DNA from: Flavobacterium flabelliforme | GTDB taxonomy: Bacteria > Bacteroidota > Bacteroidia > Flavobacteriales > Flavobacteriaceae | DNA length: 64,000 nucleotides | Direction of reading: 5' to 3' | NCBI RefSeq assembly: GCF_017948675.1 | Contig: NZ_JAGFBU010000003.1 | Coordinates: forward strand, 335,627 to 399,626 | Shown: piece by piece, positions 1 through 64,000 of the stretch | Layout of the letters: each line of letters starts with the position of its first letter | Numbering within the stretch: position 1 is the stretch's first letter | Position numbers and translations under genes: made by a program | Notes under the pieces: generated by a model | Told to the model about the DNA's origin: nothing | The model's input: only the letters and a program-made list of their open reading frames with translations | The model's database searches: none

Positions 1-2177
1 TTTTCTACGGAAGTAAGGCTTATATTTTACCTTTTAAAATAAAATTAAATAAATTTATTGCACAAAAATATCCTGGTACAGAAAAAAGTTACTCTTCCTT
101 TGAAAGTAAAGTAACCGTTGAAGATGAAAAACCATTTGACGCCAGAATATTTATGAATAACGTTTTAGATTATAAAGGATACCGTTTCTTTCAATCGGGA
201 TTTGATCCAGATGAGAAAGGAACTATTTTATCAGTAAATCACGATTTCTGGGGAACAGGACTTACTTACATTGGTTACTTCTTATTGTATTTTGCTATGA
301 TGGCGATAATGTTTACCAAACATTCTCGTTTTGCTGATATTAAACGAAAACTAGAAATTGTAAAAATGAAGAAAGCAAAATTATTAACCATTCTGATGCT
401 ATTATTTAGCTTTAGTAGTTTTGCTCAAGAAAAAGAACACGATCACGCAGACCATGCGGGTCATGCTCATACCGAAGCTGAAGCAGTTCCCGAAAGTCAC
501 ACCAATCATACTAAGAAGGCTTTAAGTCAAGAGGAATTAGAAGGTTTAATTTTAAAATTTAAAGTCCCTGAAGCACACGCTTCTAAATTTGGACGATTGG
601 TTATTCAAGATGGTGGTGGGAGAATGAAGCCTATTAATACATTCTCTTCTGAATTGTTGCGAAAAGTAAGCCACAGCAATAGTTATAAAGGAATGAATTC
701 CGATCAGGTATTTATGTCAATGACACAATATGCCGGTTATTGGATCGAAATCCCAATTATTTACCTTAGAACTGGGAATGATAGTATTCGTAAAATTATT
801 GGTGTTGATAAGGCAGCAGAATTTGCTCCTTTTGTATCTTTTTTCGATGACAAAGGGAATTATAAATTGTCTAAATATCTAGAAGAGGCATTTAAATCAG
901 GAAATCCGAATCAATTCGAAAAAGATTTTATTGAGACAGATAAGAAAGTAAATTTAATGGAATCTGCTTTAAGTGGAAGAATATTAAAAATTTTCCCTAT
1001 TCCAAATGATAAAAATAACAAATGGATTTCTTTCTTAGAACTCAACGAAGCAGGCTTAAAAGGAATGGAAGCAACTTACACCAAGAGTGTATTGCCTCTT
1101 TATTTTGGTTCATTGGCTAACGCTGCAAATTCTAAAGATTATAAAACTGCTGACGAACTATTAGAAAGTATACACGGTTTTCAAAAACGTTTTGGTAGTA
1201 CAGTAATGCCAAGCGAAGAAAAAATCACTTCTGAAATATTGTATAATAAATATGATGTTTTTCAAAAACTACCTGTTGGTTACATTATTGCATCTATTTT
1301 AATGTTGTTTTTTACTATTTTAAAAATATTTAAAGAAAGAAAATCTTTGAATTATTTGGTGAATTTTATGCATGTCACCGTTCTTTTATTATTTTTAATA
1401 CACACTTTTGGTTTAATTGCAAGATGGTATATTTCGGGTCACGCACCTTGGAGTAATGCGTATGAGTCTATAATATATGTGGCATGGGCTACTATGTTTT
1501 TTGGACTTGCTTTTGATAGTAAATCGAAACTAACAGTTGCTTCCTCTGCCTTTGTAACGGCGATGATATTAGGAGCAGCTTATATGAACTGGATCGATCC
1601 TGAAATTGCAAATTTACAACCCGTTCTTAATTCCTATTGGTTAATGATTCACGTTGCCGTAATTGTGGCAAGTTATGGTCCTTTTGCATTGGGAATGATT
1701 TTAGGTTTTGTTTCTTTATTATTGATCTTTTTTACCAATGAAAAGAATAAAGCCAAAATGGATTTAAACATTCAAGAAATCACTTATATCAATGAGTTAG
1801 CTTTAACTATAGGTTTGATTATGTTGACTATTGGTAACTTTTTGGGAGGACAATGGGCTAATGAAAGTTGGGGACGTTATTGGGGTTGGGATCCAAAAGA
1901 GACTTGGGCCTTAATTAGTATTATGGTTTATGCCTTTGTTATTCATGCTCGATTTGTACCTTCATTACGCGGTAAATGGTTTTTTAACCTGATGAGTATG
2001 TTTGCCTTTGTATCGATTTTGTTCACGTATTATGGTGTTAATTTCCATCTAGTTGGTTTGCACTCTTATGCTAGTGGAGAAGCACATTCTTTAAGTTGGA
2101 TTTGGTATTCAATGGGAACTATTTCTTTAATCGGAATATTGACGTATCCAAAATATAAAAAGTATTACAAGAAATAA
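1..2177 (+). CDS. ccsBA: Cytochrome c biogenesis protein CcsBA (ResB-CcsA fusion), 5' end outside the window
   Basis: The frame is open from base 3 through the first internal Met at 153, so this is the C-terminal 724 codons of a longer protein. The first ~100 residues look like the end of a ResB/CcsB domain with one membrane segment (counted from the Met at 153, residues ~33-50). A second hydrophobic, signal-peptide-like segment follows (residues ~72-92), then a His-rich stretch (ten or more His in ~30 residues) and a periplasmic region. The CcsA/ResC half has several membrane helices, the tryptophan-rich haem-handling motif (GRYWGWDPKETW) and conserved His residues in HTFG, SGHAPW and GLHSY. 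CcsBA family proteins carry haem across the membrane and attach it to apocytochrome c CxxCH motifs. The fused form is known in Bacteroidota. The family call is firm; the function of the His-rich insert is unknown. Confidence 0.9.
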   Translation, partial: FYGSKAYILPFKIKLNKFIAQKYPGTEKSYSSFESKVTVEDEKPFDARIFMNNVLDYKGYRFFQSGFDPDEKGTILSVNHDFWGTGLTYIGYFLLYFAMMAIMFTKHSRFADIKRKLEIVKMKKAKLLTILMLLFSFSSFAQEKEHDHADHAGHAHTEAEAVPESHTNHTKKALSQEELEGLILKFKVPEAHASKFGRLVIQDGGGRMKPINTFSSELLRKVSHSNSYKGMNSDQVFMSMTQYAGYWIEIPIIYLRTGNDSIRKIIGVDKAAEFAPFVSFFDDKGNYKLSKYLEEAFKSGNPNQFEKDFIETDKKVNLMESALSGRILKIFPIPNDKNNKWISFLELNEAGLKGMEATYTKSVLPLYFGSLANAANSKDYKTADELLESIHGFQKRFGSTVMPSEEKITSEILYNKYDVFQKLPVGYIIASILMLFFTILKIFKERKSLNYLVNFMHVTVLLLFLIHTFGLIARWYISGHAPWSNAYESIIYVAWATMFFGLAFDSKSKLTVASSAFVTAMILGAAYMNWIDPEIANLQPVLNSYWLMIHVAVIVASYGPFALGMILGFVSLLLIFFTNEKNKAKMDLNIQEITYINELALTIGLIMLTIGNFLGGQWANESWGRYWGWDPKETWALISIMVYAFVIHARFVPSLRGKWFFNLMSMFAFVSILFTYYGVNFHLVGLHSYASGEAHSLSWIWYSMGTISLIGILTYPKYKKYYKK

Positions 2178-2197
2178 GATTAGTATTCTTTTCTATA

Positions 2198-2234
2198 AAA
2201 AAAAGGTTCAACTGTATGGTTGAACCTTTTTTTA
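2198..2234. terminator. Bidirectional intrinsic terminator between convergent genes
   Basis: Arms GGTTCAAC (2205-2212) and GTTGAACC (2219-2226) around a 6-nt loop, with an A-run on the left and a T-run on the right. It serves ccsBA on plus and the AraC-type gene on minus, whose stop codon lies in the T-run. The same arm sequence recurs in the terminator at 11072-11108. Confidence 0.85.
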
Positions 2235-3404
2235 TGCTTCTAATTCTTTTTTATAGAGCTTATAATATTCTAAAGGTGGCATTCCTGCTATTTCCTTGAA
2301 ACTAGTAAAAAAGGGATTATAAGATGTAAAACCAACTTTTTTCGACAATGATTCTAAGGTATTGTTACTAAGGAAATTTAATTCAATAAGATGAATGGCA
2401 TCGTGAATTCTGATTAATTTTTTAAATTCAGAAAAAGAGAGAAAAGAGTGGTACTTAAAAAGATATGAAATGTGGCTTTTTGGTATTTTTAAGTTTGTAG
2501 ACAAATCTGTAATACTTAAATCGGCATTTCTAAACAACTCAAACTGTAGTGCTACTGTTTCAATCTGAGAAATATAAACCATTATATTTAAATCTATTTT
2601 TTCTTTAAGAATTGAATGTTGGCAGTTTTTAAGTTCGATATCTGAATTGATTTTCCAAATATCTTTTAGTGCTAAGTTATTATTTTTATTCTCATTAAAC
2701 TTTTGATGTAATAAATTGTATCCAAAAAGAATTTCGGGAGAAATTAGAATTTTGAATAGTATTACAGCCCAAATTAATGCAGAGATCCACTGATACAAAA
2801 ATCCCTTAATGCTTTCATTTGAATATATTTCTACGCAAACGGATATAAAAAGTCTTATGAGCGTTAAGATTAGCCCAACAAATAGGAATAAGGTCCAATT
2901 ATTTATTAATTTATTTTGCTTTTGAAGCACTTTGATTTCTCCTCTTCTGCTCCAAATTTTTGTTTTTAGAACGTCAAAACATAAATATATATATGTTATC
3001 GCAAAAATAAAAAACAAAATATATAATACTATTTCTAAGGAATGACTTCCGAGATTAATTTGATCTTGACTATTTATTACCAATAACAAAGTAATTGGAA
3101 AGATAAAATGCAAAAGATCTTTAGAATAAATTTTGTTTTTATTTTCTGCTAAATTTTTAAAATAAAGATAACATATTGGTATCACTATAATCGAAGCATT
3201 CGAGTATTTTGAAAAAGTAGTTTTAAAAGAAGGATCAAAAATAAAATAGGTCAATCCCGAGAATAAAAAGCGAAGTGAAATAATAAGAATTAGAATAATG
3301 ATATATGGATTCATCATTCTATTTACAGTGTAGTTTCTAAAAATTAGAAAGGCTGTTGTAACACCAATTATTCCCGTTACAATAAAAAGTAAGCTTGTTA
3401 ACAT
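2232..3404 (-). CDS. Membrane-bound AraC-family transcriptional regulator
   Basis: 390 aa. The first ~240 residues contain about seven hydrophobic segments separated by short charged loops. The C-terminal ~100 residues form an AraC-type double helix-turn-helix, with a typical second-helix region (LSKKVGFTSYNPFFTSFKEI, then a G-x-P-P-x-x-Y motif). This membrane plus AraC layout is common in Bacteroidota. The membrane half presumably senses a signal and the cytoplasmic half binds DNA, but neither ligand nor targets can be read from the sequence. It is transcribed towards ccsBA and away from the surface-protein operon starting at 3672, so that operon is one candidate target. Family confident, target unknown. 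Confidence 0.8.
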   Translation of the reverse strand: MLTSLLFIVTGIIGVTTAFLIFRNYTVNRMMNPYIIILILIISLRFLFSGLTYFIFDPSFKTTFSKYSNASIIVIPICYLYFKNLAENKNKIYSKDLLHFIFPITLLLVINSQDQINLGSHSLEIVLYILFFIFAITYIYLCFDVLKTKIWSRRGEIKVLQKQNKLINNWTLFLFVGLILTLIRLFISVCVEIYSNESIKGFLYQWISALIWAVILFKILISPEILFGYNLLHQKFNENKNNNLALKDIWKINSDIELKNCQHSILKEKIDLNIMVYISQIETVALQFELFRNADLSITDLSTNLKIPKSHISYLFKYHSFLSFSEFKKLIRIHDAIHLIELNFLSNNTLESLSKKVGFTSYNPFFTSFKEIAGMPPLEYYKLYKKELEA

Positions 3405-3671
3405 TTTCTTGTTTTATTAATTTATAAAGTAAATGTGCCGTTACAGAAAACAATAAATGTAATGTATTTAATAATACTATATTTCTTTCAAATAGAAATT
3501 GATTCTATGGAGATCATTTTTCCTTTATCCTTTTTTTTGACCATTAAAACTTAATTTAAGAGTTACTAATAACTGAAAAGTTTTTACTAATTAATCAAAT
3601 ATTCGTTTAAAAGCATTTTTTATCGATAAAAGGTGTTAATTTTATTATAATATTGACTTAAATTAATTTCT

Positions 3672-4148
3672 ATGAAATATTTATTACTTCTTTTTTGTTC
3701 TACATTTTATGGTCAAATATTGCATCATCAAATGATTTCTTCGCAAAGCAAATCTGCAACTTTATCTAATGGTATGCTTGTCAAACAAACCGTTGGTCAA
3801 CAAAGTGTAATTGGAAATTCGAAGGGTGATTTTATTGTCATACAAGGCTTTCAACAGAATTATTGGGCAAAATTGTTGACAGATGTTCCCATAAAAGGAA
3901 ATCTAGTTGTTACTACATATCCAAATCCATTTGTTACTAGCATAAATTTTGAATTTTCTAAACCTATTAAAGAAATTTCTATAACTGTATTTGATATTGG
4001 TGGTCGTTTATTATTCAATCAACTTAAAGAAGTTAGGGAAGGTATGTTAACATTAGATTTATCGGGCTTACCAAACTCTCTTTATTTAGTTAAAATTACC
4101 AATAGTGAAATTAATCAATACGTTAAAATCATTAAAAAATCATTATGA
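3672..4148 (+). CDS. Small secreted protein with T9SS type A sorting domain
   Basis: 158 aa. A short N-terminal signal peptide (residues 1-15) precedes a ~65-residue mature part. From about residue 80 there is a Por-secretion C-terminal domain, seen as YPNPF followed by short beta strands, a V-F-D-I-G-G-R-L segment and a final Y-V-K-I-I-K. T9SS type A tails route proteins across the outer membrane and are cleaved or anchored at the surface in Bacteroidota. The mature part is too short to name an activity. The stop overlaps the start of the next gene by 4 nt (ATGA), so the two are translationally coupled and open a four-gene surface operon. Confidence 0.8.
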   Translation: MKYLLLLFCSTFYGQILHHQMISSQSKSATLSNGMLVKQTVGQQSVIGNSKGDFIVIQGFQQNYWAKLLTDVPIKGNLVVTTYPNPFVTSINFEFSKPIKEISITVFDIGGRLLFNQLKEVREGMLTLDLSGLPNSLYLVKITNSEINQYVKIIKKSL

Positions 4149-4756
4149 AAACAAAACTACTTTTATTTAATTTACTTGTCTTTAGTCAGTTGGCATCTGC
4201 TCAAGAAATATTTTTTAAAGCTGGAAAAAATCTAACTTCCTATAGTTATAGTAGTTCCGCTGAAAATCAAATTTTGAAATTAAAAAGTAAAATTGGAGCT
4301 AATTATGAAATTGGATATCAAGAAAATTTTAAAGAAAAGTTCAGTTATCAAGCCAGTGTTACCTTAAACCAATTTAATAGTTTTAGTACAAATGAAGTAC
4401 AAACCTATTCTTGGAATACTACTTATATAGGCTTAAAAAATGGTATTGGATATGTTCTTTTTAAAAATCAAAAAAATCTTTCAGTTGAACTTAAAGGAGC
4501 AGTAAATCTTGCAACAATAATAGATGGTAAGGAGGAGATTAACGGTGTTATTTATGATATAAAAAAACTTCCAGAATTTAAAGGTTTATTTTTTCAACCC
4601 AGTATTGGTTTAGATTTAAAATATCCTATAAATGATAATTGTATAGTTAATTTAGGTTATAATTTTTCGAATGCCTTTAAATTTTCACATCCTACCGATG
4701 AGAAGTTAGCCTTTATTACAAATCAAATTCAATTTGGACTTCATTTCCCTTTATAA
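4145..4756 (+). CDS. Outer-membrane beta-barrel family protein
   Basis: 203 aa with a signal peptide ending at about residue 19 (A-S-A-Q). The mature part is made of alternating hydrophobic/polar strands rich in Tyr, Asn and Phe and ends in a typical C-terminal strand (QFGLHFPL). This matches the small PorT/OmpA-like 8-stranded barrels of Bacteroidota. It overlaps the preceding T9SS gene by 4 nt, and the next gene starts 10 nt downstream, so it belongs to the surface operon. A role in anchoring or exporting the neighbouring fibre-like protein is possible but is inference only. Confidence 0.7.
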   Translation: MKTKLLLFNLLVFSQLASAQEIFFKAGKNLTSYSYSSSAENQILKLKSKIGANYEIGYQENFKEKFSYQASVTLNQFNSFSTNEVQTYSWNTTYIGLKNGIGYVLFKNQKNLSVELKGAVNLATIIDGKEEINGVIYDIKKLPEFKGLFFQPSIGLDLKYPINDNCIVNLGYNFSNAFKFSHPTDEKLAFITNQIQFGLHFPL

Positions 4757-4766
4757 AAAACTTATT

Positions 4767-7700
4767 ATGAAAAAAATCTACTTAATATTAGTTTTTATAG
4801 TTAGTACCATTGCGCATTCGCAAACAAATGGAATCAGCTATCAAGCCTTAATTTTGAATCCAAATGCTCAAAAAATGCCAGGTATAAATCCTGCGAATAC
4901 AGCATTAATAAATCAGTCAGTTTGTTTGCAATTTAGTATTGAAGATGAAACGCAGCAATTAGAATATAAAGAAACGATTAGCGCCGTTACGGATGAGATG
5001 GGTATGGTTAATTTAGTAATTGGCTTAGGAAATCAAACGGGTGGTTATGCTATTAATTTTAAAGCTGTAAATTGGATTTCGGGTTTAAAAAAATTAAAAG
5101 TTGGTGTAAATACTACAGGTAATTGTTCTTCTTTTATGGAAGTTAGTGATCAAGTTTTGAATGCTGTTCCTTTTGCTTTTTCAGCTCAAACGGTAAGTGG
5201 AATTGTGGGTATTGAGAACGGAGGAACTAACGCATCTAATATTGTGGATGCCAAAATAAATTTAATTCTAAATAATGTTGATAACACCCGTGATTTTGAT
5301 AAACCCATAAGTAATGCTACTCAAAGTGTTTTAGATTTAAAAGAAGTGCTACTTAATAAATCAACCAATGTTATTGTTGATGGTTCGTCAGATGTTAAAT
5401 ATCCAACTGTTAAGGCATTAAAAACCTATGTAGACAATCAATTTTCAAATGGTGTTGTGGTTGATGCAGATGCTACAAACAAAGGTAAAATACAATTATC
5501 TGGTGATTTAGCTGGTACTGCAGCACTTCCTAAAGTACCAGGATTGTTATTAAAAGCGAATATCGATTCTCCTGTTTTTACTGGAACGGTTACCGGAATT
5601 GATAAAGCGATGGTGGGATTAGCAAATGTTGAAAATACAGCTGATGCCGATAAATTGATTTCAACAGCTACACAAACGGCATTAAATTTGAAAGCGAATA
5701 TCGATTCTCCTTCTTTTACCGGAACTGTTACCGGAATTGATAAAGTAATGGTGGGTTTATCCAATGTAGAAAATACGGCTGATGCTGATAAATCGGTTTC
5801 AACAGCTACGCAAACAGCATTAAATTTAAAAGCAAACATCGACTCTCCCGCTTTTACCGGAACAATTACTGGAATTAATAAAGCGATGGTGGGATTATCA
5901 AATGTAGAAAATACGGCTGATGCAGAGAAATCGGTTTCAACGGCTACGCAAACGGCATTAAATTTAAAAGCGAATATCAATTCTCCTTCTTTTACCGGAA
6001 CGGTTACCGGAATTGATAAAGCAATGGTGGGATTATCCAATGTAGAAAATACGGCTGATGCAGATAAATCGGTTTCAAACGCTACACAAACAGCTATAAA
6101 TTTAAAAGCAAATATCGATTCTCCCACTTTTACGGGAACGGTTACCGGAATTGATAAAGGAATGGTGGGTTTATCCAATGTTGAAAATACGGCTGATGCA
6201 GATAAAGCGGTTTCAAACGCTACACAAACAGCATTAAATTTAAAAGCGAATATCGATTCTCCCGCTTTTACCGGAACAATTACTGGAATTAATAAAGCGA
6301 TGGTGGGATTAGCAAATGTAGAAAATACGGCTGATGCAGATAAATTGATTTCAACAGCTACACAAACAGCTTTAAATTTAAAAGCGAATATCGATTCTCC
6401 TGCTTTTACTGGAACGGTTACCGGAATTGATAAAGCAATGGTGGGTTTATCCAATGTAGAAAATACGGCTGATGCCGATAAATCGGTTTCTACAGCTACG
6501 CAAACAGCTTTAAATTTAAAAGCGAATATCGATTCTCCTGCTTTTACCGGAACAATTACCGGAATTGATAAAGCAATGGTGGGTTTAACTAATGTAGAAA
6601 ATACTGCTGATGCCGATAAATCGGTTTCAACGGCTACGCAAACGGCATTAAATTTAAAAGCGAATATCGATTCTCCCACTTTTACGGGAACAGTTACAGG
6701 AATTGATAAAGCAATGGTGGGTTTATCTAATGTAGAAAATACGGCTGATGCCGATAAATCGGTTTCTACAGCTACGCAAACAGTATTAAATTTAAAAGCG
6801 AATATCGATTCTCCCTCTTTTACCGGAACTCCCAACTTACCAGCAACTACAATAGCTGCAACACAGTCTGCAGGAAATAATTCTACAGCAATTGCCACAA
6901 CTGCTTTTGTTGGAGATGCCCTAAATACTGCCATTAACGGAAATTTTGTTGATATAATATCTGATCAAACTATTGCAGGTACAAAAACGTTTTCTAATTC
7001 TATTCAAATACAGGATCAATTACGCTTTTTAAATACTTCTGGAGCGGTAAAATGGGAATTGTATTCCTCTGGAGATGACATTTCATTTTCGCAATCTGGT
7101 GTTGATTTTAATCAATTTATGGTAAAATCTAATGGGGAAGTTTCCTCTAGAGGAAGTATGACTGTCAACGAGTCTGGAGTTACGGGAAAAGGTCTTATTT
7201 TATCTGATGATGGTGATTTTGTAGATATGAATGATGGATATGGAACTTTAAGGTTCTCCTCTGGTGTAAAAGTTACTGATGCAAATAAAGGAGGTGCTAC
7301 TGTAATTACATTAGGAGCAAATGGGAGAATTGAAGCAACAAATCAAATAGTTGCTGGAGAAGTTACCTATACAAATATTCATGGAACAGTTGGTCAAGTA
7401 TTAGCTACAGATGGTTCTGGAATTACTTATTGGATGACGCCAACAGTACCTACAAATAACGATTTTGTAGATCTAACAACTGCACAAACTATTCTTGGAG
7501 TAAAATCTTTTGATAAAGATATGGTTGTAAATGGCATTACAGTAGGGAGGGGAAATTTTAATGAAAATTCTAATACAGCAATAGGCTTAGGTGCTTTACA
7601 AAATAATGCTGGTTATGCAAATACTGCTGTGGGAAGGGCTGCTTTACCAGAGAATGTGGATGGTAATGGTAATACAGCTTATGGTTATTTATCCCTTGGA

Positions 7701-8246
7701 AATAATGTTTCTGGAAACAATAATGTTGCTATAGGTTCTCAAGCATTATTATTAAATACTAATGGTTCAGAGAATACTGTAATTGGTCACAATGCGGATG
7801 TATCCGTAGATGGAATTTCTAATTCTATTGCGATTGGGTCTGAGGCAATTGTTACTACTTCGAATACCATCCAACTAGGGAATAGTAATATAGAAAATGT
7901 AAAAACGACAGGAACCTTAACTTCTGGAGCCATCACTTATACCAATACAGATGGAACAACCGGACAAGTTTTGTCTACTAATGGAACTGGTACAACTGTA
8001 TGGGTTAATGCTGCACATGAAATTACTGATGCATCTGAAGAAATTTTATCAACATTATCTCAAACAACTTTTACGCTTGCACAAATTCCATCTATAAAAA
8101 GCAAAGTAAAAATGTATGTGAATGGTATAAGGATCAGTAATACGGCCTATAGTGTTACTAATGACGTTTTGACCTACATTCCAGCAAATAATGGAAATGC
8201 TATATTGAGTGATACTGATAGAATTCAGTTTGATTATTTTTATTAA
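4767..8246 (+). CDS. Tail-fibre/adhesin-like surface protein with nine exact 46-aa repeats
   Basis: 1159 aa. The start at 4767 is chosen because it begins a clear signal peptide (MKKIYLILVF..., cleaved after H-S-Q); an open frame continues 11 codons upstream. Residues ~20-150 form an N-terminal domain of a type common in Bacteroidota surface proteins. Residues 264-677 are nine head-to-tail 46-residue repeats with a core of SPxFTGTVTGI, GLxNVENTADAD and TATQTALNLK; a truncated tenth follows. Such GLxNVxNT/SPxFTGT repeats are typical of phage tail fibres. Residues ~935-1025 contain NTAxG and NNVAIGSQAL repeats like trimeric adhesin head domains. No autotransporter barrel or chaperone (endosialidase) tail is seen. 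Likely a trimeric fibrous surface protein; ligand unknown. Confidence 0.75.
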   Translation: MKKIYLILVFIVSTIAHSQTNGISYQALILNPNAQKMPGINPANTALINQSVCLQFSIEDETQQLEYKETISAVTDEMGMVNLVIGLGNQTGGYAINFKAVNWISGLKKLKVGVNTTGNCSSFMEVSDQVLNAVPFAFSAQTVSGIVGIENGGTNASNIVDAKINLILNNVDNTRDFDKPISNATQSVLDLKEVLLNKSTNVIVDGSSDVKYPTVKALKTYVDNQFSNGVVVDADATNKGKIQLSGDLAGTAALPKVPGLLLKANIDSPVFTGTVTGIDKAMVGLANVENTADADKLISTATQTALNLKANIDSPSFTGTVTGIDKVMVGLSNVENTADADKSVSTATQTALNLKANIDSPAFTGTITGINKAMVGLSNVENTADAEKSVSTATQTALNLKANINSPSFTGTVTGIDKAMVGLSNVENTADADKSVSNATQTAINLKANIDSPTFTGTVTGIDKGMVGLSNVENTADADKAVSNATQTALNLKANIDSPAFTGTITGINKAMVGLANVENTADADKLISTATQTALNLKANIDSPAFTGTVTGIDKAMVGLSNVENTADADKSVSTATQTALNLKANIDSPAFTGTITGIDKAMVGLTNVENTADADKSVSTATQTALNLKANIDSPTFTGTVTGIDKAMVGLSNVENTADADKSVSTATQTVLNLKANIDSPSFTGTPNLPATTIAATQSAGNNSTAIATTAFVGDALNTAINGNFVDIISDQTIAGTKTFSNSIQIQDQLRFLNTSGAVKWELYSSGDDISFSQSGVDFNQFMVKSNGEVSSRGSMTVNESGVTGKGLILSDDGDFVDMNDGYGTLRFSSGVKVTDANKGGATVITLGANGRIEATNQIVAGEVTYTNIHGTVGQVLATDGSGITYWMTPTVPTNNDFVDLTTAQTILGVKSFDKDMVVNGITVGRGNFNENSNTAIGLGALQNNAGYANTAVGRAALPENVDGNGNTAYGYLSLGNNVSGNNNVAIGSQALLLNTNGSENTVIGHNADVSVDGISNSIAIGSEAIVTTSNTIQLGNSNIENVKTTGTLTSGAITYTNTDGTTGQVLSTNGTGTTVWVNAAHEITDASEEILSTLSQTTFTLAQIPSIKSKVKMYVNGIRISNTAYSVTNDVLTYIPANNGNAILSDTDRIQFDYFY
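5556..6797 (+). repeat. Nine tandem 138-bp coding repeats
   Basis: Units begin at GCG AAT ATC (5556) and recur every 138 bp with no indels; a truncated tenth unit begins at 6798. Copies differ by scattered substitutions. Copies 3 and 6 share the GTITGINKAMVGL variant and are nearly identical over tens of bases, which points to segment duplication or gene conversion inside the array. Confidence 0.95.
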
Positions 8247-8283
8247 ATAGGGGTAGAGATATCAAAACAAAAATCAGGAAAAA

Positions 8284-10989
8284 ATGAAAAAATATTATTT
8301 CATAGTAGGCTTATTTTTCTCGCTAATGAGTTATGCTCAAGGGAATTATACCATTACTAATTTAAATGATGATGGTGCTATTGGAAGTTTGAGATATGCT
8401 ATTGAAAATACTACAGCCACTACCATTGATTTTGATTTAAATCTTATAGGAACTTTGACCTTAACAGGTAATTTACCCAATATTTCTCGAGATTTGACAA
8501 TAACAGGAAACGGAACTAGTAATTTGATCTTATCTGGTAATAATTCTTATAAAATGTTTCAGGTTACTAATGGTGCTTTATTGACAATTTCTAACATTAC
8601 TTTTACAAAAAATGCAGCGGGAATGGGTTCGATTTTTAGAGCCCAGAATAATAATTCTGCTGTAATGGCGAGCTCTATAAACATAATAGATAATGTTAAT
8701 ACTTATGCTTTTTATACCAATGATTCGTCTACAATAACTATTTATAATAGCACATTTATCTCTAACTCTAGTTTTTTATTTGGAAGTGATTATGGAAGCA
8801 CACCTAATACTACATCAGATATTGAAACGGATTATTCCAATAGAATAACTGTTTTAGGATGCGCATTTACTGCAAATTCTGGAACTATATTTAATACAGA
8901 ACGTTACGTTAAAATAGATAATTGCAATTTTTACGATAATACGGGTCAAATAGGAAATTTTCGAGGTCTAAATAGATACCAAGTTTTAAATTCCACCTTT
9001 ATTAATAATTCTGCATGGTCTTTATTTTCTTTTTATTCAGATATAGTTAATGGTACTTTTTTGGCAACACTAGGTACAAATCAGCACTTATTTGAGGGCA
9101 ATACATTTAAAGATAACTCGGGTACAATCATAAATACAGGAAGCGTTAATGAACAAAGTTTAACCACAATAAAAAATAATATTTTCATCAATAACGGAAC
9201 TACTTATTCAGGAACTCCAGCTGTAATTACTAATAATAGTTTAGATAATTTCTTCAATTCAATTGTACATTCTGTATCTCAAAATACGGTGAGTATTACC
9301 ATGAATCGTGCTGTTTTTAATACAAATTCTGGAATTGGAAATTTAGAAACTACAGATTTTGAGCTTTCAATAGCTGGCGGTAATGCAATTTTAGCCTCTC
9401 AAACACCTTCTAGTATTAGTTCAAGCGGAAATACTTATACATTAGGAATTGAATTGATAGGAGAAATTTCTGGTGAAGAAGTGCTTACTGTTTCTCCAGT
9501 CACGAATTCTATTTTTGATAGCAGTTTTAATATTGCAAGTAATAGTCAAATAAACAATTCGGTAAAATTAAATTTTTTAGACGATGATTCTGATGGCGTT
9601 TCTAATTTTCTAGACCTATGTCCTAATACGCAAGCCGGCGTTAGAGTTTATCCAAATAATGGTTGTGAGGATACCACATATCCATTTATAACTTATTTTG
9701 ATTATAATTCTTACTCTATTAATTACACTAATAATTTTACTTCTACAACAAATCGCAATTTGTATTTTTTAAGTTATGATAATAATTGGAATAGTTCTCT
9801 AAAAAAATTGACACCTCAAAAGGTTTTATCGGATATATTTTCATCAACAGAATTAAATATAGAAAAATTAACTACTGATGGTTCAAATAATATCTTTATT
9901 TCCTGTTATAACAATAGTAGTGGAACTTATGAAATAAAGAAAATTAATCAGGATAATGTAGTTGAAACTATTTATAGTTTCAACAATGAATACTATATTC
10001 AAGATTTTACAGTCGATAAATTGGGTGTTGTTTATTTGTTTTTATATGATAATAGTACAAGTTCTAGATCTTTAAAAAAAATTAATTCAGACGGAACATT
10101 AATAACTTTAGAAAATAATTCAACTGGATATTACCAATATTTGACTATTGATGGATTAGGCAATCTATATTTTGTGTACAATGACAATAATTTTAGTACA
10201 ATAAGAAAAATGACAAGTGATGGAAATATTTCTGATTTCTACACCGATAACAATACATATATTCAAAATTTTAAATTCGATAGTTTAGGAAATATGTATG
10301 TTGTTAGCAACAATAATATGTCTAATTTTTATCAAATAAAAAAGATTTCTAATGCGGGAATTGCTACAGATTTATTTACATTAAATGATGGTTATATCCA
10401 AAATATTGCAATAAACACAATGGGCAGTTTGTATTTTTCTACTTATAACTTTATTACAAATGAGAGAGCGATTAACATAAGGAGTGATGATGGAATTATA
10501 GTTTCTTATTCTGATTTTTTAGGACAAGAATTATATAATGATTCATTTGGTAATATCTATTTTTCTGATAATCAAAACAAAAAAATAATAGCTACAAAAA
10601 TGACAACTCTTTCTGCCGATTTATCAAATTTTGCTGCTATTAATAAATATTATTTCGACCAATCATTTACTATAATTAATCCAGACAGTTCTAGTAGTGG
10701 TGCATTTACTTTTACCAGTGATAATACAAACGTAGCTACAATAACGGGTAATACCATTACTTTTACTGGTATTGGAACGGCAAATATTACTGCAAATCAA
10801 GAGGCAGATGCTAATTATGAAAACGGTTCTATTTCTGCTTTACTAACGGTAAAGGGTTCAAAAGTGGTATCTAAATATGGCGTTATTTCTGAGACTGATA
10901 CTAATTATGTTAATAAAAATGGGAGCATAGGAACCATAAATGCTGTTGATGCTAATGGAAAAGAAGTAAAAGTGAAAACTCAATTATAA
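8284..10989 (+). CDS. Large secreted beta-helix / propeller surface protein
   Basis: 901 aa with a signal peptide (residues ~1-19, ending S-Y-A-Q). Residues ~25-330 are Asn/Thr/Ser-rich short strands with a G-S-L-R-Y-A-I start, typical of right-handed parallel beta-helix proteins. Around residues 430-465 there is a calcium-binding thrombospondin type-3-like segment (DDDSDGVSNFLDLCP). Residues ~490-780 contain repeated strands of a beta-propeller type (G-N-L/I-Y-F... units). Near residues 785-865 there is a bacterial Ig-like domain (TNVATITGNTITFTGIGTAN). The C-terminus lacks a clear T9SS type A tail. It ends the surface operon, 37 nt after the fibre-like gene. Adhesion or matrix binding is likely, but the ligand is unknown. 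Confidence 0.7.
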   Translation: MKKYYFIVGLFFSLMSYAQGNYTITNLNDDGAIGSLRYAIENTTATTIDFDLNLIGTLTLTGNLPNISRDLTITGNGTSNLILSGNNSYKMFQVTNGALLTISNITFTKNAAGMGSIFRAQNNNSAVMASSINIIDNVNTYAFYTNDSSTITIYNSTFISNSSFLFGSDYGSTPNTTSDIETDYSNRITVLGCAFTANSGTIFNTERYVKIDNCNFYDNTGQIGNFRGLNRYQVLNSTFINNSAWSLFSFYSDIVNGTFLATLGTNQHLFEGNTFKDNSGTIINTGSVNEQSLTTIKNNIFINNGTTYSGTPAVITNNSLDNFFNSIVHSVSQNTVSITMNRAVFNTNSGIGNLETTDFELSIAGGNAILASQTPSSISSSGNTYTLGIELIGEISGEEVLTVSPVTNSIFDSSFNIASNSQINNSVKLNFLDDDSDGVSNFLDLCPNTQAGVRVYPNNGCEDTTYPFITYFDYNSYSINYTNNFTSTTNRNLYFLSYDNNWNSSLKKLTPQKVLSDIFSSTELNIEKLTTDGSNNIFISCYNNSSGTYEIKKINQDNVVETIYSFNNEYYIQDFTVDKLGVVYLFLYDNSTSSRSLKKINSDGTLITLENNSTGYYQYLTIDGLGNLYFVYNDNNFSTIRKMTSDGNISDFYTDNNTYIQNFKFDSLGNMYVVSNNNMSNFYQIKKISNAGIATDLFTLNDGYIQNIAINTMGSLYFSTYNFITNERAINIRSDDGIIVSYSDFLGQELYNDSFGNIYFSDNQNKKIIATKMTTLSADLSNFAAINKYYFDQSFTIINPDSSSSGAFTFTSDNTNVATITGNTITFTGIGTANITANQEADANYENGSISALLTVKGSKVVSKYGVISETDTNYVNKNGSIGTINAVDANGKEVKVKTQL

Positions 10990-11071
10990 TAAACAATTGA
11001 ATTGAAGAAATACGATATAGTCTTATTTTATAAAGTATCTAATAAACTATGCTAATTTTATTTTACAACAT

Positions 11072-11108
11072 AAAAAAAAGGTTCAACTTGATGGTTGAAC
11101 CTTTTTTA
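11072..11108. terminator. Bidirectional terminator with arms identical to the one at 2198
   Basis: GGTTCAAC (11080-11087), 6-nt loop, GTTGAACC (11094-11101), A-run on the left and T-run on the right. It sits between the convergent surface operon and the anti-sigma gene. Confidence 0.85.
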
Positions 11109-11124
11109 TTAAACTAGATTTTCT

Positions 11125-11910
11125 TTATACCTTTCCTAAAGTATATAATTTTTCCATTGTAGGAGTTAAGCTTCCACCAGCAGGTTCTAACGTAATTCCA
11201 AAAGCTTCTGCTTGATCCGTATTGTTTACTGCAAACAGTTTTTGATCATTCGAATCAAAATTATCTAACAAACCAATACTAGTTGGCGTAAGCGGATTTA
11301 ATTTCAAAGCCCAAACTTGATAAACCATTCCTTCTGGAGGTTCTGGTAATCCCGCTGCGTCAATATAAACCACTTTTGTGTCCTTATTCCAATATACTTT
11401 TGCCGAAGATTCTGGAGCAACGCTTTGTCCTCCAAGAGCAACTACAATATTTTTCACATCTCTTACTACTGCCAAACTGGTTTCGCTTGCCTTATTTTTA
11501 AGTTCTAAATTTTTAAGGTCTTTTTCTAATTTTACTTTTTCTACATTGGCATTAGCAACTTGATTGGTAGACATTTCCATTTGATTGTATTGATATCCAA
11601 TTCCAACTAATAATAAAACTGCCGCCGCCCAACCTATATATTGAGACCAATTACTGGTAGGTTCTAACTCAATAACCTTAGAATGCTTTAATTCTAATTT
11701 TTCTTTTATTTTCTCGTAATTCGCTACAGAGTGAAATGGTGAAAAACTAGATGATAATGCTACAATTGCTTTCTCTATAGCAATGATTTCGGCATCAATC
11801 TCTGCATTATTTTTTGCCATTAAAGCAACTTCTTCGTTTTCAGTTTCATTAAGCAAACCGTAAACATAGAGTTCCAAGACACCTGATTCTATATATTCTT
11901 TTGTTTCCAT
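11125..11910 (-). CDS. Anti-sigma factor, RskA/anti-sigma-K family
   Basis: 261 aa. The N-terminal ~80 residues are cytoplasmic with a zinc-less anti-sigma layout (YIESGVLELYVYGLLNETE). One membrane helix is at about residues 90-107 (WAAAVLLLVGIGY), followed by a short coiled coil. The C-terminal ~100 residues carry the RskA signature (VYWNKDTKVVYIDAAGLPEPP, then YQVWAL, then GITLEPAGGS). It overlaps the sigma gene by 1 nt (11910), so they form a cotranscribed pair. It should hold the ECF sigma factor at the membrane until a stress signal. Regulated genes cannot be deduced here. Confidence 0.88.
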   Translation of the reverse strand: METKEYIESGVLELYVYGLLNETENEEVALMAKNNAEIDAEIIAIEKAIVALSSSFSPFHSVANYEKIKEKLELKHSKVIELEPTSNWSQYIGWAAAVLLLVGIGYQYNQMEMSTNQVANANVEKVKLEKDLKNLELKNKASETSLAVVRDVKNIVVALGGQSVAPESSAKVYWNKDTKVVYIDAAGLPEPPEGMVYQVWALKLNPLTPTSIGLLDNFDSNDQKLFAVNNTDQAEAFGITLEPAGGSLTPTMEKLYTLGKV

Positions 11911-12440
11911 TATACTTTCAAATAATTTCGTAGATCGTTAATACAATTTCTATTTTGCGTTTTAACTGTTCCTAAAGGAATTGCCAACTCATCCGACGCC
12001 TCTTGTTGGGTGTAACCTTTAAAAAACAGTAAATCTATTATTTGAATACATTTTGGTTTTAGTCTTTTTACAAATTCCTGTAAACCTATTGTATCCACTT
12101 TGTCAGACAATTTAGAACTGTCTTCAAAGTGATTTACGAAATTATCAGTAGAAAGGTTTTTTTGACTGTTATTAAAGTTTTTAGAACGAAGTTTATCTAT
12201 AGATGAATTTCTAGCAATATTCAAAATCCAAGTATAAAATCTTCCTTTACTTTCATGGTAACTATCCATGTTTTTCCAAATTTTTACGAATACTTCTTGT
12301 AGTACATCTTCTGCCTCTTCTCTATTTTTTATCAAAACATTAATGACAGAAAATAAACTTTTGTGATACATATCATAAAGATGTGTAAAAGCTCTTTCAT
12401 CCTTTTTGTAAATTAATACCAATAACTCTTCCTGACTCAT
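11910..12440 (-). CDS. ECF-type RNA polymerase sigma factor
   Basis: 176 aa. Sigma region 2 spans residues ~20-90 (AFTHLYDMYHKSLF, then AEDVLQEVFVKIWKN, then FYTWILNIARNSSIDKLRSK). Region 4 is at residues ~120-175, with the helix-turn-helix GYTQQEASDELAIPLGTVKT. Length and spacing match sigma-70 family ECF factors, close to the SigK group. The downstream 1-nt-overlapping gene is its cognate anti-sigma factor. A TAnnTTTG box lies ~22 nt upstream of the start. Confidence 0.92.
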   Translation of the reverse strand: MSQEELLVLIYKKDERAFTHLYDMYHKSLFSVINVLIKNREEAEDVLQEVFVKIWKNMDSYHESKGRFYTWILNIARNSSIDKLRSKNFNNSQKNLSTDNFVNHFEDSSKLSDKVDTIGLQEFVKRLKPKCIQIIDLLFFKGYTQQEASDELAIPLGTVKTQNRNCINDLRNYLKV

Positions 12441-12461
12441 ATACTTATAATTTTACTAATG

Positions 12462-12469
12462 CAAACTTA
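12462..12469 (-). promoter_or_regulatory. Probable -7 promoter box of the sigma/anti-sigma operon
   Basis: On the minus strand it reads TAAGTTTG, matching the Bacteroidota TAnnTTTG consensus, just upstream of the sigma start. No strong -33 element is obvious. Motif match only. Confidence 0.4.
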
Positions 12470-13047
12470 TGCAATCTTACCTACAATTAAAGAAATTAAT
12501 ATTGATTATTGTAATTTAATAATTTGGTTTTTATGCGATTGATAAACAAACTAAAAAAAAACATAACATTATTGTTATCATAAAAGTATCAAAATATTTG
12601 ATTTAACTATAAAATGTTATTTTACTTTTATTTTTGATAAAAATATTCAATTATGCAAACACAAAAATTTAACAATAAAGAAATAGATTTTTGTAAATTG
12701 TAAACTATAAATATACTAAAAAAATAAATTTTGCTATTTCAAAATAGAATAATTTTATTTAAGATATATTTATATTTAAAAAGTTAATTTTCTGTTTTTA
12801 AGGATATTAATATTAATAACAAATATTTATTTTATGCAAAATATGAAATAGAATTTTTATAGTATATAGAATTTATAGTTAGTACTTTTTTTATATTAAG
12901 TAAAAATTAATGTGAATTCTTAAAGAGTTATCAATCTGTATTATGAAGCTGAATCGACTGATTTAATCTTCTTTTTTTTAACTTCTGTTTAACTAAAATA
13001 AGTTTTAATGAGACAATTAATTGTTTAATTTTATAAAAAATTAAATT
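12470..13047. other. AT-rich intergenic region without a recognisable gene
   Basis: About 580 bp between divergent genes (sigma on minus, glutathione peroxidase on plus). It is extremely AT-rich with short A/T runs and only tiny open frames. It must hold the peroxidase promoter, but I could not place a convincing one. No repeats or RNA-like structure stood out. Confidence 0.5.
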
Positions 13048-13638
13048 ATGAAAAATGTAGTATTAATAGCGAGCTGTGCTTTGTTTATGTTTAGTTGTCA
13101 AAATCAAGCACAATCAAAAAAAACAAAAGCTAACATGAATGAATCAGCAGTAGTTGCCAAAGAAAATATTTATCAGTTTAAAGTGCAAGATTTATCAGGA
13201 GATATGTTTGATTTTGCCACTTTGAAAGGTAAAAAAGTATTGATTGTAAATACAGCTTCAAAATGTGGTTTAACCCCACAATACAAAGATTTAGAAGCTA
13301 CTTATAAAGAATATAAAGACAAAGGTTTTGTAATAGTAGGATTTCCTGCTAATAATTTTGCTTCACAAGAGCCAGGATCTAATAAAGAAATTGCTGCTTT
13401 TTGTCAGCAAAATTATGGTGTGTCTTTTCCTATGATGGACAAGATTTCTGTAAAAGGAGATGATATGGCGGCAATCTATCAGTTTTTGACTCAAAAATCT
13501 AAAAACGGTTTGCAAGATTCGAACGTAGAGTGGAATTTTCAAAAATACTTAATTAATGAAAAAGGAGAGTTAGAAAAAGTAATTGCTCCTCGTACTTTAG
13601 TTACTTCTCCAGAAGTTATAGACTGGATAAAAGCATAA
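13048..13638 (+). CDS. Glutathione peroxidase family lipoprotein
   Basis: 196 aa. The N-terminus is a lipoprotein signal (lipobox Cys17 in FMFSC), so the enzyme is probably anchored to a periplasm-facing membrane. The thioredoxin-fold peroxidase domain starts at ~residue 42. The catalytic triad is visible: Cys73 in NTASKCGLT (Cys, not selenocysteine), Gln107 in FASQEPG, and Trp162/Asn163 in EWNFQKYL. Bacterial enzymes of this type mostly reduce hydroperoxides with thioredoxin as donor. It is a single gene with its own terminator, and sits divergently from the ECF sigma operon. Confidence 0.92.
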   Translation: MKNVVLIASCALFMFSCQNQAQSKKTKANMNESAVVAKENIYQFKVQDLSGDMFDFATLKGKKVLIVNTASKCGLTPQYKDLEATYKEYKDKGFVIVGFPANNFASQEPGSNKEIAAFCQQNYGVSFPMMDKISVKGDDMAAIYQFLTQKSKNGLQDSNVEWNFQKYLINEKGELEKVIAPRTLVTSPEVIDWIKA

Positions 13639-13660
13639 TTACAAAATATAGATTTTCAAA

Positions 13661-13699
13661 AAAAGCGATTTACAGTTTTATGTAAATCGCTTTTTTTTT
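13661..13699. terminator. Bidirectional terminator
   Basis: Perfect 10-bp arms GCGATTTACA (13665-13674) and TGTAAATCGC (13681-13690) around a 6-nt loop, flanked by A and T runs, between the convergent peroxidase and Dus genes. Confidence 0.9.
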
Positions 13700-13719
13700 G
13701 ATTAGGATATTATAATAAA

Positions 13720-14670
13720 TTAAAACTTTTCGTTTCTAAAAATTTCAGCTACAGCCGCTTCGTAGTTTCGAAGACTTTGTGCTTTTTTAATTTTCTTTAG
13801 CACTTTATGAGGATTAGAAAAAGTAGCAGAGAAATATTCCCATAAATGATACATTTTTAATAAAATGTGAGTCGAACCAGATAGGGATTCGCTGTATATG
13901 GCATATAAAGTATCGTGAAAAGCATTGAATAATTCAATCTTATTTTCAGGATATTCGATGGTATTATTTTTTATCATGCTTGGCAAAAAGGGATCAGAAA
14001 TCAATCCTCTACCAATCATCCAATGATCAATGCTAGGAAAACGCTGTTGCATTTCATGAAATTTAGTCACAGATGTAATATCGCCATTGTAATAGAGTTT
14101 GTGCTTGGTATTGTCAATACATTGCTGAAAAGCGTCCAAATGAACACCACCTTTGTACAGTTGTTTGCCAATGCGGGCATGAATTGCAATATTTTTTATA
14201 GGATAGGTGTCTAAAATAGGTAATACATCAAGGATTTCTTCACTGTTTTCATAACCCAAACGCATTTTCATAGATACAATAATATCAGATTCAGAATGCG
14301 CTCTTTGTAGAACGTGATTAATTTTTTCTGGATTACTAATCAATCCAGAACCCATTCCGGATTTAGTCACCATTGGATAAGGACAACCTAAATTCCAATT
14401 TAATTCTTTGTAGCCTAATTCCCGAACATATTTGGCTACGAATAAAAATTCGTCAGCATCATTTGTGATCACTTGCGGAATAACTTCTAAATCGAGATTA
14501 TTCTCAGGAAGTAAGTCTCTTTCGTAAGAGGGTTTGATCACCATTTTACCATTTAACCTGATGTAGGGAGAGTAAAAAGTATCAATGCCACCAAAAAGTT
14601 TATTTTGGGCATTTCTAAAACGAAAGTCGGTAAATCCTTGTAAAGGAGAAGAAAGTAGGGTATAGTCCAT
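13720..14670 (-). CDS. tRNA-dihydrouridine synthase (DusC-like)
   Basis: 316 aa, normal for the family. A TIM-barrel flavoenzyme that reduces specific uridines in tRNA using FMN and NADPH. Visible marks are the N-terminal SSPLQGFTDFRFR segment, the catalytic Cys96 in NLGCPYP followed by KSGMGSGL, the KMRLGY strand, the IHAR motif (IAIHARIGKQLYKG), NGDI, and IGRG near the phosphate site. The overall form is nearest DusC-type proteins. The upstream gene (GNAT, same strand) starts 67 nt away. Confidence 0.88.
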   Translation of the reverse strand: MDYTLLSSPLQGFTDFRFRNAQNKLFGGIDTFYSPYIRLNGKMVIKPSYERDLLPENNLDLEVIPQVITNDADEFLFVAKYVRELGYKELNWNLGCPYPMVTKSGMGSGLISNPEKINHVLQRAHSESDIIVSMKMRLGYENSEEILDVLPILDTYPIKNIAIHARIGKQLYKGGVHLDAFQQCIDNTKHKLYYNGDITSVTKFHEMQQRFPSIDHWMIGRGLISDPFLPSMIKNNTIEYPENKIELFNAFHDTLYAIYSESLSGSTHILLKMYHLWEYFSATFSNPHKVLKKIKKAQSLRNYEAAVAEIFRNEKF

Positions 14671-14737
14671 GAAAAATTTAATTGTGCAAATATACTATTC
14701 TTTCTACACTTCTGTTTTTTCTGGGAGTAATAACTTT

Positions 14738-15235
14738 TTATTCCAATATCAATTGCATAAAAACAGAGTCCAACCAACGATCAAATTTATAACCTGATTC
14801 CTTGATGATCCCTGCGGTTGTAAAACCAAATTTTTCATGAAAATGCACACTGCTTTGATTCTCAGCATCAATTACTGCAATCATGGTATGAATATTTTGA
14901 TTTTTAGCAAGATCAATTAATTCTTTAAGGAGTATTTTTCCAATTCCTTTTCCGTGTTGATTTTGATCTACATAAACTGAATGTTCGACGGTAAATTTAT
15001 AAGCTTCCCGAAAGCGGAACTCACTATACATACCAAAACCAACTACTTCTCCGTCTAATTCAGCTACAATGACAGGGAATTTTTTTGCGATTTTTTCTTC
15101 TAGAATTGCCTTTTGCTGTTCTAATGTTCGTATGTTATAATCATAAAGTGCAGTAGAATGAAGAATGTTGTAATTAATGATCGTTAAAATCGCTTGGGTA
15201 TCATTATTAATATAGGGTCTAATAGTAACAGACAT
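14738..15235 (-). CDS. GNAT family N-acetyltransferase (phosphinothricin acetyltransferase-like)
   Basis: 165 aa. Motif A for acetyl-CoA binding is visible as SVYVDQNQHGKGIGKILLKEL, i.e. the Q-x-x-G-x-G/A pattern. The IRPYINNDTQAILTIIN start and the late HEKFGFTTAGIIKESGYKFDRW segment match the PAT/Bar-like subgroup, which acetylates small amino-acid-like amines such as methionine derivatives. The physiological substrate is not known. The start lies 6 nt from the stop of the thioredoxin-like gene on the same strand, so the two are likely cotranscribed. Confidence 0.85.
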   Translation of the reverse strand: MSVTIRPYINNDTQAILTIINYNILHSTALYDYNIRTLEQQKAILEEKIAKKFPVIVAELDGEVVGFGMYSEFRFREAYKFTVEHSVYVDQNQHGKGIGKILLKELIDLAKNQNIHTMIAVIDAENQSSVHFHEKFGFTTAGIIKESGYKFDRWLDSVFMQLILE

Positions 15236-15241
15236 AGTATT

Positions 15242-16417
15242 TTATTTAGTATTTAATTCTTTTAGCAAGTTATCGGCGTCTTTTGTATTCCAACCCATTT
15301 CTTTTGTAATTGCAAGTGCATTTTTAGCGTAAAGTTGTGCTGATTTTTTATCTTTAATTTTAGCATATATGCGAGCCAATACCAAATTTGCTTCAGCAGA
15401 ATTGTTTAATTCAATTGCTCTTTTTCCCCATTCAATTGCCTTTTTTAAGGCGGTAATATCTTTTATTTCAGTTTGATATATTTGAATAATTTCTAGCAGT
15501 TTACTGGCTGTATTCCAAACGTATTTTTCGGTTCCTTCAAATGTAGTTTTTTGATATAATCCCCAGTTTTTAGTGCGTTCTGCTACTAATAAATCATATG
15601 AAAAAATAAGCGAATCTATTTTTTGTAATTGAATGGTTTTTGCAATTTGTCTTTTTTGAAAGTAAGAAGTACTATCAAGATTTATAGTGTAAGGTTGCAA
15701 TAATTCTGAAACAATATTAGTGATTTTTGCATCCACTCGTTGTGGTGAGGTTATTTTTTCAAATTCTTTTTTATGGTTTAATACATATTGAAATTCACGA
15801 GACTGAATATCCGTAACACCATTCGAAATAACGCGCCAATTGGTTTCTGAAAGCAATTGCTGATCCGTTTGAGTCTCTAGATAAAGATGTGTTGGTTTTG
15901 ATAACTCGTTACGATCTGCTCCTTTTCTAAGGGTTTGAATATAGGCCAAACAAGTAGTTACGTTACTTGGATCATTCAAAAACTGTTTTTCTAAATACGG
16001 CAATTGTAATTTAGGGTTTAAAGCATTCGTAGCTTCATTCATAAAAGTTTCTGTTTTCATCTCTCCCTTTATACTATACAAAAGAGTTTCATTAGCATCT
16101 ATAAATAAAAAAGTTGGCAAACCATTGGTATTATATTGCTCTTTAATTTGTTTTCCCTCTTCTTTTTCGATGTCTTTCCAAATAGAGATGTAATTGGTAT
16201 TCATAAAAAGTTTGACTTTAGGATCGCTAAAAACTGTTGCTTTCATCGTGTTACAGTGAGGGCACCAAGTAGCATAAAGCATAATAAAAATAGGTTTATT
16301 TTCCTTTTTAGATTGCACAAGGGCTTCCTTATAACTTATTTCGGTGGGATTTAAGTTTGCTTGTGACCAACTAAATTGAAATGAAAAGTATAGTAAAAAA
16401 GTGAAAATAAAACGCAT
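15242..16417 (-). CDS. Secreted thioredoxin-fold protein with C-terminal helical repeats
   Basis: 391 aa. Signal peptide at residues 1-19 (ending S-W-S-Q). A thioredoxin-like domain covers residues ~25-140, with the redox motif W-C52-P-H-C55 and the cis-Pro loop (NGLPTFLFID). The remaining ~240 residues are helical, ending in a TPR-like segment (AIELNNSAEANLVLARIYAKIKD). Periplasmic thiol-disulphide or DUF255-like chaperone roles fit, but the substrate is unknown. It lies upstream of the GNAT gene in the same direction and is divergent from menD. Confidence 0.82.
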   Translation of the reverse strand: MRFIFTFLLYFSFQFSWSQANLNPTEISYKEALVQSKKENKPIFIMLYATWCPHCNTMKATVFSDPKVKLFMNTNYISIWKDIEKEEGKQIKEQYNTNGLPTFLFIDANETLLYSIKGEMKTETFMNEATNALNPKLQLPYLEKQFLNDPSNVTTCLAYIQTLRKGADRNELSKPTHLYLETQTDQQLLSETNWRVISNGVTDIQSREFQYVLNHKKEFEKITSPQRVDAKITNIVSELLQPYTINLDSTSYFQKRQIAKTIQLQKIDSLIFSYDLLVAERTKNWGLYQKTTFEGTEKYVWNTASKLLEIIQIYQTEIKDITALKKAIEWGKRAIELNNSAEANLVLARIYAKIKDKKSAQLYAKNALAITKEMGWNTKDADNLLKELNTK

Positions 16418-16493
16418 AATGAATAGAATTATCGGTTATTTAAAATGAATCTCAAAAATAAGAAAACTAATCTACAATAAGGAATAAGCTGGC

Positions 16494-16501
16494 TAACTTT
16501 G
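16494..16501 (+). promoter_or_regulatory. Probable -7 promoter box of menD
   Basis: TAACTTTG matches the Bacteroidota TAnnTTTG consensus and lies 28 nt before the menD start. No clear -33 TTTG was found. Confidence 0.45.
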
Positions 16502-16529
16502 TATCTTTACGTTTTTAAAAAATGAATTC

Positions 16530-18191
16530 ATGATTTACCCCAAAATACCTTTAGCGCAAAGCATTATCGAACTTTGTTTGGCTAAAGGAATCACGACTAT
16601 AGTAATTTCTCCCGGTTCTAGAAACGCTCCTCTAACAATAGGTTTTGTAAACAATCCCTCATTTCAGTGTTACAGTATTGCGGATGAACGCGCTGCAGCA
16701 TTTTTCGCATTAGGAATCGCACAACAAACCAAGCATGCTGTGGCTTTAGTATGTACTTCAGGCTCTGCATTACTGAATTATTATCCGGCTTTTGCAGAAG
16801 CATTTTACAGTCAAATACCATTGATTGTTATTTCTGCAGATCGTCCGCAAAGTAAGATAGATATTGGTGATGGGCAAACTATTCGTCAAGAAAATGTTTT
16901 CGAAAATCATTCGTTGTACAATGCTAATTTGCAAGAAAATGTTTCTGAAGAAAATGACGCTAAAATAAATTTCGCCATAAATACAGCATTATTAAAAAAA
17001 GGTCCCGTTCACATTAATGCTCCTTTTGAAGAACCTTTGTATCAGACGGTTTCTGAAATTTCTGTAAATGTGGTTTTAGATGTATCGGAGGATTTTCTTC
17101 CAATTCCTGTTGTAGAAGATTTATCAGAATATAGCAAAATTTGGAACCAATCCACACGAAAAATGATTTTGGTGGGTGTAAATGATCCAAATGCTATTGC
17201 TGAAACTGCTATTAACTTTCTTGCAGCAGACGAGTCGGTTGTCGTTATGACTGAAACGACTTCTAATTTGCATCATCCTACTTTTATAAACAACATTGAT
17301 ACCATAATTACGCCTTTTACAGATGCTGATTTTGAGGATTTTCGTCCAGAGATTTTAGTAACTTTTGGCGGAATGATTGTTTCTAAACGTATTAAGGCTT
17401 TTTTACGAAAATACAAACCCAAACACCATTGGCATATTGACACTTTGAGAGCGTATGATACTTTTGGAGCCTTAACAAAGCATTTTGAAGTTGATCCCAA
17501 TTATTTTTTTGAAGCTTTTTTCCCATTGGTAACCGAAATAAGAAGTGATTATTTTATCAAAATGGATAAAGTAAAAAAATTACGGGAAGTAAAGCATGAA
17601 CTTTATTTAGATAAAATTCCTTTTTCTGATTTTGTAGTTTTTGATACAGTTATTAAAAGTTTGCCAAAAAATTCTCAGTTACAAATAAGCAATAGTTCTG
17701 CCATTCGATACGCGCAGCTAATTGATATTGACCCAACTATCGAAGTGTATTGCAATCGAGGGACAAGCGGCATTGATGGAAGCACTTCTACGGCTATTGG
17801 TGCGGCTGTTGTCAATGATAAACCAACTGTTTTTATTACAGGAGATATTAGTTTCTTGTATGATAGCAATGCACTTTGGAATCAATATATCGCAAAGAAT
17901 TTCAAAATCATAGTAGTAAATAATGGTGGTGGTGGAATATTTAGAATATTGCCAGGACACGAAGAAAGTCCCGTTTTTAATACTTTCTTTGAAACTTCTC
18001 ATTGTTTAACTGCGGAACACTTAGCCAAAATGTTTGGTTTCGAATATAGTGTATCCAGCGATCAAAAAACTTTAGAAACAAGTCTGAATGCTTTGTATAA
18101 TCAAAATCTAAAACCATGTATTTTAGAGATTTTTACACCCACATTGGCGAACGATAAAATTTTGTTAGATTATTTTAAGGAGTTGGTTTAA
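16530..18191 (+). CDS. menD: 2-succinyl-5-enolpyruvyl-6-hydroxy-3-cyclohexene-1-carboxylate synthase
   Basis: 553 aa, full length. A thiamine-diphosphate enzyme joining isochorismate and 2-oxoglutarate in menaquinone synthesis. Visible family marks are ISPGSRNAPLTIGF and DERAAAFFALG at the N-terminus, TSGSALLNYYPAFAEAF, SADRP, and the C-terminal cofactor domain with NRGTSGIDGSTSTAIGAA, TGDISFLYDSNAL and VVNNGGGGIFR. Other men genes in the window are menB, menA and menC, interspersed with other genes. menF and menE are not in the window. It has its own probable promoter. Confidence 0.95.
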   Translation: MIYPKIPLAQSIIELCLAKGITTIVISPGSRNAPLTIGFVNNPSFQCYSIADERAAAFFALGIAQQTKHAVALVCTSGSALLNYYPAFAEAFYSQIPLIVISADRPQSKIDIGDGQTIRQENVFENHSLYNANLQENVSEENDAKINFAINTALLKKGPVHINAPFEEPLYQTVSEISVNVVLDVSEDFLPIPVVEDLSEYSKIWNQSTRKMILVGVNDPNAIAETAINFLAADESVVVMTETTSNLHHPTFINNIDTIITPFTDADFEDFRPEILVTFGGMIVSKRIKAFLRKYKPKHHWHIDTLRAYDTFGALTKHFEVDPNYFFEAFFPLVTEIRSDYFIKMDKVKKLREVKHELYLDKIPFSDFVVFDTVIKSLPKNSQLQISNSSAIRYAQLIDIDPTIEVYCNRGTSGIDGSTSTAIGAAVVNDKPTVFITGDISFLYDSNALWNQYIAKNFKIIVVNNGGGGIFRILPGHEESPVFNTFFETSHCLTAEHLAKMFGFEYSVSSDQKTLETSLNALYNQNLKPCILEIFTPTLANDKILLDYFKELV

Positions 18192-18279
18192 TTATTTTAT
18201 TTTTCTCTTAAAATAGATATTTAATTGTTTAAATTTGAGAATATAAACTAATTACTAAAACTAACCTTAAAATTTTATT

Positions 18280-18621
18280 ATGAGTGCAAGAGAAGAATTA
18301 ATTGTAAAGTATGCAGCCGATTTGAAAGACAAATGTGGCGTTACTCCAGATATGGATTTATTAACGAAAGTAACCATTGGTTGCGGACCATCGATTTATA
18401 ATGCCGATGCTGCAACGGTTGCAGGAAGTCAACAAGCAGAATTGGATACGGTGAAGAAAAATTTCCTGATTAAAAAATTAGGACTTGCGGACGGACTCAA
18501 TTTGGATGCCGGAATCGATGCCGTTATGGAAAAATATGGTCGTTCTAACAGAAACAAATATAGAGCAGTAGTATATTATTTATTAACTGTTCACTTTAAA
18601 AAAGAAAGCGTTTACAATTAA
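18280..18621 (+). CDS. DUF2853 family protein
   Basis: 113 aa, small, soluble and mainly helical, starting MSAREELIVKYAADLK and containing a GPSIYNADAATVAGSQ segment and a C-terminal KYRAVVYYLLTVHF. This matches the conserved DUF2853 proteins of Bacteroidota and Proteobacteria, whose function is not known. It is followed at once by a strong terminator and is 88 nt downstream of menD, so it may be cotranscribed or have its own promoter. Confidence 0.75.
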   Translation: MSAREELIVKYAADLKDKCGVTPDMDLLTKVTIGCGPSIYNADAATVAGSQQAELDTVKKNFLIKKLGLADGLNLDAGIDAVMEKYGRSNRNKYRAVVYYLLTVHFKKESVYN

Positions 18622-18640
18622 TTAAGACATTTCTAAATGT

Positions 18641-18677
18641 AAAAAGCGTTCGACTCTTTAGTCGAACGCTTTTTTTT
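18641..18677. terminator. Bidirectional terminator
   Basis: Perfect 10-bp arms AGCGTTCGAC (18645-18654) and GTCGAACGCT (18661-18670) with A and T runs, between the convergent DUF2853 and M28 peptidase genes. Confidence 0.9.
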
Positions 18678-18743
18678 ATCTCTAACTTTTAGTCTTAATT
18701 ATAGATCTCAAAGAAATATTTTTTCGCTTTTGATAATTGTTTT

Positions 18744-20096
18744 TTATCGAACTGGTACAGGAAAAACAGGTAAGCTAGAATGTCCCAAAGCATCAATAGT
18801 TTGAACAGCAAAGAAAAAATTATCTTTTGAATAAGGAATTTCTATTTTGGTGTCTTTTGTAAAAATTGTTTTTTCCCACTGTGATGAGGATGTTTCTCTA
18901 ATAAGAATATTATAACCGAAAACTTCTTTGCCTTCTGGAGCTTTCCAAACCAAAGTCGAAAAGTTAGTTAAGTCTTTTACCTCAATTCCTACGTTTGTTG
19001 GCGCTTTTGGCGACCATGCTAAATTGCTAAAAGTAGCCAAGTTGGAGCAAGTCACTTTTTTTAGGTATTCAAAATCCATAAATTCAGGAAGATCACCATA
19101 TTGAATATTATTTTCTTTTCTTACATCTTGGTGTTGGTGATCAAAGTTTTCGTTCATTTCACAAAAACGAATTGCCGTAAATCCATTTTGACTGAACGGA
19201 GTGTGATCGCCACCACGAAGAAAACGGTCGTTGCGATACACTAACTTAATATCTAATTGATCTACATATTGATTGGTAACCGTTTTAATATAGCGTGCTA
19301 ATTGTCTTGATGGACTGTCATTGTCGCGATTAGTTGATTTGCGCATTTTAGATTCTGCTTCTGTCTCTAAATACGGAATTGTTTCGCTAAAAACGCGAAC
19401 TTGTGTATTGTCTCTTAATAAAGTACCGCTTGACAAACTGTTTCCAATCATATCATTATTAATCATAGCAACTACATTCCATTTTCCTTCCTTTGCTGCA
19501 TCAGCTAAATGTTTGGCTCCATACAATCCTTGTTCTTCTCCAACTACTGCTACAAAGATCAATGTAAAAGGAAATTCTCTCTTGCTCATTATTCTAGCAA
19601 GTTCCATCATAGCAGCAACTCCTGAAGCGTCATCGTTAGCGCCTGGCGCATCAATTTTTGCATTCATCACATCAGATGCACGAGAATCTAGATGTCCACT
19701 GATAATTAATACGCGATCATCATTAGGATCGGTACCTTTTAAGGTAGCCATCACATTTCCTAGTTCACTGTCGGCAGCAATCCGTTTTCCATCCGCTTTA
19801 ATCGTAAAAAAGTCTATTTTCGAAGTTAATCTTCCGTTAGAGGATAAAGCATATTTATCAAACTCTGATTTAACCCAACGTTGTGCTGCTCCAATGCCGC
19901 GCGTATTACTTTTGGTATCGCTCAAGGTGTGTCGCGTTCCAAAAGAAACGAGCTTTCGAACCGTTGCTTCCATATTTTCCGATTTTACTTCGGCAACCAT
20001 TTTTTTTATTTCAGGATCATCAACTGTTGTCTGAGCGTAATTGGTGTGAGATACAATTGTAAGTAGTAATAAGCAGTAAATTGAGGTTAATTTCAT
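18744..20096 (-). CDS. Secreted M28 family metallopeptidase with C-terminal Fn3-like domain
   Basis: 450 aa from the start at 20096, chosen because it begins the signal peptide (MKLTSIYCLLLLT..., ending N-Y-A-Q); an in-frame Met 8 codons upstream is less likely. The zinc-peptidase core is clear: SGHLDSR (first His/Asp), GANDDASG (bridging Asp), GEEQGLYGA (Glu pair), NNDMIGN and a late GGDHTPF (His). The last ~85 residues read as a fibronectin type III-like beta domain. Family members are aminopeptidases or carboxypeptidases; the specificity is not readable. Likely periplasmic or secreted. Confidence 0.9.
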   Translation of the reverse strand: MKLTSIYCLLLLTIVSHTNYAQTTVDDPEIKKMVAEVKSENMEATVRKLVSFGTRHTLSDTKSNTRGIGAAQRWVKSEFDKYALSSNGRLTSKIDFFTIKADGKRIAADSELGNVMATLKGTDPNDDRVLIISGHLDSRASDVMNAKIDAPGANDDASGVAAMMELARIMSKREFPFTLIFVAVVGEEQGLYGAKHLADAAKEGKWNVVAMINNDMIGNSLSSGTLLRDNTQVRVFSETIPYLETEAESKMRKSTNRDNDSPSRQLARYIKTVTNQYVDQLDIKLVYRNDRFLRGGDHTPFSQNGFTAIRFCEMNENFDHQHQDVRKENNIQYGDLPEFMDFEYLKKVTCSNLATFSNLAWSPKAPTNVGIEVKDLTNFSTLVWKAPEGKEVFGYNILIRETSSSQWEKTIFTKDTKIEIPYSKDNFFFAVQTIDALGHSSLPVFPVPVR

Positions 20097-20243
20097 AAGT
20101 GGTATTTTTAGTTTTCTCAAAGTTAATAAAAAAGTAAAATAATAGGGAACCGAAATTAGTTTTTAGTATTTGTTGAACGCTAATCATTCTTAGGAAAAAT
20201 TCTAAAGAAGTTGGATGAATTAAAATAGGACTTTATATTACAA

Positions 20244-20279
20244 TAAAATATCCCACCTTTTCAGAATGGGATATTGTAA
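20244..20279 (-). terminator. Probable terminator of the cupin operon
   Basis: 9-bp arms AATATCCCA (20247-20255) and TGGGATATT (20267-20275) with a T-rich tail on the minus strand, 40 nt after the cupin stop. Confidence 0.55.
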
Positions 20280-20318
20280 ATATAAAGTGTAAAAAATGTT
20301 ATTTAGCTTTATATGCAC

Positions 20319-20657
20319 TTATTCAAGTACTTTTTTTACTCTTTCAACGGTATCTAACTTTGACAAAGTCAATCGTACGATGCTATCTTCCTCAGCATGT
20401 AAATCATGAGGGACATTGGCCTCTAACGATATTAAATCTCCTGCTTGTAAAATCATTTTTTCATCGTTAACACCAAAAGTAATTGTCCCTTGATGAATTT
20501 CTACTGTAATAGGAAAGCCTGCTTTATGCTCTTTCATGGCTTGTCCTTTTTTAAATAAAATTCTAATTTCCTTTGCTGTATCTGTTTCCATCATTACTTT
20601 GATAGCAACTTTGTCTTCATTGTATTGAAGATCTTTTCTTAAAGAGGCAGTTTTCAT
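20319..20657 (-). CDS. Cupin domain protein
   Basis: 112 aa. A single small cupin barrel: FPITVEIHQGTITFGVNDEKMILQAGDLISLEANVPHDLHAEEDSIVRLTL carries the G-x(n)-G-D-x-x-x and late P-H-D-L-H motifs. The canonical two-His start of cupin motif 1 is weak (KEHKAGF), so metal binding may be altered. It overlaps the upstream lipoprotein gene by 1 nt (TAATG), suggesting cotranscription and coupling. Function unknown; such small cupins often act as stress or metabolite-binding proteins. Confidence 0.75.
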   Translation of the reverse strand: MKTASLRKDLQYNEDKVAIKVMMETDTAKEIRILFKKGQAMKEHKAGFPITVEIHQGTITFGVNDEKMILQAGDLISLEANVPHDLHAEEDSIVRLTLSKLDTVERVKKVLE

Positions 20658-21127
20658 TATTTGAAATACGTTTTATAAATTAATAAGTGTTTGTTTATTT
20701 GATCAAAACTTTCTTGACATTCTTTCAAATCAGAAGAAGGCAAGGTTTTTAATAAATCTTTAATTGGAATTAAAAAATTATGCAACTGATCATGTGCTGC
20801 ACCAGTCATTGTGCATTTTTGAAAAATCATTTTAAAATCTAATTCTAAATTTTCCGTAAGTTTTTTGTATGCTTCAACATTATCCTTTTCAGTAAATGAA
20901 TTCATGGTTTGTTGCATTTTTTCTACTCCTAAAGTTGTTTCTGGATTCGCAATCCAACGTTCGCCATTGTCCAATACAAGGGAATGATTTTCGGAATGAT
21001 GTTGTTCTTCTATTTCTTTATTTTCGGTGGTTGGGCTCGCGGACTGAATTTCCTTATTCTGTCTTTTACAAGAATAAGCAGTGGAAAGCGCTACAATTAG
21101 AATTATAGAAAGTGTAATCTTTTTCAT
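20657..21127 (-). CDS. Small lipoprotein, helical, possibly metal-related
   Basis: 156 aa. The lipobox is visible at S-T-A-Y-S-C (Cys20), then a charged His/Glu-rich linker, then a helical domain of ~100 residues with scattered conserved-looking His and Cys (KCTMTGAAHDQLH near the middle). This resembles small Bacteroidota lipoproteins found next to heavy-metal and redox genes. I do not recognise a named family with certainty. It is the first gene of a two-gene unit with the cupin protein. Confidence 0.6.
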   Translation of the reverse strand: MKKITLSIILIVALSTAYSCKRQNKEIQSASPTTENKEIEEQHHSENHSLVLDNGERWIANPETTLGVEKMQQTMNSFTEKDNVEAYKKLTENLELDFKMIFQKCTMTGAAHDQLHNFLIPIKDLLKTLPSSDLKECQESFDQINKHLLIYKTYFK

Positions 21128-21255
21128 GATCGTATTATTTTTGATTTTTAATTGTAAAATAGGACTGATTTACTAGTAAATACTAGCGATTTAATTAATC
21201 TTAAAAATAGGAGTTTATAAGTTTAAATCAAAATTATTTCTTAATTAAATCTTTG

Positions 21256-21263
21256 TACCTTTG
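21256..21263 (+). promoter_or_regulatory. Probable -7 promoter box of the S1-domain gene
   Basis: TACCTTTG matches TAnnTTTG and sits 39 nt before the start at 21303. Motif match only. Confidence 0.4.
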
Positions 21264-21302
21264 TGCCTTATATAGTGGATAAAGACTAAGAATTTTAAGA
21301 AA

Positions 21303-22157
21303 ATGATTGAAATAGGAAAATACAATACGCTTACCATTTTACGAGATACCAAAGTAGGTTTGTTTCTTGGAACACCCGATACGGATCCAGAAGGAATACA
21401 CGATATACTTTTGCCAAACAAATATGTTCCAAATGAATTTGAAATAGGAGAGGAGCTGATTGTTTTTGTGTATTTAGACCATGAAGAGCGTCCCGTTGCT
21501 ACAACATTAGAACCTTATATTTTACTGAATGAATTTGCCCTTTTGAGAGTGAATTATGTCAATCAAATTGGTGCTTTTATGGATTGGGGAATGGAAAAAG
21601 ATATTTTAGTTCCTTATAAAGAGCAAGCGCGTCCTATGGAAAAAGGAAAACGTTATTTGGTTTACCTTTATATGGATGAAAAAACAAATCGTTTAGTAGC
21701 TTCTAGTAAAACCAATCAATTTCTAAAAAATGAAAATCTTACCGTTGAAAAAGGCGAAGAAGTAGATTTGATTGTCTCGCACATTACAGAAATTGGAATT
21801 AATGTAATTATCAACGAAAAGTACAAAGGACTTTTATACAAAGATGAAGTGTATGATGATGCCATTCGTACTGGTGATCGCATGCGAGGATATATAAAGA
21901 CGATTCGTCCAGATAATAAAATAGATGTAGCACTACAAGTTCAAGGATATGAAAGTATAGAGCCTAATGCCGAAAAAATTCTAGACGAACTCAGAGCCAG
22001 TAGAGGTTTTCTGCGATTAACAGATAACTCTCATCCAGAAGATATCAAAACAGTTTTGAAGATGAGTAAAAAAACCTTTAAAAAAGCGATTGGTGCACTC
22101 TACAGAGAAAAATTAATCGAAATCAAGGAAGATGGGATTTACTTGGTAAAAGAATAA
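21303..22157 (+). CDS. S1 RNA-binding domain protein, CvfB-like
   Basis: 284 aa. Tandem S1-type OB folds: residues ~1-65, ~70-130 (LLRVNYVNQIGAFMDWGMEKDILVPYKEQ) and ~145-210 (VDLIVSHITEIGINVIINEKYKGLLYKDEV). A C-terminal winged helix follows at residues ~225-284 (DNSHPEDIKTVLKMSKKTFKKAIGALYREKL). This is the architecture of CvfB/YitL, an RNA-binding protein linked to virulence and expression control in Staphylococcus. RNA binding is likely; targets are unknown. Confidence 0.85.
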   Translation: MIEIGKYNTLTILRDTKVGLFLGTPDTDPEGIHDILLPNKYVPNEFEIGEELIVFVYLDHEERPVATTLEPYILLNEFALLRVNYVNQIGAFMDWGMEKDILVPYKEQARPMEKGKRYLVYLYMDEKTNRLVASSKTNQFLKNENLTVEKGEEVDLIVSHITEIGINVIINEKYKGLLYKDEVYDDAIRTGDRMRGYIKTIRPDNKIDVALQVQGYESIEPNAEKILDELRASRGFLRLTDNSHPEDIKTVLKMSKKTFKKAIGALYREKLIEIKEDGIYLVKE

Positions 22158-22160
22158 TAA

Positions 22161-22200
22161 AAAAGAAAGACTAATCAAAAACGATTAGTCTTTCTCTTTT
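22161..22200 (+). terminator. Terminator of the S1-domain gene
   Basis: Perfect 12-bp arms GAAAGACTAATC (22165-22176) and GATTAGTCTTTC (22183-22194) followed by a T-rich tail. Confidence 0.85.
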
Positions 22201-22331
22201 TAATGCCTTTTTAGAATTTTAAATTCGTAGTAGCAGTAAAATAATAGAAGTTTAAAGTAGCTTTATCCGCCTGCAAAATAATAGTACTATTTTTTACTAT
22301 TTAAAATGTAATAACTTAAGCGTAAATTACT

Positions 22332-22643
22332 TTAAAGATTTTTTTTGTCTTTATTGAAACAATCGTTTGCTTGATACTGGTTATCTAAGTTCACAGTTAG
22401 CCATTGGTTGTTTTTATATATTGAAAGAATATTTTCTAAATTATTTTTATTAATGCCTCACTCATGCAAGCGCAAGAAAATAAATCTTTTTTTTAACCGT
22501 AGGTGTTACTTTTTAGAATTTCCTAAAATAGCAAATGATGGTATCAAATACTCATTTCTCCCTGTTTTTGAAATACTATAATTTTTTATAAACATAGAAA
22601 AAGGAGCCACAACATTTTTTAGTGTTTGCAATACATTCTTTTT
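22332..22643 (-). pseudogene. Decayed protein-coding remnant, possibly a polysaccharide deacetylase-like C-terminus
   Basis: One minus-strand frame of about 104 codons reads as plausible protein across two internal stops: TAA at 22506-22508 and TGA at 22458-22460. Segments include FIKNYSISKTGRNEYLIP, then LRLHE-stop-GINKNNLENILSIYK, then QWLTVNLDNQYQAND. The last part recalls the end of NodB-type polysaccharide deacetylases (helix L-D-x-I-x-x-Y-K, then W-x-x-V-x-L-D). No start codon or upstream part is visible, so it looks like a 3' relic. The family suggestion is a guess; the shared frame and protein-like composition are what can be seen. Confidence 0.4.
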
Positions 22644-22887
22644 TTAAGTTAATAAATCAGTGTAGAATCAATAATTAAATCGATAAATAATTGGTATTTA
22701 TTAGATTAGCTTGTTATAAATTTAAAAATAATTTCAATTAGTAAGTGTTAAAAATTACTTTATCAGTTGATTTTTAACATTTTAGCCTCTTTAATCAGAT
22801 AAGGATTACTACAAGCTTCTTTTAATAGAATAGATATACTGCGAAAAATGATTTATTTTTACGCTAAAATAATTTAAATCAATAATT
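22644..22887. other. AT-rich intergenic DNA upstream of menB
   Basis: No gene or strong structure seen. It presumably contains the menB promoter. Confidence 0.4.
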
Positions 22888-23718
22888 ATGGATTGGATTA
22901 CTGCCAAAGAATACGAAGATATCACTTATAAAAAATGCAATGGTGTTGCCAGAATCGCCTTTAATAGACCGGATGTGCGCAATGCTTTTCGCCCAAAAAC
23001 GACTGCAGAGTTATACAATGCTTTTTATGATGCACAAGAAGACACTTCAATAGGAGTAGTTTTATTGTCTGCTGAAGGACCGTCATCAAAGGACGGAATT
23101 TACTCTTTCTGTAGTGGTGGCGATCAAAACGCACGTGGACACCAAGGATATGTAGGAGAGGATGGGCAACATCGTTTGAATATTTTAGAAGTGCAACGTC
23201 TCATTCGTTTTATGCCAAAAGTGGTTATTGCTGTGGTTCCTGGTTGGGCTGTTGGTGGCGGTCATAGTTTACATGTAGTTTGCGATCTTACTTTAGCCAG
23301 TAAAGAGCATGCTATTTTTAAACAAACGGATGCCGATGTAACTAGTTTTGATGGAGGTTACGGATCTGCCTATTTAGCCAAAATGGTCGGACAGAAAAAA
23401 GCACGTGAGATTTTCTTTTTAGGACGTAACTATTCTGCTCAAGAGGCTATGGATATGGGAATGGTAAATGCGGTTATTCCGCACGATGAATTAGAAGATA
23501 CGGCGTATGAATGGGCTCAGGAAATTTTACATAAATCACCAATGGCTATTAAGATGTTGAAATTTGCAATGAATCTTACGGATGACGGAATGGTTGGTCA
23601 ACAAGTTTTTGCTGGCGAAGCTACGCGACTCGCTTACATGACTGAAGAAGCCAAAGAAGGTAGAAATGCCTTTTTAGAGAAAAGAAAACCAAATTTCGAA
23701 AAAAAATGGCTTCCTTAA
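22888..23718 (+). CDS. menB: 1,4-dihydroxy-2-naphthoyl-CoA synthase
   Basis: 276 aa, full length. A crotonase-fold enzyme closing the naphthoquinone ring in menaquinone synthesis. Visible marks: FNRPDVRNAFRPKT at the N-terminus, the oxyanion-hole region FCSGGDQNARG, GWAVGGGHSLHVVCDLTLAS, the DVTSFDGGYGSAYLAKMVGQKKAREI segment characteristic of MenB, and the C-terminal MTEEAKEGRNAFLEKRKPNF. It acts downstream of MenD, MenC and MenE. Confidence 0.96.
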   Translation: MDWITAKEYEDITYKKCNGVARIAFNRPDVRNAFRPKTTAELYNAFYDAQEDTSIGVVLLSAEGPSSKDGIYSFCSGGDQNARGHQGYVGEDGQHRLNILEVQRLIRFMPKVVIAVVPGWAVGGGHSLHVVCDLTLASKEHAIFKQTDADVTSFDGGYGSAYLAKMVGQKKAREIFFLGRNYSAQEAMDMGMVNAVIPHDELEDTAYEWAQEILHKSPMAIKMLKFAMNLTDDGMVGQQVFAGEATRLAYMTEEAKEGRNAFLEKRKPNFEKKWLP

Positions 23719-23908
23719 TATAATCATCAAATTTTAAATTTCTTAAGAGTATTCCACTTTGATTGTATTGTGAAAGCAAAAGTATTGGTGTAAAAAAATG
23801 CTAAATTAAGATTCAATAATTGTACTCTGAAATGCGAAATCAAATTTAAGCCTTTGATTATTTGCATTATTGAAAGAATAGCTTCTTGTTAAAAACAAAT
23901 AAAATTAA

Positions 23909-24430
23909 ATGGAAAATTTTACAAACAAAACAATTGATATTAAACAACTTCCTAAATTTGAGGAAGTTGTTTTTACAGCTTTGCATACCAAATATTTTAG
24001 AGTGGTTTTGATTAATTTAGGGATAGTGATTGGTTTATTTATATTGGCTCCAATGGTTCTTTCAGTTATTAATCCAGAACTATTCTCTGGAAGAGTTTGG
24101 TTAATTTTAGGAATGGTAATTCCAATACTTTTGATTTTTATTGTATCCTTTTCCATTATTGGATTTCGAAAAAAAGGATTTGCCTTTAGAGAGCATGATG
24201 TATTGTATAGATATGGTGTGATAGCAACAAATACAATTGTAATTCCTTATAATAGAGTACAACATGTTGCCTTACATGAAGGGTTTATGTCACGATTTTT
24301 TGGTTTAGCCAAAATTGAAATCTTTACAGCAGGAGGAAGTTCTAGTGATATTGCAATTCCCGGAATAGCCAAAGAGGAAGCAGAAAACATAAAACAGCTG
24401 TTAATGGGTAAAATACAAAAACAACTGTAA
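23909..24430 (+). CDS. PH domain membrane protein (YdbS-like)
   Basis: 173 aa. Two adjacent membrane helices (residues ~30-55 and ~65-90) are followed by one bacterial PH (DUF304/bPH2) domain with the signature YRYGVIATNTIVIPYNRVQHVALHEG and FGLAKIEIFTAGGSSSDIAIPGI. It overlaps the next gene by 1 nt (TAATG). Paired YdbS/YdbT proteins are widespread membrane proteins of poorly known function, possibly in envelope homeostasis. Confidence 0.85.
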   Translation: MENFTNKTIDIKQLPKFEEVVFTALHTKYFRVVLINLGIVIGLFILAPMVLSVINPELFSGRVWLILGMVIPILLIFIVSFSIIGFRKKGFAFREHDVLYRYGVIATNTIVIPYNRVQHVALHEGFMSRFFGLAKIEIFTAGGSSSDIAIPGIAKEEAENIKQLLMGKIQKQL

Positions 24431-25932
24431 TGGAAGACGACTTTAATCAACCGCAACGACAATCTCCAATTGGCGTTTTGGTTATGTTTGTTGATACCCT
24501 GCAATTATGGGCTCGAGGTTTATGGCCTGTTTTACTTGTTTATATTGTAAAATTTAAGGATCTAAATACGATTTACCTTGGTCTTGGAATCGTTTCTTTT
24601 TTAATAATAATTGCTTTTGTTGCTTATTTAAAATACTTGAATTTTAAATTTTATTTAGATGATAAAAATGAGGAGTTTGTCATAAATGAAGGGATTATAA
24701 ATAAAAAGAGTACCATTATTCAATTGGATAGAATTCAACAAGTCGATATTAATCAGTCCTTAATTCAACGAATTATAGGCGTTTATGAACTTAATGTTGA
24801 CACTGCAGGAAGTGCTAAAAAAGAAGGTAGAATTCGCGCTATTTCACATACACTTGCGCTTAATTTAAAAGCAAGATTGCTAGAAGGGAATGCTGTAAAT
24901 GAAAAAGAAATAAGTGAAGAAGCAACAGTTCATAACTCAATTAATCAAAATCAACCTTTTGTAAAGATTAGCTTTCTAAGTTTGTTAAAGGTTGGAATTA
25001 CAACCAATTATGTAAAAACGTTAGGTTTAGTTTTAGCCTTTATAATGACAATTTTTGATAATGTAAAAAGAATAATTCCAGAATATGAAGTTGATGACGA
25101 ACAATTAGAAAACTTTGTTGACAGCCAATCGACTATTCAATATGTTGGATTTGTTTTTTTAATACTGATATTTTTGATATTGATTATCAACTTAATTCGC
25201 GTTGTTTTTAAATATTTTGACTATAAAGTAACCAGGCATAAGGATTCTTTGCTATTATCATTTGGATTACTAAGCACTAAAAGCACGATAGTCAAGCCAG
25301 AAAAAGTACAAATTGTTACGGTAACTCGAAATTATTTCCAGAAAAAATTTGATATTTTAGAGATAAAAATAAAGCAAGCAACGAGCAGTGATACTGATAT
25401 TAAAAAAGCAATTATTGAAATTCCTGGTTGTAACGAAAAAGAGAAAATAGCTATTTTTAAGCTTTTATTTCATATCATGCCTGAAAAAGGAATAGTATTA
25501 AAACCAAACTATCGCAAATTGGTTTTTTCAATTTTCTTGTTTATTATACTTCCGGTTGGGCTTTTTTTTATTTTTGCTTTCTATTTAGATCCAACCTTGC
25601 TAACTTATAGTTATGTATTGCCGTTTTATATTGTGTTTATTGGACTCGTTTTGTGTTTTGGATTTTTAAATAATAGACTTTATATTAATGACAACTTTAT
25701 TATAAAACAAAGTGGTGCTTGGGATATTGATAACGCAATTATTGAAACTTCAAAAATTCAAGGGGTAACCACTTCGCAATTATTTTGGCATAAAAGAGTA
25801 GACATTGGTTGTATAATTATTCATACAGCAGGAGGGGATTTAGCCTTTCAATTAGGTAATTTTACAGTGATAAAACAATATGTCAATCAATGGCTGTACG
25901 AAATTGAAACTTCGGATAGTAATTGGATGTAA
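24430..25932 (+). CDS. PH domain membrane protein (YdbT-like)
   Basis: 500 aa with three bacterial PH (DUF304) domains alternating with pairs of membrane helices. PH signatures: FVINEGIINKKSTIIQLDRIQQVDI (residues ~77-101), LLLSFGLLSTKSTIVKPEKVQIVTV (~275-300) and FIIKQSGAWDIDNAIIETSKIQGV (~424-447). This is the normal YdbT arrangement. It is cotranscribed with the YdbS-like partner upstream. Function of the family is not established. Confidence 0.85.
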   Translation: MEDDFNQPQRQSPIGVLVMFVDTLQLWARGLWPVLLVYIVKFKDLNTIYLGLGIVSFLIIIAFVAYLKYLNFKFYLDDKNEEFVINEGIINKKSTIIQLDRIQQVDINQSLIQRIIGVYELNVDTAGSAKKEGRIRAISHTLALNLKARLLEGNAVNEKEISEEATVHNSINQNQPFVKISFLSLLKVGITTNYVKTLGLVLAFIMTIFDNVKRIIPEYEVDDEQLENFVDSQSTIQYVGFVFLILIFLILIINLIRVVFKYFDYKVTRHKDSLLLSFGLLSTKSTIVKPEKVQIVTVTRNYFQKKFDILEIKIKQATSSDTDIKKAIIEIPGCNEKEKIAIFKLLFHIMPEKGIVLKPNYRKLVFSIFLFIILPVGLFFIFAFYLDPTLLTYSYVLPFYIVFIGLVLCFGFLNNRLYINDNFIIKQSGAWDIDNAIIETSKIQGVTTSQLFWHKRVDIGCIIIHTAGGDLAFQLGNFTVIKQYVNQWLYEIETSDSNWM

Positions 25933-26043
25933 TTAGGATATTAGGGTTTTTATTTCTAAAAAAACACACCTTATCACCGATGGCTTAAAAGCCAAAATTT
26001 TTAAAAAATAGCATACCTTCGTGGTAAAAATAAATTGAATAAA

Positions 26044-27003
26044 ATGAAACATTGGATTGAAGCAGCGCGTTTGAGAACATTACCATTATCGGTATCTGGA
26101 ATAATTGTAGGTAGCATGTATGCCTTGCGTCCTACAGATAATATAGAAACGCCTACAGATGTTTTTAGCTGGACTATTTTTGGTTTAGCAATATTAACGA
26201 CTTTAGGACTGCAAGTGTTATCAAATTTCGCTAACGATTACGGAGATGGTATAAAAGGAACAGATAATGCCGATCGAGTAGGACCACTACGCGCCATTCA
26301 AAGTGGTGCGATTTCGCCTCAAGCCATGAAAAAAGGAATTATAGTAACTTCATTCCTTACTTTAGTATCAGCAATAACCTTGATTTATTTTGCATTTAGC
26401 GATACTAATATTTGGTATTCTTTATTCTTCTTGGTATTAGGAATAGCAGCAATTGCTTCGGCTATACGCTACACTGTTGGTAATACGGCGTATGGATATC
26501 GTGGCTTTGGCGATATTTTTGTATTTGTGTTTTTTGGGTTAGTGAGTACAATTGGAGTAAACTTTTTATATTCTGAACAATTGGATTTTGATTTGTTTTT
26601 GCCAGCAGCGGCTATAGGTTTGTTAAGTACAGGAGTATTGAATCTAAATAATATGCGTGATGAGGCCTCCGATAGAAAATCGAATAAAAATACAATTGTT
26701 GTTCAAATAGGCGGAGAAAAAGCAAAGAAATATCACTTTTTTTTAATCATTACAGCAATGATTTTAGTTGTACTTTTTGCAATTTTAAGTGACTATCGTT
26801 GGGATCAATATTTGTTTTTATTGGCATATATACCTTTAGTAAAGCATTTAAATACGGTGTATAAAAATAAAGATGCCAGAGCATTAGATCCAGAATTAAA
26901 AAAATTAGCACTTAGTACATTTGTACTTTCTATTTTATTAGCGTTGTGTATGGTTTCTCTAATTCCAGATTTGATAGTGAATTTATTTTTAGGAGGAAGA
27001 TAA
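26044..27003 (+). CDS. menA: 1,4-dihydroxy-2-naphthoate polyprenyltransferase
   Basis: 319 aa. The ATG at 26044 is preferred over the in-frame TTG three codons upstream. A UbiA-superfamily membrane prenyltransferase with ~8-9 helices that joins the polyprenyl chain to dihydroxynaphthoate, giving demethylmenaquinone. Visible marks: WIEAARLRTLPLSVSGIIVG, the first Asp-rich motif NFANDYGDGIKGTDNADRVGPLRAI, GYRGFGDIFVFVFFG, and the second Asp-rich motif NLNNMRDEASDRKSNKNT. A weak TAnnTTTG-like box (TACCTTCG, 26014-26021) lies upstream. Confidence 0.94.
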   Translation: MKHWIEAARLRTLPLSVSGIIVGSMYALRPTDNIETPTDVFSWTIFGLAILTTLGLQVLSNFANDYGDGIKGTDNADRVGPLRAIQSGAISPQAMKKGIIVTSFLTLVSAITLIYFAFSDTNIWYSLFFLVLGIAAIASAIRYTVGNTAYGYRGFGDIFVFVFFGLVSTIGVNFLYSEQLDFDLFLPAAAIGLLSTGVLNLNNMRDEASDRKSNKNTIVVQIGGEKAKKYHFFLIITAMILVVLFAILSDYRWDQYLFLLAYIPLVKHLNTVYKNKDARALDPELKKLALSTFVLSILLALCMVSLIPDLIVNLFLGGR

Positions 27004-27184
27004 ATTCAAGTTTATAATATCAAACTTCCTTTTGAATATTAATATAAATTGAGTTTTAACAGCATTTGCAAAATATAATTCAAATATCTAAATTCAAAAA
27101 AATCACAATTAATAAATTTTAATCATACTGTTTTCTATTAGCTTTTTCTAAGAGAGCTATAGATATAATTTAAAACATAATCAT

Positions 27185-27862
27185 ATGAAAATAACTTTTT
27201 ATGGTCACGCGTCTTTAGGAATTGAAGTAGCGGGTAAGCACATTCTAGTAGATCCTTATATTTCTGCAAATCCAAAAGCAGCACACATTGATATTAATGC
27301 ACTACAAGCCGATTTTATTTTGTTAACTCATGCACACGGAGATCATATTCTAGATGTTGAGGCAATTGCTACTAGGACGAATGCGGTAATTATTTCAAAT
27401 GCTGAAATTACAACTTATTATGCCGCTAAAGGCTTTAAATCCCATCCTATGAATCATGGCGGAAGCTGGAATTTTGATTTTGGTAAACTAAAATATGTAA
27501 ATGCAATTCATTCTAGTTCTTTTCCCGATGGCACTTATGGAGGTAATCCTGGAGGTTTTGTTATCGAAAGTGAACATAAAAACATTTACATCGCTGGCGA
27601 TACAGCTTTAACAATGGATATGAAACTGATCCCAATGCGTACCAAACTTGATTTGGCCATTTTACCAATTGGTGATAATTTTACGATGGATGTCGAAGAT
27701 GCTATTATTGCTTCCGATTTTGTGGATTGTGATAAAATTCTGGGTTATCACTACGATACATTTGGTTACATAGAAATTAATCATGAAGACGCCATTCGTA
27801 AATTCTTTAATAAAGGAAAGGATTTAATGTTACTTGAAATAGGCGAATCAATAGAATTGTAA
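27185..27862 (+). CDS. UPF0173 metal-dependent hydrolase (metallo-beta-lactamase fold)
   Basis: 225 aa, typical length. Metal site motifs: HASLGIEV near the start, the T-H-A-H-G-D-H motif at about residues 54-60, a later His in IHSSSFPDG, IAGDTALTMDMKLI (Asp), and the C-terminal GYHYDTFGYIEI (His). The family is UlaG/RNase Z-like with unknown substrate. It sits between menA and menC, an order I recall from other Flavobacteriaceae, but a link to quinone synthesis is not shown. Confidence 0.85.
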   Translation: MKITFYGHASLGIEVAGKHILVDPYISANPKAAHIDINALQADFILLTHAHGDHILDVEAIATRTNAVIISNAEITTYYAAKGFKSHPMNHGGSWNFDFGKLKYVNAIHSSSFPDGTYGGNPGGFVIESEHKNIYIAGDTALTMDMKLIPMRTKLDLAILPIGDNFTMDVEDAIIASDFVDCDKILGYHYDTFGYIEINHEDAIRKFFNKGKDLMLLEIGESIEL

Positions 27863-27870
27863 TTTTATTC

Positions 27871-27967
27871 GGAGCTATTCCAGCTATCCGTTGCAATCTT
27901 TTATAAAGTTTCTAGCCTTCAAAAGGCTAGAAACTTTATAAAAGGATTTTCACTTCTATCTGGGCTA
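27871..27967. repeat. Flavobacterial interspersed hairpin element, copy 1
   Basis: A left flank (GGAGCTATTCCAGCTATCCG), then a perfect inverted repeat TTTTATAAAGTTTCTAGCC (27899-27917) / its complement (27925-27943), extendable to 21 bp, then a right flank (GGATTTTCACTTCTATCTGG). The same flanks around a different hairpin recur at 47680-47762, and a related form is at 57552-57648. Function unknown. Confidence 0.75.
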
Positions 27968-27987
27968 AAATCATCTTAATTAAGAAT

Positions 27988-29193
27988 ATGAATACTATAA
28001 AAGGACTTTTTTTGCTGCTAACAATGTTTGCTTTTCAAATCAATTTAGCACAAAAAGACGGTTATTGGGATAAAACACGCGCTACAAGCGAGGAAATTAC
28101 TGTTTCTGCACGAGAGCGAATTATTATTAAAACACAAGATTTTCCGGAAGGAACTACCGAAGTTGTTTTTAGAATAACACTATTGGATAAAAACCAACAA
28201 ATGGCGGGTAGTTTGGTTTCTGTTCTTAAAGCCATTCCTGATCCCACCGGAATTTCCCAAGGTTCTGCTGGAGCAGTTTTTATTCTTTCTAAAATTTCAG
28301 GAGACGACAAATGCAAATATGCCATTTTCTCCTCTGCAGATTTAGCTACAAAATACAAAGAAAACGGTAAAACAGAAAACGCGTGCTTAGTACAAGATAC
28401 ACCTGTTAGTAAAGATGCTAAACTTCTTTCAACGGATAAATCGGCCTGCATGAAATCAAATTCAAGTAATTTATGGTTTGGATTTGAAAGCAAAAATTGG
28501 ATCATGAATCAGAAAGTAGTTCTAGAAGTAGTTCCTTGGGTTGATAATAAGTTGAGTCGTGGCTGGACAGCAGAAAATAGAAAATCTATTATAGATCAGT
28601 GTAAAACATCTAATCTGGCTCAAAAAATGAGTAATTCAGATGATTTTTGTGTCTGCATTTTAGATAAAATACAGTCGAAGTATAAGTATAAGGAATTTCA
28701 AAAATTATTGGCTGTAGAGCGCGCTAAAGCATTTAAGGATTTTGGCAACAGTTGTTTTGGCGAAAGTACTCTTTCTTCAGCTGTTTATGAAGATTTACGC
28801 AAACAAGCAGCCTCATTATCAAAACAAGGGAAACCTGGTGAAGCAATTACTAAATTAGCAACGATAATTAATGATAATAAAGCCAATGCACTAGATTATA
28901 ACGCTATTGGAAACAATTATATTTTGACCAAACAATACGGAAAAGCAATTAAATTTCTTAAAGAAGGCGAGAAGCTCGATGAATCAGAATTATTAATAAA
29001 ATTAAATTTAGCACACTCTTATTTATTAAATGATAATTATTCAACAGCCAAATCTATTTATAAGGAATACCAATATCAAAATGTTACAGATAGCTTGAGT
29101 TGGACTGAAAAGATAAAACAAGACTTTGAGACATTTAAAAAGGTTGGAATAGAAAACGACGATTTTAAAAGAGTATTAAAGTTGTTCAATTGA
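27988..29193 (+). CDS. Secreted TPR-containing protein
   Basis: 401 aa. Signal peptide at residues 1-21 (ending I-N-L-A-Q). Residues ~25-200 form a beta-rich domain of unknown type with several Cys, followed by a Cys-containing segment around FCVCILDKI (residues ~222-230). The C-terminal ~130 residues contain three or so TPR-like helices (QGKPGEAITKLATIINDN, NALDYNAIGNNYILTKQYGKAIKFLKEGEKL). TPRs usually bind partner proteins. I do not recognise the specific family. Confidence 0.7.
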   Translation: MNTIKGLFLLLTMFAFQINLAQKDGYWDKTRATSEEITVSARERIIIKTQDFPEGTTEVVFRITLLDKNQQMAGSLVSVLKAIPDPTGISQGSAGAVFILSKISGDDKCKYAIFSSADLATKYKENGKTENACLVQDTPVSKDAKLLSTDKSACMKSNSSNLWFGFESKNWIMNQKVVLEVVPWVDNKLSRGWTAENRKSIIDQCKTSNLAQKMSNSDDFCVCILDKIQSKYKYKEFQKLLAVERAKAFKDFGNSCFGESTLSSAVYEDLRKQAASLSKQGKPGEAITKLATIINDNKANALDYNAIGNNYILTKQYGKAIKFLKEGEKLDESELLIKLNLAHSYLLNDNYSTAKSIYKEYQYQNVTDSLSWTEKIKQDFETFKKVGIENDDFKRVLKLFN

Positions 29194-29296
29194 TTTTTTA
29201 TAAAATGAACTTCACTCTTAAAGCATAACCGAAAATTTTTATAAATGGTCTTTTGAAACTTATAAAAAACATAATCAGCTTTGCAGCTAAGAAAAT

Positions 29297-30337
29297 ATGA
29301 AAGCAACCTATCATAAATATATTCTAAATTTCAAACGTCCCTCGGGTACCTCTCGTGGTGTAATGAATGAAAAAGAAACTTGGTTTATTGTACTTGAAAA
29401 AGAAGAAAAAAAAGGAATAGGCGAATGCGGAATTCTCAGAGGATTAAGCATTGATGATCGACTTGATTATGAAGCCAAATTAAAATGGACTTGTGATCAT
29501 ATTCACCTCGGAAAAGATTTGCTTTGGGAAGCGCTTTTGGAGTTTCCTTCTATACAATTTGGAGTTGAAATGGCCTTTCAATCTTTAGTGAGTGAAAACC
29601 CTTTTTTACTCTTTCCTTCAGACTTTACAAGTGGTATAAAATCAATTCCAATAAACGGATTGGTTTGGATGGGAACAGAGGCTTTTATGAAGGAGCAAAT
29701 TCAAGAAAAATTAGCCGATGGTTTCAAGTGTATCAAGCTCAAGATCGGTGCAATAGATTTTGATAAAGAACTACAATTATTACGCTTTATAAGACAGCAT
29801 TTTTCTTCAGAACAAATAGAAATTCGAGTTGATGCTAACTGCGCATTTAGTTTAGATTTAGCTTTATATAAGTTATATCAATTATCTGAATTTGAACTAC
29901 ATAGCATTGAGCAGCCAATAGCGAAAAACCATACTGACAGTATGGCAGAGTTGTGTAAAAACACTCCTTTTCCTATTGCTTTAGATGAAGAGTTAATAGG
30001 TATGTTTACATTAGCAGAGAAAGAAGCTTTAATACTCAAAATAAAACCACAATATATCATTTTGAAGCCTAGTTTTATTGGTGGTTTTCGAGGGACACAA
30101 GAGTGGATTACTTTAGCTGAAAAATACAAAATAGGGTGGTGGATTACCTCAGCTTTAGAGAGTAATATTGGATTAAATGCAATCGCACAATGGACTTTTT
30201 TGCAGCATAATTTAATGCCTCAAGGATTAGGAACTGGCGCACTTTATACCAATAATTTTGACTGTCCGTTACAAGTAAAGCAAGGACAATTATGGTACGA
30301 AAAAGAAGTGGATTGGAAATTCGATTTAAACGGATAA
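29297..30337 (+). CDS. menC: o-Succinylbenzoate synthase (enolase superfamily)
   Basis: 346 aa. The enolase-superfamily catalytic set is visible: the KxK pair in FKCIKLKIG (~residues 146-154), metal ligands Asp in VDANCAF, Glu in SIEQP and Asp in ALDEEL, and the late Lys in IILKPSF. The capping domain has the FGVEMAFQSL segment. The enzyme dehydrates SHCHC to o-succinylbenzoate in menaquinone synthesis. Enolase-superfamily members can be dipeptide epimerases, but men context and the short OSBS-like form support MenC. Confidence 0.88.
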   Translation: MKATYHKYILNFKRPSGTSRGVMNEKETWFIVLEKEEKKGIGECGILRGLSIDDRLDYEAKLKWTCDHIHLGKDLLWEALLEFPSIQFGVEMAFQSLVSENPFLLFPSDFTSGIKSIPINGLVWMGTEAFMKEQIQEKLADGFKCIKLKIGAIDFDKELQLLRFIRQHFSSEQIEIRVDANCAFSLDLALYKLYQLSEFELHSIEQPIAKNHTDSMAELCKNTPFPIALDEELIGMFTLAEKEALILKIKPQYIILKPSFIGGFRGTQEWITLAEKYKIGWWITSALESNIGLNAIAQWTFLQHNLMPQGLGTGALYTNNFDCPLQVKQGQLWYEKEVDWKFDLNG

Positions 30338-30421
30338 TGAAATGTAAATTGTTTTTTTATAACTAATTTATTCCTTAAAATTAGTCTGATTTTAAAGAAC
30401 AGGAATTACTAATCCTATAAT

Positions 30422-30479
30422 TTTAACAGAAAAAAACCATTACAAATAGTACTATTTGTAATGGTTTTTTTCTGTTAAA
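30422..30479. terminator. 58-bp perfect palindrome acting as bidirectional terminator
   Basis: The two halves, 30422-30450 and 30451-30479, are exact reverse complements with no spacer (29 bp each). The inner part contains CCATTAC/GTAATGG flanked by seven A and seven T, so it reads as a terminator in both directions between convergent menC and the SnoaL-like gene. Confidence 0.85.
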
Positions 30480-30519
30480 TACGGTCATTATTTTTTTTGT
30501 CTTTAAAATTTGGAAAAAT

Positions 30520-30990
30520 CTAATGAGATTCGCTGTATTTTTTTAAGGATGCTACAGCTTGTTTTTCTACTTTTTTCTGGAAAAATCCCGTCCAACCTAA
30601 TAGATATCCTGTAATTCCAAATGCTTGTTTTGACCATTTCCAAATGTCAAATTGATCCGTTTGTTTAATAATTAATCCCTCTTTAAATTGAAACTCAGAT
30701 AAAACAGTATTGACTACAGTTCGTTGGTTTTTACCAAATTTATAGGTAGCAATCCATCTTACAGATCCTGTATATTCGTCTGCTTTGATAACAGAAAATT
30801 CAATTTTCATGTTTCCTTTACTCTTCTCAGTTAGCATTTTCCACATTTCACAAACCTCATTCCCCTTTAATAAGCCAAAAGCAGGATCCCTAAATTGAAT
30901 GTTTACATCATAGTTTTTGCACATAGTTGTAGCATCACCATTTGAAAAAGCGGTGTAAAATTCAATAAGTATATCTTTGGTTGTTCTCAT
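30520..30990 (-). CDS. SnoaL/NTF2-like family protein
   Basis: 156 aa. The cone-shaped NTF2 fold is suggested by an N-terminal helix plus FYTAFSNGDATTMCKNYDVNIQFRDPAFG, then the typical WKMLTE helix and the beta-strand series ending KQTDQFDIWKWSKQAFG. Related small proteins bind or isomerise small ligands, but this one has no named substrate. Single gene; its 3' end faces menC. Confidence 0.75.
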   Translation of the reverse strand: MRTTKDILIEFYTAFSNGDATTMCKNYDVNIQFRDPAFGLLKGNEVCEMWKMLTEKSKGNMKIEFSVIKADEYTGSVRWIATYKFGKNQRTVVNTVLSEFQFKEGLIIKQTDQFDIWKWSKQAFGITGYLLGWTGFFQKKVEKQAVASLKKYSESH

Positions 30991-31203
30991 TTTTATAAAT
31001 ATAATTGAAAGTAAAAATACTCTATTTTTTCAAATATAAATTTGATTAGATTTAAAAATTTGTAGAAATAAACTGATGCAAAATTTAATTTTAGAAATAA
31101 CATCAACAATTAAAGTACTTTAATCTTTAAAAATAATAAAGCTATTTAAAAAATTATAATCATCGTTTTTATCTCTGGTGTGTTATATGGATGACGTATT
31201 AAA

Positions 31204-31243
31204 ACAAAAAAACTTTCCATAATAATATGGAAAGTTTTTTTAT
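31204..31243 (-). terminator. Terminator after the small envelope gene cluster
   Basis: Arms AAAAAACTTTCCAT (31207-31220) and ATGGAAAGTTTTTT (31227-31240) with a 6-nt loop; the minus-strand T-run follows the stop of the 31280 gene. Confidence 0.8.
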
Positions 31244-31279
31244 TTAAGAGAATTTCATTGCTTGTGTTTAATTTTTAAA

Positions 31280-31633
31280 TTAGTCACGAAGCATTTCATT
31301 ATCTATAGTTTTCTCGGTTTTCTTAGTTACCACATTTGTAATTACAAATTGCAAAAGTGTTCCTAATATCCTTTTTACTGGATTATGTGTCGATCCAACT
31401 AGCACTTTTTTTGTTAAATATCCGGAAGCAATACCTATTACGTTACTGAGAACATTTCCTCTAAATTCTGATGACTGAGTCATTTGTCCAAAGGCTTTTT
31501 TTATTATGTTCACAGGTTTTAAACTTTCATACGTATAATAGTATTGATCTTTAAGTTCTAGTAATTCTTGATCTTGCTTTAATTTTAATAAATGTATGGC
31601 TTCTTTAAGCGTTGTTGTGTGATTATTTTTCAT
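31280..31633 (-). CDS. Hypothetical membrane-associated protein
   Basis: 117 aa. Charged helical N-terminus (KLKQDQELLELKDQYYYTYESL) and a C-terminal half with two short glycine-containing amphipathic or hydrophobic segments (VLSNVIGIASGYLTKKVL, ILGTLLQFVITNVV). The stop of the holin-like gene upstream lies 1 nt away, so the two are cotranscribed. This pairing with holin-X and YtxH genes is common in Flavobacterium; function unknown. Confidence 0.65.
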   Translation of the reverse strand: MKNNHTTTLKEAIHLLKLKQDQELLELKDQYYYTYESLKPVNIIKKAFGQMTQSSEFRGNVLSNVIGIASGYLTKKVLVGSTHNPVKRILGTLLQFVITNVVTKKTEKTIDNEMLRD

Positions 31634-31634
31634 A

Positions 31635-31982
31635 TTAACTTTTTTTAAGCATTCTTACAATAATAAAGTTACTCACTCGTACTTTAATCAGCGCATCTCT
31701 AAAAAGATAAATCAAGATCGATATTAGTAGATAAAAACTAGAAACTGCAAAAAAGCCATAATATACTTTTCCAAGCAATTCACCAATCCATATAGAAAGA
31801 CCAATGTTTACTAAAAAGGCAAACATTCCAAAAACAACAGAAACGGCTATTCGAGAAATCATTGACGACAATACATCAGCCGTTTTATCAACTGCTTGTA
31901 ACTTCATTAATTCTACTGTAGTTCTAGTGTAATCCTCCGCTTTGTCGAAAAGCATTTCTATTGTTGATGTGTTGTTTTCCAT
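31635..31982 (-). CDS. Phage-holin/Holin-X-like membrane protein
   Basis: 115 aa. An N-terminal helix (DKAEDYTRTTVELMKLQAVDKTADVLSSMI) is followed by two membrane segments at ~residues 48-70 and 76-95. This matches the 'phage holin family / Holin-X' group, which in Bacteroidota are chromosomal envelope proteins of unknown role rather than phage genes. It is the middle of a three-gene group with the YtxH protein (44 nt upstream) and the 117-aa protein (1 nt downstream). Confidence 0.72.
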   Translation of the reverse strand: MENNTSTIEMLFDKAEDYTRTTVELMKLQAVDKTADVLSSMISRIAVSVVFGMFAFLVNIGLSIWIGELLGKVYYGFFAVSSFYLLISILIYLFRDALIKVRVSNFIIVRMLKKS

Positions 31983-32026
31983 GATATAATTTTTAACATA
32001 CTTATTATTGAAATTTTACTATGCGA

Positions 32027-32353
32027 TTAGCTATTTTTAATTTCGCTTTTTGCTTCGTAATATTTTGATTTTCCTTCTGCTAACAAATCTTCACCTTCTT
32101 TTTTTGCATCGTTCAATTTTGATTTACCATCAGCAAGTAAAGATTCGCCTTCTTTCCAGATTTTTTCGTATTTGTTACTAATAGAACCTAATAAACTGTC
32201 TAGTTTATCTTTTAATTCTTCTGCATAATCGTTGCTTTTATCCATTATTTTTCTTCTAGTTTTGTCTCCCTTTTCTGGTGCAAACAATACTCCTAATAAT
32301 GCTCCTACTGCAACTCCACCTAAAACTCCTAATATTACTTTATCTGCTTTCAT
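32027..32353 (-). CDS. YtxH domain protein
   Basis: 108 aa. An N-terminal membrane segment GVLGGVAVGALLGVLFAPEKGDKTRRKI is the YtxH signature. The rest is a long charged helix with tandem KSKLNDAKKEGEDLLAEGKSK-like repeats. Related proteins are general-stress envelope proteins. It leads the 31.3-32.4 kb gene group. Confidence 0.85.
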   Translation of the reverse strand: MKADKVILGVLGGVAVGALLGVLFAPEKGDKTRRKIMDKSNDYAEELKDKLDSLLGSISNKYEKIWKEGESLLADGKSKLNDAKKEGEDLLAEGKSKYYEAKSEIKNS

Positions 32354-32403
32354 AATTATTGATTTTTATTATTAAATTTTTTTACTTTTTTTTAAATTTT
32401 TAG

Positions 32404-32556
32404 TTATACACTTCTACCAGAGATAAGTCTGAAAAGTATTGCTATTACTGCAATTACAAGAAGTATGTGAATAATTGATCCTACACTGAAGGCGAAAAAA
32501 CCGATTGCCCAAAAGATCACTAATATTACTGCTATTGTATAAAGAAGATTCCCCAT
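32404..32556 (-). CDS. lmo0937-family 50-aa membrane protein, copy A
   Basis: 50 aa, starting MGNLLYTIAVILVIFW and ending LFRLISGRSV. Two hydrophobic segments separated by a Ser/Gly/His turn (GSIIHILLV) match the lmo0937 family of tiny membrane proteins. A second copy lies 38 bp upstream (32595-32747). The function of the family is unknown; it is often stress-linked. Confidence 0.8.
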   Translation of the reverse strand: MGNLLYTIAVILVIFWAIGFFAFSVGSIIHILLVIAVIAILFRLISGRSV

Positions 32557-32594
32557 TTTTTTATTTTTTAAATTGATTATTTATTATTTTTGGT

Positions 32595-32747
32595 TTAAAC
32601 TTTTCTACCAGAGATAAGTCTAAAAAGTATTGCGATTACTGCAATAACAAGTAGAATATGAATGATTGATCCTGCACTGTATGCAAAGAATCCAATTGCC
32701 CAGAATATTACTAATATTACTGCAATGGTGTAAAGTAAATTTCCCAT
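32595..32747 (-). CDS. lmo0937-family 50-aa membrane protein, copy B
   Basis: 50 aa, nearly identical to copy A (F-A-Y-S-A-G against F-A-F-S-V-G, and GRKV against GRSV at the end). The DNA is clearly homologous throughout, so this is a recent tandem duplication of a 153-bp gene plus its leader. Confidence 0.8.
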   Translation of the reverse strand: MGNLLYTIAVILVIFWAIGFFAYSAGSIIHILLVIAVIAILFRLISGRKV

Positions 32748-32787
32748 GATTTCTAGTTTTTGTGGTTAGTTAATAGTTAATTTTTTA

Positions 32788-33426
32788 TTAGTTTAATCTC
32801 AATCCAACATAAACGCTCAAAACACTGTTTTTTGCATCTGGAAAAGTATAATTTGTTCCACCGTAGTTTCTTTCTTTTCCTACGTTAGTCAAACCATAGT
32901 TGTAACGAACTCCAAAGTTTACAACATCTAAATCAACTCCAACACCTCCAGCAATACCAGCATCAAACTTGTTGAAATCATTAGTATCTAATTCGCTTTG
33001 AGAATTAAAAAGGTTAGAATCGTTTGTTGTTTTTCCGCTAACCATATAAGCTGCGTAAGGTCCAACGTGTACATTAAAATTGTCTGTAATATTCATTACT
33101 AACAATACTGGAACTTCAATATAATTAGTATTAAATTTTGCTGTTCCTTTTACACCAAGTGTGTTGTAAACTAATTCAGCTCCTTTAGTAGTATAACTAA
33201 TCTCTGGTTGAATAGCGATGTTATTTGTAATTGGAAATTTAGCATAAACACCTGCGTTAAAACCAGTCAATACATTATTGTCGTCTACATTATCTGCATA
33301 AAGATTTGAGAAGTTTACTCCTCCTTTAAAACCGTAAGACGCTGTTTTGTCCTGTGCGTGAATACCTGTTATAGACATTAGTCCTAATGCTAGTGATGCG
33401 AAAATTAAATTTTTTGACTTTTTCAT
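32788..33426 (-). CDS. Outer-membrane beta-barrel (PorT-type) protein
   Basis: 212 aa. Signal peptide residues 1-24 (ending G-I-H-A-Q). The mature protein starts with YGFKGGVNFSNLY, the classic beginning of Bacteroidota outer-membrane barrels, and shows regular strands such as IEVPVLLVMNITDNFNVHVGPYAAYMV and GIAGGVGVDLDVVNFGVRYNYGL, ending VLSVYVGLRLN. An 8-stranded barrel is likely; ligand unknown. Confidence 0.82.
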   Translation of the reverse strand: MKKSKNLIFASLALGLMSITGIHAQDKTASYGFKGGVNFSNLYADNVDDNNVLTGFNAGVYAKFPITNNIAIQPEISYTTKGAELVYNTLGVKGTAKFNTNYIEVPVLLVMNITDNFNVHVGPYAAYMVSGKTTNDSNLFNSQSELDTNDFNKFDAGIAGGVGVDLDVVNFGVRYNYGLTNVGKERNYGGTNYTFPDAKNSVLSVYVGLRLN

Positions 33427-33585
33427 TTTATTAGTTTTTTGTTTGAATTATTATATTACAAATATCCGCATCTTATATAAGGTTATTGTTACAATACTTT
33501 TTCTTAAATTTATAAAATTCACACTTAGATAATTTAAAATGTAATAAAAAGTATATTTAATATTCTATTAATCAGTTAGTTGTAA

Positions 33586-33617
33586 TAAAAAAGGCGAGTA
33601 TTAACTCGCCTTTTAGA
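33586..33617 (-). terminator. Terminator of the coiled-coil lipoprotein gene
   Basis: 11-bp arms AAAAGGCGAGT (33589-33599) and ACTCGCCTTTT (33604-33614), 4-nt loop, immediately after the stop at 33619 on the minus strand. Confidence 0.85.
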
Positions 33618-33618
33618 T

Positions 33619-34083
33619 TTATTTTTTGTCTTTTACTGTGAAGTTTTTTAATGATTGTCCTAAATCATCCATGTCATGTCTGAACTCTTTTTTGAAAGAT
33701 TGCCAATCACTATTAGTGTCATTTTTATACACCTCTAATTTATTTTTAATCTCTTTGTTTTTTTCTTCTAATTCTTGAATGTTTTTAGAATACTCGGAAT
33801 CAATTGTTTTTCCTGTTTTCTTTAATTCTGCCTTCATTTCAGCAATTCTAATTTCGTTTTGTTTGATGGTTGCATTTGTACTGTCTTTAAATGTTTGCCA
33901 TTCTTGCTCTGTTGCTGCTCTTCTTGCATCAGATAATTCAGCTTTTGCATCATCTAGATTCTCTTTTGCATTTTCTACGTTTTCTTTTGCTTCAGCTTCT
34001 TGTTTAGATTTGTCTTGACATCCTACTAATACAGTTGCAACAATAAATGTTGTTAAGGCTAAATTTAAAATTGTCTTTTTCAT
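33619..34083 (-). CDS. Coiled-coil stress lipoprotein (sll1863-like)
   Basis: 154 aa. Lipobox Cys22 in VLVGCQDK, then an almost entirely charged alpha-helical protein with heptad-like repeats (KENVENAKENLDDAKAELSDARR; EWQTFKDSTNATIKQNEIRIAEMKAELKK). It resembles the sll1863-type stress response lipoproteins. Probably attached to the periplasmic face of the outer or inner membrane. It has its own terminator, and lies within a minus-strand set of envelope-stress genes. Confidence 0.72.
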   Translation of the reverse strand: MKKTILNLALTTFIVATVLVGCQDKSKQEAEAKENVENAKENLDDAKAELSDARRAATEQEWQTFKDSTNATIKQNEIRIAEMKAELKKTGKTIDSEYSKNIQELEEKNKEIKNKLEVYKNDTNSDWQSFKKEFRHDMDDLGQSLKNFTVKDKK

Positions 34084-34417
34084 GATAAATTATTTTAAGT
34101 TATTTAAATAGTTTTGTTTTAATTTTATTTTTTTGTTTAAAATTAAACCTGTTGCATCAAAAGAAAATAATTGAAAAATTATAATAATTCTAAAAATTTT
34201 TTTTGAAACAATTTGGTTGAATTTGTAATACAAAGTTGAATCATTTTAACTAAAAAATAATTACATAACTTTTATTAAAACTTATCTTATTTACTGATTG
34301 TTTTTTCAAAAATTAAAATTTAATATTTATACGCTTAAGAAAATACTAAACGAAGAAGGAGTTGAAATTTCTATAATATAAAAGGAGTAGTTTAATATTT
34401 TATAAACAAAGCTAGCT
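34084..34417. other. AT-rich intergenic region
   Basis: About 330 bp upstream of the lipoprotein gene with long A/T runs. No gene, repeat or structured RNA recognised. It presumably carries the lipoprotein promoter. Confidence 0.45.
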
Positions 34418-34630
34418 CTAAGATAATGTATGAGTAGAACTGTATTTTTTTATTATGTTTTCTAAAGATTGATAGTAATCCATTAATACTTTTGTATTTA
34501 TTTCAGGATTGCTGATGTCTGGTATAGTTACAGGTAATTCTGCTAAGTATTTTATTAACTCAGGATATTCATTACGAATTTTCATTGTAATTTCGAGAAT
34601 AGCAATAGTAAGTTGATTTTCTGTTTTCAT
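34418..34630 (-). CDS. Small hypothetical protein
   Basis: 70 aa from MKTENQLTI; the in-frame Met 9 codons upstream is less likely. Mostly helical with a conserved-looking EYPELIKYLAELPVTIPD segment and a C-terminal helix. No membrane segment or named domain. I recall similar short proteins in Flavobacterium near stress genes, but no function can be assigned. Confidence 0.55.
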   Translation of the reverse strand: MKTENQLTIAILEITMKIRNEYPELIKYLAELPVTIPDISNPEINTKVLMDYYQSLENIIKKYSSTHTLS

Positions 34631-34679
34631 AAATAAGTTATGTATTAGAAACGGCAATATTATTTAGTAAAAGCCATAA

Positions 34680-34743
34680 AAAAAATGGTAAATTCAAAGT
34701 GCAGTTTTTTTAAATTAACTGAACTGTGAATTTACCATTTTAT
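34680..34743 (-). terminator. Terminator of the mla operon
   Basis: Perfect 15-bp arms (34682-34696 and 34727-34741, AAAATGGTAAATTCA type) around a 30-nt loop that can form its own 5-bp stem (CAGTT/AACTG). Confidence 0.7.
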
Positions 34744-34767
34744 AATTGTTATTCCTTTGAAAATGAG

Positions 34768-35652
34768 TTATTTTATCGAGTCATTTTTAACATCCATTTG
34801 TAATTCTTTTTTCATTTGTTCTTCTTCAAGATTATCTAGTTCTTCTTGCTTTTTTTCTTCTTCTTTTTTCTTTTTCTTAAAGAATCCTCTTAAAAGAAAA
34901 TTATGTTTTGCAGCTTCAATAACTTCGTTAAGTCCTTTAGTAGCTGTTTTTACATTTGTTAAAGAGGAATCAACCGATTTTCCCATTCTTTCGTCGCCCA
35001 CTAATTTAGATAAAGCTCCTTTGCCGTTATTCATATTTACAGTAAAGCGTTTAAACTCTGTTGTACTTTTTTCAAGATTCAAAATAGTACCTTTTATACT
35101 GTTTCCAAATTGTTCATCCGAAATTAATTTTGATAAAGCACCGTTACCATTATTCATGTTGTAACTAAACTGCGCTAATTCTGCAGTAATTACTGCGGCA
35201 TTGTCTACACTTTTTTTTACGCTAACCATTAGATCATCCATTTCTATGGCTCGTTTTGACGCGATTTGATCCTTATCTTCAACTATAACATTAGACTTTT
35301 TGCCTGCAGAAATCACCAAAACCTTATCACCCATTAATCCGTCAGAACTAATACTTGCGATGGCATCTTTTTTTATAAATTGGCGCACTTCATCTTTAAT
35401 GACTAGTCTTACAATAACTAAAGTGTCATTTAGAAAATCTATATCATCAACTGTTCCAATATTAATACCTGATAAACGAACATTATTACCAATTTCAAGT
35501 CCACTTACCGAATTAAATTTTGAATACAATTCAAATGTAGAACCGAACAAGTTTTTTTGTTTTCCAACAAAGTAAATAGTTCCTACAAATAGAACCAATC
35601 CAATTATTACAAACATTCCTAATTTCCACTGGTATCCAGATTCTTTTTTCAT
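34768..35652 (-). CDS. MlaD family (MCE-domain) lipid transport protein
   Basis: 294 aa from the start at 35652 (MKKESGYQWKLG). The longer frame would overlap the ATPase gene, and 35652 leaves a normal 17-nt gap. One N-terminal membrane helix (residues ~9-28), then an MCE domain (residues ~38-115: LFGSTFELYSKFNSVSGLEIGNNVRLSGINIGTVDDI). A helical region follows, with repeated NMNNGNGALSKLISDEQFG-like units, ending in a charged KKKKKEEEKKQEELDNLEEE tail. MlaD binds phospholipids on the periplasmic side of the MlaFE transporter encoded just upstream. Confidence 0.88.
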   Translation of the reverse strand: MKKESGYQWKLGMFVIIGLVLFVGTIYFVGKQKNLFGSTFELYSKFNSVSGLEIGNNVRLSGINIGTVDDIDFLNDTLVIVRLVIKDEVRQFIKKDAIASISSDGLMGDKVLVISAGKKSNVIVEDKDQIASKRAIEMDDLMVSVKKSVDNAAVITAELAQFSYNMNNGNGALSKLISDEQFGNSIKGTILNLEKSTTEFKRFTVNMNNGKGALSKLVGDERMGKSVDSSLTNVKTATKGLNEVIEAAKHNFLLRGFFKKKKKEEEKKQEELDNLEEEQMKKELQMDVKNDSIK

Positions 35653-35669
35653 TTTATTTTTTTTATTAG

Positions 35670-36446
35670 TTATAGGAAAAACGAGCGAACCCATTCATCC
35701 TCACTTTTTTCTAGTTCTTCGTAAGTACCTTCAGCATGCATTACACCTTCTTTTAAAACCATTAATCGGTTTCCCGTTAATTTTGCACAAGGCATATCGT
35801 GTGTAATTATAATTGAAGTAGTTTTATATTTTTTTTGAATTTCAATAATTAGTTCACTAATTTCTCTTGAAGTAATTGTATCTAATCCTGTTGTTGGTTC
35901 ATCATACAAAATAATTTCAGGTTTTAAAATTAGAGTTCTAGCTAACCCAATTCTTTTTCTCATTCCGCCAGAAAGTTCCGAGGGCATTTTGTCTATGGCT
36001 TCGCTCAGACCAACACTATCTAAAATTTCTTTTATCTGGCTTTCTACTTCCTCTGCAGACAAATCTTTAGCATGACGTTTTAAAGTAAATCCCAAATTAT
36101 CGCGAACACTCATAGAGTCATATAAAGCAGCATTTTGAAATAAAAAACCAATTCTAACTCGAATTCCATTTAGTTCAGCAATGTGTAATTTGGTAATGTC
36201 TGTCCCAAAAACATTGATCTCTCCTTCATCAATCCGCATTAAACCAACAATACACTTTATAGTGATTGATTTTCCTGATCCAGACTTTCCTAAAATAACT
36301 AGATTTTCACCTTTATTTACTGTTAAGTTTACTCCTTTTAACACCTCATTTGTACCAAATGATTTATGAAGATTTTTTATTTCTATTACTGGAACATCAG
36401 CTTCTGATTTCTGGATAATATTCCTTTTTTTTATCTCATCTTCCAT
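35670..36446 (-). CDS. Mla-type ABC transporter ATP-binding protein
   Basis: 258 aa. Walker A GKSGSGKS, signature LSGGMRKRIGLAR, Walker B IILYDEPTTGLD, and a switch His in IIITHDM are all intact. The GGMRKR form of the signature is typical of MlaF/Mkl lipid-transport ATPases. One nt separates it from the permease gene (36448) and 17 nt from the MlaD gene. Confidence 0.92.
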   Translation of the reverse strand: MEDEIKKRNIIQKSEADVPVIEIKNLHKSFGTNEVLKGVNLTVNKGENLVILGKSGSGKSITIKCIVGLMRIDEGEINVFGTDITKLHIAELNGIRVRIGFLFQNAALYDSMSVRDNLGFTLKRHAKDLSAEEVESQIKEILDSVGLSEAIDKMPSELSGGMRKRIGLARTLILKPEIILYDEPTTGLDTITSREISELIIEIQKKYKTTSIIITHDMPCAKLTGNRLMVLKEGVMHAEGTYEELEKSEDEWVRSFFL

Positions 36447-36447
36447 C

Positions 36448-37239
36448 TTATAAAAATAAATCGGTTAGTTGTACTGCAATCATGTCAATAATAAAAATAC
36501 TTAGTGATGCGGTTACAACAGCTGAATTAGCTGCTTTACCAACACTTTCAGTACCATTTGCGGCATTAAATCCCTTGTAACATCCTATCATTCCTATAAA
36601 GAAACCAAAGAAAAAAGTTTTCATTGTTGCAGGGAAAATATCAGAGAATGTTATTGATTCTAGCACTTGAGATAAATAACGGTATAAGTTTACGTCGCCA
36701 TGAATATTTATTCCTATATATCCGCCAATAACACCAATTCCGTCTGCAAAGATTACTAGTAAAGGAATCATGAAAGTAGTTGCTAAAATGCGCGTAACGA
36801 CTAAGTATTTAAAAGGATTAATTGCTGAAACTTCCATGGCGTCAATTTGTTCTGTCACTTTCATCGAACCAAGTTCCGCACCAATACCAGAGGAAACTTT
36901 ACCAGCACAAATTAAAGCAGTTATAACGGGTGCTATTTCTCTAATTAGTGATAAAGCAACCATACTAGGAAGCCATGATTCTGCACCAAATTTTGCTAAA
37001 GTTGGTCTTGATTGTAATGTCAATACTAAACCCATAATGAATCCTGTAACGGTGACAAGAGGCAATGATTTATAGCCTATTATGTAGCATTGTTTGATCA
37101 ATTCTTTTATTTCATAAGGAGGTTTAATCACTTCTCTAAAAAAGCGAGAAGCAAACAAAGTCACTTTCCCTATGTCATTAAAGGTTTCTTTTAAGTAGGT
37201 TGTGATACTTTCCTTTTTGGCAATTAGCGTAGTATTCAT
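36448..37239 (-). CDS. Mla-type ABC transporter permease (MlaE family)
   Basis: 263 aa. MlaE/DUF140 permease with ~5-6 membrane helices and family marks GFIMGLVLTLQSRPTLAKFGAESWLP, REIAPVITALICAGKVSSGIGAELGSMKVTEQIDAMEVSAINPF and NGTESVGKAANSAVV. It works with the ATPase and MlaD downstream to move phospholipids between inner and outer membrane. It is the first gene of the operon. Confidence 0.92.
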   Translation of the reverse strand: MNTTLIAKKESITTYLKETFNDIGKVTLFASRFFREVIKPPYEIKELIKQCYIIGYKSLPLVTVTGFIMGLVLTLQSRPTLAKFGAESWLPSMVALSLIREIAPVITALICAGKVSSGIGAELGSMKVTEQIDAMEVSAINPFKYLVVTRILATTFMIPLLVIFADGIGVIGGYIGINIHGDVNLYRYLSQVLESITFSDIFPATMKTFFFGFFIGMIGCYKGFNAANGTESVGKAANSAVVTASLSIFIIDMIAVQLTDLFL

Positions 37240-37341
37240 TTCGATATATTTTTGATTTTATACACCTTTATTTAAACAAAGTGATGGGTAAATATAATTT
37301 TGAAAAAGGAATATTGAATTTTTTAATTTGTATAGCTTTGA

Positions 37342-37380
37342 TTTATTGGTTGAATAAATATTATATATTCAACCAATAAA
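37342..37380. promoter_or_regulatory. 15-bp perfect inverted repeat upstream of the mla operon
   Basis: TTTATTGGTTGAATA (37342-37356) and its exact complement (37366-37380), 9-nt spacer. It lies ~100 nt before the permease start and ~150 nt after the DUF2383-like gene, with no T-run. It could be a regulator site or an unusual terminator; unproven. Confidence 0.4.
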
Positions 37381-37530
37381 TACAAGTATAAAAGAATAAG
37401 TAAGAAAATTAATTACCCTTTATAAGACTTAATCTCTATAATTTTTCAATAAATTCATGTTGGTATGAGTAGTAAATTTTAGCGAAAATAAATCTAAAAT
37501 TTTCGTTTCATATTTAAAATAGAGTTATTT

Positions 37531-38016
37531 TTAGAAAGTAAAACTTTTATCATATTTGTGTTCTATTAACATTAAATCACCTAATTCTTTTAACTTATCG
37601 TGACGTGTTTCAAGCATTTTATAATGTGATTTTAATCTCATTTTGGTGCTAGTATCTAAATCAATTAAGTTATTTACTAATGTGCTTTTGTAATTGTTTA
37701 GTGCAACAAATTCATCGTATTCTAAAGTATTTAGCAAATCTTCTCTGTTGCTTTCATCAAAAAATAATTTAAAACTAAGCCACATTTTTTCTAAAAAAAT
37801 ATTTTTCTTTTTAAAGGACACTGGGTTACTATTCAACTTTTGCAAATCACTTTCAAGCTCCGTTATAAACATATTAATATCAGATCGAAAATGGTCAAAT
37901 AATTGGTGTAAATCAATATCATGTGTCGCCTTTTGGGCTAAATCATAAACTCTAATTCTATCATTATTTATTTTGATAAGAGTATTTAATACTGCAACTG
38001 ATTTTTCTGTACTCAT
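37531..38016 (-). CDS. DUF2383/PA2169-type four-helix bundle protein
   Basis: 161 aa. An all-helical, ferritin-like layout: LNTLIKINNDRIRVYDLAQKATHD, FRSDINMFITELESDLQKLN, then a DLLNTLEYDEFVALNNYK helix and a final helix KMRLKSHYKMLETRHDKLKEL. This matches PA2169-family proteins, often induced by stress; no enzymatic role is known. It is followed by its own intergenic space in the minus-strand stress gene series. Confidence 0.75.
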   Translation of the reverse strand: MSTEKSVAVLNTLIKINNDRIRVYDLAQKATHDIDLHQLFDHFRSDINMFITELESDLQKLNSNPVSFKKKNIFLEKMWLSFKLFFDESNREDLLNTLEYDEFVALNNYKSTLVNNLIDLDTSTKMRLKSHYKMLETRHDKLKELGDLMLIEHKYDKSFTF

Positions 38017-38235
38017 CGTTTTAATTATTTAAACTAACTTCGTTTATCTTGTAGAGAATTATAAAATGATTTATTTGATTTGCAATGAATTAGTTATTTT
38101 ACAAAAAAACTTTTTTCATTGTTTTAACTTATTATTTATTGTAGCAAATTTCATTTAATAAACGATAAGTTATGTTACATGAATACAGAGAATAGTTACA
38201 AAATTCATATACTCACAAAAGGAGAGCTTTATTAA

Positions 38236-38457
38236 TTAGCTATTTTTTTTTGAACCAACTACTAATAATATAACACCACCAACAGCAAGTGCAACTCCAA
38301 TGATTGGTGACCAAGCCATAGGATGATTCACTTCTTTATTGACTTCAATAGGACCTAAGTCAATTACTTTTTCGGTTGTTTTAAAATTGAAGCTGTTGTA
38401 GGCTACCATTAAGATTCCGATGATAATTAATACGATTCCGGCTGTTTTATTGTTCAT
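38236..38457 (-). CDS. Small two-helix membrane protein
   Basis: 73 aa. Two hydrophobic helices (AGIVLIIIGILMVAYN and WSPIIGVALAVGGVILLVVG) around a short polar loop (EKVIDLGPIEVNKEVNH). It resembles DUF3185-like membrane proteins. No function known. The surrounding genes (DUF2383, Dps) point to a general stress role by association only. Confidence 0.65.
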   Translation of the reverse strand: MNNKTAGIVLIIIGILMVAYNSFNFKTTEKVIDLGPIEVNKEVNHPMAWSPIIGVALAVGGVILLVVGSKKNS

Positions 38458-38595
38458 ATTTTTGGTTTTAAGTTTGTTATTTTAAAGTATAATTGATTTT
38501 AATATTCTTCATTATTTAAAGAATAAAATTTAGTATTAATTTTTAGAAATAATAAAATAAGTTAGATTGATACTGTTTATATATTTTTTAAAAAG

Positions 38596-38630
38596 TATAA
38601 AAAAAAGGACTGCTGTTGCCAACAGTCCCT
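38596..38630 (-). terminator. Terminator of the dps-like gene
   Basis: GGACTG (38607-38612) and CAGTCC (38623-38628) with an inner TTG/CAA pairing. The minus strand then runs into a T tract. It lies ~75 nt after the Dps stop. Confidence 0.65.
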
Positions 38631-38705
38631 TCCTAACTAAATAAAAACCTAACCTTACTATTTCCTTTGTACAATTGCTTTATCAGCTTTTTACCAAAGA
38701 ATATA

Positions 38706-39179
38706 TTATTCTAAATATCTTCTTAACATCCAAGCCATCGTTTCGTGACCTTGCATTAAGCCATTTAAAAAGTCTGCTGTACCTGAATCTTTATTTTCGT
38801 CTTCACTTGCATCAACATCTTTACGTAATTGTACAATTAATGTTTCATGATCTTCCAACAACTCTTTTAGCATTTCTTTTTGCTCTGGATATTTATTTGG
38901 AGATTCTTTGATGATAGTCAATTCAGCAAATTCTTTCATAGTTCCAATTGCTTTTCCGCCTAATTTGCTAATACGTTCTGCAGTTTCATCGATAGATACT
39001 TCAACCTCTGAATACTGAGCTTCAAATAATTTATGAAGTTCCATAAAACTTGGTCCCGATACGTTCCAATGAAATTTTCTTAATTTAATATAAAATGTCA
39101 TCTCATTTGCTAAAATTGAAGTTAGTAATGAAATACTGTTTTTTAAGTGTGCTTCTGTAATTCCGATTTTAAGTTTCAT
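38706..39179 (-). CDS. dps: Dps-family DNA-binding ferritin-like protein
   Basis: 157 aa, typical length. Ferroxidase signature with FHWNVSGPSFMELHKLFEAQYSEVEVSIDETAERISKLGG, i.e. the His, Asp and Glu ligands that form Dps inter-subunit iron sites. Dps dodecamers oxidise and store iron, and protect DNA from peroxide. The N-terminus has few Lys, so DNA binding is uncertain. It lies in a minus-strand series of stress-linked genes. Confidence 0.9.
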   Translation of the reverse strand: MKLKIGITEAHLKNSISLLTSILANEMTFYIKLRKFHWNVSGPSFMELHKLFEAQYSEVEVSIDETAERISKLGGKAIGTMKEFAELTIIKESPNKYPEQKEMLKELLEDHETLIVQLRKDVDASEDENKDSGTADFLNGLMQGHETMAWMLRRYLE

Positions 39180-39256
39180 ATTATTATATTTAATTTGATT
39201 ATTATGTGAAATTCGAACTAATTTGATTTCTTAATTGTAAAGAAAATGTTTGAAAA

Positions 39257-39451
39257 TTATGATTCGTCCTTTGTTGTGCGGATCAAACTTATTCCAGACA
39301 AGAAGAAAACAATTCCTAATATGCCGTAAATAACTAATCCTTTAATATCATTCATTTCGCCACTCGTTTGTGCAAATAAAACTGCTGTGTAAATAAGTCC
39401 AGCAATACCTAAAGTTGTTAATAAAGCGCCAAATATTCTTTTGAGATTCAT
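39257..39451 (-). CDS. Small two-helix membrane protein
   Basis: 64 aa with two membrane segments (IFGALLTTLGIAGLIYTAVLF and LVIYGILGIVFFLSGISLI) and a polar loop. I recall similar proteins in many Flavobacterium genomes; function unknown. A TAnnTTTG-type box lies ~80 nt upstream. Confidence 0.6.
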   Translation of the reverse strand: MNLKRIFGALLTTLGIAGLIYTAVLFAQTSGEMNDIKGLVIYGILGIVFFLSGISLIRTTKDES

Positions 39452-40036
39452 GATTTTCTGTTTTTAGAATTAATAATTTCTAAGAAATTAATGTGCTTTT
39501 TAAAACTCTTATAATTACTTCACAAAGATATTTTCATTTCAAACAAAATGAGTTACACAATTGTTTGTAAAAGTTATAATATTCAAAGCAAAAATGAGTT
39601 TTCAAAAGATTAAAAGTAATGTTTTATAAGGTTTAAGTTGTTGATAGTTAAAGTGATATTTTGTTTTAAAAAACAATGATAATCGCAAGAATGTTGCTTG
39701 GAACTCTTTTTTTGGGTTGTTGTAGAAGAATTTATCTTTAACTTAGTATTGGGCAACTTTCGAGTAGATTATTAAGAAAAAACTACGGATAGGATTACTA
39801 TAAATGTTACCTAGAATTGAAAAGTTAATTTTAATCTAATCACGACTATTGTCGATTTTATTAAAACTTATGTTTTAATAAAAAAAAAGATTATTCAAGC
39901 GTATTGAATTCTTAAATTTAAAAAACAAAAGGCATAAAAAAAACAGCTTTGCGACTCCTTAATATTTGTCAAAAAGCTGTTGCTATTTTATTTTTTTTTA
40001 ATTTTAAAAATTCATATGAATATTAATTTGAGCAAA
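39452..40036. other. Intergenic region with promoter and terminator only
   Basis: 585 bp, AT-rich. On the minus strand a TATCTTTG box (plus coordinates 39533-39540) may serve the 64-aa gene. A hairpin with arms AACAGCTTT (39942-39950) and AAAGCTGTT (39973-39981) terminates the upstream lipoprotein/M23 operon. The middle ~390 bp shows nothing recognisable. Confidence 0.5.
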
Positions 40037-40513
40037 TTAATTCATTGAAAAGCCATCAACCCAATCCATAGATTTTATAGAGGAGACTTTGTTTTCTGAA
40101 TTCATAATCAATCGTAATTCTTTATTGGCAACCTTTTTTGTATAAGAAGCTTTATAACGAAAAACGATAGATTGGTCAAAGTTGTTCTTGTAAGCTTCAA
40201 TTAATTCAAGATCAATAAAACTGCCATAATATTGTCGGAAACGAGTGCAGGTTTTCGTTAATCTTTCTTCAGTTGTATTTTTTATTACAGAGGCAGTTGC
40301 TTCGCTTGTTGTAAAGGGTTTAAATTTAGAGGTATTGCAGGTCATTAATACTCTAGTTCCTAATTCATAAGCTTTACTTTTTTGGCTTTCTGAAATTTCA
40401 GAGGTGTTGATTTTTACAGTTTTATTTGCTTCCGCTTCTGCTGCAGTAATGGCGTTTTTAGATTTACATCCAGTAAGTATTAAGATACTTAGAACTATAA
40501 TAAAATTTCTCAT
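40037..40513 (-). CDS. Small lipoprotein of unknown function
   Basis: 158 aa. Lipobox Cys16 in ILILTGCKSK. The mature part (residues ~17-158) is a mixed alpha/beta domain with two Cys (CNTSKFKPF and KTCTRFRQYYG) that may pair. The strands FDQSIVFRYKASYTKK and LRLIMNSENKVSSIKSMDW are typical of NTF2/DUF3887-like folds. It follows the M23 peptidase gene by 3 nt, so the two are cotranscribed. Confidence 0.6.
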   Translation of the reverse strand: MRNFIIVLSILILTGCKSKNAITAAEAEANKTVKINTSEISESQKSKAYELGTRVLMTCNTSKFKPFTTSEATASVIKNTTEERLTKTCTRFRQYYGSFIDLELIEAYKNNFDQSIVFRYKASYTKKVANKELRLIMNSENKVSSIKSMDWVDGFSMN

Positions 40514-40516
40514 GAT

Positions 40517-41194
40517 TTAGTCTATTTTTAATAAGATATTAGGATTTGGACAATTTTCTAAATAAAATTTTTGATTGTTTTTGCTACATACTCCGGGATA
40601 ATCCCCTTTATAATTAGAAATATCTTTTATAATTTGAAAGTGTAAATGTGGAGCGTAATCTCCATTGACCGAAGCGTCTCCTAAGGTTGCTATTTGTTCT
40701 CCTTTTTTAAAAATGGAATCTTCCTTAAGGTTTACAATGCTTTCTAACGATAAATGTCCGTATAAAGTATAAAATTTTTGTTCTTCTATTTGATGTTCTA
40801 AGATTATTGTGGGACCATAATCGCCAATTCCGGTATTGTTATTAAAACTATGTACTCGACCGTCAACTGCTGCTAATACTGGAGTTCCTGCTTTAATCCA
40901 TAAATCTAGACCAATGTGAATGTTCCTTTCTTCTATAGCAGTATCATTAAAGATTTCACTTCTTTTATATAAATTTCGAACTTCATTATAACCTCCAAAA
41001 GCTACTTTAGCATTATGGATACTTAAATAGTTTTCAATATATTCTTCAAATTGTATGGCATTATCAACTGGTAGTTTTTTTAAATTTTCATTTTCTACAG
41101 ATAAATCCAAACCAATATAGTCTTTGTAGCCAATTTGTCCATCGATTACTTTAACATTTTGTATTTCTTTTAAAATTGATTCTAAAGATTTCAT
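40517..41194 (-). CDS. M23-type metallopeptidase domain protein
   Basis: 225 aa. LytM/M23 fold with zinc ligands visible as IHIGLDLWIKAGTPVLAAVDGRV (His-x3-Asp) and APHLHFQI (H-x-H). The intervening YGHLSLESI also fits. No signal peptide is seen at the start, so export or an intracellular role is unclear. Members cleave peptide cross-links in peptidoglycan. It is the first gene of a unit with the lipoprotein. Confidence 0.85.
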   Translation of the reverse strand: MKSLESILKEIQNVKVIDGQIGYKDYIGLDLSVENENLKKLPVDNAIQFEEYIENYLSIHNAKVAFGGYNEVRNLYKRSEIFNDTAIEERNIHIGLDLWIKAGTPVLAAVDGRVHSFNNNTGIGDYGPTIILEHQIEEQKFYTLYGHLSLESIVNLKEDSIFKKGEQIATLGDASVNGDYAPHLHFQIIKDISNYKGDYPGVCSKNNQKFYLENCPNPNILLKID

Positions 41195-41228
41195 TTTGTT
41201 TGATTTTTATAAAACCTTAAATTTAAAT

Positions 41229-41266
41229 AAAAAATGCCAACGTAAAAAATTTACATTGGCATTATA
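41229..41266 (-). terminator. Terminator of the 2-oxoacid dehydrogenase gene
   Basis: 14-nt arms AATGCCAACGTAAA (41233-41246) and TTTACATTGGCATT (41250-41263), one mismatch. Minus-strand T-run follows. It is ~125 nt after the stop at 41387. Confidence 0.6.
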
Positions 41267-41386
41267 ACTTTTATTTTTGAATTTAATTTCAAAAAAAATA
41301 ATAAAGAGGATTAAAAAAGAATTGTATCAATATTAGATATTCGCTTACTATTTAATTGAAAACAATAATAATCACTATTTTTAAGT

Positions 41387-43795
41387 TTAAAACATAGTTG
41401 GATATTTTGACGGATTTACTTCATTCATCATTTCATATACTTTTTCATAAATATCTTCCGTAGAAGGTTTTGAAAAATAATCACCATCTGTTCCGTAAGC
41501 AGGTCTATGTTCTTTAGCAGTTAGGGTTTGAGGTTTACTGTCTAAATAATTATATCCATTTTGCTGTTCGATAATTTGTTGCAAGATATAAGCAGAAGCA
41601 CCTCCTGGAACATCTTCATCAATAACTAATAAACGATTCGTTTTCATAATACTTTTAACCAAATCATGCTTGATGTCAAAAGGTAACAACGATTGCAAGT
41701 CGATAACTTCGCAATCAATACCAACTTCAAGCAGTTCTTTTGCAGCTTGTTGCACTAAGCGTAAGGTAGAACCATACGATACTAATGTAATATCTGATCC
41801 TTCTTTCATGGTTTCTACTACACCAATTGGTGTTTTGAATTCTCCATAGTTTGTTGGCATTTTTTCTTTTAAACGGTAACCATTTAAACATTCGATAACC
41901 AATGCAGGTTCATCACATTCTAACAAACTGTTGTAAAAACCAGCAGCTTGAGTCATGTTTCTTGGTACTAAAACATGAATTCCTCTAATAGCATTGATAA
42001 TCATTCCCATAGGAGATCCTGAATGCCAAATTCCTTCTAAACGATGTCCTCGTGTACGAATAATAAGAGGCGCTTTTTGTTTTCCTACGGTTCGGTATCT
42101 TAATGTAGCCAAATCATCACTCATGATTTGAATAGCATATAATAAATAATCTAAATATTGAATCTCAGCAATCGGACGCAGACCTCTTAATGCCATTCCT
42201 ATTCCTTGACCTAAAATAGTAGCCTCACGAATTCCGACATCGGCAACACGCAATTCTCCGTATTTCTCTTGCATTCCTTCTAAACCTTGATTCACGTCAC
42301 CAATCGTTCCGGCATCTTCACCAAAGATTAATGTTTCAGGATATTTAGTAAAAATAGCATCAAAATTATCTCTTAAAATCATGCGTCCATCAGTATCTTC
42401 GGCAGCATCATCAGCGTATGTAGGAAGCACTTTGTCTACAGAAAAAACATTTAAATCAGTTTCTGAATATAAGTTGCTGCTAAAATTCTTTTGTGTTTTA
42501 GCAGTATATCTTGTGATCCATTGAGAAAGTTCTTCTCTCTGGTTCTCGGTAATAATCAAACGCAATACTTTACGAGCGGTAACCAGAATTTCTTTTTTGA
42601 TAGGAGATTTAATGGCACTTAATTCAGAAGCATATTTTAAAACTTCTTCTTGTTTTTTACTAGTTGTTGCTATTTTTTCAAGTAAAGTTACTAACTCCTT
42701 TTGTTCTTCAATAATAGGCTGTAAGAAAGCATTCCAGGCTGCTTTTTTACCTTCTAAAACTTCTTTTTTTGCTGCAGCATCAATTGCATCAATTTCTTCC
42801 GGTGAAGCAATATTAATTGCAATCATCCACAATTTCATTTGTCTAATACAATCAAAATCTCTTTCCCAAGCTAGCCTATTGGCATCTTTATAACGTTCAT
42901 GAGATCCAGAACTAGAATGTCCTTGTGGTTGAGTCAATTCATTCACATGAATTAAAACAGGCACATGGTTTTCTCTAGCAATTATCGCTGCTTTTTCATA
43001 AGTAGCTACAAGTTCTGCATAATCCCAACCTTTGACTCTCAGAATTTCGAAACCATTAGTATCTTCTTCTTTCTGATATCCTTTTAAAATTTCAGATATA
43101 TTTTCCTTGGTTGTTTGATGTCTGGCGTGTACTGAAATACCGTATTCATCATCCCAAACGCTCATCACCATTGGTACTTGTAATACACCGGCAGCATTGA
43201 TGGTTTCGAAAAATAATCCTTCGGATGTACTTGCGTTTCCTATTGTTCCCCAAGCAACTTCATTTCCTTCATTCGAAAAATTGGCTGCATTTGGCATTCC
43301 TTTAACCTGTCTATAGATTTTAGAAGCTTGTGCTATTCCTAATAATCTAGGCATTTGTCCTGCAGTAGGAGAAATATCGGAACTTGAGTTTTTTTGTTTT
43401 GTTAAGTCTTTCCAAGATCCGTCTTCGTTTAAACTATGAGTGGCAAAATGGCCTCCCATTTGTCTTCCTGCCGACATTGGTTCTTGTTCTATATCAGTAT
43501 GTCCGTATAATCCAGCAAAAAATTGTTGAACAGTTAATTGTCCTATTGCCATCATAAAGGTTTGATCACGATAGTATCCAGAGCGGAAATCGCCATTTTT
43601 AAAAGCTTTGGCCATTGCCAATTGTGGTACTTCTTTTCCGTCACCAAAAATTCCAAACTTGGCTTTTCCTGTTAATACTTCTTTACGGCCTAAAAGACTA
43701 CATTCTCGGCTTATAATAGCAGTTGTATAATCTTTCAAAACTTCGATTTTGAAATCAGCAAATGTCAATGTAGAATTGGTTTTTTCTTTTATCAT
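41387..43795 (-). CDS. Branched-chain 2-oxoacid dehydrogenase E1, fused alpha and beta subunits
   Basis: 802 aa. Residues ~1-370 are the E1-alpha thiamine-diphosphate half (FRSGYYRDQTFMMAIG, GNEVAWGTIGNASTSEGLFFE). Residues ~450-800 are the E1-beta transketolase half (FGEDAGTIGDVNQGLEGMQEKYG, ILGQGIGMALRGLRPIAEIQY, VVSYG-like SYGSTLRLV). The fusion is standard in Bacteroidota. It decarboxylates branched-chain 2-oxoacids derived from Val, Leu and Ile to feed branched fatty acid synthesis. No E2 gene lies next to it. A TAnnTTTG box sits 26 nt upstream. Confidence 0.9.
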   Translation of the reverse strand: MIKEKTNSTLTFADFKIEVLKDYTTAIISRECSLLGRKEVLTGKAKFGIFGDGKEVPQLAMAKAFKNGDFRSGYYRDQTFMMAIGQLTVQQFFAGLYGHTDIEQEPMSAGRQMGGHFATHSLNEDGSWKDLTKQKNSSSDISPTAGQMPRLLGIAQASKIYRQVKGMPNAANFSNEGNEVAWGTIGNASTSEGLFFETINAAGVLQVPMVMSVWDDEYGISVHARHQTTKENISEILKGYQKEEDTNGFEILRVKGWDYAELVATYEKAAIIARENHVPVLIHVNELTQPQGHSSSGSHERYKDANRLAWERDFDCIRQMKLWMIAINIASPEEIDAIDAAAKKEVLEGKKAAWNAFLQPIIEEQKELVTLLEKIATTSKKQEEVLKYASELSAIKSPIKKEILVTARKVLRLIITENQREELSQWITRYTAKTQKNFSSNLYSETDLNVFSVDKVLPTYADDAAEDTDGRMILRDNFDAIFTKYPETLIFGEDAGTIGDVNQGLEGMQEKYGELRVADVGIREATILGQGIGMALRGLRPIAEIQYLDYLLYAIQIMSDDLATLRYRTVGKQKAPLIIRTRGHRLEGIWHSGSPMGMIINAIRGIHVLVPRNMTQAAGFYNSLLECDEPALVIECLNGYRLKEKMPTNYGEFKTPIGVVETMKEGSDITLVSYGSTLRLVQQAAKELLEVGIDCEVIDLQSLLPFDIKHDLVKSIMKTNRLLVIDEDVPGGASAYILQQIIEQQNGYNYLDSKPQTLTAKEHRPAYGTDGDYFSKPSTEDIYEKVYEMMNEVNPSKYPTMF

Positions 43796-43820
43796 AATTA
43801 GAAAGTATAACTTTATGATG

Positions 43821-43828
43821 CAAATTTA
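43821..43828 (-). promoter_or_regulatory. Probable -7 promoter box of the E1 gene
   Basis: Reads TAAATTTG on the minus strand, matching TAnnTTTG, ~26 nt before the start at 43795. Confidence 0.45.
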
Positions 43829-43981
43829 ACTAAAAACTATCTATTTTCATAGTACACTGCATAAAATTGAATTTAATTATTCTATTTTATTCTAGTAAAA
43901 AGAAGTGTATTTTTTCACTATATGTAATTTAAATTTAGTTTTTGTAACAATAATGTAAGTAATAGTGATAAATATATTCGA

Positions 43982-46810
43982 TTAAAACCATTTTCGATTA
44001 AAAAGATTGAGTAATGTTTTAGGCGAAAAAGTAACAATAAATCGTACTTTTTCATTATAATTATTTTCAGCAATCTCCCATCCATTGTTAGAATAGACTG
44101 GAAAGTAGAGTTCAAAGTAATCTGTAACCAAGTTTAAACGTATGCCACTATCATAAACAAATTGAGCTGGAGTGGAATTATTTTTGATTAATCCTACATC
44201 TCCATAAACTTCAATCCAGTTCCAAATACTGTAACTCGCATTAAAACTAGTAATCCAACGATTGGCATAAGGTGTGGCTATTTTTGATTTAAAACCACCC
44301 TCTGCAATGATGTATTGTTGGCTATAAATTCCGTTACTTTCAGAGCGTCCTAAATAGTTGTAATCAAACATATAATCCGTTGGTCGGTCTAAGGCAAAAC
44401 TAAAGAAATTAGATTGAGTTTTGTTGTAAAGAAAGACTCCAGCATAAAAGCGCATATTTATTTGACGGTTGTTTTCAAATAATTTTCCATATCCAATCTC
44501 ACTGGTCAATTTACCAAAATTACCGGCTATTTGCACATTACTAGACAGGCCAAAATGATTGGTAACTTCTGTTTTCGTATTAATATATCTGGCTTCAAAA
44601 ACGGAATAATTTTCAGGTGAATTATCCATCAAAATTGCACTTTTTTCTTTATTTACAAGAACTTGTCTAAACATAAAGAGTTGTTTTCTATTGTCTCTAA
44701 AATTAGGTTCGCGAATGCGCAACTGAATTGTTGGATTCAATCTTAAATAAGTAGCATCTTCAGCATAATGAAAATAAGAACTACTCATAGAATATCGTGC
44801 ATTATAAAGGGTGCTATTTCTATAATTATGATTGATAGCAAATGACGCAGAACCCGATAAATTGTTCGATTTAATAGAGTAGGAGGGATTTACATCAAAA
44901 ACAAATGGTTTTTCTAAAATGGTTTTGTTATGCAAACGCAATCCAGGAATCAAACCATCATATAAATTGTAGCTAATAGAGGGAACATATAAAATTTGAT
45001 TGTAATAAGGATCTTCTAAATCCTTCATAAATGCAAATTTAATGGGTCTATTGTTAGGAAAAAATCCATCGAGTTTGTACCAATTGTTTCTCAAATTATA
45101 TTCGGGAACTTCATTTTTTAGGTTTAAAACGATTTTATCAATATTTGATCTAGGAATGGTAAAAGTACTATCACAAGCTTCTATATCTAGCCATTGTTTG
45201 AATACAATTTCACCGTTTTTTGTACCATAAACAGGAATTGGAATAGGAGTTCCTGTTCTATTTCTAACGGAAAAAGTGATGCTATCTTTGGTTTTTAAAA
45301 CGTCCGTAAATTTATAATCTATAATAGCTCTTGAATCGATAATGGTATTAAAGAACCAATTAATATTTTTGGTTGTATTTCCTTTTAGTATTGTTTCAAA
45401 ATCAATTCGACTTACTTGTTTCGAATTATTTTGTTTGTAAAATGTAGCAATACTATTGGCAACACTATTATTTTGCAAATAATCATCTAAGAACCGAATG
45501 CTTAATCCCGCGCGGTATTTACTAGCTATTTGCTCATTAAATTTTATTAATGTATTTTTTGGACTTCCTAATGGTTGATCTAGGTTTCTACGAGCCATCA
45601 GCATATAGAAATAACTGTATTGTCCGTTAAAGTCAATTTTGGTAAGATTAAAACTTTTCAGCAATTTAATTTTAGAGATGCTACCCATCATTTTTGCCTC
45701 AGGATAATGTTCGTCAATATATTTCATCATTACATAAACCTGAATACCATCATAAATCCAGCTGTCTTTTCTTGGATCTAAATGCAGACTTGTTTTTAAA
45801 AATTCGTTTAGATAGGTTTTTAAAAACTTAATTTCATAAATAAACTCATCCGGAAAAGGACTTAAAAACGATGGCAACTGATTAAGACCGTAGAACGGAT
45901 TTCTCTCATAAGCGGTTTGCGAAACTATAATTTTTTGGTGAGGATAATTTCCAATTAAGTTGGTAGTAAAGTCTGTAATACGATCAATTAAGATAGCTTT
46001 CTGTATTTCATTTAGTTTGCTGTCTTTTAGATTGGTAATTACCTCTATTGCATTATTTTTATAATTTAAAAAACTCTTTTTGGGTTCAACAATTAAATTA
46101 AAATCTGTTCTATTGTCGCCAATTAATGTAAAGTTTACAAAACCTTCTTTTGCGACTGTTTTTTGACTGTTTAAATCCGATGTGATTTCTAATGTATTAG
46201 GCAATACAAAATCAATCTCAAAATTTGAAATTGCATTTGCAATATCGTCTAAGTTGTTATTGCTATTTTTTACAAAATTATGATTTTCGTATCGAGCTGG
46301 AGTTAGATACCAATTTTTAAGATTTAAAATCCCATTGTCATTGTAACCAAATTTTGTAAACTTATCACTTGGTATTTTACTAGCATAGGAAAGCATTAAC
46401 GTAATTTTCTCGTTGGGTAATAATTTTTTATTTAATTGTAATACGATGTAATCAGGATTTTTTTTTGTTCGCTCCCAGATTATTGGCTCTTCGGTACTAG
46501 TAGTGATTAATAATTTGTTAGTACTTCCGCGCTCTTCTTCTTTAGCCAGATGAAAACCTCTATAAAATTCATCTGAAAATCGTTTTGCTAAAGGCGTATT
46601 TTTATTAGAAAAGGCATTGTTCCAATCATTCAGAACGATAGTAGTTAGCGTATCATTGGTTTGATTAAAAAAAGTAATTTGTTGCTGTATGTCTAAAATC
46701 TTTTTCTCAGCATTCAACGCTACAACCATCTTCGACTGATGTTGCGCAGATAATTTGGCAGAAACTAATACGATAAGAATTAAAAAGCCAATTTTATAAT
46801 TTGATTTCAA
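43982..46810 (-). CDS. M1-like aminopeptidase homologue lacking HExxH, with C-terminal barrel-like region
   Basis: 942 aa with a signal peptide (residues 1-22, ending K-L-S-A-Q). Residues ~25-250 read as the N-terminal beta domain of M1/gluzincin peptidases. Residues ~270-500 correspond to the peptidase domain, where W-I-Y-D-G-I-Q occupies the place of W-L-N-E-G. No HExxH motif exists anywhere in the protein; the expected site reads LKTYLNEFLK. So it is probably catalytically inactive. The last ~320 residues are strand-rich with aromatic residues, like an outer-membrane barrel. A structural or binding role at the outer membrane is the best inference. Confidence 0.65.
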   Translation of the reverse strand: MKSNYKIGFLILIVLVSAKLSAQHQSKMVVALNAEKKILDIQQQITFFNQTNDTLTTIVLNDWNNAFSNKNTPLAKRFSDEFYRGFHLAKEEERGSTNKLLITTSTEEPIIWERTKKNPDYIVLQLNKKLLPNEKITLMLSYASKIPSDKFTKFGYNDNGILNLKNWYLTPARYENHNFVKNSNNNLDDIANAISNFEIDFVLPNTLEITSDLNSQKTVAKEGFVNFTLIGDNRTDFNLIVEPKKSFLNYKNNAIEVITNLKDSKLNEIQKAILIDRITDFTTNLIGNYPHQKIIVSQTAYERNPFYGLNQLPSFLSPFPDEFIYEIKFLKTYLNEFLKTSLHLDPRKDSWIYDGIQVYVMMKYIDEHYPEAKMMGSISKIKLLKSFNLTKIDFNGQYSYFYMLMARRNLDQPLGSPKNTLIKFNEQIASKYRAGLSIRFLDDYLQNNSVANSIATFYKQNNSKQVSRIDFETILKGNTTKNINWFFNTIIDSRAIIDYKFTDVLKTKDSITFSVRNRTGTPIPIPVYGTKNGEIVFKQWLDIEACDSTFTIPRSNIDKIVLNLKNEVPEYNLRNNWYKLDGFFPNNRPIKFAFMKDLEDPYYNQILYVPSISYNLYDGLIPGLRLHNKTILEKPFVFDVNPSYSIKSNNLSGSASFAINHNYRNSTLYNARYSMSSSYFHYAEDATYLRLNPTIQLRIREPNFRDNRKQLFMFRQVLVNKEKSAILMDNSPENYSVFEARYINTKTEVTNHFGLSSNVQIAGNFGKLTSEIGYGKLFENNRQINMRFYAGVFLYNKTQSNFFSFALDRPTDYMFDYNYLGRSESNGIYSQQYIIAEGGFKSKIATPYANRWITSFNASYSIWNWIEVYGDVGLIKNNSTPAQFVYDSGIRLNLVTDYFELYFPVYSNNGWEIAENNYNEKVRFIVTFSPKTLLNLFNRKWF

Positions 46811-46883
46811 GCAATGAGAATTAAGATTTGTAAAAAATAAATATAATTAATATTAGACACAAATTGTATAATTCTCCTTTAAA

Positions 46884-46918
46884 ATAAAAAAAGCTGTCGG
46901 TTAAGACAGCTTTTTAAT
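46884..46918 (-). terminator. Terminator of the LOG-family gene
   Basis: Perfect arms AAAAAGCTGTC (46888-46898) and GACAGCTTTTT (46905-46915) with a 6-nt loop, directly after the stop. Confidence 0.88.
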
Positions 46919-47646
46919 TAAAAATTGGGTGATAAATCATATTTTTTATAAAATTTATCAAGTATTTCAACGACCTCCTCTGCAGTATCAACGATTTTAA
47001 ATAAATTTAAATCCTCTGGACTTACAGTAAGTTCTTTTTCTACTAAAACTGTTTTAATCCAATCGAGCAATCCAGACCAAAAGCTTGTTCCCACTAATAT
47101 TATAGGAAACTTAGCCACTTTTTTAGTCTGAATCAAGGTGATAGCTTCAAACAATTCATCCATCGTTCCAAAACCTCCAGGCATCACAACAAAACCTTGA
47201 GAATACTTTACGAACATCACTTTACGAACAAAGAAATAATCGAAATTCAAGTTTTTATCACCGTCGATATAGGGATTAAAATGTTGCTCAAAAGGCAATT
47301 CAATATTTAGTCCCACAGAAGTTCCGCCACCAAGATGTGCGCCTTTATTACCAGCTTCCATAATACCTGGACCACCGCCCGTAATTACACCATAACCAGC
47401 TTTACTAATTTTGTATGCTATTTTTTCTGCTAGTATATAATGAGGCGAATCAGCTTTTGTTCGCGCCGATCCAAAAATAGAAACACAAGGTCCTATGCGA
47501 CCCATTGTTTCATAACCGTTTACAAATTCTGCCATGATTTTAAAAATGGCCCAACTATCATTTGTTCTAATTTCGTTCCAACTTTTTTGCTTTAATCGAT
47601 CTTGGATTACTTTATCCTCATCATTGTCAAAATCTTCTAATCTCAT
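46918..47646 (-). CDS. LOG family protein (TIGR00730, Rossmann-like nucleotide phosphoribohydrolase)
   Basis: 242 aa. Signature motifs GGGPGIMEAGNKGA and PGGFGTMDELFEA (PGGxGTxxE) are intact. Enzymes of this family release cytokinin-like bases or cleave nucleoside 5'-monophosphates to base plus ribose 5-phosphate. Type II-like size. Physiological substrate not known. Confidence 0.9.
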   Translation of the reverse strand: MRLEDFDNDEDKVIQDRLKQKSWNEIRTNDSWAIFKIMAEFVNGYETMGRIGPCVSIFGSARTKADSPHYILAEKIAYKISKAGYGVITGGGPGIMEAGNKGAHLGGGTSVGLNIELPFEQHFNPYIDGDKNLNFDYFFVRKVMFVKYSQGFVVMPGGFGTMDELFEAITLIQTKKVAKFPIILVGTSFWSGLLDWIKTVLVEKELTVSPEDLNLFKIVDTAEEVVEILDKFYKKYDLSPNF

Positions 47647-47679
47647 TTTTTAATATCTAATTTATTACTCATTTCTTTA

Positions 47680-47762
47680 GGAGCTTTTTCCAGCTATTTG
47701 TTCCAATCTTTTTATTTTTTTTCAAAAAAAACAAAAAGGATTTCCACTTCTATCTGGGCTAG
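47680..47762. repeat. Flavobacterial interspersed hairpin element, copy 2
   Basis: Flanks nearly match those of copy 1 at 27871 (GGAGCTTTTTCCAGCTATTT... and ...GGATTTCCACTTCTATCTGG) around a weaker A/T inverted repeat. It lies in the divergent region between the LOG gene and the quinone oxidoreductase gene. Confidence 0.75.
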
Positions 47763-47952
47763 GACTCCAATTTACTAAAGTAATTCTTTTTTATCAATAA
47801 AGTGAAATCAATCTTTAATTTTAAGATTATATTGTTGTTTTCTACCTTACAAAGCTTCTAAAATTAAATTTATTTACTGATTTAAAAGAAAAAAGAAATA
47901 AGTGGTTAAGGTCAAAAAAACTTATCTTTAAGGATATCAAAATAATGAGATC

Positions 47953-48927
47953 ATGAAAGCTATTCATATTACAAAATCTGGCGGACCAGAAGTGTTGCAG
48001 TTACAAGAAACTCCAAAACCCAAACCAGATAAAAATCAAGTATTAATCAAAGTCAAAGCAGCTGGTGTGAATCGCAGTGATGTAATTACGCGTCAAAATA
48101 GTGATGCCTACGGTAAAGGATTTACAGGAACTTTAATTCCTGGTTTAGAAGTTTCAGGAGAAATAACAGCAATTGGCGAAAATGTAACCGACAAAAAAAT
48201 TGGAGATAAAGTATGTGCACTTATCGCAAGCGGAGGATATGCCGAATATGTTGTGGTAAACACTTCGCATTGTCTTTTCATTCCAGATGGAATCAGTCTA
48301 ATAGATGCAGCAGCCATTCCAGAGACTGTTTTTACGGTTTGGTTTAACGTTTTTCATTTAGGAAAACTGCAACCTAACGAGAAGTTATTAATACATGGCG
48401 GAACAAGTGGTATTGGCACCATGGGTTTACAAATGGCAAAAGCTTATGGTTGTAAAGTTTACACCACTGCAGGAAGTGACAAAAAGATTGATTTTTTAAA
48501 TAAAATGAACTTAGGAATGGCAATCAATTATAAAAAAGAGGCTTTTGAAGAAGTGTTAAAAGAGGAAAAAATTGATGTTATTCTAGATATGGTTGGAGGA
48601 GATTATACGCAAAAGAATCTTGAAATATTAAACGAGAAAGGCCGCTTAATTTATATCAACGGAATGAAAAGTTCGGAGGTAAATATTAATTTGCGCACAA
48701 TTATGAGTAAGAATCTAACCTTGACAGGTAGCTTTCTTAAACCTCAATCTGATGAAGTAAAAACTCAGATTGCAAAAGAGGTAGAAACCAACATTTGGCC
48801 ACTATTTCATTCTAAACAAATTCATCCTGTAATTTATAAAACTTTTCCTTTAGAACAAGCTGCAGAAGCGCATAGACTTATGGAAAGTAGTGATCATATT
48901 GGTAAAATTCTATTGACAATGGATTGA
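47953..48927 (+). CDS. NAD(P)H-quinone oxidoreductase, zeta-crystallin type
   Basis: 324 aa. Zinc-free medium-chain dehydrogenase. Start MKAIHITKSGGPEVLQLQETPKP, the GVNRSDVITRQ segment and the nucleotide-binding loop IHGGTSGIGTMGLQMAKAYG are typical of quinone reductase-like MDR proteins (PIG3 / Qor group). It transfers electrons from NAD(P)H to quinones or other enones. Single gene with a divergent neighbour. Confidence 0.88.
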   Translation: MKAIHITKSGGPEVLQLQETPKPKPDKNQVLIKVKAAGVNRSDVITRQNSDAYGKGFTGTLIPGLEVSGEITAIGENVTDKKIGDKVCALIASGGYAEYVVVNTSHCLFIPDGISLIDAAAIPETVFTVWFNVFHLGKLQPNEKLLIHGGTSGIGTMGLQMAKAYGCKVYTTAGSDKKIDFLNKMNLGMAINYKKEAFEEVLKEEKIDVILDMVGGDYTQKNLEILNEKGRLIYINGMKSSEVNINLRTIMSKNLTLTGSFLKPQSDEVKTQIAKEVETNIWPLFHSKQIHPVIYKTFPLEQAAEAHRLMESSDHIGKILLTMD

Positions 48928-49169
48928 TATTATTAAAAAATAATCAAACTCAAATTTGATAATATAGTAATGAAACTAACTTCCTATTATTTTTTTAAAT
49001 GACCTTTTTGAACAATAAAAAAAATAATTTAGAATATTGAGATTTTAAAAGTTACAATTTAAAATTTGCTGTTTTTAAAATAGAATTGCTTTAATCTTCA
49101 ATTGATACGTTCCATAAGACACTACTCAATGTTAATTAATAATTGATATATTTGAATAAAAATAATAGT

Positions 49170-49520
49170 ATGAAAAACACTTTTTTGATTCTCTTCTTTA
49201 CGCTTTTTACGGCTACCATTTCCGCTCAAGATGGTAAGAAAAACCAGAAAGCAGTAATAAAAACAACTCTTTTTTGCGATCATTGTAAACAGTGTGAAAC
49301 TTGTGGAGGAAATTTCCAATCCAATATGTTGAAAATAAAAGGAGTGAAAATGTACGAACTAGATGAAAAAAACAGCACAATTACCGTTTTTTACAATAGT
49401 CAAAAAACAAATCTAGAAACTATAAAATCAGGTATTTCAAAAATGGGTTATGATGCTGATGATGTAAAAGCAGACGTTGTAGCTTATGAACAATTAGATG
49501 ATTGTTGCAAAAAAGTATAA
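49170..49520 (+). CDS. Secreted heavy-metal-associated (HMA) domain protein
   Basis: 116 aa from the start at 49170, which begins a signal peptide (MKNTFLILFF..., ending T-I-S-A-Q). The HMA fold spans residues ~29-95 with a Cys-rich metal loop C-D-H-C-K-Q-C-E-T-C (longer than the usual C-x-x-C) and the typical SNMLKIKGVKMYELDEKNSTITVFYN strand-helix pattern. Two more Cys lie at the C-terminus (DDCCKK). A periplasmic copper or other soft-metal chaperone is likely. Confidence 0.82.
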   Translation: MKNTFLILFFTLFTATISAQDGKKNQKAVIKTTLFCDHCKQCETCGGNFQSNMLKIKGVKMYELDEKNSTITVFYNSQKTNLETIKSGISKMGYDADDVKADVVAYEQLDDCCKKV

Positions 49521-49550
49521 GGGCTTTTTTTTGATTTATAGCATCATAAA

Positions 49551-49586
49551 AATGAAAACTACTGTATGATGCAGTAGTTTTTTTTA
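49551..49586 (+). terminator. Terminator after the HMA gene
   Basis: Arms AAAACTACTG (49555-49564) and CAGTAGTTTT (49572-49581) followed by a T-run. Confidence 0.8.
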
Positions 49587-49650
49587 TCTCTGGTATTGAT
49601 TAAAAGTTTGAGGATAGAATGTTATTAGTGATATTGCAATCAATAAAAAA

Positions 49651-49690
49651 CCACCCCGCCCTACGGGCACCCCTCCAATGGAGGGGAATT
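49651..49690. repeat. GC-rich REP-like double hairpin
   Basis: Two adjacent small stems, GCCC-TAC-GGGC (49658-49668) and CCCCTCC-AAT-GGAGGGG (49670-49686), in otherwise AT-rich DNA. I recognise this sort of element as interspersed in many Flavobacteriaceae genomes. Only one copy is in this window. Confidence 0.6.
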
Positions 49691-49775
49691 AAAACCGATT
49701 TGGTACTTATAGATTACTTTTATTTTGTTTAATTTACTTGATAGTTTACTTATTAAACAAAATTGTTGAGGGAAT

Positions 49776-52607
49776 TTAAGCCAATTCCTTTTTTAAGAAT
49801 TGTGCTGTATAACTCTTTTTATTTTTTGCGACTTCTTCTGGAGTTCCTTTGGCGATAAGTTGGCCTCCGCCTTTCCCACCTTCAGGACCAATGTCGATGA
49901 TGTAATCTGCTAGTTTTATCACATCCATATTGTGTTCGATAATCAAAATGGTATTTCCTTTATCGACTAGTTTATTAATTACTTCCATTAATACTCTAAT
50001 ATCTTCAAAATGCAAACCTGTTGTAGGTTCATCGAGAATATAAAAAGTATTTCCAGTATCTTTTTTAGATAATTCTCCCGCTAGTTTGATGCGTTGCGCT
50101 TCTCCACCAGAAAGTGTTGTGCTTTGTTGTCCCAATGTAATGTAGCCTAAACCAACATCCTGAATCGTTTTTACTTTTCTGTAAATCTTCGGAATCAATT
50201 CAAAAAACGGAACCGCTTCATCTACCGTCATATTCAACACATCAGAAATGGATTTTCCTTTGTATCGAATCTCCAATGTTTCTCTATTAAAACGTTTTCC
50301 TTGACAAGTCTCACATTCAACATACACATCAGGTAAAAAGTTCATTTCTATTGTTCGAACTCCAGAACCTTCACAGGTTTCGCAACGTCCTCCTTTTACA
50401 TTAAAACTAAAACGACCTGCTTTATAACCCCGAATCATACTTTCTGAAGTCATAGTAAACAGATTTCTAATTTCTGTAAAAACTTCGGTATATGTCGCAG
50501 GATTCGAGCGTGGAGTTCTACCAATTGGGCTTTGATCAATATCAATTACTTTATCGATATGTTCTAATCCTTCAATTTTTTTGTACGGTTTTGGTTTTTT
50601 GACTCCATTAAAATAATAGGCATTCAAAATAGGGTAAAGCGTCTCATTAATCAAAGTAGATTTTCCACTTCCAGAAACTCCTGTAACACAAATCATTTTT
50701 CCTAAAGGCAACTCTATCGAAACATTTTTTAAGTTATTTCCTGTTGCACCCGTTAATTTTAGGAACTTTCCGTTTCCTTCCCGACGCTTTTTAGGAACCT
50801 CAATTTTCATTTCACCATTCATGTACATTGCTGTAATAGTATGGTGATTCAAGATTTCTGCAGGTGTTCCTTTGCTGATGATTTCACCACCATACTTCCC
50901 TGCTTTTGGTCCAATATCTATGACATAATCAGCACGTTCAATCATGTCTTTATCGTGTTCTACCACAATAACTGAGTTGCCAATATCTCTCAATTGTTCT
51001 AGAGAATGAATTAGTTTTTCGTTATCTCTTTGGTGCAAACCAATGCTAGGCTCATCAAGAATATACAAAACACCAACCAACTGCGAACCAATTTGAGTTG
51101 CCAATCGAATGCGTTGCGCTTCCCCACCCGAAAGTGATTTTGAACTTCGGCTTAAAGCCAAATAATCCAAGCCTACATTCATCAAGAAGTTTAGTCGGTC
51201 CTTAATCTCTTTAATTACTTCAGTAGCGATACGCTTTTGTTTATCAGATAAATGAGTATTTAAATCATGAAACCAAGCCGTTAAATCCGAAATGTCCATA
51301 TCGCACAATTCGGCTATGTTTTTTTCGTTTATTTTAAAGAATAATGCCTCTTTTTTCAAACGAGAACCATCACAAACAGGACAGTTAACTTCGTCCATAA
51401 ATTCCTTAGCCCATCTTTTAATAGTAGTGGATCCACTTTCTTCGTATTGATTTTTAATGAAATTAGATATTCCTTCAAAATCAATTTTATAGTCACGAGC
51501 CACTCCTAAATCTTTAGAATTAACTGTGAATTTTTCTTTTCCACCATTCAAAATCATTTCCATTGCTTCCGCTGGGATTTTTTCGATGGCATCCGTTAAT
51601 TTAAAACCATATTTTTCTCCTATGATTTCTAATTGCTTAAAAATCCAAGAACTTTTATATTCTCCCAAAGGAGCAAATCCACCGGCTTTAATTGTCAATT
51701 TTGGATTTGGAACAATCTTTTTACTATTAATTTCATTCACTGTTCCCAAACCGTTGCAATGATCGCAAGCGCCTTTTGGAGAGTTGAAAGAAAATAAATT
51801 AGGTTCTGGGTTTTGATAGGAAATTCCAGTAGTAGGACACATTAAATTTCTACTAAAATAGCGCACTTCATTAGAATCTTGATCTAAAACCATTAATACG
51901 TTTTCACCATGATGCATGGCAGTATTAATACTTTCTGATAATCTTTTTTCATTCTCAGGGCTTTCATCAATAACCATTCTATCTACTACAATTTCGATAT
52001 CATGTGTTTTGTAACGGTCTAATTTCATTCCTAAAGTAATATCAAGAATATCATTATTGACACGTACTTTAAGGAAACCTTGTTTGGCTATTTGTTGAAA
52101 AAGTTCTGCGTAATGTCCTTTTCTAGCACGAATAACAGGCGCCAAAATATTGATTCGTTTTCCAGCAAAATCCTGAATAATCAAATCTTTAATTTGTTCA
52201 TCAGAATAGGAAACCATTTTTTCTCCCGTGTTATAACTATAAGCATCAGCGCCACGAGCATAAAGCAAACGCAAGAAATCATATATTTCAGTAATGGTTC
52301 CCACAGTAGATCGAGGACTTTTACTAGTCGTTTTTTGTTCGATAGCAATTACTGGAGAAAGTCCATCAATTTTATCTACATCAGGACGTTCTAACCCGCC
52401 TAGAAATTGCCTTGCATAAGCAGAAAAAGTTTCTACATAACGACGCTGCCCTTCGGCATATATGGTGTCGAAAGCAAGTGAGGATTTTCCAGAGCCTGAA
52501 AGTCCAGTGATTACTACTAGTTTTTCTCGGGGAATGGAAACATCTATATTTTTGAGATTGTGAACGCGAGCGCCTTGAACTTCAATGGTATTGTCTTTGT
52601 CTAACAT
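49776..52607 (-). CDS. uvrA: Excinuclease ABC subunit A
   Basis: 943 aa, full length. Two ABC ATPase modules: Walker [15 protein letters not shown] and [14 protein letters not shown], and signatures [12 protein letters not shown] and [12 protein letters not shown]. Two zinc modules are visible with Cys pairs (C-D-H-C and the later C-E-T-C ... C-E-T-C). UvrA scans DNA for bulky lesions with UvrB in nucleotide excision repair. Single gene on the minus strand. Confidence 0.97.
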
Positions 52608-52700
52608 ATTTTTTGTAAATTCCGAATGGTCGGTAGCAAAGTTACCATTTTGATTTATTCTTTCAATAGAACACTTTAGAAGTTTATGTTAAAGATTGTG

Positions 52701-52708
52701 TACTTTTG
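52701..52708 (+). promoter_or_regulatory. Probable -7 promoter box of the ketopantoate reductase gene
   Basis: TACTTTTG matches TAnnTTTG, 48 nt upstream of the start. Confidence 0.4.
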
Positions 52709-52756
52709 AAAAACAGATTAATAATCATTTTTTAGAAAGAGAAGCAGTATAAAATT

Positions 52757-53680
52757 ATGAAAACAAGAATCGGAATTTTAGGAATGGGTGGAGTAGGCGG
52801 TTATTTTGGAGGATTGTTAGCCAAAGAACTTTATCAGTCAGATTCTGTTGAAATAGTGTTTATCGCAAGAGGAGAAACTCAAAAAGAAATCGCTAATAAT
52901 GGATTAAAAATTATAACAGATACGGATGAATTTTTTGTTTTTCCATTTCTAGTATCAAATGACCCTCAGGTTATAGGGAAACTCGATTTTCTTATTTGTG
53001 CTACAAAAACCTATGATATAGAGGAAAGTCTTGTATCTATCAGTAAATGTATTACTAAAAAAACGGTTATTCTTCCTTTGTATAATGGAGTTGATGCTCC
53101 AGAGCGCATTAGTACTTTATTTCCTGATAATGAAGTGTTGCAAGGCTGTGTTTACATTGTTTCGATGATTGTTTCGCCTGGAATTATAAAGAAAATAGGA
53201 ACTTATGAAAAGTTATTTTTTGGCTCTACTATGGCTTCAATCTCAGCCTTAAATAAATTACAAGCTATTTTTAAAAGTGCGGGTATCGAGAGTTATCTAG
53301 TAGATAATATCGAGGAAACAGTTTGGGAAAAATTTATTTTCATTTCCGCTTTAGCTTCAGCAACCTCTTATCTAAATCAGAATATTGGAGAAATTTTAGC
53401 AAATCAAACTAGTAGAGCACTTTATGTTTCACTATCAAATGAAATTACGATGCTTGCTGCTGTAAAAGGGTTGAATTTGCCTGAAGATAGTGTGATGCAA
53501 AGTATTCTTAAACTTGAAAAATCACCTCATAGTGCGACTTCTTCAATGCACAGAGATTTTTTAGCGGGTAATAGAACAGAATTAGATTCATTGACTGGTT
53601 TTGTCGTTACCGAATCATTAAAGTACGAAATTGAAACACCAACCTATCAAATGGTTTTTGATAAATTATCTAATTTATAA
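52757..53680 (+). CDS. Ketopantoate reductase family protein (ApbA/PanE)
   Basis: 307 aa. N-terminal NAD(P) Rossmann motif GILGMGGVGGYFGG, then CATKTYDIE, LPLYNGVD and the C-terminal helical domain with EETVWEKFIFISALASATSYLNQ and SSMHRDFLAGNRTELDSLTG. These are typical of PanE-like proteins. It may make pantoate for coenzyme A or act on another 2-oxoacid. Single gene at the border of the accessory region. Confidence 0.88.
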   Translation: MKTRIGILGMGGVGGYFGGLLAKELYQSDSVEIVFIARGETQKEIANNGLKIITDTDEFFVFPFLVSNDPQVIGKLDFLICATKTYDIEESLVSISKCITKKTVILPLYNGVDAPERISTLFPDNEVLQGCVYIVSMIVSPGIIKKIGTYEKLFFGSTMASISALNKLQAIFKSAGIESYLVDNIEETVWEKFIFISALASATSYLNQNIGEILANQTSRALYVSLSNEITMLAAVKGLNLPEDSVMQSILKLEKSPHSATSSMHRDFLAGNRTELDSLTGFVVTESLKYEIETPTYQMVFDKLSNL

Positions 53681-53744
53681 TTGCTTTAATAGATAGATAG
53701 CGGTAAGCTTAAAAAAATCTTACAAATTAAAAACTGAAGGAAAT

Positions 53745-54047
53745 ATGAAACGAATTTTGAATTTATGCAATGTTTTATATTTGATTTGGACAATTTCAAT
53801 ACTAATACTGATTTTTTGTGGAAAAGCAGTTTTTGGACAAGGTCTTGGTGATTTATTTTATTTAATTTTGATTATTACTTTACAAATTGTTTTCGGCTAT
53901 GTGTTTTATTTAAATTATACAGAAAAAATAAATTTTCCGATATTAATGATTATTTTATTGATTTTAATTCCAATATTATTTACACTAAAAATGACAATTT
54001 GGAGAGGATCAGAATATCCATGGAATGGCATTTTTTTTTTTGAATAA
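53745..54047 (+). CDS. Hypothetical four-helix membrane protein
   Basis: 100 aa with hydrophobic segments at residues ~10-30, ~37-55 and ~62-82 and a short C-terminal tail ending in FFFE. No family recognised. It directly precedes a GIY-YIG pseudogene and lies in a low-constraint accessory patch. Confidence 0.5.
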   Translation: MKRILNLCNVLYLIWTISILILIFCGKAVFGQGLGDLFYLILIITLQIVFGYVFYLNYTEKINFPILMIILLILIPILFTLKMTIWRGSEYPWNGIFFFE

Positions 54048-54057
54048 AAATATACTT

Positions 54058-54539
54058 ATGAATTTTAATATAGCGTCAACAGAAATACTTGAAGATTTTC
54101 ATTTAGCCCAAGAAAACTTTTTAAGAGCAGAATAAATAAAGTTTGAGAAAAGTAAAGAATTGAGAGAAAATAAAATACCTAATGCTCCAGGTGTTTATAC
54201 TTTTTTTGAAAAAGGGAATAAAATACTATACATTGGAGAAGGTGGAAACTTAAAAAGTGAATGGACGAAATAAATAGAACTGTAAATCATTCTTTTAGAA
54301 AATAGATAGGCTTTTTGAGGTTTAATGGAATAAAATCAAGTAAAAAATATGATTTAGACATTGAAACTAAACTTGATAGCTTTTTTGCGGAAGAAATATA
54401 TGTTTCTTTTATAGAAGTTTATTTTGGTCGATTAGAAATAGAAGAATTTATAATTTCAAATCATCAACAATTTCTAAATAATTCAGTAAAAAAACGAAAA
54501 TTAACAACTATTATGGATTACTTAAAAGAGACAAGGTAA
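54058..54539 (+). pseudogene. Broken GIY-YIG nuclease-like gene
   Basis: Starts with an ATG at 54058. The first 25 codons end in a TAA (54133). The next stretch has the GIY-YIG signature (PGVYTFFEKG, then ILYIGEGGNLK). A frameshift near 54260 moves the rest into another frame (MDEINRTVNHSFRK, TAG at 54303, then IGFLRFNGIKSSKKYDLDIE) that stays open to 54539. So there are two nonsense changes and one frameshift in a coherent ~155-residue protein. Probably a recently inactivated nuclease-like gene. Confidence 0.75.
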
Positions 54540-54543
54540 AAAA

Positions 54544-54665
54544 GCCTAACGCATAACAGCCGTTTAGCGAGATTGGGGTTTTAGCGGAATTAGCTTTTTT
54601 TATCCTATCATCGTTTCGGCAGAAAATACTCTGCTTTAAAGTCCCCAATCTCGCCAAACGCCAAG
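54544..54665. repeat. Long imperfect inverted repeat with attC-like terminal motif
   Basis: A GCCTAACGCATAAC motif (54544-54557) is followed by an 18-nt arm (54561-54578, CGTTTAGCGAGATTGGGG) whose complement lies at 54643-54660 with one mismatch. The enclosed loop is 64 nt. The layout recalls integron attC sites, whose ends carry GCCTAAC and GTTAGGC boxes; the right-hand GTTRRRY box is not intact here. It sits directly after the GIY-YIG pseudogene. Confidence 0.45.
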
Positions 54666-54670
54666 ACGAT

Positions 54671-54878
54671 GTATCCAATACCATTTTTTCAATAAATAAA
54701 TAGTGTTAAATATTGCTGTGAAATTTAGCGTTAATACTATTTTCCTAAAATAAATTATAAGAACTAGACTTTAGGTTTACTCTGTTTTATTTTAAAGGTA
54801 ATATTTAGAAAATCATTTTTGTTATGCGTGCATATTATTCAAATTAATTCCTTATTTTTCGCATATAATTAAATAAAA
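54671..54878. other. Intergenic region upstream of the GMC oxidoreductase
   Basis: AT-rich, nothing specific seen. Confidence 0.35.
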
Positions 54879-56447
54879 ATGCAAAAAGATTACGACTATA
54901 TTATAATTGGAAGTGGCTTTGGAGGTTCTGTTAGTGCTTTACGACTTTCTGAAAAAGGATATAAAGTTTTAGTTATCGAAAAAGGGAAATGGTATAAAGC
55001 CAATGATTTTGCTAAAACCAATTGGAACCTCCGTAAATGGTTGTGGATGCCAGCGCTTAATTTTTTTGGAATCATGAAAATGAGTGTTTTTAGACACATT
55101 GTCATTATTTCTGGCACTGGAGTAGGAGGCGGATCTTTGGTATATGCCAATACTTTGCCGGTTCCTAAAACCTCTTTTTATAAATCGGGCAGTTGGAGCG
55201 AATTAGCAGATTGGGAAAATGAACTTAAACCCTTTTATAAAACGGCACTAACCATGCTTGGTGCAGCTAGAAATCCAAAATTATTTGATGGCGATAAAGG
55301 ACTTAAAGAATTAGCAATAGAATTGGGAAGAGAAGATCAGTTTGAAAATCCTGAAGTAGCCGTTTTTTTTGGTAAAGCAGGAGAAAAAGTGATTGATCCT
55401 TATTTTGATGGTAAAGGCCCAGAAAGAGCTGGTTGTAATTTTTGCGGAGGATGTATGACGGGTTGCCGTTATGATGCCAAAAACACACTAGATAAAAATT
55501 ACCTTTATTTAGCACAAAATTTAGGCGCCAAAATTCTAGCGGAACATGAAGTTTATGATGTTTTACCTATTGATGGGAATAAAGGCGCTACAGGTTATAA
55601 AGTATTTTTAAAATCGAGCACGCATTATTTTAAATCTAAAAAAGAGTTAACTGCAACAAGCGTTATTTTCTCAGGAGGTGTTTTGGGAACGGTAAAATTA
55701 CTGCTTAAACTAAAACCAAAATCACTGCCTTTGCTGTCTGATAAGCTGGGGGAAGATATAAGAACGAATAACGAAACACTAATAAGCGTTTCTAGTTTAG
55801 ACCATAGTAAAAATATGTCTAAAGGTGTTGCTATAGGAAGTTTACTTCATACGGATGATAATAGCCATCTTGAAATTGTTCGTTATTCAGAAGGTTCTGG
55901 ATTCTGGAAACTATTGCATTTACCACTCGCTATTGGGAAAAATACACCGGCTCGTTTATTTAATATGTTACAGCAATTATTGAAATTTCCAGTGCGTTAT
56001 TTCAAAATCTATTTTACAAACAGTTGGTCCAAAAGTACTGTCGTTTTGTTATTCATGCAATCTATTGATAGTACTTTGAAATTTAAAACTAATTTTTTTG
56101 GCGGAATGGCTTCTTCCGTTGGAAAAGGAGTAAAGCCAAGTGCTTACATTCCAGAATCTATCGAATTGACTAAAAAATATGGTAAAATTGTAAACGGTGT
56201 TCCTACTTCATTTGTATTAGAATCTTTTGCAGGAATTCCATCTACAGCCCATGTTTTGGGAGGAGCCGTAATGGGAAAAGATAGTTCTCAAGGCGTAATT
56301 AATAAAAACAACGAAGTCTTTGGTTATAAAAATATGTATGTAATAGATGGAGCAATGATATCAGCAAATCCTGGAGTAAATCCTTCATTGTCGATTACTG
56401 CAATAGCGGAAAGAGCGATGGCGCAGATAGGGGATAAGTCAAAATAG
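54879..56447 (+). CDS. GMC family FAD oxidoreductase with Cys-rich motif
   Basis: 522 aa. FAD-binding YIIIGSGFGGSVSALRL at the N-terminus, GTGVGGGSLVYANTLPVP, and a C-terminal GMC segment with HVLGGAVMGKDSSQGV and VIDGAMISANPGVNPSLSITAIAERA. A Cys cluster C-N-F-C-G-G-C-M-T-G-C at about residue 187 resembles a ferredoxin-type centre, seen in cholesterol oxidase-like bacterial GMC proteins. The substrate is probably a hydrophobic alcohol or sterol-like compound, but this is not shown. Confidence 0.85.
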   Translation: MQKDYDYIIIGSGFGGSVSALRLSEKGYKVLVIEKGKWYKANDFAKTNWNLRKWLWMPALNFFGIMKMSVFRHIVIISGTGVGGGSLVYANTLPVPKTSFYKSGSWSELADWENELKPFYKTALTMLGAARNPKLFDGDKGLKELAIELGREDQFENPEVAVFFGKAGEKVIDPYFDGKGPERAGCNFCGGCMTGCRYDAKNTLDKNYLYLAQNLGAKILAEHEVYDVLPIDGNKGATGYKVFLKSSTHYFKSKKELTATSVIFSGGVLGTVKLLLKLKPKSLPLLSDKLGEDIRTNNETLISVSSLDHSKNMSKGVAIGSLLHTDDNSHLEIVRYSEGSGFWKLLHLPLAIGKNTPARLFNMLQQLLKFPVRYFKIYFTNSWSKSTVVLLFMQSIDSTLKFKTNFFGGMASSVGKGVKPSAYIPESIELTKKYGKIVNGVPTSFVLESFAGIPSTAHVLGGAVMGKDSSQGVINKNNEVFGYKNMYVIDGAMISANPGVNPSLSITAIAERAMAQIGDKSK

Positions 56448-56521
56448 TTAGAGAATACTTGAATTAATTGGAAAAATCAAAGCTAGACCGAGTTACTAAC
56501 TCAAAAATTATTATACTAGTA

Positions 56522-57535
56522 TCAAACTTGATAACGAGATAATCCATTTAAGAAAATAGATTTAACTCGTTCACGTAAATATTCAGGACGAAGCACTTCC
56601 AGACTGTCTCCAAAACCTAATAAAATGCGATCTAATTCGTAATTTTGAATGACATATAAATGAATAATGATACTTCCATCTTCATTTTGTTTAATGAGCC
56701 TTTGCGAATTGTGTAAAGGTTTTGTAGTAACATAAGGAGCGTTTTTGGCATCAATCCAAAGTTCGATGCGTCTGGGTTGTAAACCAGTATTTACGGTCAC
56801 GCCAACTACATTTTTATAAAATAAATCAGGATTGAATTTTTCTTCCAAATAAGGTATATTCAAATCGTAGTCAATCGAAATAATTCTGTCTAATGCTAAA
56901 TTGGTAATGGGTTGACTTCCCTTTCTTTTCCCTACCAAAAACCAACGATTATTAAATTCCTTCAAAATAAAAGGATGAAAATTAAACGTTTTTTCTTCTG
57001 CAGATTTAAAGGATTTGTAAGTAATCACTAAAACCACTTTTTTTATAATCGCCTGATATATTTCCTCCAAAAAATGCAGTCCCTTCAAATTTTCGTTTTT
57101 ATCCAAATGAATTACCGGTTGCGTATTTGACTTTTCAGAATAAATTTTGTCTTCCAGCCGCTGTAAAATATCCGAAACATCTTTAAACAAAGAGAAATCC
57201 TTGAACTGCTTCAACATCGAAACCGTCTCCGTCAAAACATTCATATCCGTTTCCGTCAGCGGAATATCCGTAATCGAAAATTCGTCATCATCATATTTGT
57301 AAAACTTCTTGTCATACACCACAATTGGCGCATTGTAACCCAATTTTTCACTTCGCATTAACTGAATATCGAGCTGAACCGTTCGCTTACTAACCGGATT
57401 TTCCTTTCCTTCATATTCATACAACGCATCCGAGCAAGCGTTCATCAAATCCTCTAAAGTCCAAGTTCTATAGGAATTTTGCAAACATTTGTCAATAGTT
57501 TTATATCGAATAAGTGCGTTTTTATTTTGAGCCAT
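56522..57535 (-). CDS. WYL-domain transcriptional regulator
   Basis: 337 aa. N-terminal winged helix (LIRYKTIDKCLQN ... SKRTVQLDIQLMRSE), a WYL domain at about residues 155-235 (VLVITYKSFKSAEEKTFNFHPFILKEFNNRWFLVG), and a C-terminal WCX part ending in LRERVKSIFLNGLSRYQV. WYL proteins often bind nucleic acid or nucleotide-type ligands and regulate phage defence and DNA or RNA repair genes. It sits by a Pnk-type phosphatase, an HD hydrolase and nucleotidyltransferases, an arrangement I associate with bacterial RNA-repair clusters. Confidence 0.85.
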   Translation of the reverse strand: MAQNKNALIRYKTIDKCLQNSYRTWTLEDLMNACSDALYEYEGKENPVSKRTVQLDIQLMRSEKLGYNAPIVVYDKKFYKYDDDEFSITDIPLTETDMNVLTETVSMLKQFKDFSLFKDVSDILQRLEDKIYSEKSNTQPVIHLDKNENLKGLHFLEEIYQAIIKKVVLVITYKSFKSAEEKTFNFHPFILKEFNNRWFLVGKRKGSQPITNLALDRIISIDYDLNIPYLEEKFNPDLFYKNVVGVTVNTGLQPRRIELWIDAKNAPYVTTKPLHNSQRLIKQNEDGSIIIHLYVIQNYELDRILLGFGDSLEVLRPEYLRERVKSIFLNGLSRYQV

Positions 57536-57551
57536 AGTTGTTTAATTTTTT

Positions 57552-57648
57552 GGGCGTGTTCGCCGCGGCGAACGGGCTGTACACTGTATCTTTTTTGGTC
57601 TCGTAAAAAAACGAGACCAAAAAAGGATGCCGTTTCCATCCCTCACGC
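57552..57648. repeat. Flavobacterial interspersed hairpin element, related form
   Basis: GGGCGTG, then a 14-bp palindrome (TTCGCCGCGGCGAA), then CGGGCTGTACACTGTATC, then a perfect 14-bp stem TTTTTTGGTCTCGT (57591-57604) / its complement (57611-57624), then GGATGCCGTTTCCATCCC and CACGC. The layout (…TATC-T-run-stem-A-run-GGAT…) parallels the elements at 27871 and 47680, but the outer sequence differs. It lies between the HD gene's stop and the WYL gene's start. Confidence 0.65.
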
Positions 57649-57651
57649 AAT

Positions 57652-58266
57652 TCACGTTAATGAGATAATTTCTCTTTTAATATTAGCTCTTGCCTTTTCT
57701 TCAAATAATAATCTAAATTCTTCTGTTTGAAAAATAAACTCATTTTCTAAGAAATGTTCTAAAGCTTTTTTCCGGCCAGGATTGTATAGAAAATCAGGAT
57801 AAATGCGATATTCTTTTCTAATTTGGTTGTAATATATTTGATAAGCTTCCCAATCTTTAGCAAGGATTTTTAAATCAAAATCAATCAACCAATTGATGTC
57901 TTCAATTGCATTGTGTTGATGAAGTTGTGTGGCACAAATCATATCAAAAATCAATTGTTTATCAAGTAATTCATTGCTAGATAAAACTTTTAGTGCTAAT
58001 TCAGCACTTTTCAATTCATTATCTTTTCGCGTTGCTTTATAAATAGAGTCGTGATAGAAAATACTAAACAACACTTGATCGGGATTTTGTAGCTTATTTT
58101 TATACTTTTCAAATAATTCAATCATTTCTTCTAAATGAGTCAAATTATGATAGTGTCTTGATTTACTAGAATAGGCTTTTGCTAAATCAAGCCATAAGGT
58201 CTTTACATTAGTAGGATTAAAGCCGTTTTTTAATAGTAATTCCGAGTATATTTGAGATAGGTTCAC
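57652..58266 (-). CDS. HD-domain phosphohydrolase-like protein
   Basis: 204 aa. HD-type metal motif FYHDSIY at about residues 69-75, preceded by an upstream His (HYHNLTHLEEMIELF) and followed by CATQLHQHN. This is the pattern of HD-domain predicted hydrolases; nucleotide or phosphoester hydrolysis is likely, substrate unknown. The neighbouring WYL and Pnk-type genes suggest a role with RNA or nucleotide repair, by association only. Confidence 0.78.
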   Translation of the reverse strand: MNLSQIYSELLLKNGFNPTNVKTLWLDLAKAYSSKSRHYHNLTHLEEMIELFEKYKNKLQNPDQVLFSIFYHDSIYKATRKDNELKSAELALKVLSSNELLDKQLIFDMICATQLHQHNAIEDINWLIDFDLKILAKDWEAYQIYYNQIRKEYRIYPDFLYNPGRKKALEHFLENEFIFQTEEFRLLFEEKARANIKREIISLT

Positions 58267-58303
58267 ATATAAGATTTAACCAAAAATACAAAATACATTT
58301 TAC

Positions 58304-58322
58304 TACGCAAAATAGTTGCGTA
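58304..58322. promoter_or_regulatory. 19-bp operator-like inverted repeat in the divergent HD/Pnk region
   Basis: TACGCAA (58304-58310), 5-nt spacer, TTGCGTA (58316-58322): perfect 7-bp arms. It lies 38 nt upstream of both the HD start (58266, minus) and the Pnk-type start (58360, plus). The TTG could also serve as a -33 element, with a TTTG ~19 nt later (AACATTTG). Likely bound by the local WYL regulator, but this is inference. Confidence 0.55.
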
Positions 58323-58359
58323 CTTGTGCAAAACATTTGTACCATCAAAAATAGAAACC

Positions 58360-58866
58360 ATGAATAATGAAGTTGTAAAAACGAAAAGCGCCAAAAAGAA
58401 ATTCGATCTCTTACACAAAGACGAACCACAATATTGTACCCAAAACCCAGAATTACCCAAAGCGATTATCTGCGACTTAGACGGAACATTGTGTTTGATG
58501 AATGGCAGAAATCCCTTTGATGCTAGCAAGTCTAATGAAGATTTGCTAAATGAACCAGTGGCAAATGTATTGAGAAACTACAAAAAGCTAGGTTATGCGA
58601 TTTTGCTTGTTTCAGGAAGAGAAGATCGATTTAAAGAACCAACACTTCGTTTTCTTGAAAAACATACAATTGCATTTGATGATTTAATCATGCGAAAATC
58701 AAAGGACAATAGAAAAGACTCCATCATCAAAACAGAAATCTATAATGAATGTATAAAAGATAACTATTTTGTAGAATTTGTTTTAGATGATAGAAATCAA
58801 GTGGTAGACATGTGGCGCAAGGATTTAAAATTACCTTGTTTTCAGGTTTATTACGGAGATTTTTAA
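58360..58866 (+). CDS. Polynucleotide 3'-phosphatase domain (T4 Pnk-type), kinase domain absent
   Basis: 168 aa; the ATG at 58360 fits better than the upstream ATG at 58324. Acid phosphatase of the HAD superfamily: catalytic D39-L-D41-G-T at the N-terminal side, LVSGRED (motif II), and the late DDRNQVVDMWR with a C-terminal CFQVYYGDF. These match the 3'-phosphatase half of phage T4 Pnk (VVEMWRR and ASGDF ends). The 5'-kinase half that normally precedes it is not present; only a short linker-like N-terminus (FDLLHKDEPQYCTQNPELPK) remains. It would remove 3' or 2',3'-cyclic phosphates at broken RNA ends. Confidence 0.82.
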   Translation: MNNEVVKTKSAKKKFDLLHKDEPQYCTQNPELPKAIICDLDGTLCLMNGRNPFDASKSNEDLLNEPVANVLRNYKKLGYAILLVSGREDRFKEPTLRFLEKHTIAFDDLIMRKSKDNRKDSIIKTEIYNECIKDNYFVEFVLDDRNQVVDMWRKDLKLPCFQVYYGDF

Positions 58867-58881
58867 ATAAAAAAACCAAAA

Positions 58882-58911
58882 GATGAAGGTTCAAATCCTT
58901 TTCGTGCATCA
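58882..58911 (+). other. tRNA 3'-end-like fragment (T-arm plus acceptor strand)
   Basis: A 5-bp stem with a TTCAAAT loop (GAAGG, TTCAAAT, CCTTT at 58885-58901, one G-T pair), then a 7-nt acceptor-like strand and TCA. No anticodon or D-arm is upstream. It could be a tRNA relic or chance. It starts at the 11-mer AGATGAAGGTT that also occurs at 63564. Confidence 0.2.
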
Positions 58912-59022
58912 AAAATAAGACGCAGTAATTTAAGTTGGGAAAACAGTTGGATTTTAATCACAGATTTGCAAATGGTTTTGTGAGTTTGTGGTTTATTATT
59001 TGTTAATTTGAAAGAATAAGTT

Positions 59023-59787
59023 ATGGAAAAGAAAATACTAGATAAATTAAAAGAAATAGAAAAAAGTAAGAATGTCGAGATACTCTATGCAGTAGAATCA
59101 GGAAGTCGTGCGTGGGGATTTGCCTCGCCCGATAGCGATTATGAAATACGATTTATCTACAAACACGATTTGGACTATTACTTATCACTTTGGGAACAAA
59201 CCGATGTAATCGAGTTCATGACCGAAGACGATTTAGACGGTTCCGGTTGGGATTTACGGAAAGCCGTAAGATTATTAGCCAAATCAAACGCACCTTTGTT
59301 GGAGTGGTTGTTTTCGCCAGTGGAGTATTATGAAAATGAAGCTTTTGCAACCCAAATGCGCGACTTGGCAAAACAATGTTTTTCGCCAATTGCTTGTTTG
59401 CACCATTATCTAGGAACAACCAAAAATTTCATGGACTTTTGCGAGCAAGAACACGTAAAACTGAAAAGTTATTTCTATGCTTTGCGAACTGCCCTTGCAG
59501 GAAAATGGATTATAGAAAACAACACTTTCCCGCCAGTGGATTTTATGGAATTGTTGCCAATAGCACCATTGAATATTCAAGAAAAAATAATAGAGTTAAT
59601 GGCAATAAAAGCCAATAATAATGAAACGTATTTGCACCCAAAAGAGGTTTTGATAACTGATTTTTTATTGGAAACGGTAAAGTTTAATCAAGAGAATGCG
59701 AGTGCGTTGGGAAGTGGGAAGAAGATGAGTTTGGAGTTGGATGAGGTATTTAGGGAATTCACATTTTATAATTTAAAAACTATTTAA
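59023..59787 (+). CDS. Pol-beta-type nucleotidyltransferase (YcgL/RlaP-like)
   Basis: 254 aa. N-terminal nucleotidyltransferase motif: ESGSRAWGFASPDSDYEIRFIY, with G27-S28 and D39-x-E41 in place of the usual D-x-D. Downstream there are DLDGSGWDLRKAVRLLAKSNAPLLEWLFSPV and a helical C-terminal part. RlaP-like enzymes of this group are linked with RNA ligase in RNA repair. The Asp to Glu change at the second metal ligand is conservative. Its stop is 2 nt before the first reverse transcriptase gene. Confidence 0.78.
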   Translation: MEKKILDKLKEIEKSKNVEILYAVESGSRAWGFASPDSDYEIRFIYKHDLDYYLSLWEQTDVIEFMTEDDLDGSGWDLRKAVRLLAKSNAPLLEWLFSPVEYYENEAFATQMRDLAKQCFSPIACLHHYLGTTKNFMDFCEQEHVKLKSYFYALRTALAGKWIIENNTFPPVDFMELLPIAPLNIQEKIIELMAIKANNNETYLHPKEVLITDFLLETVKFNQENASALGSGKKMSLELDEVFREFTFYNLKTI

Positions 59788-59789
59788 AA

Positions 59790-61271
59790 ATGCTAGATCA
59801 ATCATTTTCAGGTTCTAATTTTAATATAATTTTTCTAAAGGAAAACAGAAAAGGAAATATAAAACAAAGACATTTAAGTCAAGCATATTTTGATAAGCAC
59901 GATGAATTTAATACTGTTTTAAATGAAAAAATAAATCTTAAAAAAAGTAGAACACTTTCAATTCAAGAATTGGATGCTTTTGCTGAAAAACTTGAAGCTA
60001 TAAACAAAGCTAAAGAAGAAATAAGAAATAATGTTTTTTGTGAATATGCTACTATTGTGAATAATGAAAAATCTCCATTTTGCTTTGAAATCAAATATGA
60101 TAAGCAAAATGAAATATATACAACAAAAAAAGATGGAGTCCATTTTTTTGCAATTAAGCAACTTCAACAGAATTTGAATAAAACATTCAAAGTAATTCAG
60201 GCTGACAGAAATAAAATAATAAAACAAACATATAATTTAATTTCAGATGGTTTTCCAAAAGTTATCATACGAACTGATATACATAAATTTTACGAATCAA
60301 TTCCACAAAATAGACTGTTTGAAAGATTCGAAAATAACACTTTACTTTCTCCTCTTTCTAAAAAACTTTTGAAAAGACTCTTCTATGAATTTGAAAGAAT
60401 TAAAGACTCATCAATAATGCAACCTAAAAAAGGTATACCAAGAGGATTTGGAGTAAGTGCTTATCTTTCTGAATTGTATATGAGAGATATTGATAATGAA
60501 ATTAAATCACTACCAGATATTATATATTATGCAAGGTATGTTGATGATATAATAGCAGTTTTTTGTCCGAAAACTAGAAGTCAATCCAAAAATTATAAAG
60601 AAGTAATTAAGAAAATTATAAATAAGAATGAACTTGAGATTAATGATGGTGTAGAAGGTAGAAGTGATAAAACTCAAGAAATCTCTTTATTAGAAAATCC
60701 ATTACAAACACAGAAGAAACTAGAATTTCTTGGTTACAAATTTTTTATAAAACAGAATAAAGATGTTATACTTGAATTATCAGACGATAAAATAAAGCGA
60801 TATCTAAACAGAATAAAATTATCTATTGAAAACTATAATAAAGACTCTAAATATGATGAAAAAAGAGCAAGAAAAATGCTCTTTGACAGATTGAAGTTTT
60901 TAACTGGTAATTATCACTTAAATCATAATAAGAAGAACATAAAAGCAGGTATTTATTATTCGAATAGTATGCTTGAATTAAATGCTTGGAGATACAATAG
61001 TATTAATTGTTTAAAAATAAGAATGAGTATATTACTTCAAAAAATTAATCCTCCTTTAAAAATTGGTATTGACAAAGAATATCAAATAGGGATTGATAAA
61101 AATGAGATTATAAGATTTATTTTAAATAAATTTTGTTTTGAAAAAGGATTTAGTGAAAAACCTTTTTATTCTTTTAATTTTAATAAAAAGGAACAAAAGT
61201 ATTACTGTAAAAAATTTAGAAGGGTAACAAATAAGTTTGAAGTAATTAAATCAATTTGGAAAGATGAGTAA
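59790..61271 (+). CDS. drt3a: Defence-associated reverse transcriptase, Drt3a-like (UG3 type)
   Basis: 493 aa. RT motifs in order: first catalytic Asp163 in VIIRTDIHKFYESIP, then KKGIPRGFGVSAYLSELYM (~214-231), then ARYVDDIIAVF (YVDD at 250-253), then KKLEFLGYKFFI (~309-320). An N-terminal ~150-residue extension and a ~170-residue C-terminal region flank the RT core. No nuclease, integrase or maturase domain is present. Position before a second, distinct RT and an adjacent ncRNA-like sequence matches DRT3, where this protein makes poly(GT) from an RNA template. It starts 2 nt after the nucleotidyltransferase stop and overlaps the next gene by 8 nt. The gene is more AT-rich than its upstream neighbour. 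Confidence 0.85.
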   Translation: MLDQSFSGSNFNIIFLKENRKGNIKQRHLSQAYFDKHDEFNTVLNEKINLKKSRTLSIQELDAFAEKLEAINKAKEEIRNNVFCEYATIVNNEKSPFCFEIKYDKQNEIYTTKKDGVHFFAIKQLQQNLNKTFKVIQADRNKIIKQTYNLISDGFPKVIIRTDIHKFYESIPQNRLFERFENNTLLSPLSKKLLKRLFYEFERIKDSSIMQPKKGIPRGFGVSAYLSELYMRDIDNEIKSLPDIIYYARYVDDIIAVFCPKTRSQSKNYKEVIKKIINKNELEINDGVEGRSDKTQEISLLENPLQTQKKLEFLGYKFFIKQNKDVILELSDDKIKRYLNRIKLSIENYNKDSKYDEKRARKMLFDRLKFLTGNYHLNHNKKNIKAGIYYSNSMLELNAWRYNSINCLKIRMSILLQKINPPLKIGIDKEYQIGIDKNEIIRFILNKFCFEKGFSEKPFYSFNFNKKEQKYYCKKFRRVTNKFEVIKSIWKDE

Positions 61272-63426
61272 GAAGAAAAAATATATTCAATACCCTAAGG
61301 AGAGAGCAATATTATCTGATGTATTACCTTATGAGATTCCAATTACTTTTTCGAACAGATATTTATATCGATTTTTGGTTGAGAATAATATTTGTATTGA
61401 TGATGATAAAATTGTCTTTAAGAATGATTTTGAAGGAGATGATTTAATAGCTTTTAAAGAAATTTTAAAAATATTATTTCATCCTGATTTTGAAAATAAA
61501 GAGGATTACAAATTTAGAAGGATTCCTTTTACATATAGAATTACACATAAAGAAAAAGACTTTAGGGAATTAGCATTAATACACCCAATTAACCAGCTAA
61601 AGTTAATCAAGTTCTATGAAGACTTTAAAGAATCTATTCTGTACTCATGTTCTATAAGTAGTTTCAGCATTAGAAAACCTGTTGAAGTTGCAAAATATAG
61701 TTTCTTTAATGATAAGTTACACGAATTAAATAAGGGAGACAATAATGACTTTTTAGAATTAAATGGTAGAGAATACGAAAATTTAAAAACTTTTTTTTCG
61801 TATAAGCAATATACAAATATTTATAAGTTTTATGAAGATTACAGATATCATCGAGCTGAAAAAAAGTATAATTTTCTATTTAAATTTGATATAGCAAAAT
61901 GTTTTGACAGCATTTATACGCATTCAATTTCATGGGCTGTTTTAGGATTAGATCCTGTAAAAGAAAATGTTGATGCATCAAAGAAAAATTTTTCGGGAAT
62001 ATTCGATAAGTTCATTCAGTACTCGAATTACGGGGAAACAAATGGAATTTTGATTGGTCCAGAATTTTCCAGAATTTTCGCTGAAATTATTCTACAAAGG
62101 ATTGATAAAATTGTAGAAGAAAAAATTAAGTTAAAAGGCTTTACAAATAAGATAGATTATGAATTGTACAGATATGTAGATGATTATTTTTTATTCTGTG
62201 ATGATGATTCATTAAAAGAAGATATTTTTAAAATATTCAAACACGAATTAAAAGAATATAAATTATCCATAAATAATTCTAAAACGATTGAATATAAAAA
62301 ACCAATTATCACCGAAATTACAATTGCTAAAGAAAAAATCAATAGATTGTTTTCAGAAACGCCAAGATTTTTAATTAAAAAATTAGACAAAAAAGAAAGT
62401 TCAGTTGAAGAGAATAAAGATGATATTGAAATACTTAATCATAAGTTTTCATTTTATTTTAATCCAGATAATTTAATAACTCAATATAAAATTTTAATTA
62501 AAGAATCAACTGTTGATTACAAAGATGTTTTGAATTATAGTTTGGCTCTTTTAAATAATATCATAGAAAGAAATCTTGTAAATTTTGAAAAAGTATATCT
62601 TGCTTATAAAAGTAAAATACAGTTAGGTGAAATAAGTGATATTAATGAAATAAGTAAATTAGACAAAGTTGAGGACTCTTTGACCTCGCATCTTGTAAAT
62701 TTTATTGATTTTGTTTTTTTTATTTATTCGGTTTCTCCAAGAGTAAACTCTACTATTAAAACCTGTCATATTTTATCTAAAATACTTGTTTTTTATAAGT
62801 TAAAGCGAAAATCAGATAAAAAGTTTATTCTAAGTACTAATAATAGAAATAGAATTTTTAAAAAGATACTTGATGAGTCGAGTCTAATAATTAAAAAGAA
62901 TTCAATTAATGAATATGCTCAGATTGAAACATTATATCTTTTAACTGTAATTAGAGAATTAAATAGAGAGTTTAGAATTCCAGAGGTTTTACTAGAGAAG
63001 TTTATAGGTTTTGACAATAAAAAAAATGAAATTCCAGATTGTCAATTAAATTATTTTTCAATAATGGTATTGTTGTTTTATTTAGGGCATTCAAAAAAGT
63101 ACCAAAAAATCAAGGTTGCAATAAAAATATATATTGAAAATTATATAAAAAGTTTTCCAATTGAAAAAAGAAATAAATCTTCTGAGTTAACTCATCTAAT
63201 AATCGATTTAATTGTTTGTCCATTCCTGTCGACACAAGATAAAAGAAGAATTTTTGCAATATATAAGAATAGCAAAGGTGTTAACGAATTAAAGAACGAT
63301 TTCGAAACGTTGGATAAAATTCGCTTTTTTCAAAAAAGACACATGAAATATGGGTTTACTAAATGGGAAAGGTTTAATTTAGCAAAGGAATTAGAATACA
63401 AAAAAAGTCAAGAGGTTTACTCTTAA
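61264..63426 (+). CDS. drt3b: Defence-associated reverse transcriptase, Drt3b-like (UG8 type)
   Basis: 720 aa. RT core: catalytic Asp209 in FKFDIAKCFDSIYTHSI, then TNGILIGPEFSRIFAEIIL (~259-277), and YRYVDDYFLF (YVDD at 304-307). A distinctive ~200-residue N-terminus has LPYEIPITFSNRYLYRFL (residues 21-38), a segment I associate with UG8/Abi-type RTs; Glu24 there may correspond to the residue discussed as part of template-free nucleotide selection in the known DRT3. The last ~370 residues are helical with no named domain. It overlaps drt3a by 8 nt, so expression is coupled. Confidence 0.83.
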   Translation: MSKKKKYIQYPKERAILSDVLPYEIPITFSNRYLYRFLVENNICIDDDKIVFKNDFEGDDLIAFKEILKILFHPDFENKEDYKFRRIPFTYRITHKEKDFRELALIHPINQLKLIKFYEDFKESILYSCSISSFSIRKPVEVAKYSFFNDKLHELNKGDNNDFLELNGREYENLKTFFSYKQYTNIYKFYEDYRYHRAEKKYNFLFKFDIAKCFDSIYTHSISWAVLGLDPVKENVDASKKNFSGIFDKFIQYSNYGETNGILIGPEFSRIFAEIILQRIDKIVEEKIKLKGFTNKIDYELYRYVDDYFLFCDDDSLKEDIFKIFKHELKEYKLSINNSKTIEYKKPIITEITIAKEKINRLFSETPRFLIKKLDKKESSVEENKDDIEILNHKFSFYFNPDNLITQYKILIKESTVDYKDVLNYSLALLNNIIERNLVNFEKVYLAYKSKIQLGEISDINEISKLDKVEDSLTSHLVNFIDFVFFIYSVSPRVNSTIKTCHILSKILVFYKLKRKSDKKFILSTNNRNRIFKKILDESSLIIKKNSINEYAQIETLYLLTVIRELNREFRIPEVLLEKFIGFDNKKNEIPDCQLNYFSIMVLLFYLGHSKKYQKIKVAIKIYIENYIKSFPIEKRNKSSELTHLIIDLIVCPFLSTQDKRRIFAIYKNSKGVNELKNDFETLDKIRFFQKRHMKYGFTKWERFNLAKELEYKKSQEVYS

Positions 63427-63430
63427 AAAT

Positions 63431-63585
63431 ATTGCCAACACCGATCTCCAGTTTGAATGTTTTATATTTCAATCTAGAATTTAAGAATGATTTATTATTT
63501 TTAAATTCACACACTTGTAGTTGGCAGCACTCTGTAAAAGAGGAAAACTTTAGCAACCTGAGGAGATGAAGGTTGCTTTTTTTAT
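63431..63585 (+). ncRNA. Probable DRT3 noncoding RNA with CACACAC template stretch
   Basis: Directly after drt3b. Visible structure: TGCCAAC (63433-63439) pairs with GTTGGCA (63520-63526); GAATTTAA (63477-63484) pairs perfectly with TTAAATTC (63501-63508); right after this stem comes CACACAC (63508-63514, ACACAC at 63509-63514) in an otherwise unpaired stretch. The 3' end is a terminator: AGCAACC (63552-63558) / GGTTGCT (63571-63577) plus T-run. In the published DRT3 system an ACACAC within the ncRNA templates poly(GT). Exact ends and promoter are not known. Confidence 0.7.
63552..63583 (+). terminator. Terminator at the 3' end of the putative ncRNA
   Basis: AGCAACC (63552-63558) and GGTTGCT (63571-63577), 12-nt loop, then seven or more T. 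The loop contains GGAGAT, which could pair with ATCTCC at 63444-63449. Confidence 0.8.
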
Positions 63586-63616
63586 AAAACTACTACAACA
63601 GAATATTAATCAATAA

Positions 63617-64000
63617 ATGACCATCCACACCCTAAAATCCCAAAACCTAATCCTTTTCGAAGTTATTTCGGGCAGTAAATCGTTTGGGTTAAACACACCA
63701 ACTTCGGATACGGATATAAAAGGAGTGTATTATTTGCCGAAGGAAAAATTCTTTGGGTTAGATTATATTCCGCAAATTGCGAATGAAACTAATGATGAGG
63801 TCTATTACGAAATCGGTCGTTTTGTTGAACTGCTTTTAAAAAATAATCCCAATATATTAGAAATCCTCGCTACGCCTGATGATTGTATTTTGTACAAACA
63901 TCCGCTGATGGATAATTTTAAAATAGAGGATTTCTTGTCCAAATTGTGCAAAGATTCTTTTGCGGGTTATGCCGTTACACAAATCAAAAAGGCGAGGGGT
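63617..64000 (+). CDS. Second nucleotidyltransferase (YcgL-type), 3' end outside the window
   Basis: The first 128 codons are present. N-terminal motif VISGSKSFGLNTPTSDTDIKGVYY carries the G-S and D-x-D pattern of pol-beta-type nucleotidyltransferases. Then FVELLLKNNPNILEILATP is typical of the COG3541-like group. It is a distant paralogue of the 254-aa nucleotidyltransferase at 59023; the DRT3 block sits between the two. Confidence 0.75.
   Translation, partial: MTIHTLKSQNLILFEVISGSKSFGLNTPTSDTDIKGVYYLPKEKFFGLDYIPQIANETNDEVYYEIGRFVELLLKNNPNILEILATPDDCILYKHPLMDNFKIEDFLSKLCKDSFAGYAVTQIKKARG

Follow-up and report, generated by a model that had tools for sequence, protein, structure and literature searches.

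The element at positions 27871–27967 of the window (the whole 64,000-nucleotide stretch of the Flavobacterium flabelliforme genome that was analysed) is a copy of Flavo-1, Rfam family RF01705, which it matches with 73.8 bits against a gathering cut-off of 42, the minus strand being the one that folds. Flavo-1 RNA was already described as RF01705, as the relevant section of Weinberg et al. (2010; PMC2864571) records, and the window element is a member of that named family. Two properties go beyond the Rfam model, namely a second type of end, here called type B, and tips that are swapped wholesale above a locus-specific lower stem. The pairing of this lower stem is kept by two-sided base changes at fixed positions across the genus, and the copies are largely inherited in place. 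The structure looks selected, and on that ground may be functional. Our reading of Flavo-1 as a dispersed intergenic module that serves as a protein-bound DNA hairpin site is tentative, a real possibility if somewhat short of an even chance.

Three copies of the element were found in the window, all of them above the RF01705 gathering score (Table 1). The sequence-only reading had proposed that the copies at 27871 and 47680 have their flanks in common, which was confirmed by reading both copies in the sequence, and both belong to RF01705. It had also described the hairpin of copy 1 as different and perfect; different it is, copy 2 carrying a weaker, A/T hairpin, and on direct reading it is near-perfect. 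A pattern made from the right flank matched the window twice and none of 100 shuffled windows, and in the whole host genome (G000) it gave 29 matches at no more than three mismatches against 0 for a reversed control. With the Rfam model, the host genome gave 85 matches at E ≤ 1e-3, 77 of them above the gathering score, and a single-contig relative (G193) gave 86; the copies below the gathering score (8 of 85 and 12 of 86, respectively) do not enter the ortholog and context counts given below. A survey of 149 genomes sampled from the family gave RF01705 matches in 96, against 0 of 14 control genomes, and its per-genome counts are lower bounds since at most 29 candidates were scored per genome.

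Table 1. Flavo-1 copies, their parts and adjoining genes in window coordinates (window coordinate = contig coordinate less 335626)
Feature	Position	Strand	Details
Upstream gene, metallo-beta-lactamase-fold hydrolase	27185–27862	+	Copy 1 begins 8 bases past its stop codon
Flavo-1 type A, copy 1	27871–27967	-	RF01705, 73.8 bits; model span G000 C32:363499–363596 = window 27873–27970
Copy 1, lower-stem half, GGAGC end	27871–27898	-	GGAGCTATTCCAGCTATCCGTTGCAATC; x base at 27882; direct reading and covariation
Copy 1, replaceable terminal hairpin (tip)	27899–27943	-	Near-perfect hairpin; direct reading, tip comparisons and fold
Copy 1, lower-stem half, GGGCTA end	27944–27967	-	GGATTTTCACTTCTATCTGGGCTA; partner x′ at 27961; direct reading and covariation
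Downstream gene	27988–29193	+	Weak TPR similarity, below the Pfam cut-off
Gene adjoining copy 2, Lysine_decarbox (LOG-like) family	46918–47646	-	
Flavo-1 type A, copy 2	47680–47761	-	RF01705, 76.2 bits; model span 47683–47764
Flavo-1 type B, copy 3	57552–57648	-	RF01705, 55.9 bits; G000 C32:393192–393279 = window 57566–57653
Copy 3, closing stem	57554–57558/57644–57648		
Copy 3, side hairpin	57559–57572		
Copy 3, main stem			Carries its own tip

In the predicted fold, the two constant flanks come together on the RF01705 strand as a lower stem with conserved G·A mismatches, of which the variable hairpin is the tip. The flanks had earlier been taken to be constant and single-stranded; this did not hold, as they pair as the lower stem and several of their pairs swap identity. 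Among ten anchored lower-stem positions, pairs 1, 5, 9, and 10 from the outside vary together. Counts anchored on sequence, in which a G-T of the reading strand was taken as paired, could be made for 112 of 151 copies. In the 55 copies from G000, the four pairs were formed in 53, 53, 49, and 43 copies against shuffled means of 25.7, 27.0, 41.2, and 33.0 (the x–x′ pair in 53/55 against 25.7 and the fifth pair in 53/55 against 27.0), and none of 2000 shuffles reached the observed pairing at any of the four. In the 57 copies from G193, they were formed in 54, 54, 55, and 44 against 30.2, 25.1, 43.7, and 36.0. The positions between the covarying pairs hold a fixed mismatch, C·T or T·C on the reading strand and G·A on the RF01705 strand, and these mismatches were retained in 52, 53, and 49 of the 55 G000 copies. 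For copy 1, both the lower stem and the tip form when the RF01705 strand is folded (z -5.9), and the plus strand folds the tip without the lower stem (z -7.5). The lower stem with covarying pairs that membership in RF01705 requires is thus present.

The copy 1 locus was followed across the genus through the hydrolase gene; from at least 420 loci the 80 best were taken, which are the nearest relatives and are titled Flavobacterium. A covariance model (R1) built from 31 G000 and G193 copies placed the element after the same hydrolase stop codon in 51 of these 80 best loci, six of the 51 scoring below 30 bits; a regular expression found it in 31 of the 80, and the count of the covariance model is used here. 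None of the 51 orthologs is farther than about 115 bases from the hydrolase stop codon, and each of them runs on the opposite strand from the gene; the same search of 445 kb around the 80 hydrolase genes gave zero matches outside this position. In the alignment of the 51 orthologs, 97.2% of 1037 pair cells were paired, against 40.7–49.6% with partners slid by one to three columns; two-sided changes were found in 18 of 21 pairs, and the covariation score was 0.702 against at most 0.116 for slid partners. Being fitted to the model, this alignment flatters the pairing, and the sequence-anchored counts agree with it. The sequence-only reading had argued for a constrained structure as opposed to a decayed transposon, and this is borne out by pairing kept at one orthologous place in 51 loci, with place and orientation kept as well. 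Single copies are often lost, the other 29 of the 80 best loci (of at least 420) having no model match. In a set of 30 loci for each of two places in the window, those of copies 1 and 2, a looser script found the element in 27 of 30 at both, and the covariance model gave clear matches in 27 of the 30 copy 1 loci and found an element in 25 of the 30 copy 2 loci, the latter fetched through the gene adjoining that copy.

Position and orientation were also compared between the two genomes, using the 77 G000 copies and 74 of the 86 G193 copies. For 42 of the 77, both flanks were matched by those of a G193 copy, and the orientation was the same in 42/42; the alignable flanks had a mean identity of 0.842. 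Five of the 77 had one flank matched, two of these in the opposite orientation, which are probably neighbours rather than orthologs, and 30 had no flank match. Two copies missing from G193 were followed by eye in 25 relatives. The first was intact in 13, a collapsed remnant in 1, and lacking in 11, inserted genes standing at the site in 6 of the 11. The second was intact in about 10, damaged in 4, unreadable in 4, and lacking in 7. Because they are present, intact or damaged, among these relatives, both copies are taken to be old and to have been lost or damaged in G193, and the comparison of filled and empty sites at the two loci indicated old presence and loss. In each of the two genomes, the RNase P RNA gene has a Flavo-1 copy at a distance of about 0.5 kb (G000 C32:36567–37428 and G193 C1:2054333–2055196).

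The tips could be cut out automatically for 65 of the 77 G000 copies and 59 of the 74 G193 copies above the cut-off. Hairpins that fail to pair in most copies had been named beforehand as the observation that would count against a functional structure; these 65 and 59 tips were found to be mostly complementary. Of eight outer Watson-Crick pairs, a mean of 7.09 was formed in G000 (n = 65), against 4.69 with swapped partners, and 6.64 in G193 (n = 59), against 3.29; at least seven of the eight were formed in 50/65 and 36/59 tips, respectively. Between genomes the tips change far more than the stem beneath them: in the 32 of 42 ortholog pairs that could be split, the lower-stem halves were 0.866 and 0.909 identical, the tips 0.577, and the adjacent 40 bases 0.70. 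Some ortholog tips are conserved, one of them identical, and others are wholly replaced; in tip-replaced copies the lower stem mostly retains the x base and other bases specific to its locus. What had been proposed as compensating change in the hairpin is thus often wholesale replacement of the tip. One tip type (CACGC..AAAAGCGTG) made up 13 of 59 G193 tips, spread over different loci, and 2 of 65 G000 tips, which points to exchange between copies or to repeated re-creation of one stable hairpin. The common G193 type reads CACGCCCAAAAGCGTG, with variants (e.g. L211, L216, and L222), and the orthologous G000 tips are mostly unrelated to it. Because tip replacement could also come from copying errors at hairpins, the strong evidence for selection lies in the lower stem and not in the tip.

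The GGGCTA end was lacking in 36 of the 151 copies, and for 35 of these the start of a closing stem was assigned by pattern. These type B copies, which include the one at 57552–57648 of the window, are closed by a covarying stem, and in most of them a side hairpin precedes the usual main stem. In the 35 sequences, 97.1% of the closing-stem cells were paired, 4 of its 5 pairs showing two-sided changes, and over the whole type B structure 92.9% of cells were paired against 27–43% for slid partners; the left ends had been picked by matching to listed start patterns, which leaves the agreement of the opposite strand as the sole test. The base of the side hairpin is weaker, with 76.5% paired and one of three columns mostly unpaired. 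Copy 3 of the window and one G193 type B copy fold as three-way junctions, the latter with a z of -1.2, non-significant against shuffles. By eye, the side hairpin is often like GCTTTCACTAGCGTTACAGC (L149, L154, L162, L207, L228, L230, and L235), and it looks like a repetition of the main stem's internal-loop module. This larger three-way-junction form is missed by the Rfam model.

The gene context of the copies was determined from codon-usage gene calls. The 77 G000 copies comprised 61 between tandem genes, 13 between divergent genes, 3 between convergent genes, and 0 inside genes, and the 74 G193 copies comprised 48, 16, 9, and 1, respectively. Because ordinary gaps of the window are similar (among 34 gaps of at least 90 bases, 23 tandem, 7 divergent, and 4 convergent), this context is not clearly special. 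Orientation was counted on the union of G000 copies and copies found in G193 only. For tandem copies nearer to a stop than to a start codon, the RF01705 strand was antisense to the stop-side gene in 41 and the same in 16 (binomial p = 0.001), and over all tandem copies antisense outnumbered same-strand by 49 to 29 (p = 0.03). Copies nearer a start codon lean the opposite way, with 13 on the same strand and 8 antisense, and relative to the nearer gene the divergent copies gave 13 and 7. Polarity along the replication arms of G193 was not seen, with 26 plus and 15 minus on one arm and 24 plus and 9 minus on the other, the arms being set from dnaA at 1150 and the GC skew from sampled loci being noisy. 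At copy 2, the end of a uvrA-like gene adjoins the element in relatives, and reading of the window sequence places that gene at 49776–52607. Two genes at 47953–49520, between the LOG-like and uvrA-like genes, appear to be an insertion relative to these relatives, and because they separate copy 2 from the uvrA-like gene, the copy now lies between divergent genes.

The Rfam classification as sRNA raises the possibility that an RNA from the RF01705 strand, either part of a transcript or itself a small RNA, acts on the stability of mRNA, on termination, or on translation. Such a role would suit the very strong covariation and the position of nearly all copies between genes (inside genes 0/77 and 1/74), often soon past a stop codon. 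G-U also exceeds A-C on the RF01705 strand, at 23:7, 38:6, and 57:12 in three Flavo-1 alignments and 264:3 in RNase P RNA, and because the wobble there is G-U rather than A-C, this strand is taken as the folding strand. The G-U pairs are nevertheless rare for an RNA. Their share of standard pairs was 2.3%, 2.4%, and 3.9% in the three alignments, although these were fitted to an RNA model biased in favour of pairing and G-U; the RNase P RNA of 27 Flavobacterium genomes, the sole control for this comparison (60 of 61 genomes matched; 27 of 30 fetched loci aligned, with a predicted consensus structure), gave 12.6%. Among variable pairs, the shares were 1.8%, 2.7%, and 4.8% against 15.7% (95% bootstrap 9.7–22.3%). 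Low G-U fits maintenance as DNA, and selection for a stable RNA hairpin or template-switch copying could also give it. The folding strand is moreover antisense to the upstream gene in 51/51 orthologs of copy 1 and to the stop-side gene by 41:16, which makes a cis-acting mRNA element unlikely for most copies; no fixed-position promoter was visible beyond the GGGCTA end, no column exceeding 57% in 115 right-anchored copies. According to passages of a transcriptome study of F. psychrophilum (PMC9723704), several 5′ transcribed regions coincide with Flavo-1 matches, which suits an RNA role, and the same passages report matches both sense and antisense, many of them outside transcribed regions, which does not. 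We regard an RNA element as rather unlikely, and the rare G-U pairs together with the antisense folding strand favour, with moderate confidence, a protein-bound DNA hairpin over an mRNA element. A transcription terminator is very improbable indeed. A pattern scan flagged copy 1 on the plus strand (1 found against 0.2 expected) and many copies stand close behind a stop codon, but a short T tract is limited to one core variant (GGATTTTCACT), copies with GGATGCC or GGATACC having no T run; convergent gene pairs flank only 3 of 77 copies, and the orientation is mixed. A role in terminating convergent transcription in particular was rejected, convergent copies being few in G000 (3/77) and more in G193 (9/74).

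Flavo-1 could instead be an old non-autonomous mobile element of the MITE or REP-like kind, which an unknown or RAYT-type transposase once spread and which no longer moves. Its dispersal in 85 and 86 copies over the two genomes, its sharp ends, and its intergenic occurrence in both orientations would agree with this, as would other short repeats around Flavo-1 that behave as mobile. Presence of Flavo-1 was associated with RAYT genes among 149 genomes (47 of 60 RAYT-positive against 49 of 89 RAYT-negative, Fisher p = 0.005, with genome size and kinship uncontrolled). High copy number was not tied to RAYT, a match to which was found in 13 of the 33 genomes that have 10 or more Flavo-1 matches and in 47 of the 116 others. 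The surroundings of RAYT or IS200-type genes, taken from 27 sources at 25 distinct places, held a single Flavo-1 match, about 0.6 kb away (L031), which is compatible with chance. Y1 transposase genes were found in G000 itself, and by eye two of its RAYT genes are flanked by other palindromes. Recent copies were not seen in either genome, the best identity of a copy pair being 0.88 in G000 and 0.90 in G193. Plasmid and phage searches with the 97-base query gave no match, weakly informative in that the query carries a private tip, and viral contigs gave no match to one exact pattern, weak for its exactness. A dead element, furthermore, should not keep its pairing at fixed places, and an immobilised transposon is accordingly judged unlikely; mobilisation by a RAYT/REP system in particular was not supported overall, as the copies do not accompany RAYT genes, although presence is weakly associated with them. 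The pairing of the tips might also be mutational, produced by template-switch correction of palindromes in an element without function. Tips wholly replaced, and the one sequence type in 13 of 59 G193 tips at different loci, would be expected from this, but it leaves the conserved loop sequence, the paired substitutions in the lower stem, and those of the type B closing stem unexplained, which makes it quite improbable.

For a protein-bound DNA hairpin site, the lower stem would be recognised by a host protein as a folded single strand, in extruded or single-stranded DNA. REP/BIME palindromes are bound by protein in enterobacteria, and the supposed recognition of Flavo-1 is modelled on them. 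The only role of the tip would be to hold the two lower-stem halves together, and the site, usually flanked by co-directional genes, may exert its effect on the chromosome, perhaps as a mark for topology, the nucleoid, or repair, being neither a mobile element nor a small RNA. Put most fully, and with considerable doubt, Flavo-1 might be a DNA-level site of single-strand hairpins and three-way junctions at fixed addresses, with a lower stem putatively bound by a host protein and a tip exchanged as a cassette, and not an RNA gene. If a DNA-level reading is true, a family filed in Rfam as RNA would be a chromosome element, and the Flavo-1 binding protein would be a new target of study in Bacteroidetes. 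The label of repeat or sRNA gives way to testable statements: the addresses are fixed, one strand is preferred for folding, the lower stem is constrained, the tip is replaceable, and there is a larger form with a three-way junction.

The window copies share with Rfam's Flavo-1 the sequence, the lower-stem structure, and the occurrence in Bacteroidetes. Rfam's account covers the main stem only and classes it as sRNA, unlike which we found fixed orthologous addresses, exchangeable tips, type B, and few G-U pairs. A literature search found no functional study of Flavo-1, and a 2022 review (PMC9029176), in the part that names it, counts Flavo-1 among the most abundant small RNA families and gives no function. 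Like the REP/BIME and RAYT (TnpA-REP) systems, as treated in parts of one paper (PMC6006769), Flavo-1 is short, dispersed, intergenic, and structured; unlike them, it does not lie beside RAYT genes, and many of its copies are common to species at the same place. Those parts also describe the structures beside RAYT genes of the Bacteroidetes subclass 2.6 as atypical. In G000, a broken RAYT gene (L032:1447–3231, C53) was noticed near an open reading frame with a putative reverse-transcriptase-like YADD motif. The attC site of integrons is a single-strand hairpin with a conserved base and a variable tip. Flavo-1 resembles it in having such a hairpin, but differs in that no attC boxes were recognised by eye and in that the copies examined sit between ordinary genes.

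Other short repeats were met in contact with Flavo-1. Some Flavo-1 copies are interrupted, at corresponding points of their stems, by a second repeat with a length of about 50 bases, a start like AAACGAAGTTCACTGAACTC, and a final ATC (L245, L252, L259, L270, L296, L310, L312, where the copy follows the hydrolase stop codon, and L395); this second repeat looks mobile. In several species, a REP-like palindrome, GTCATTGCGAG...GAAGCAATCTC, adjoins the GGAGC end of Flavo-1 or is fused with it (L375, L386, L395, and L249).
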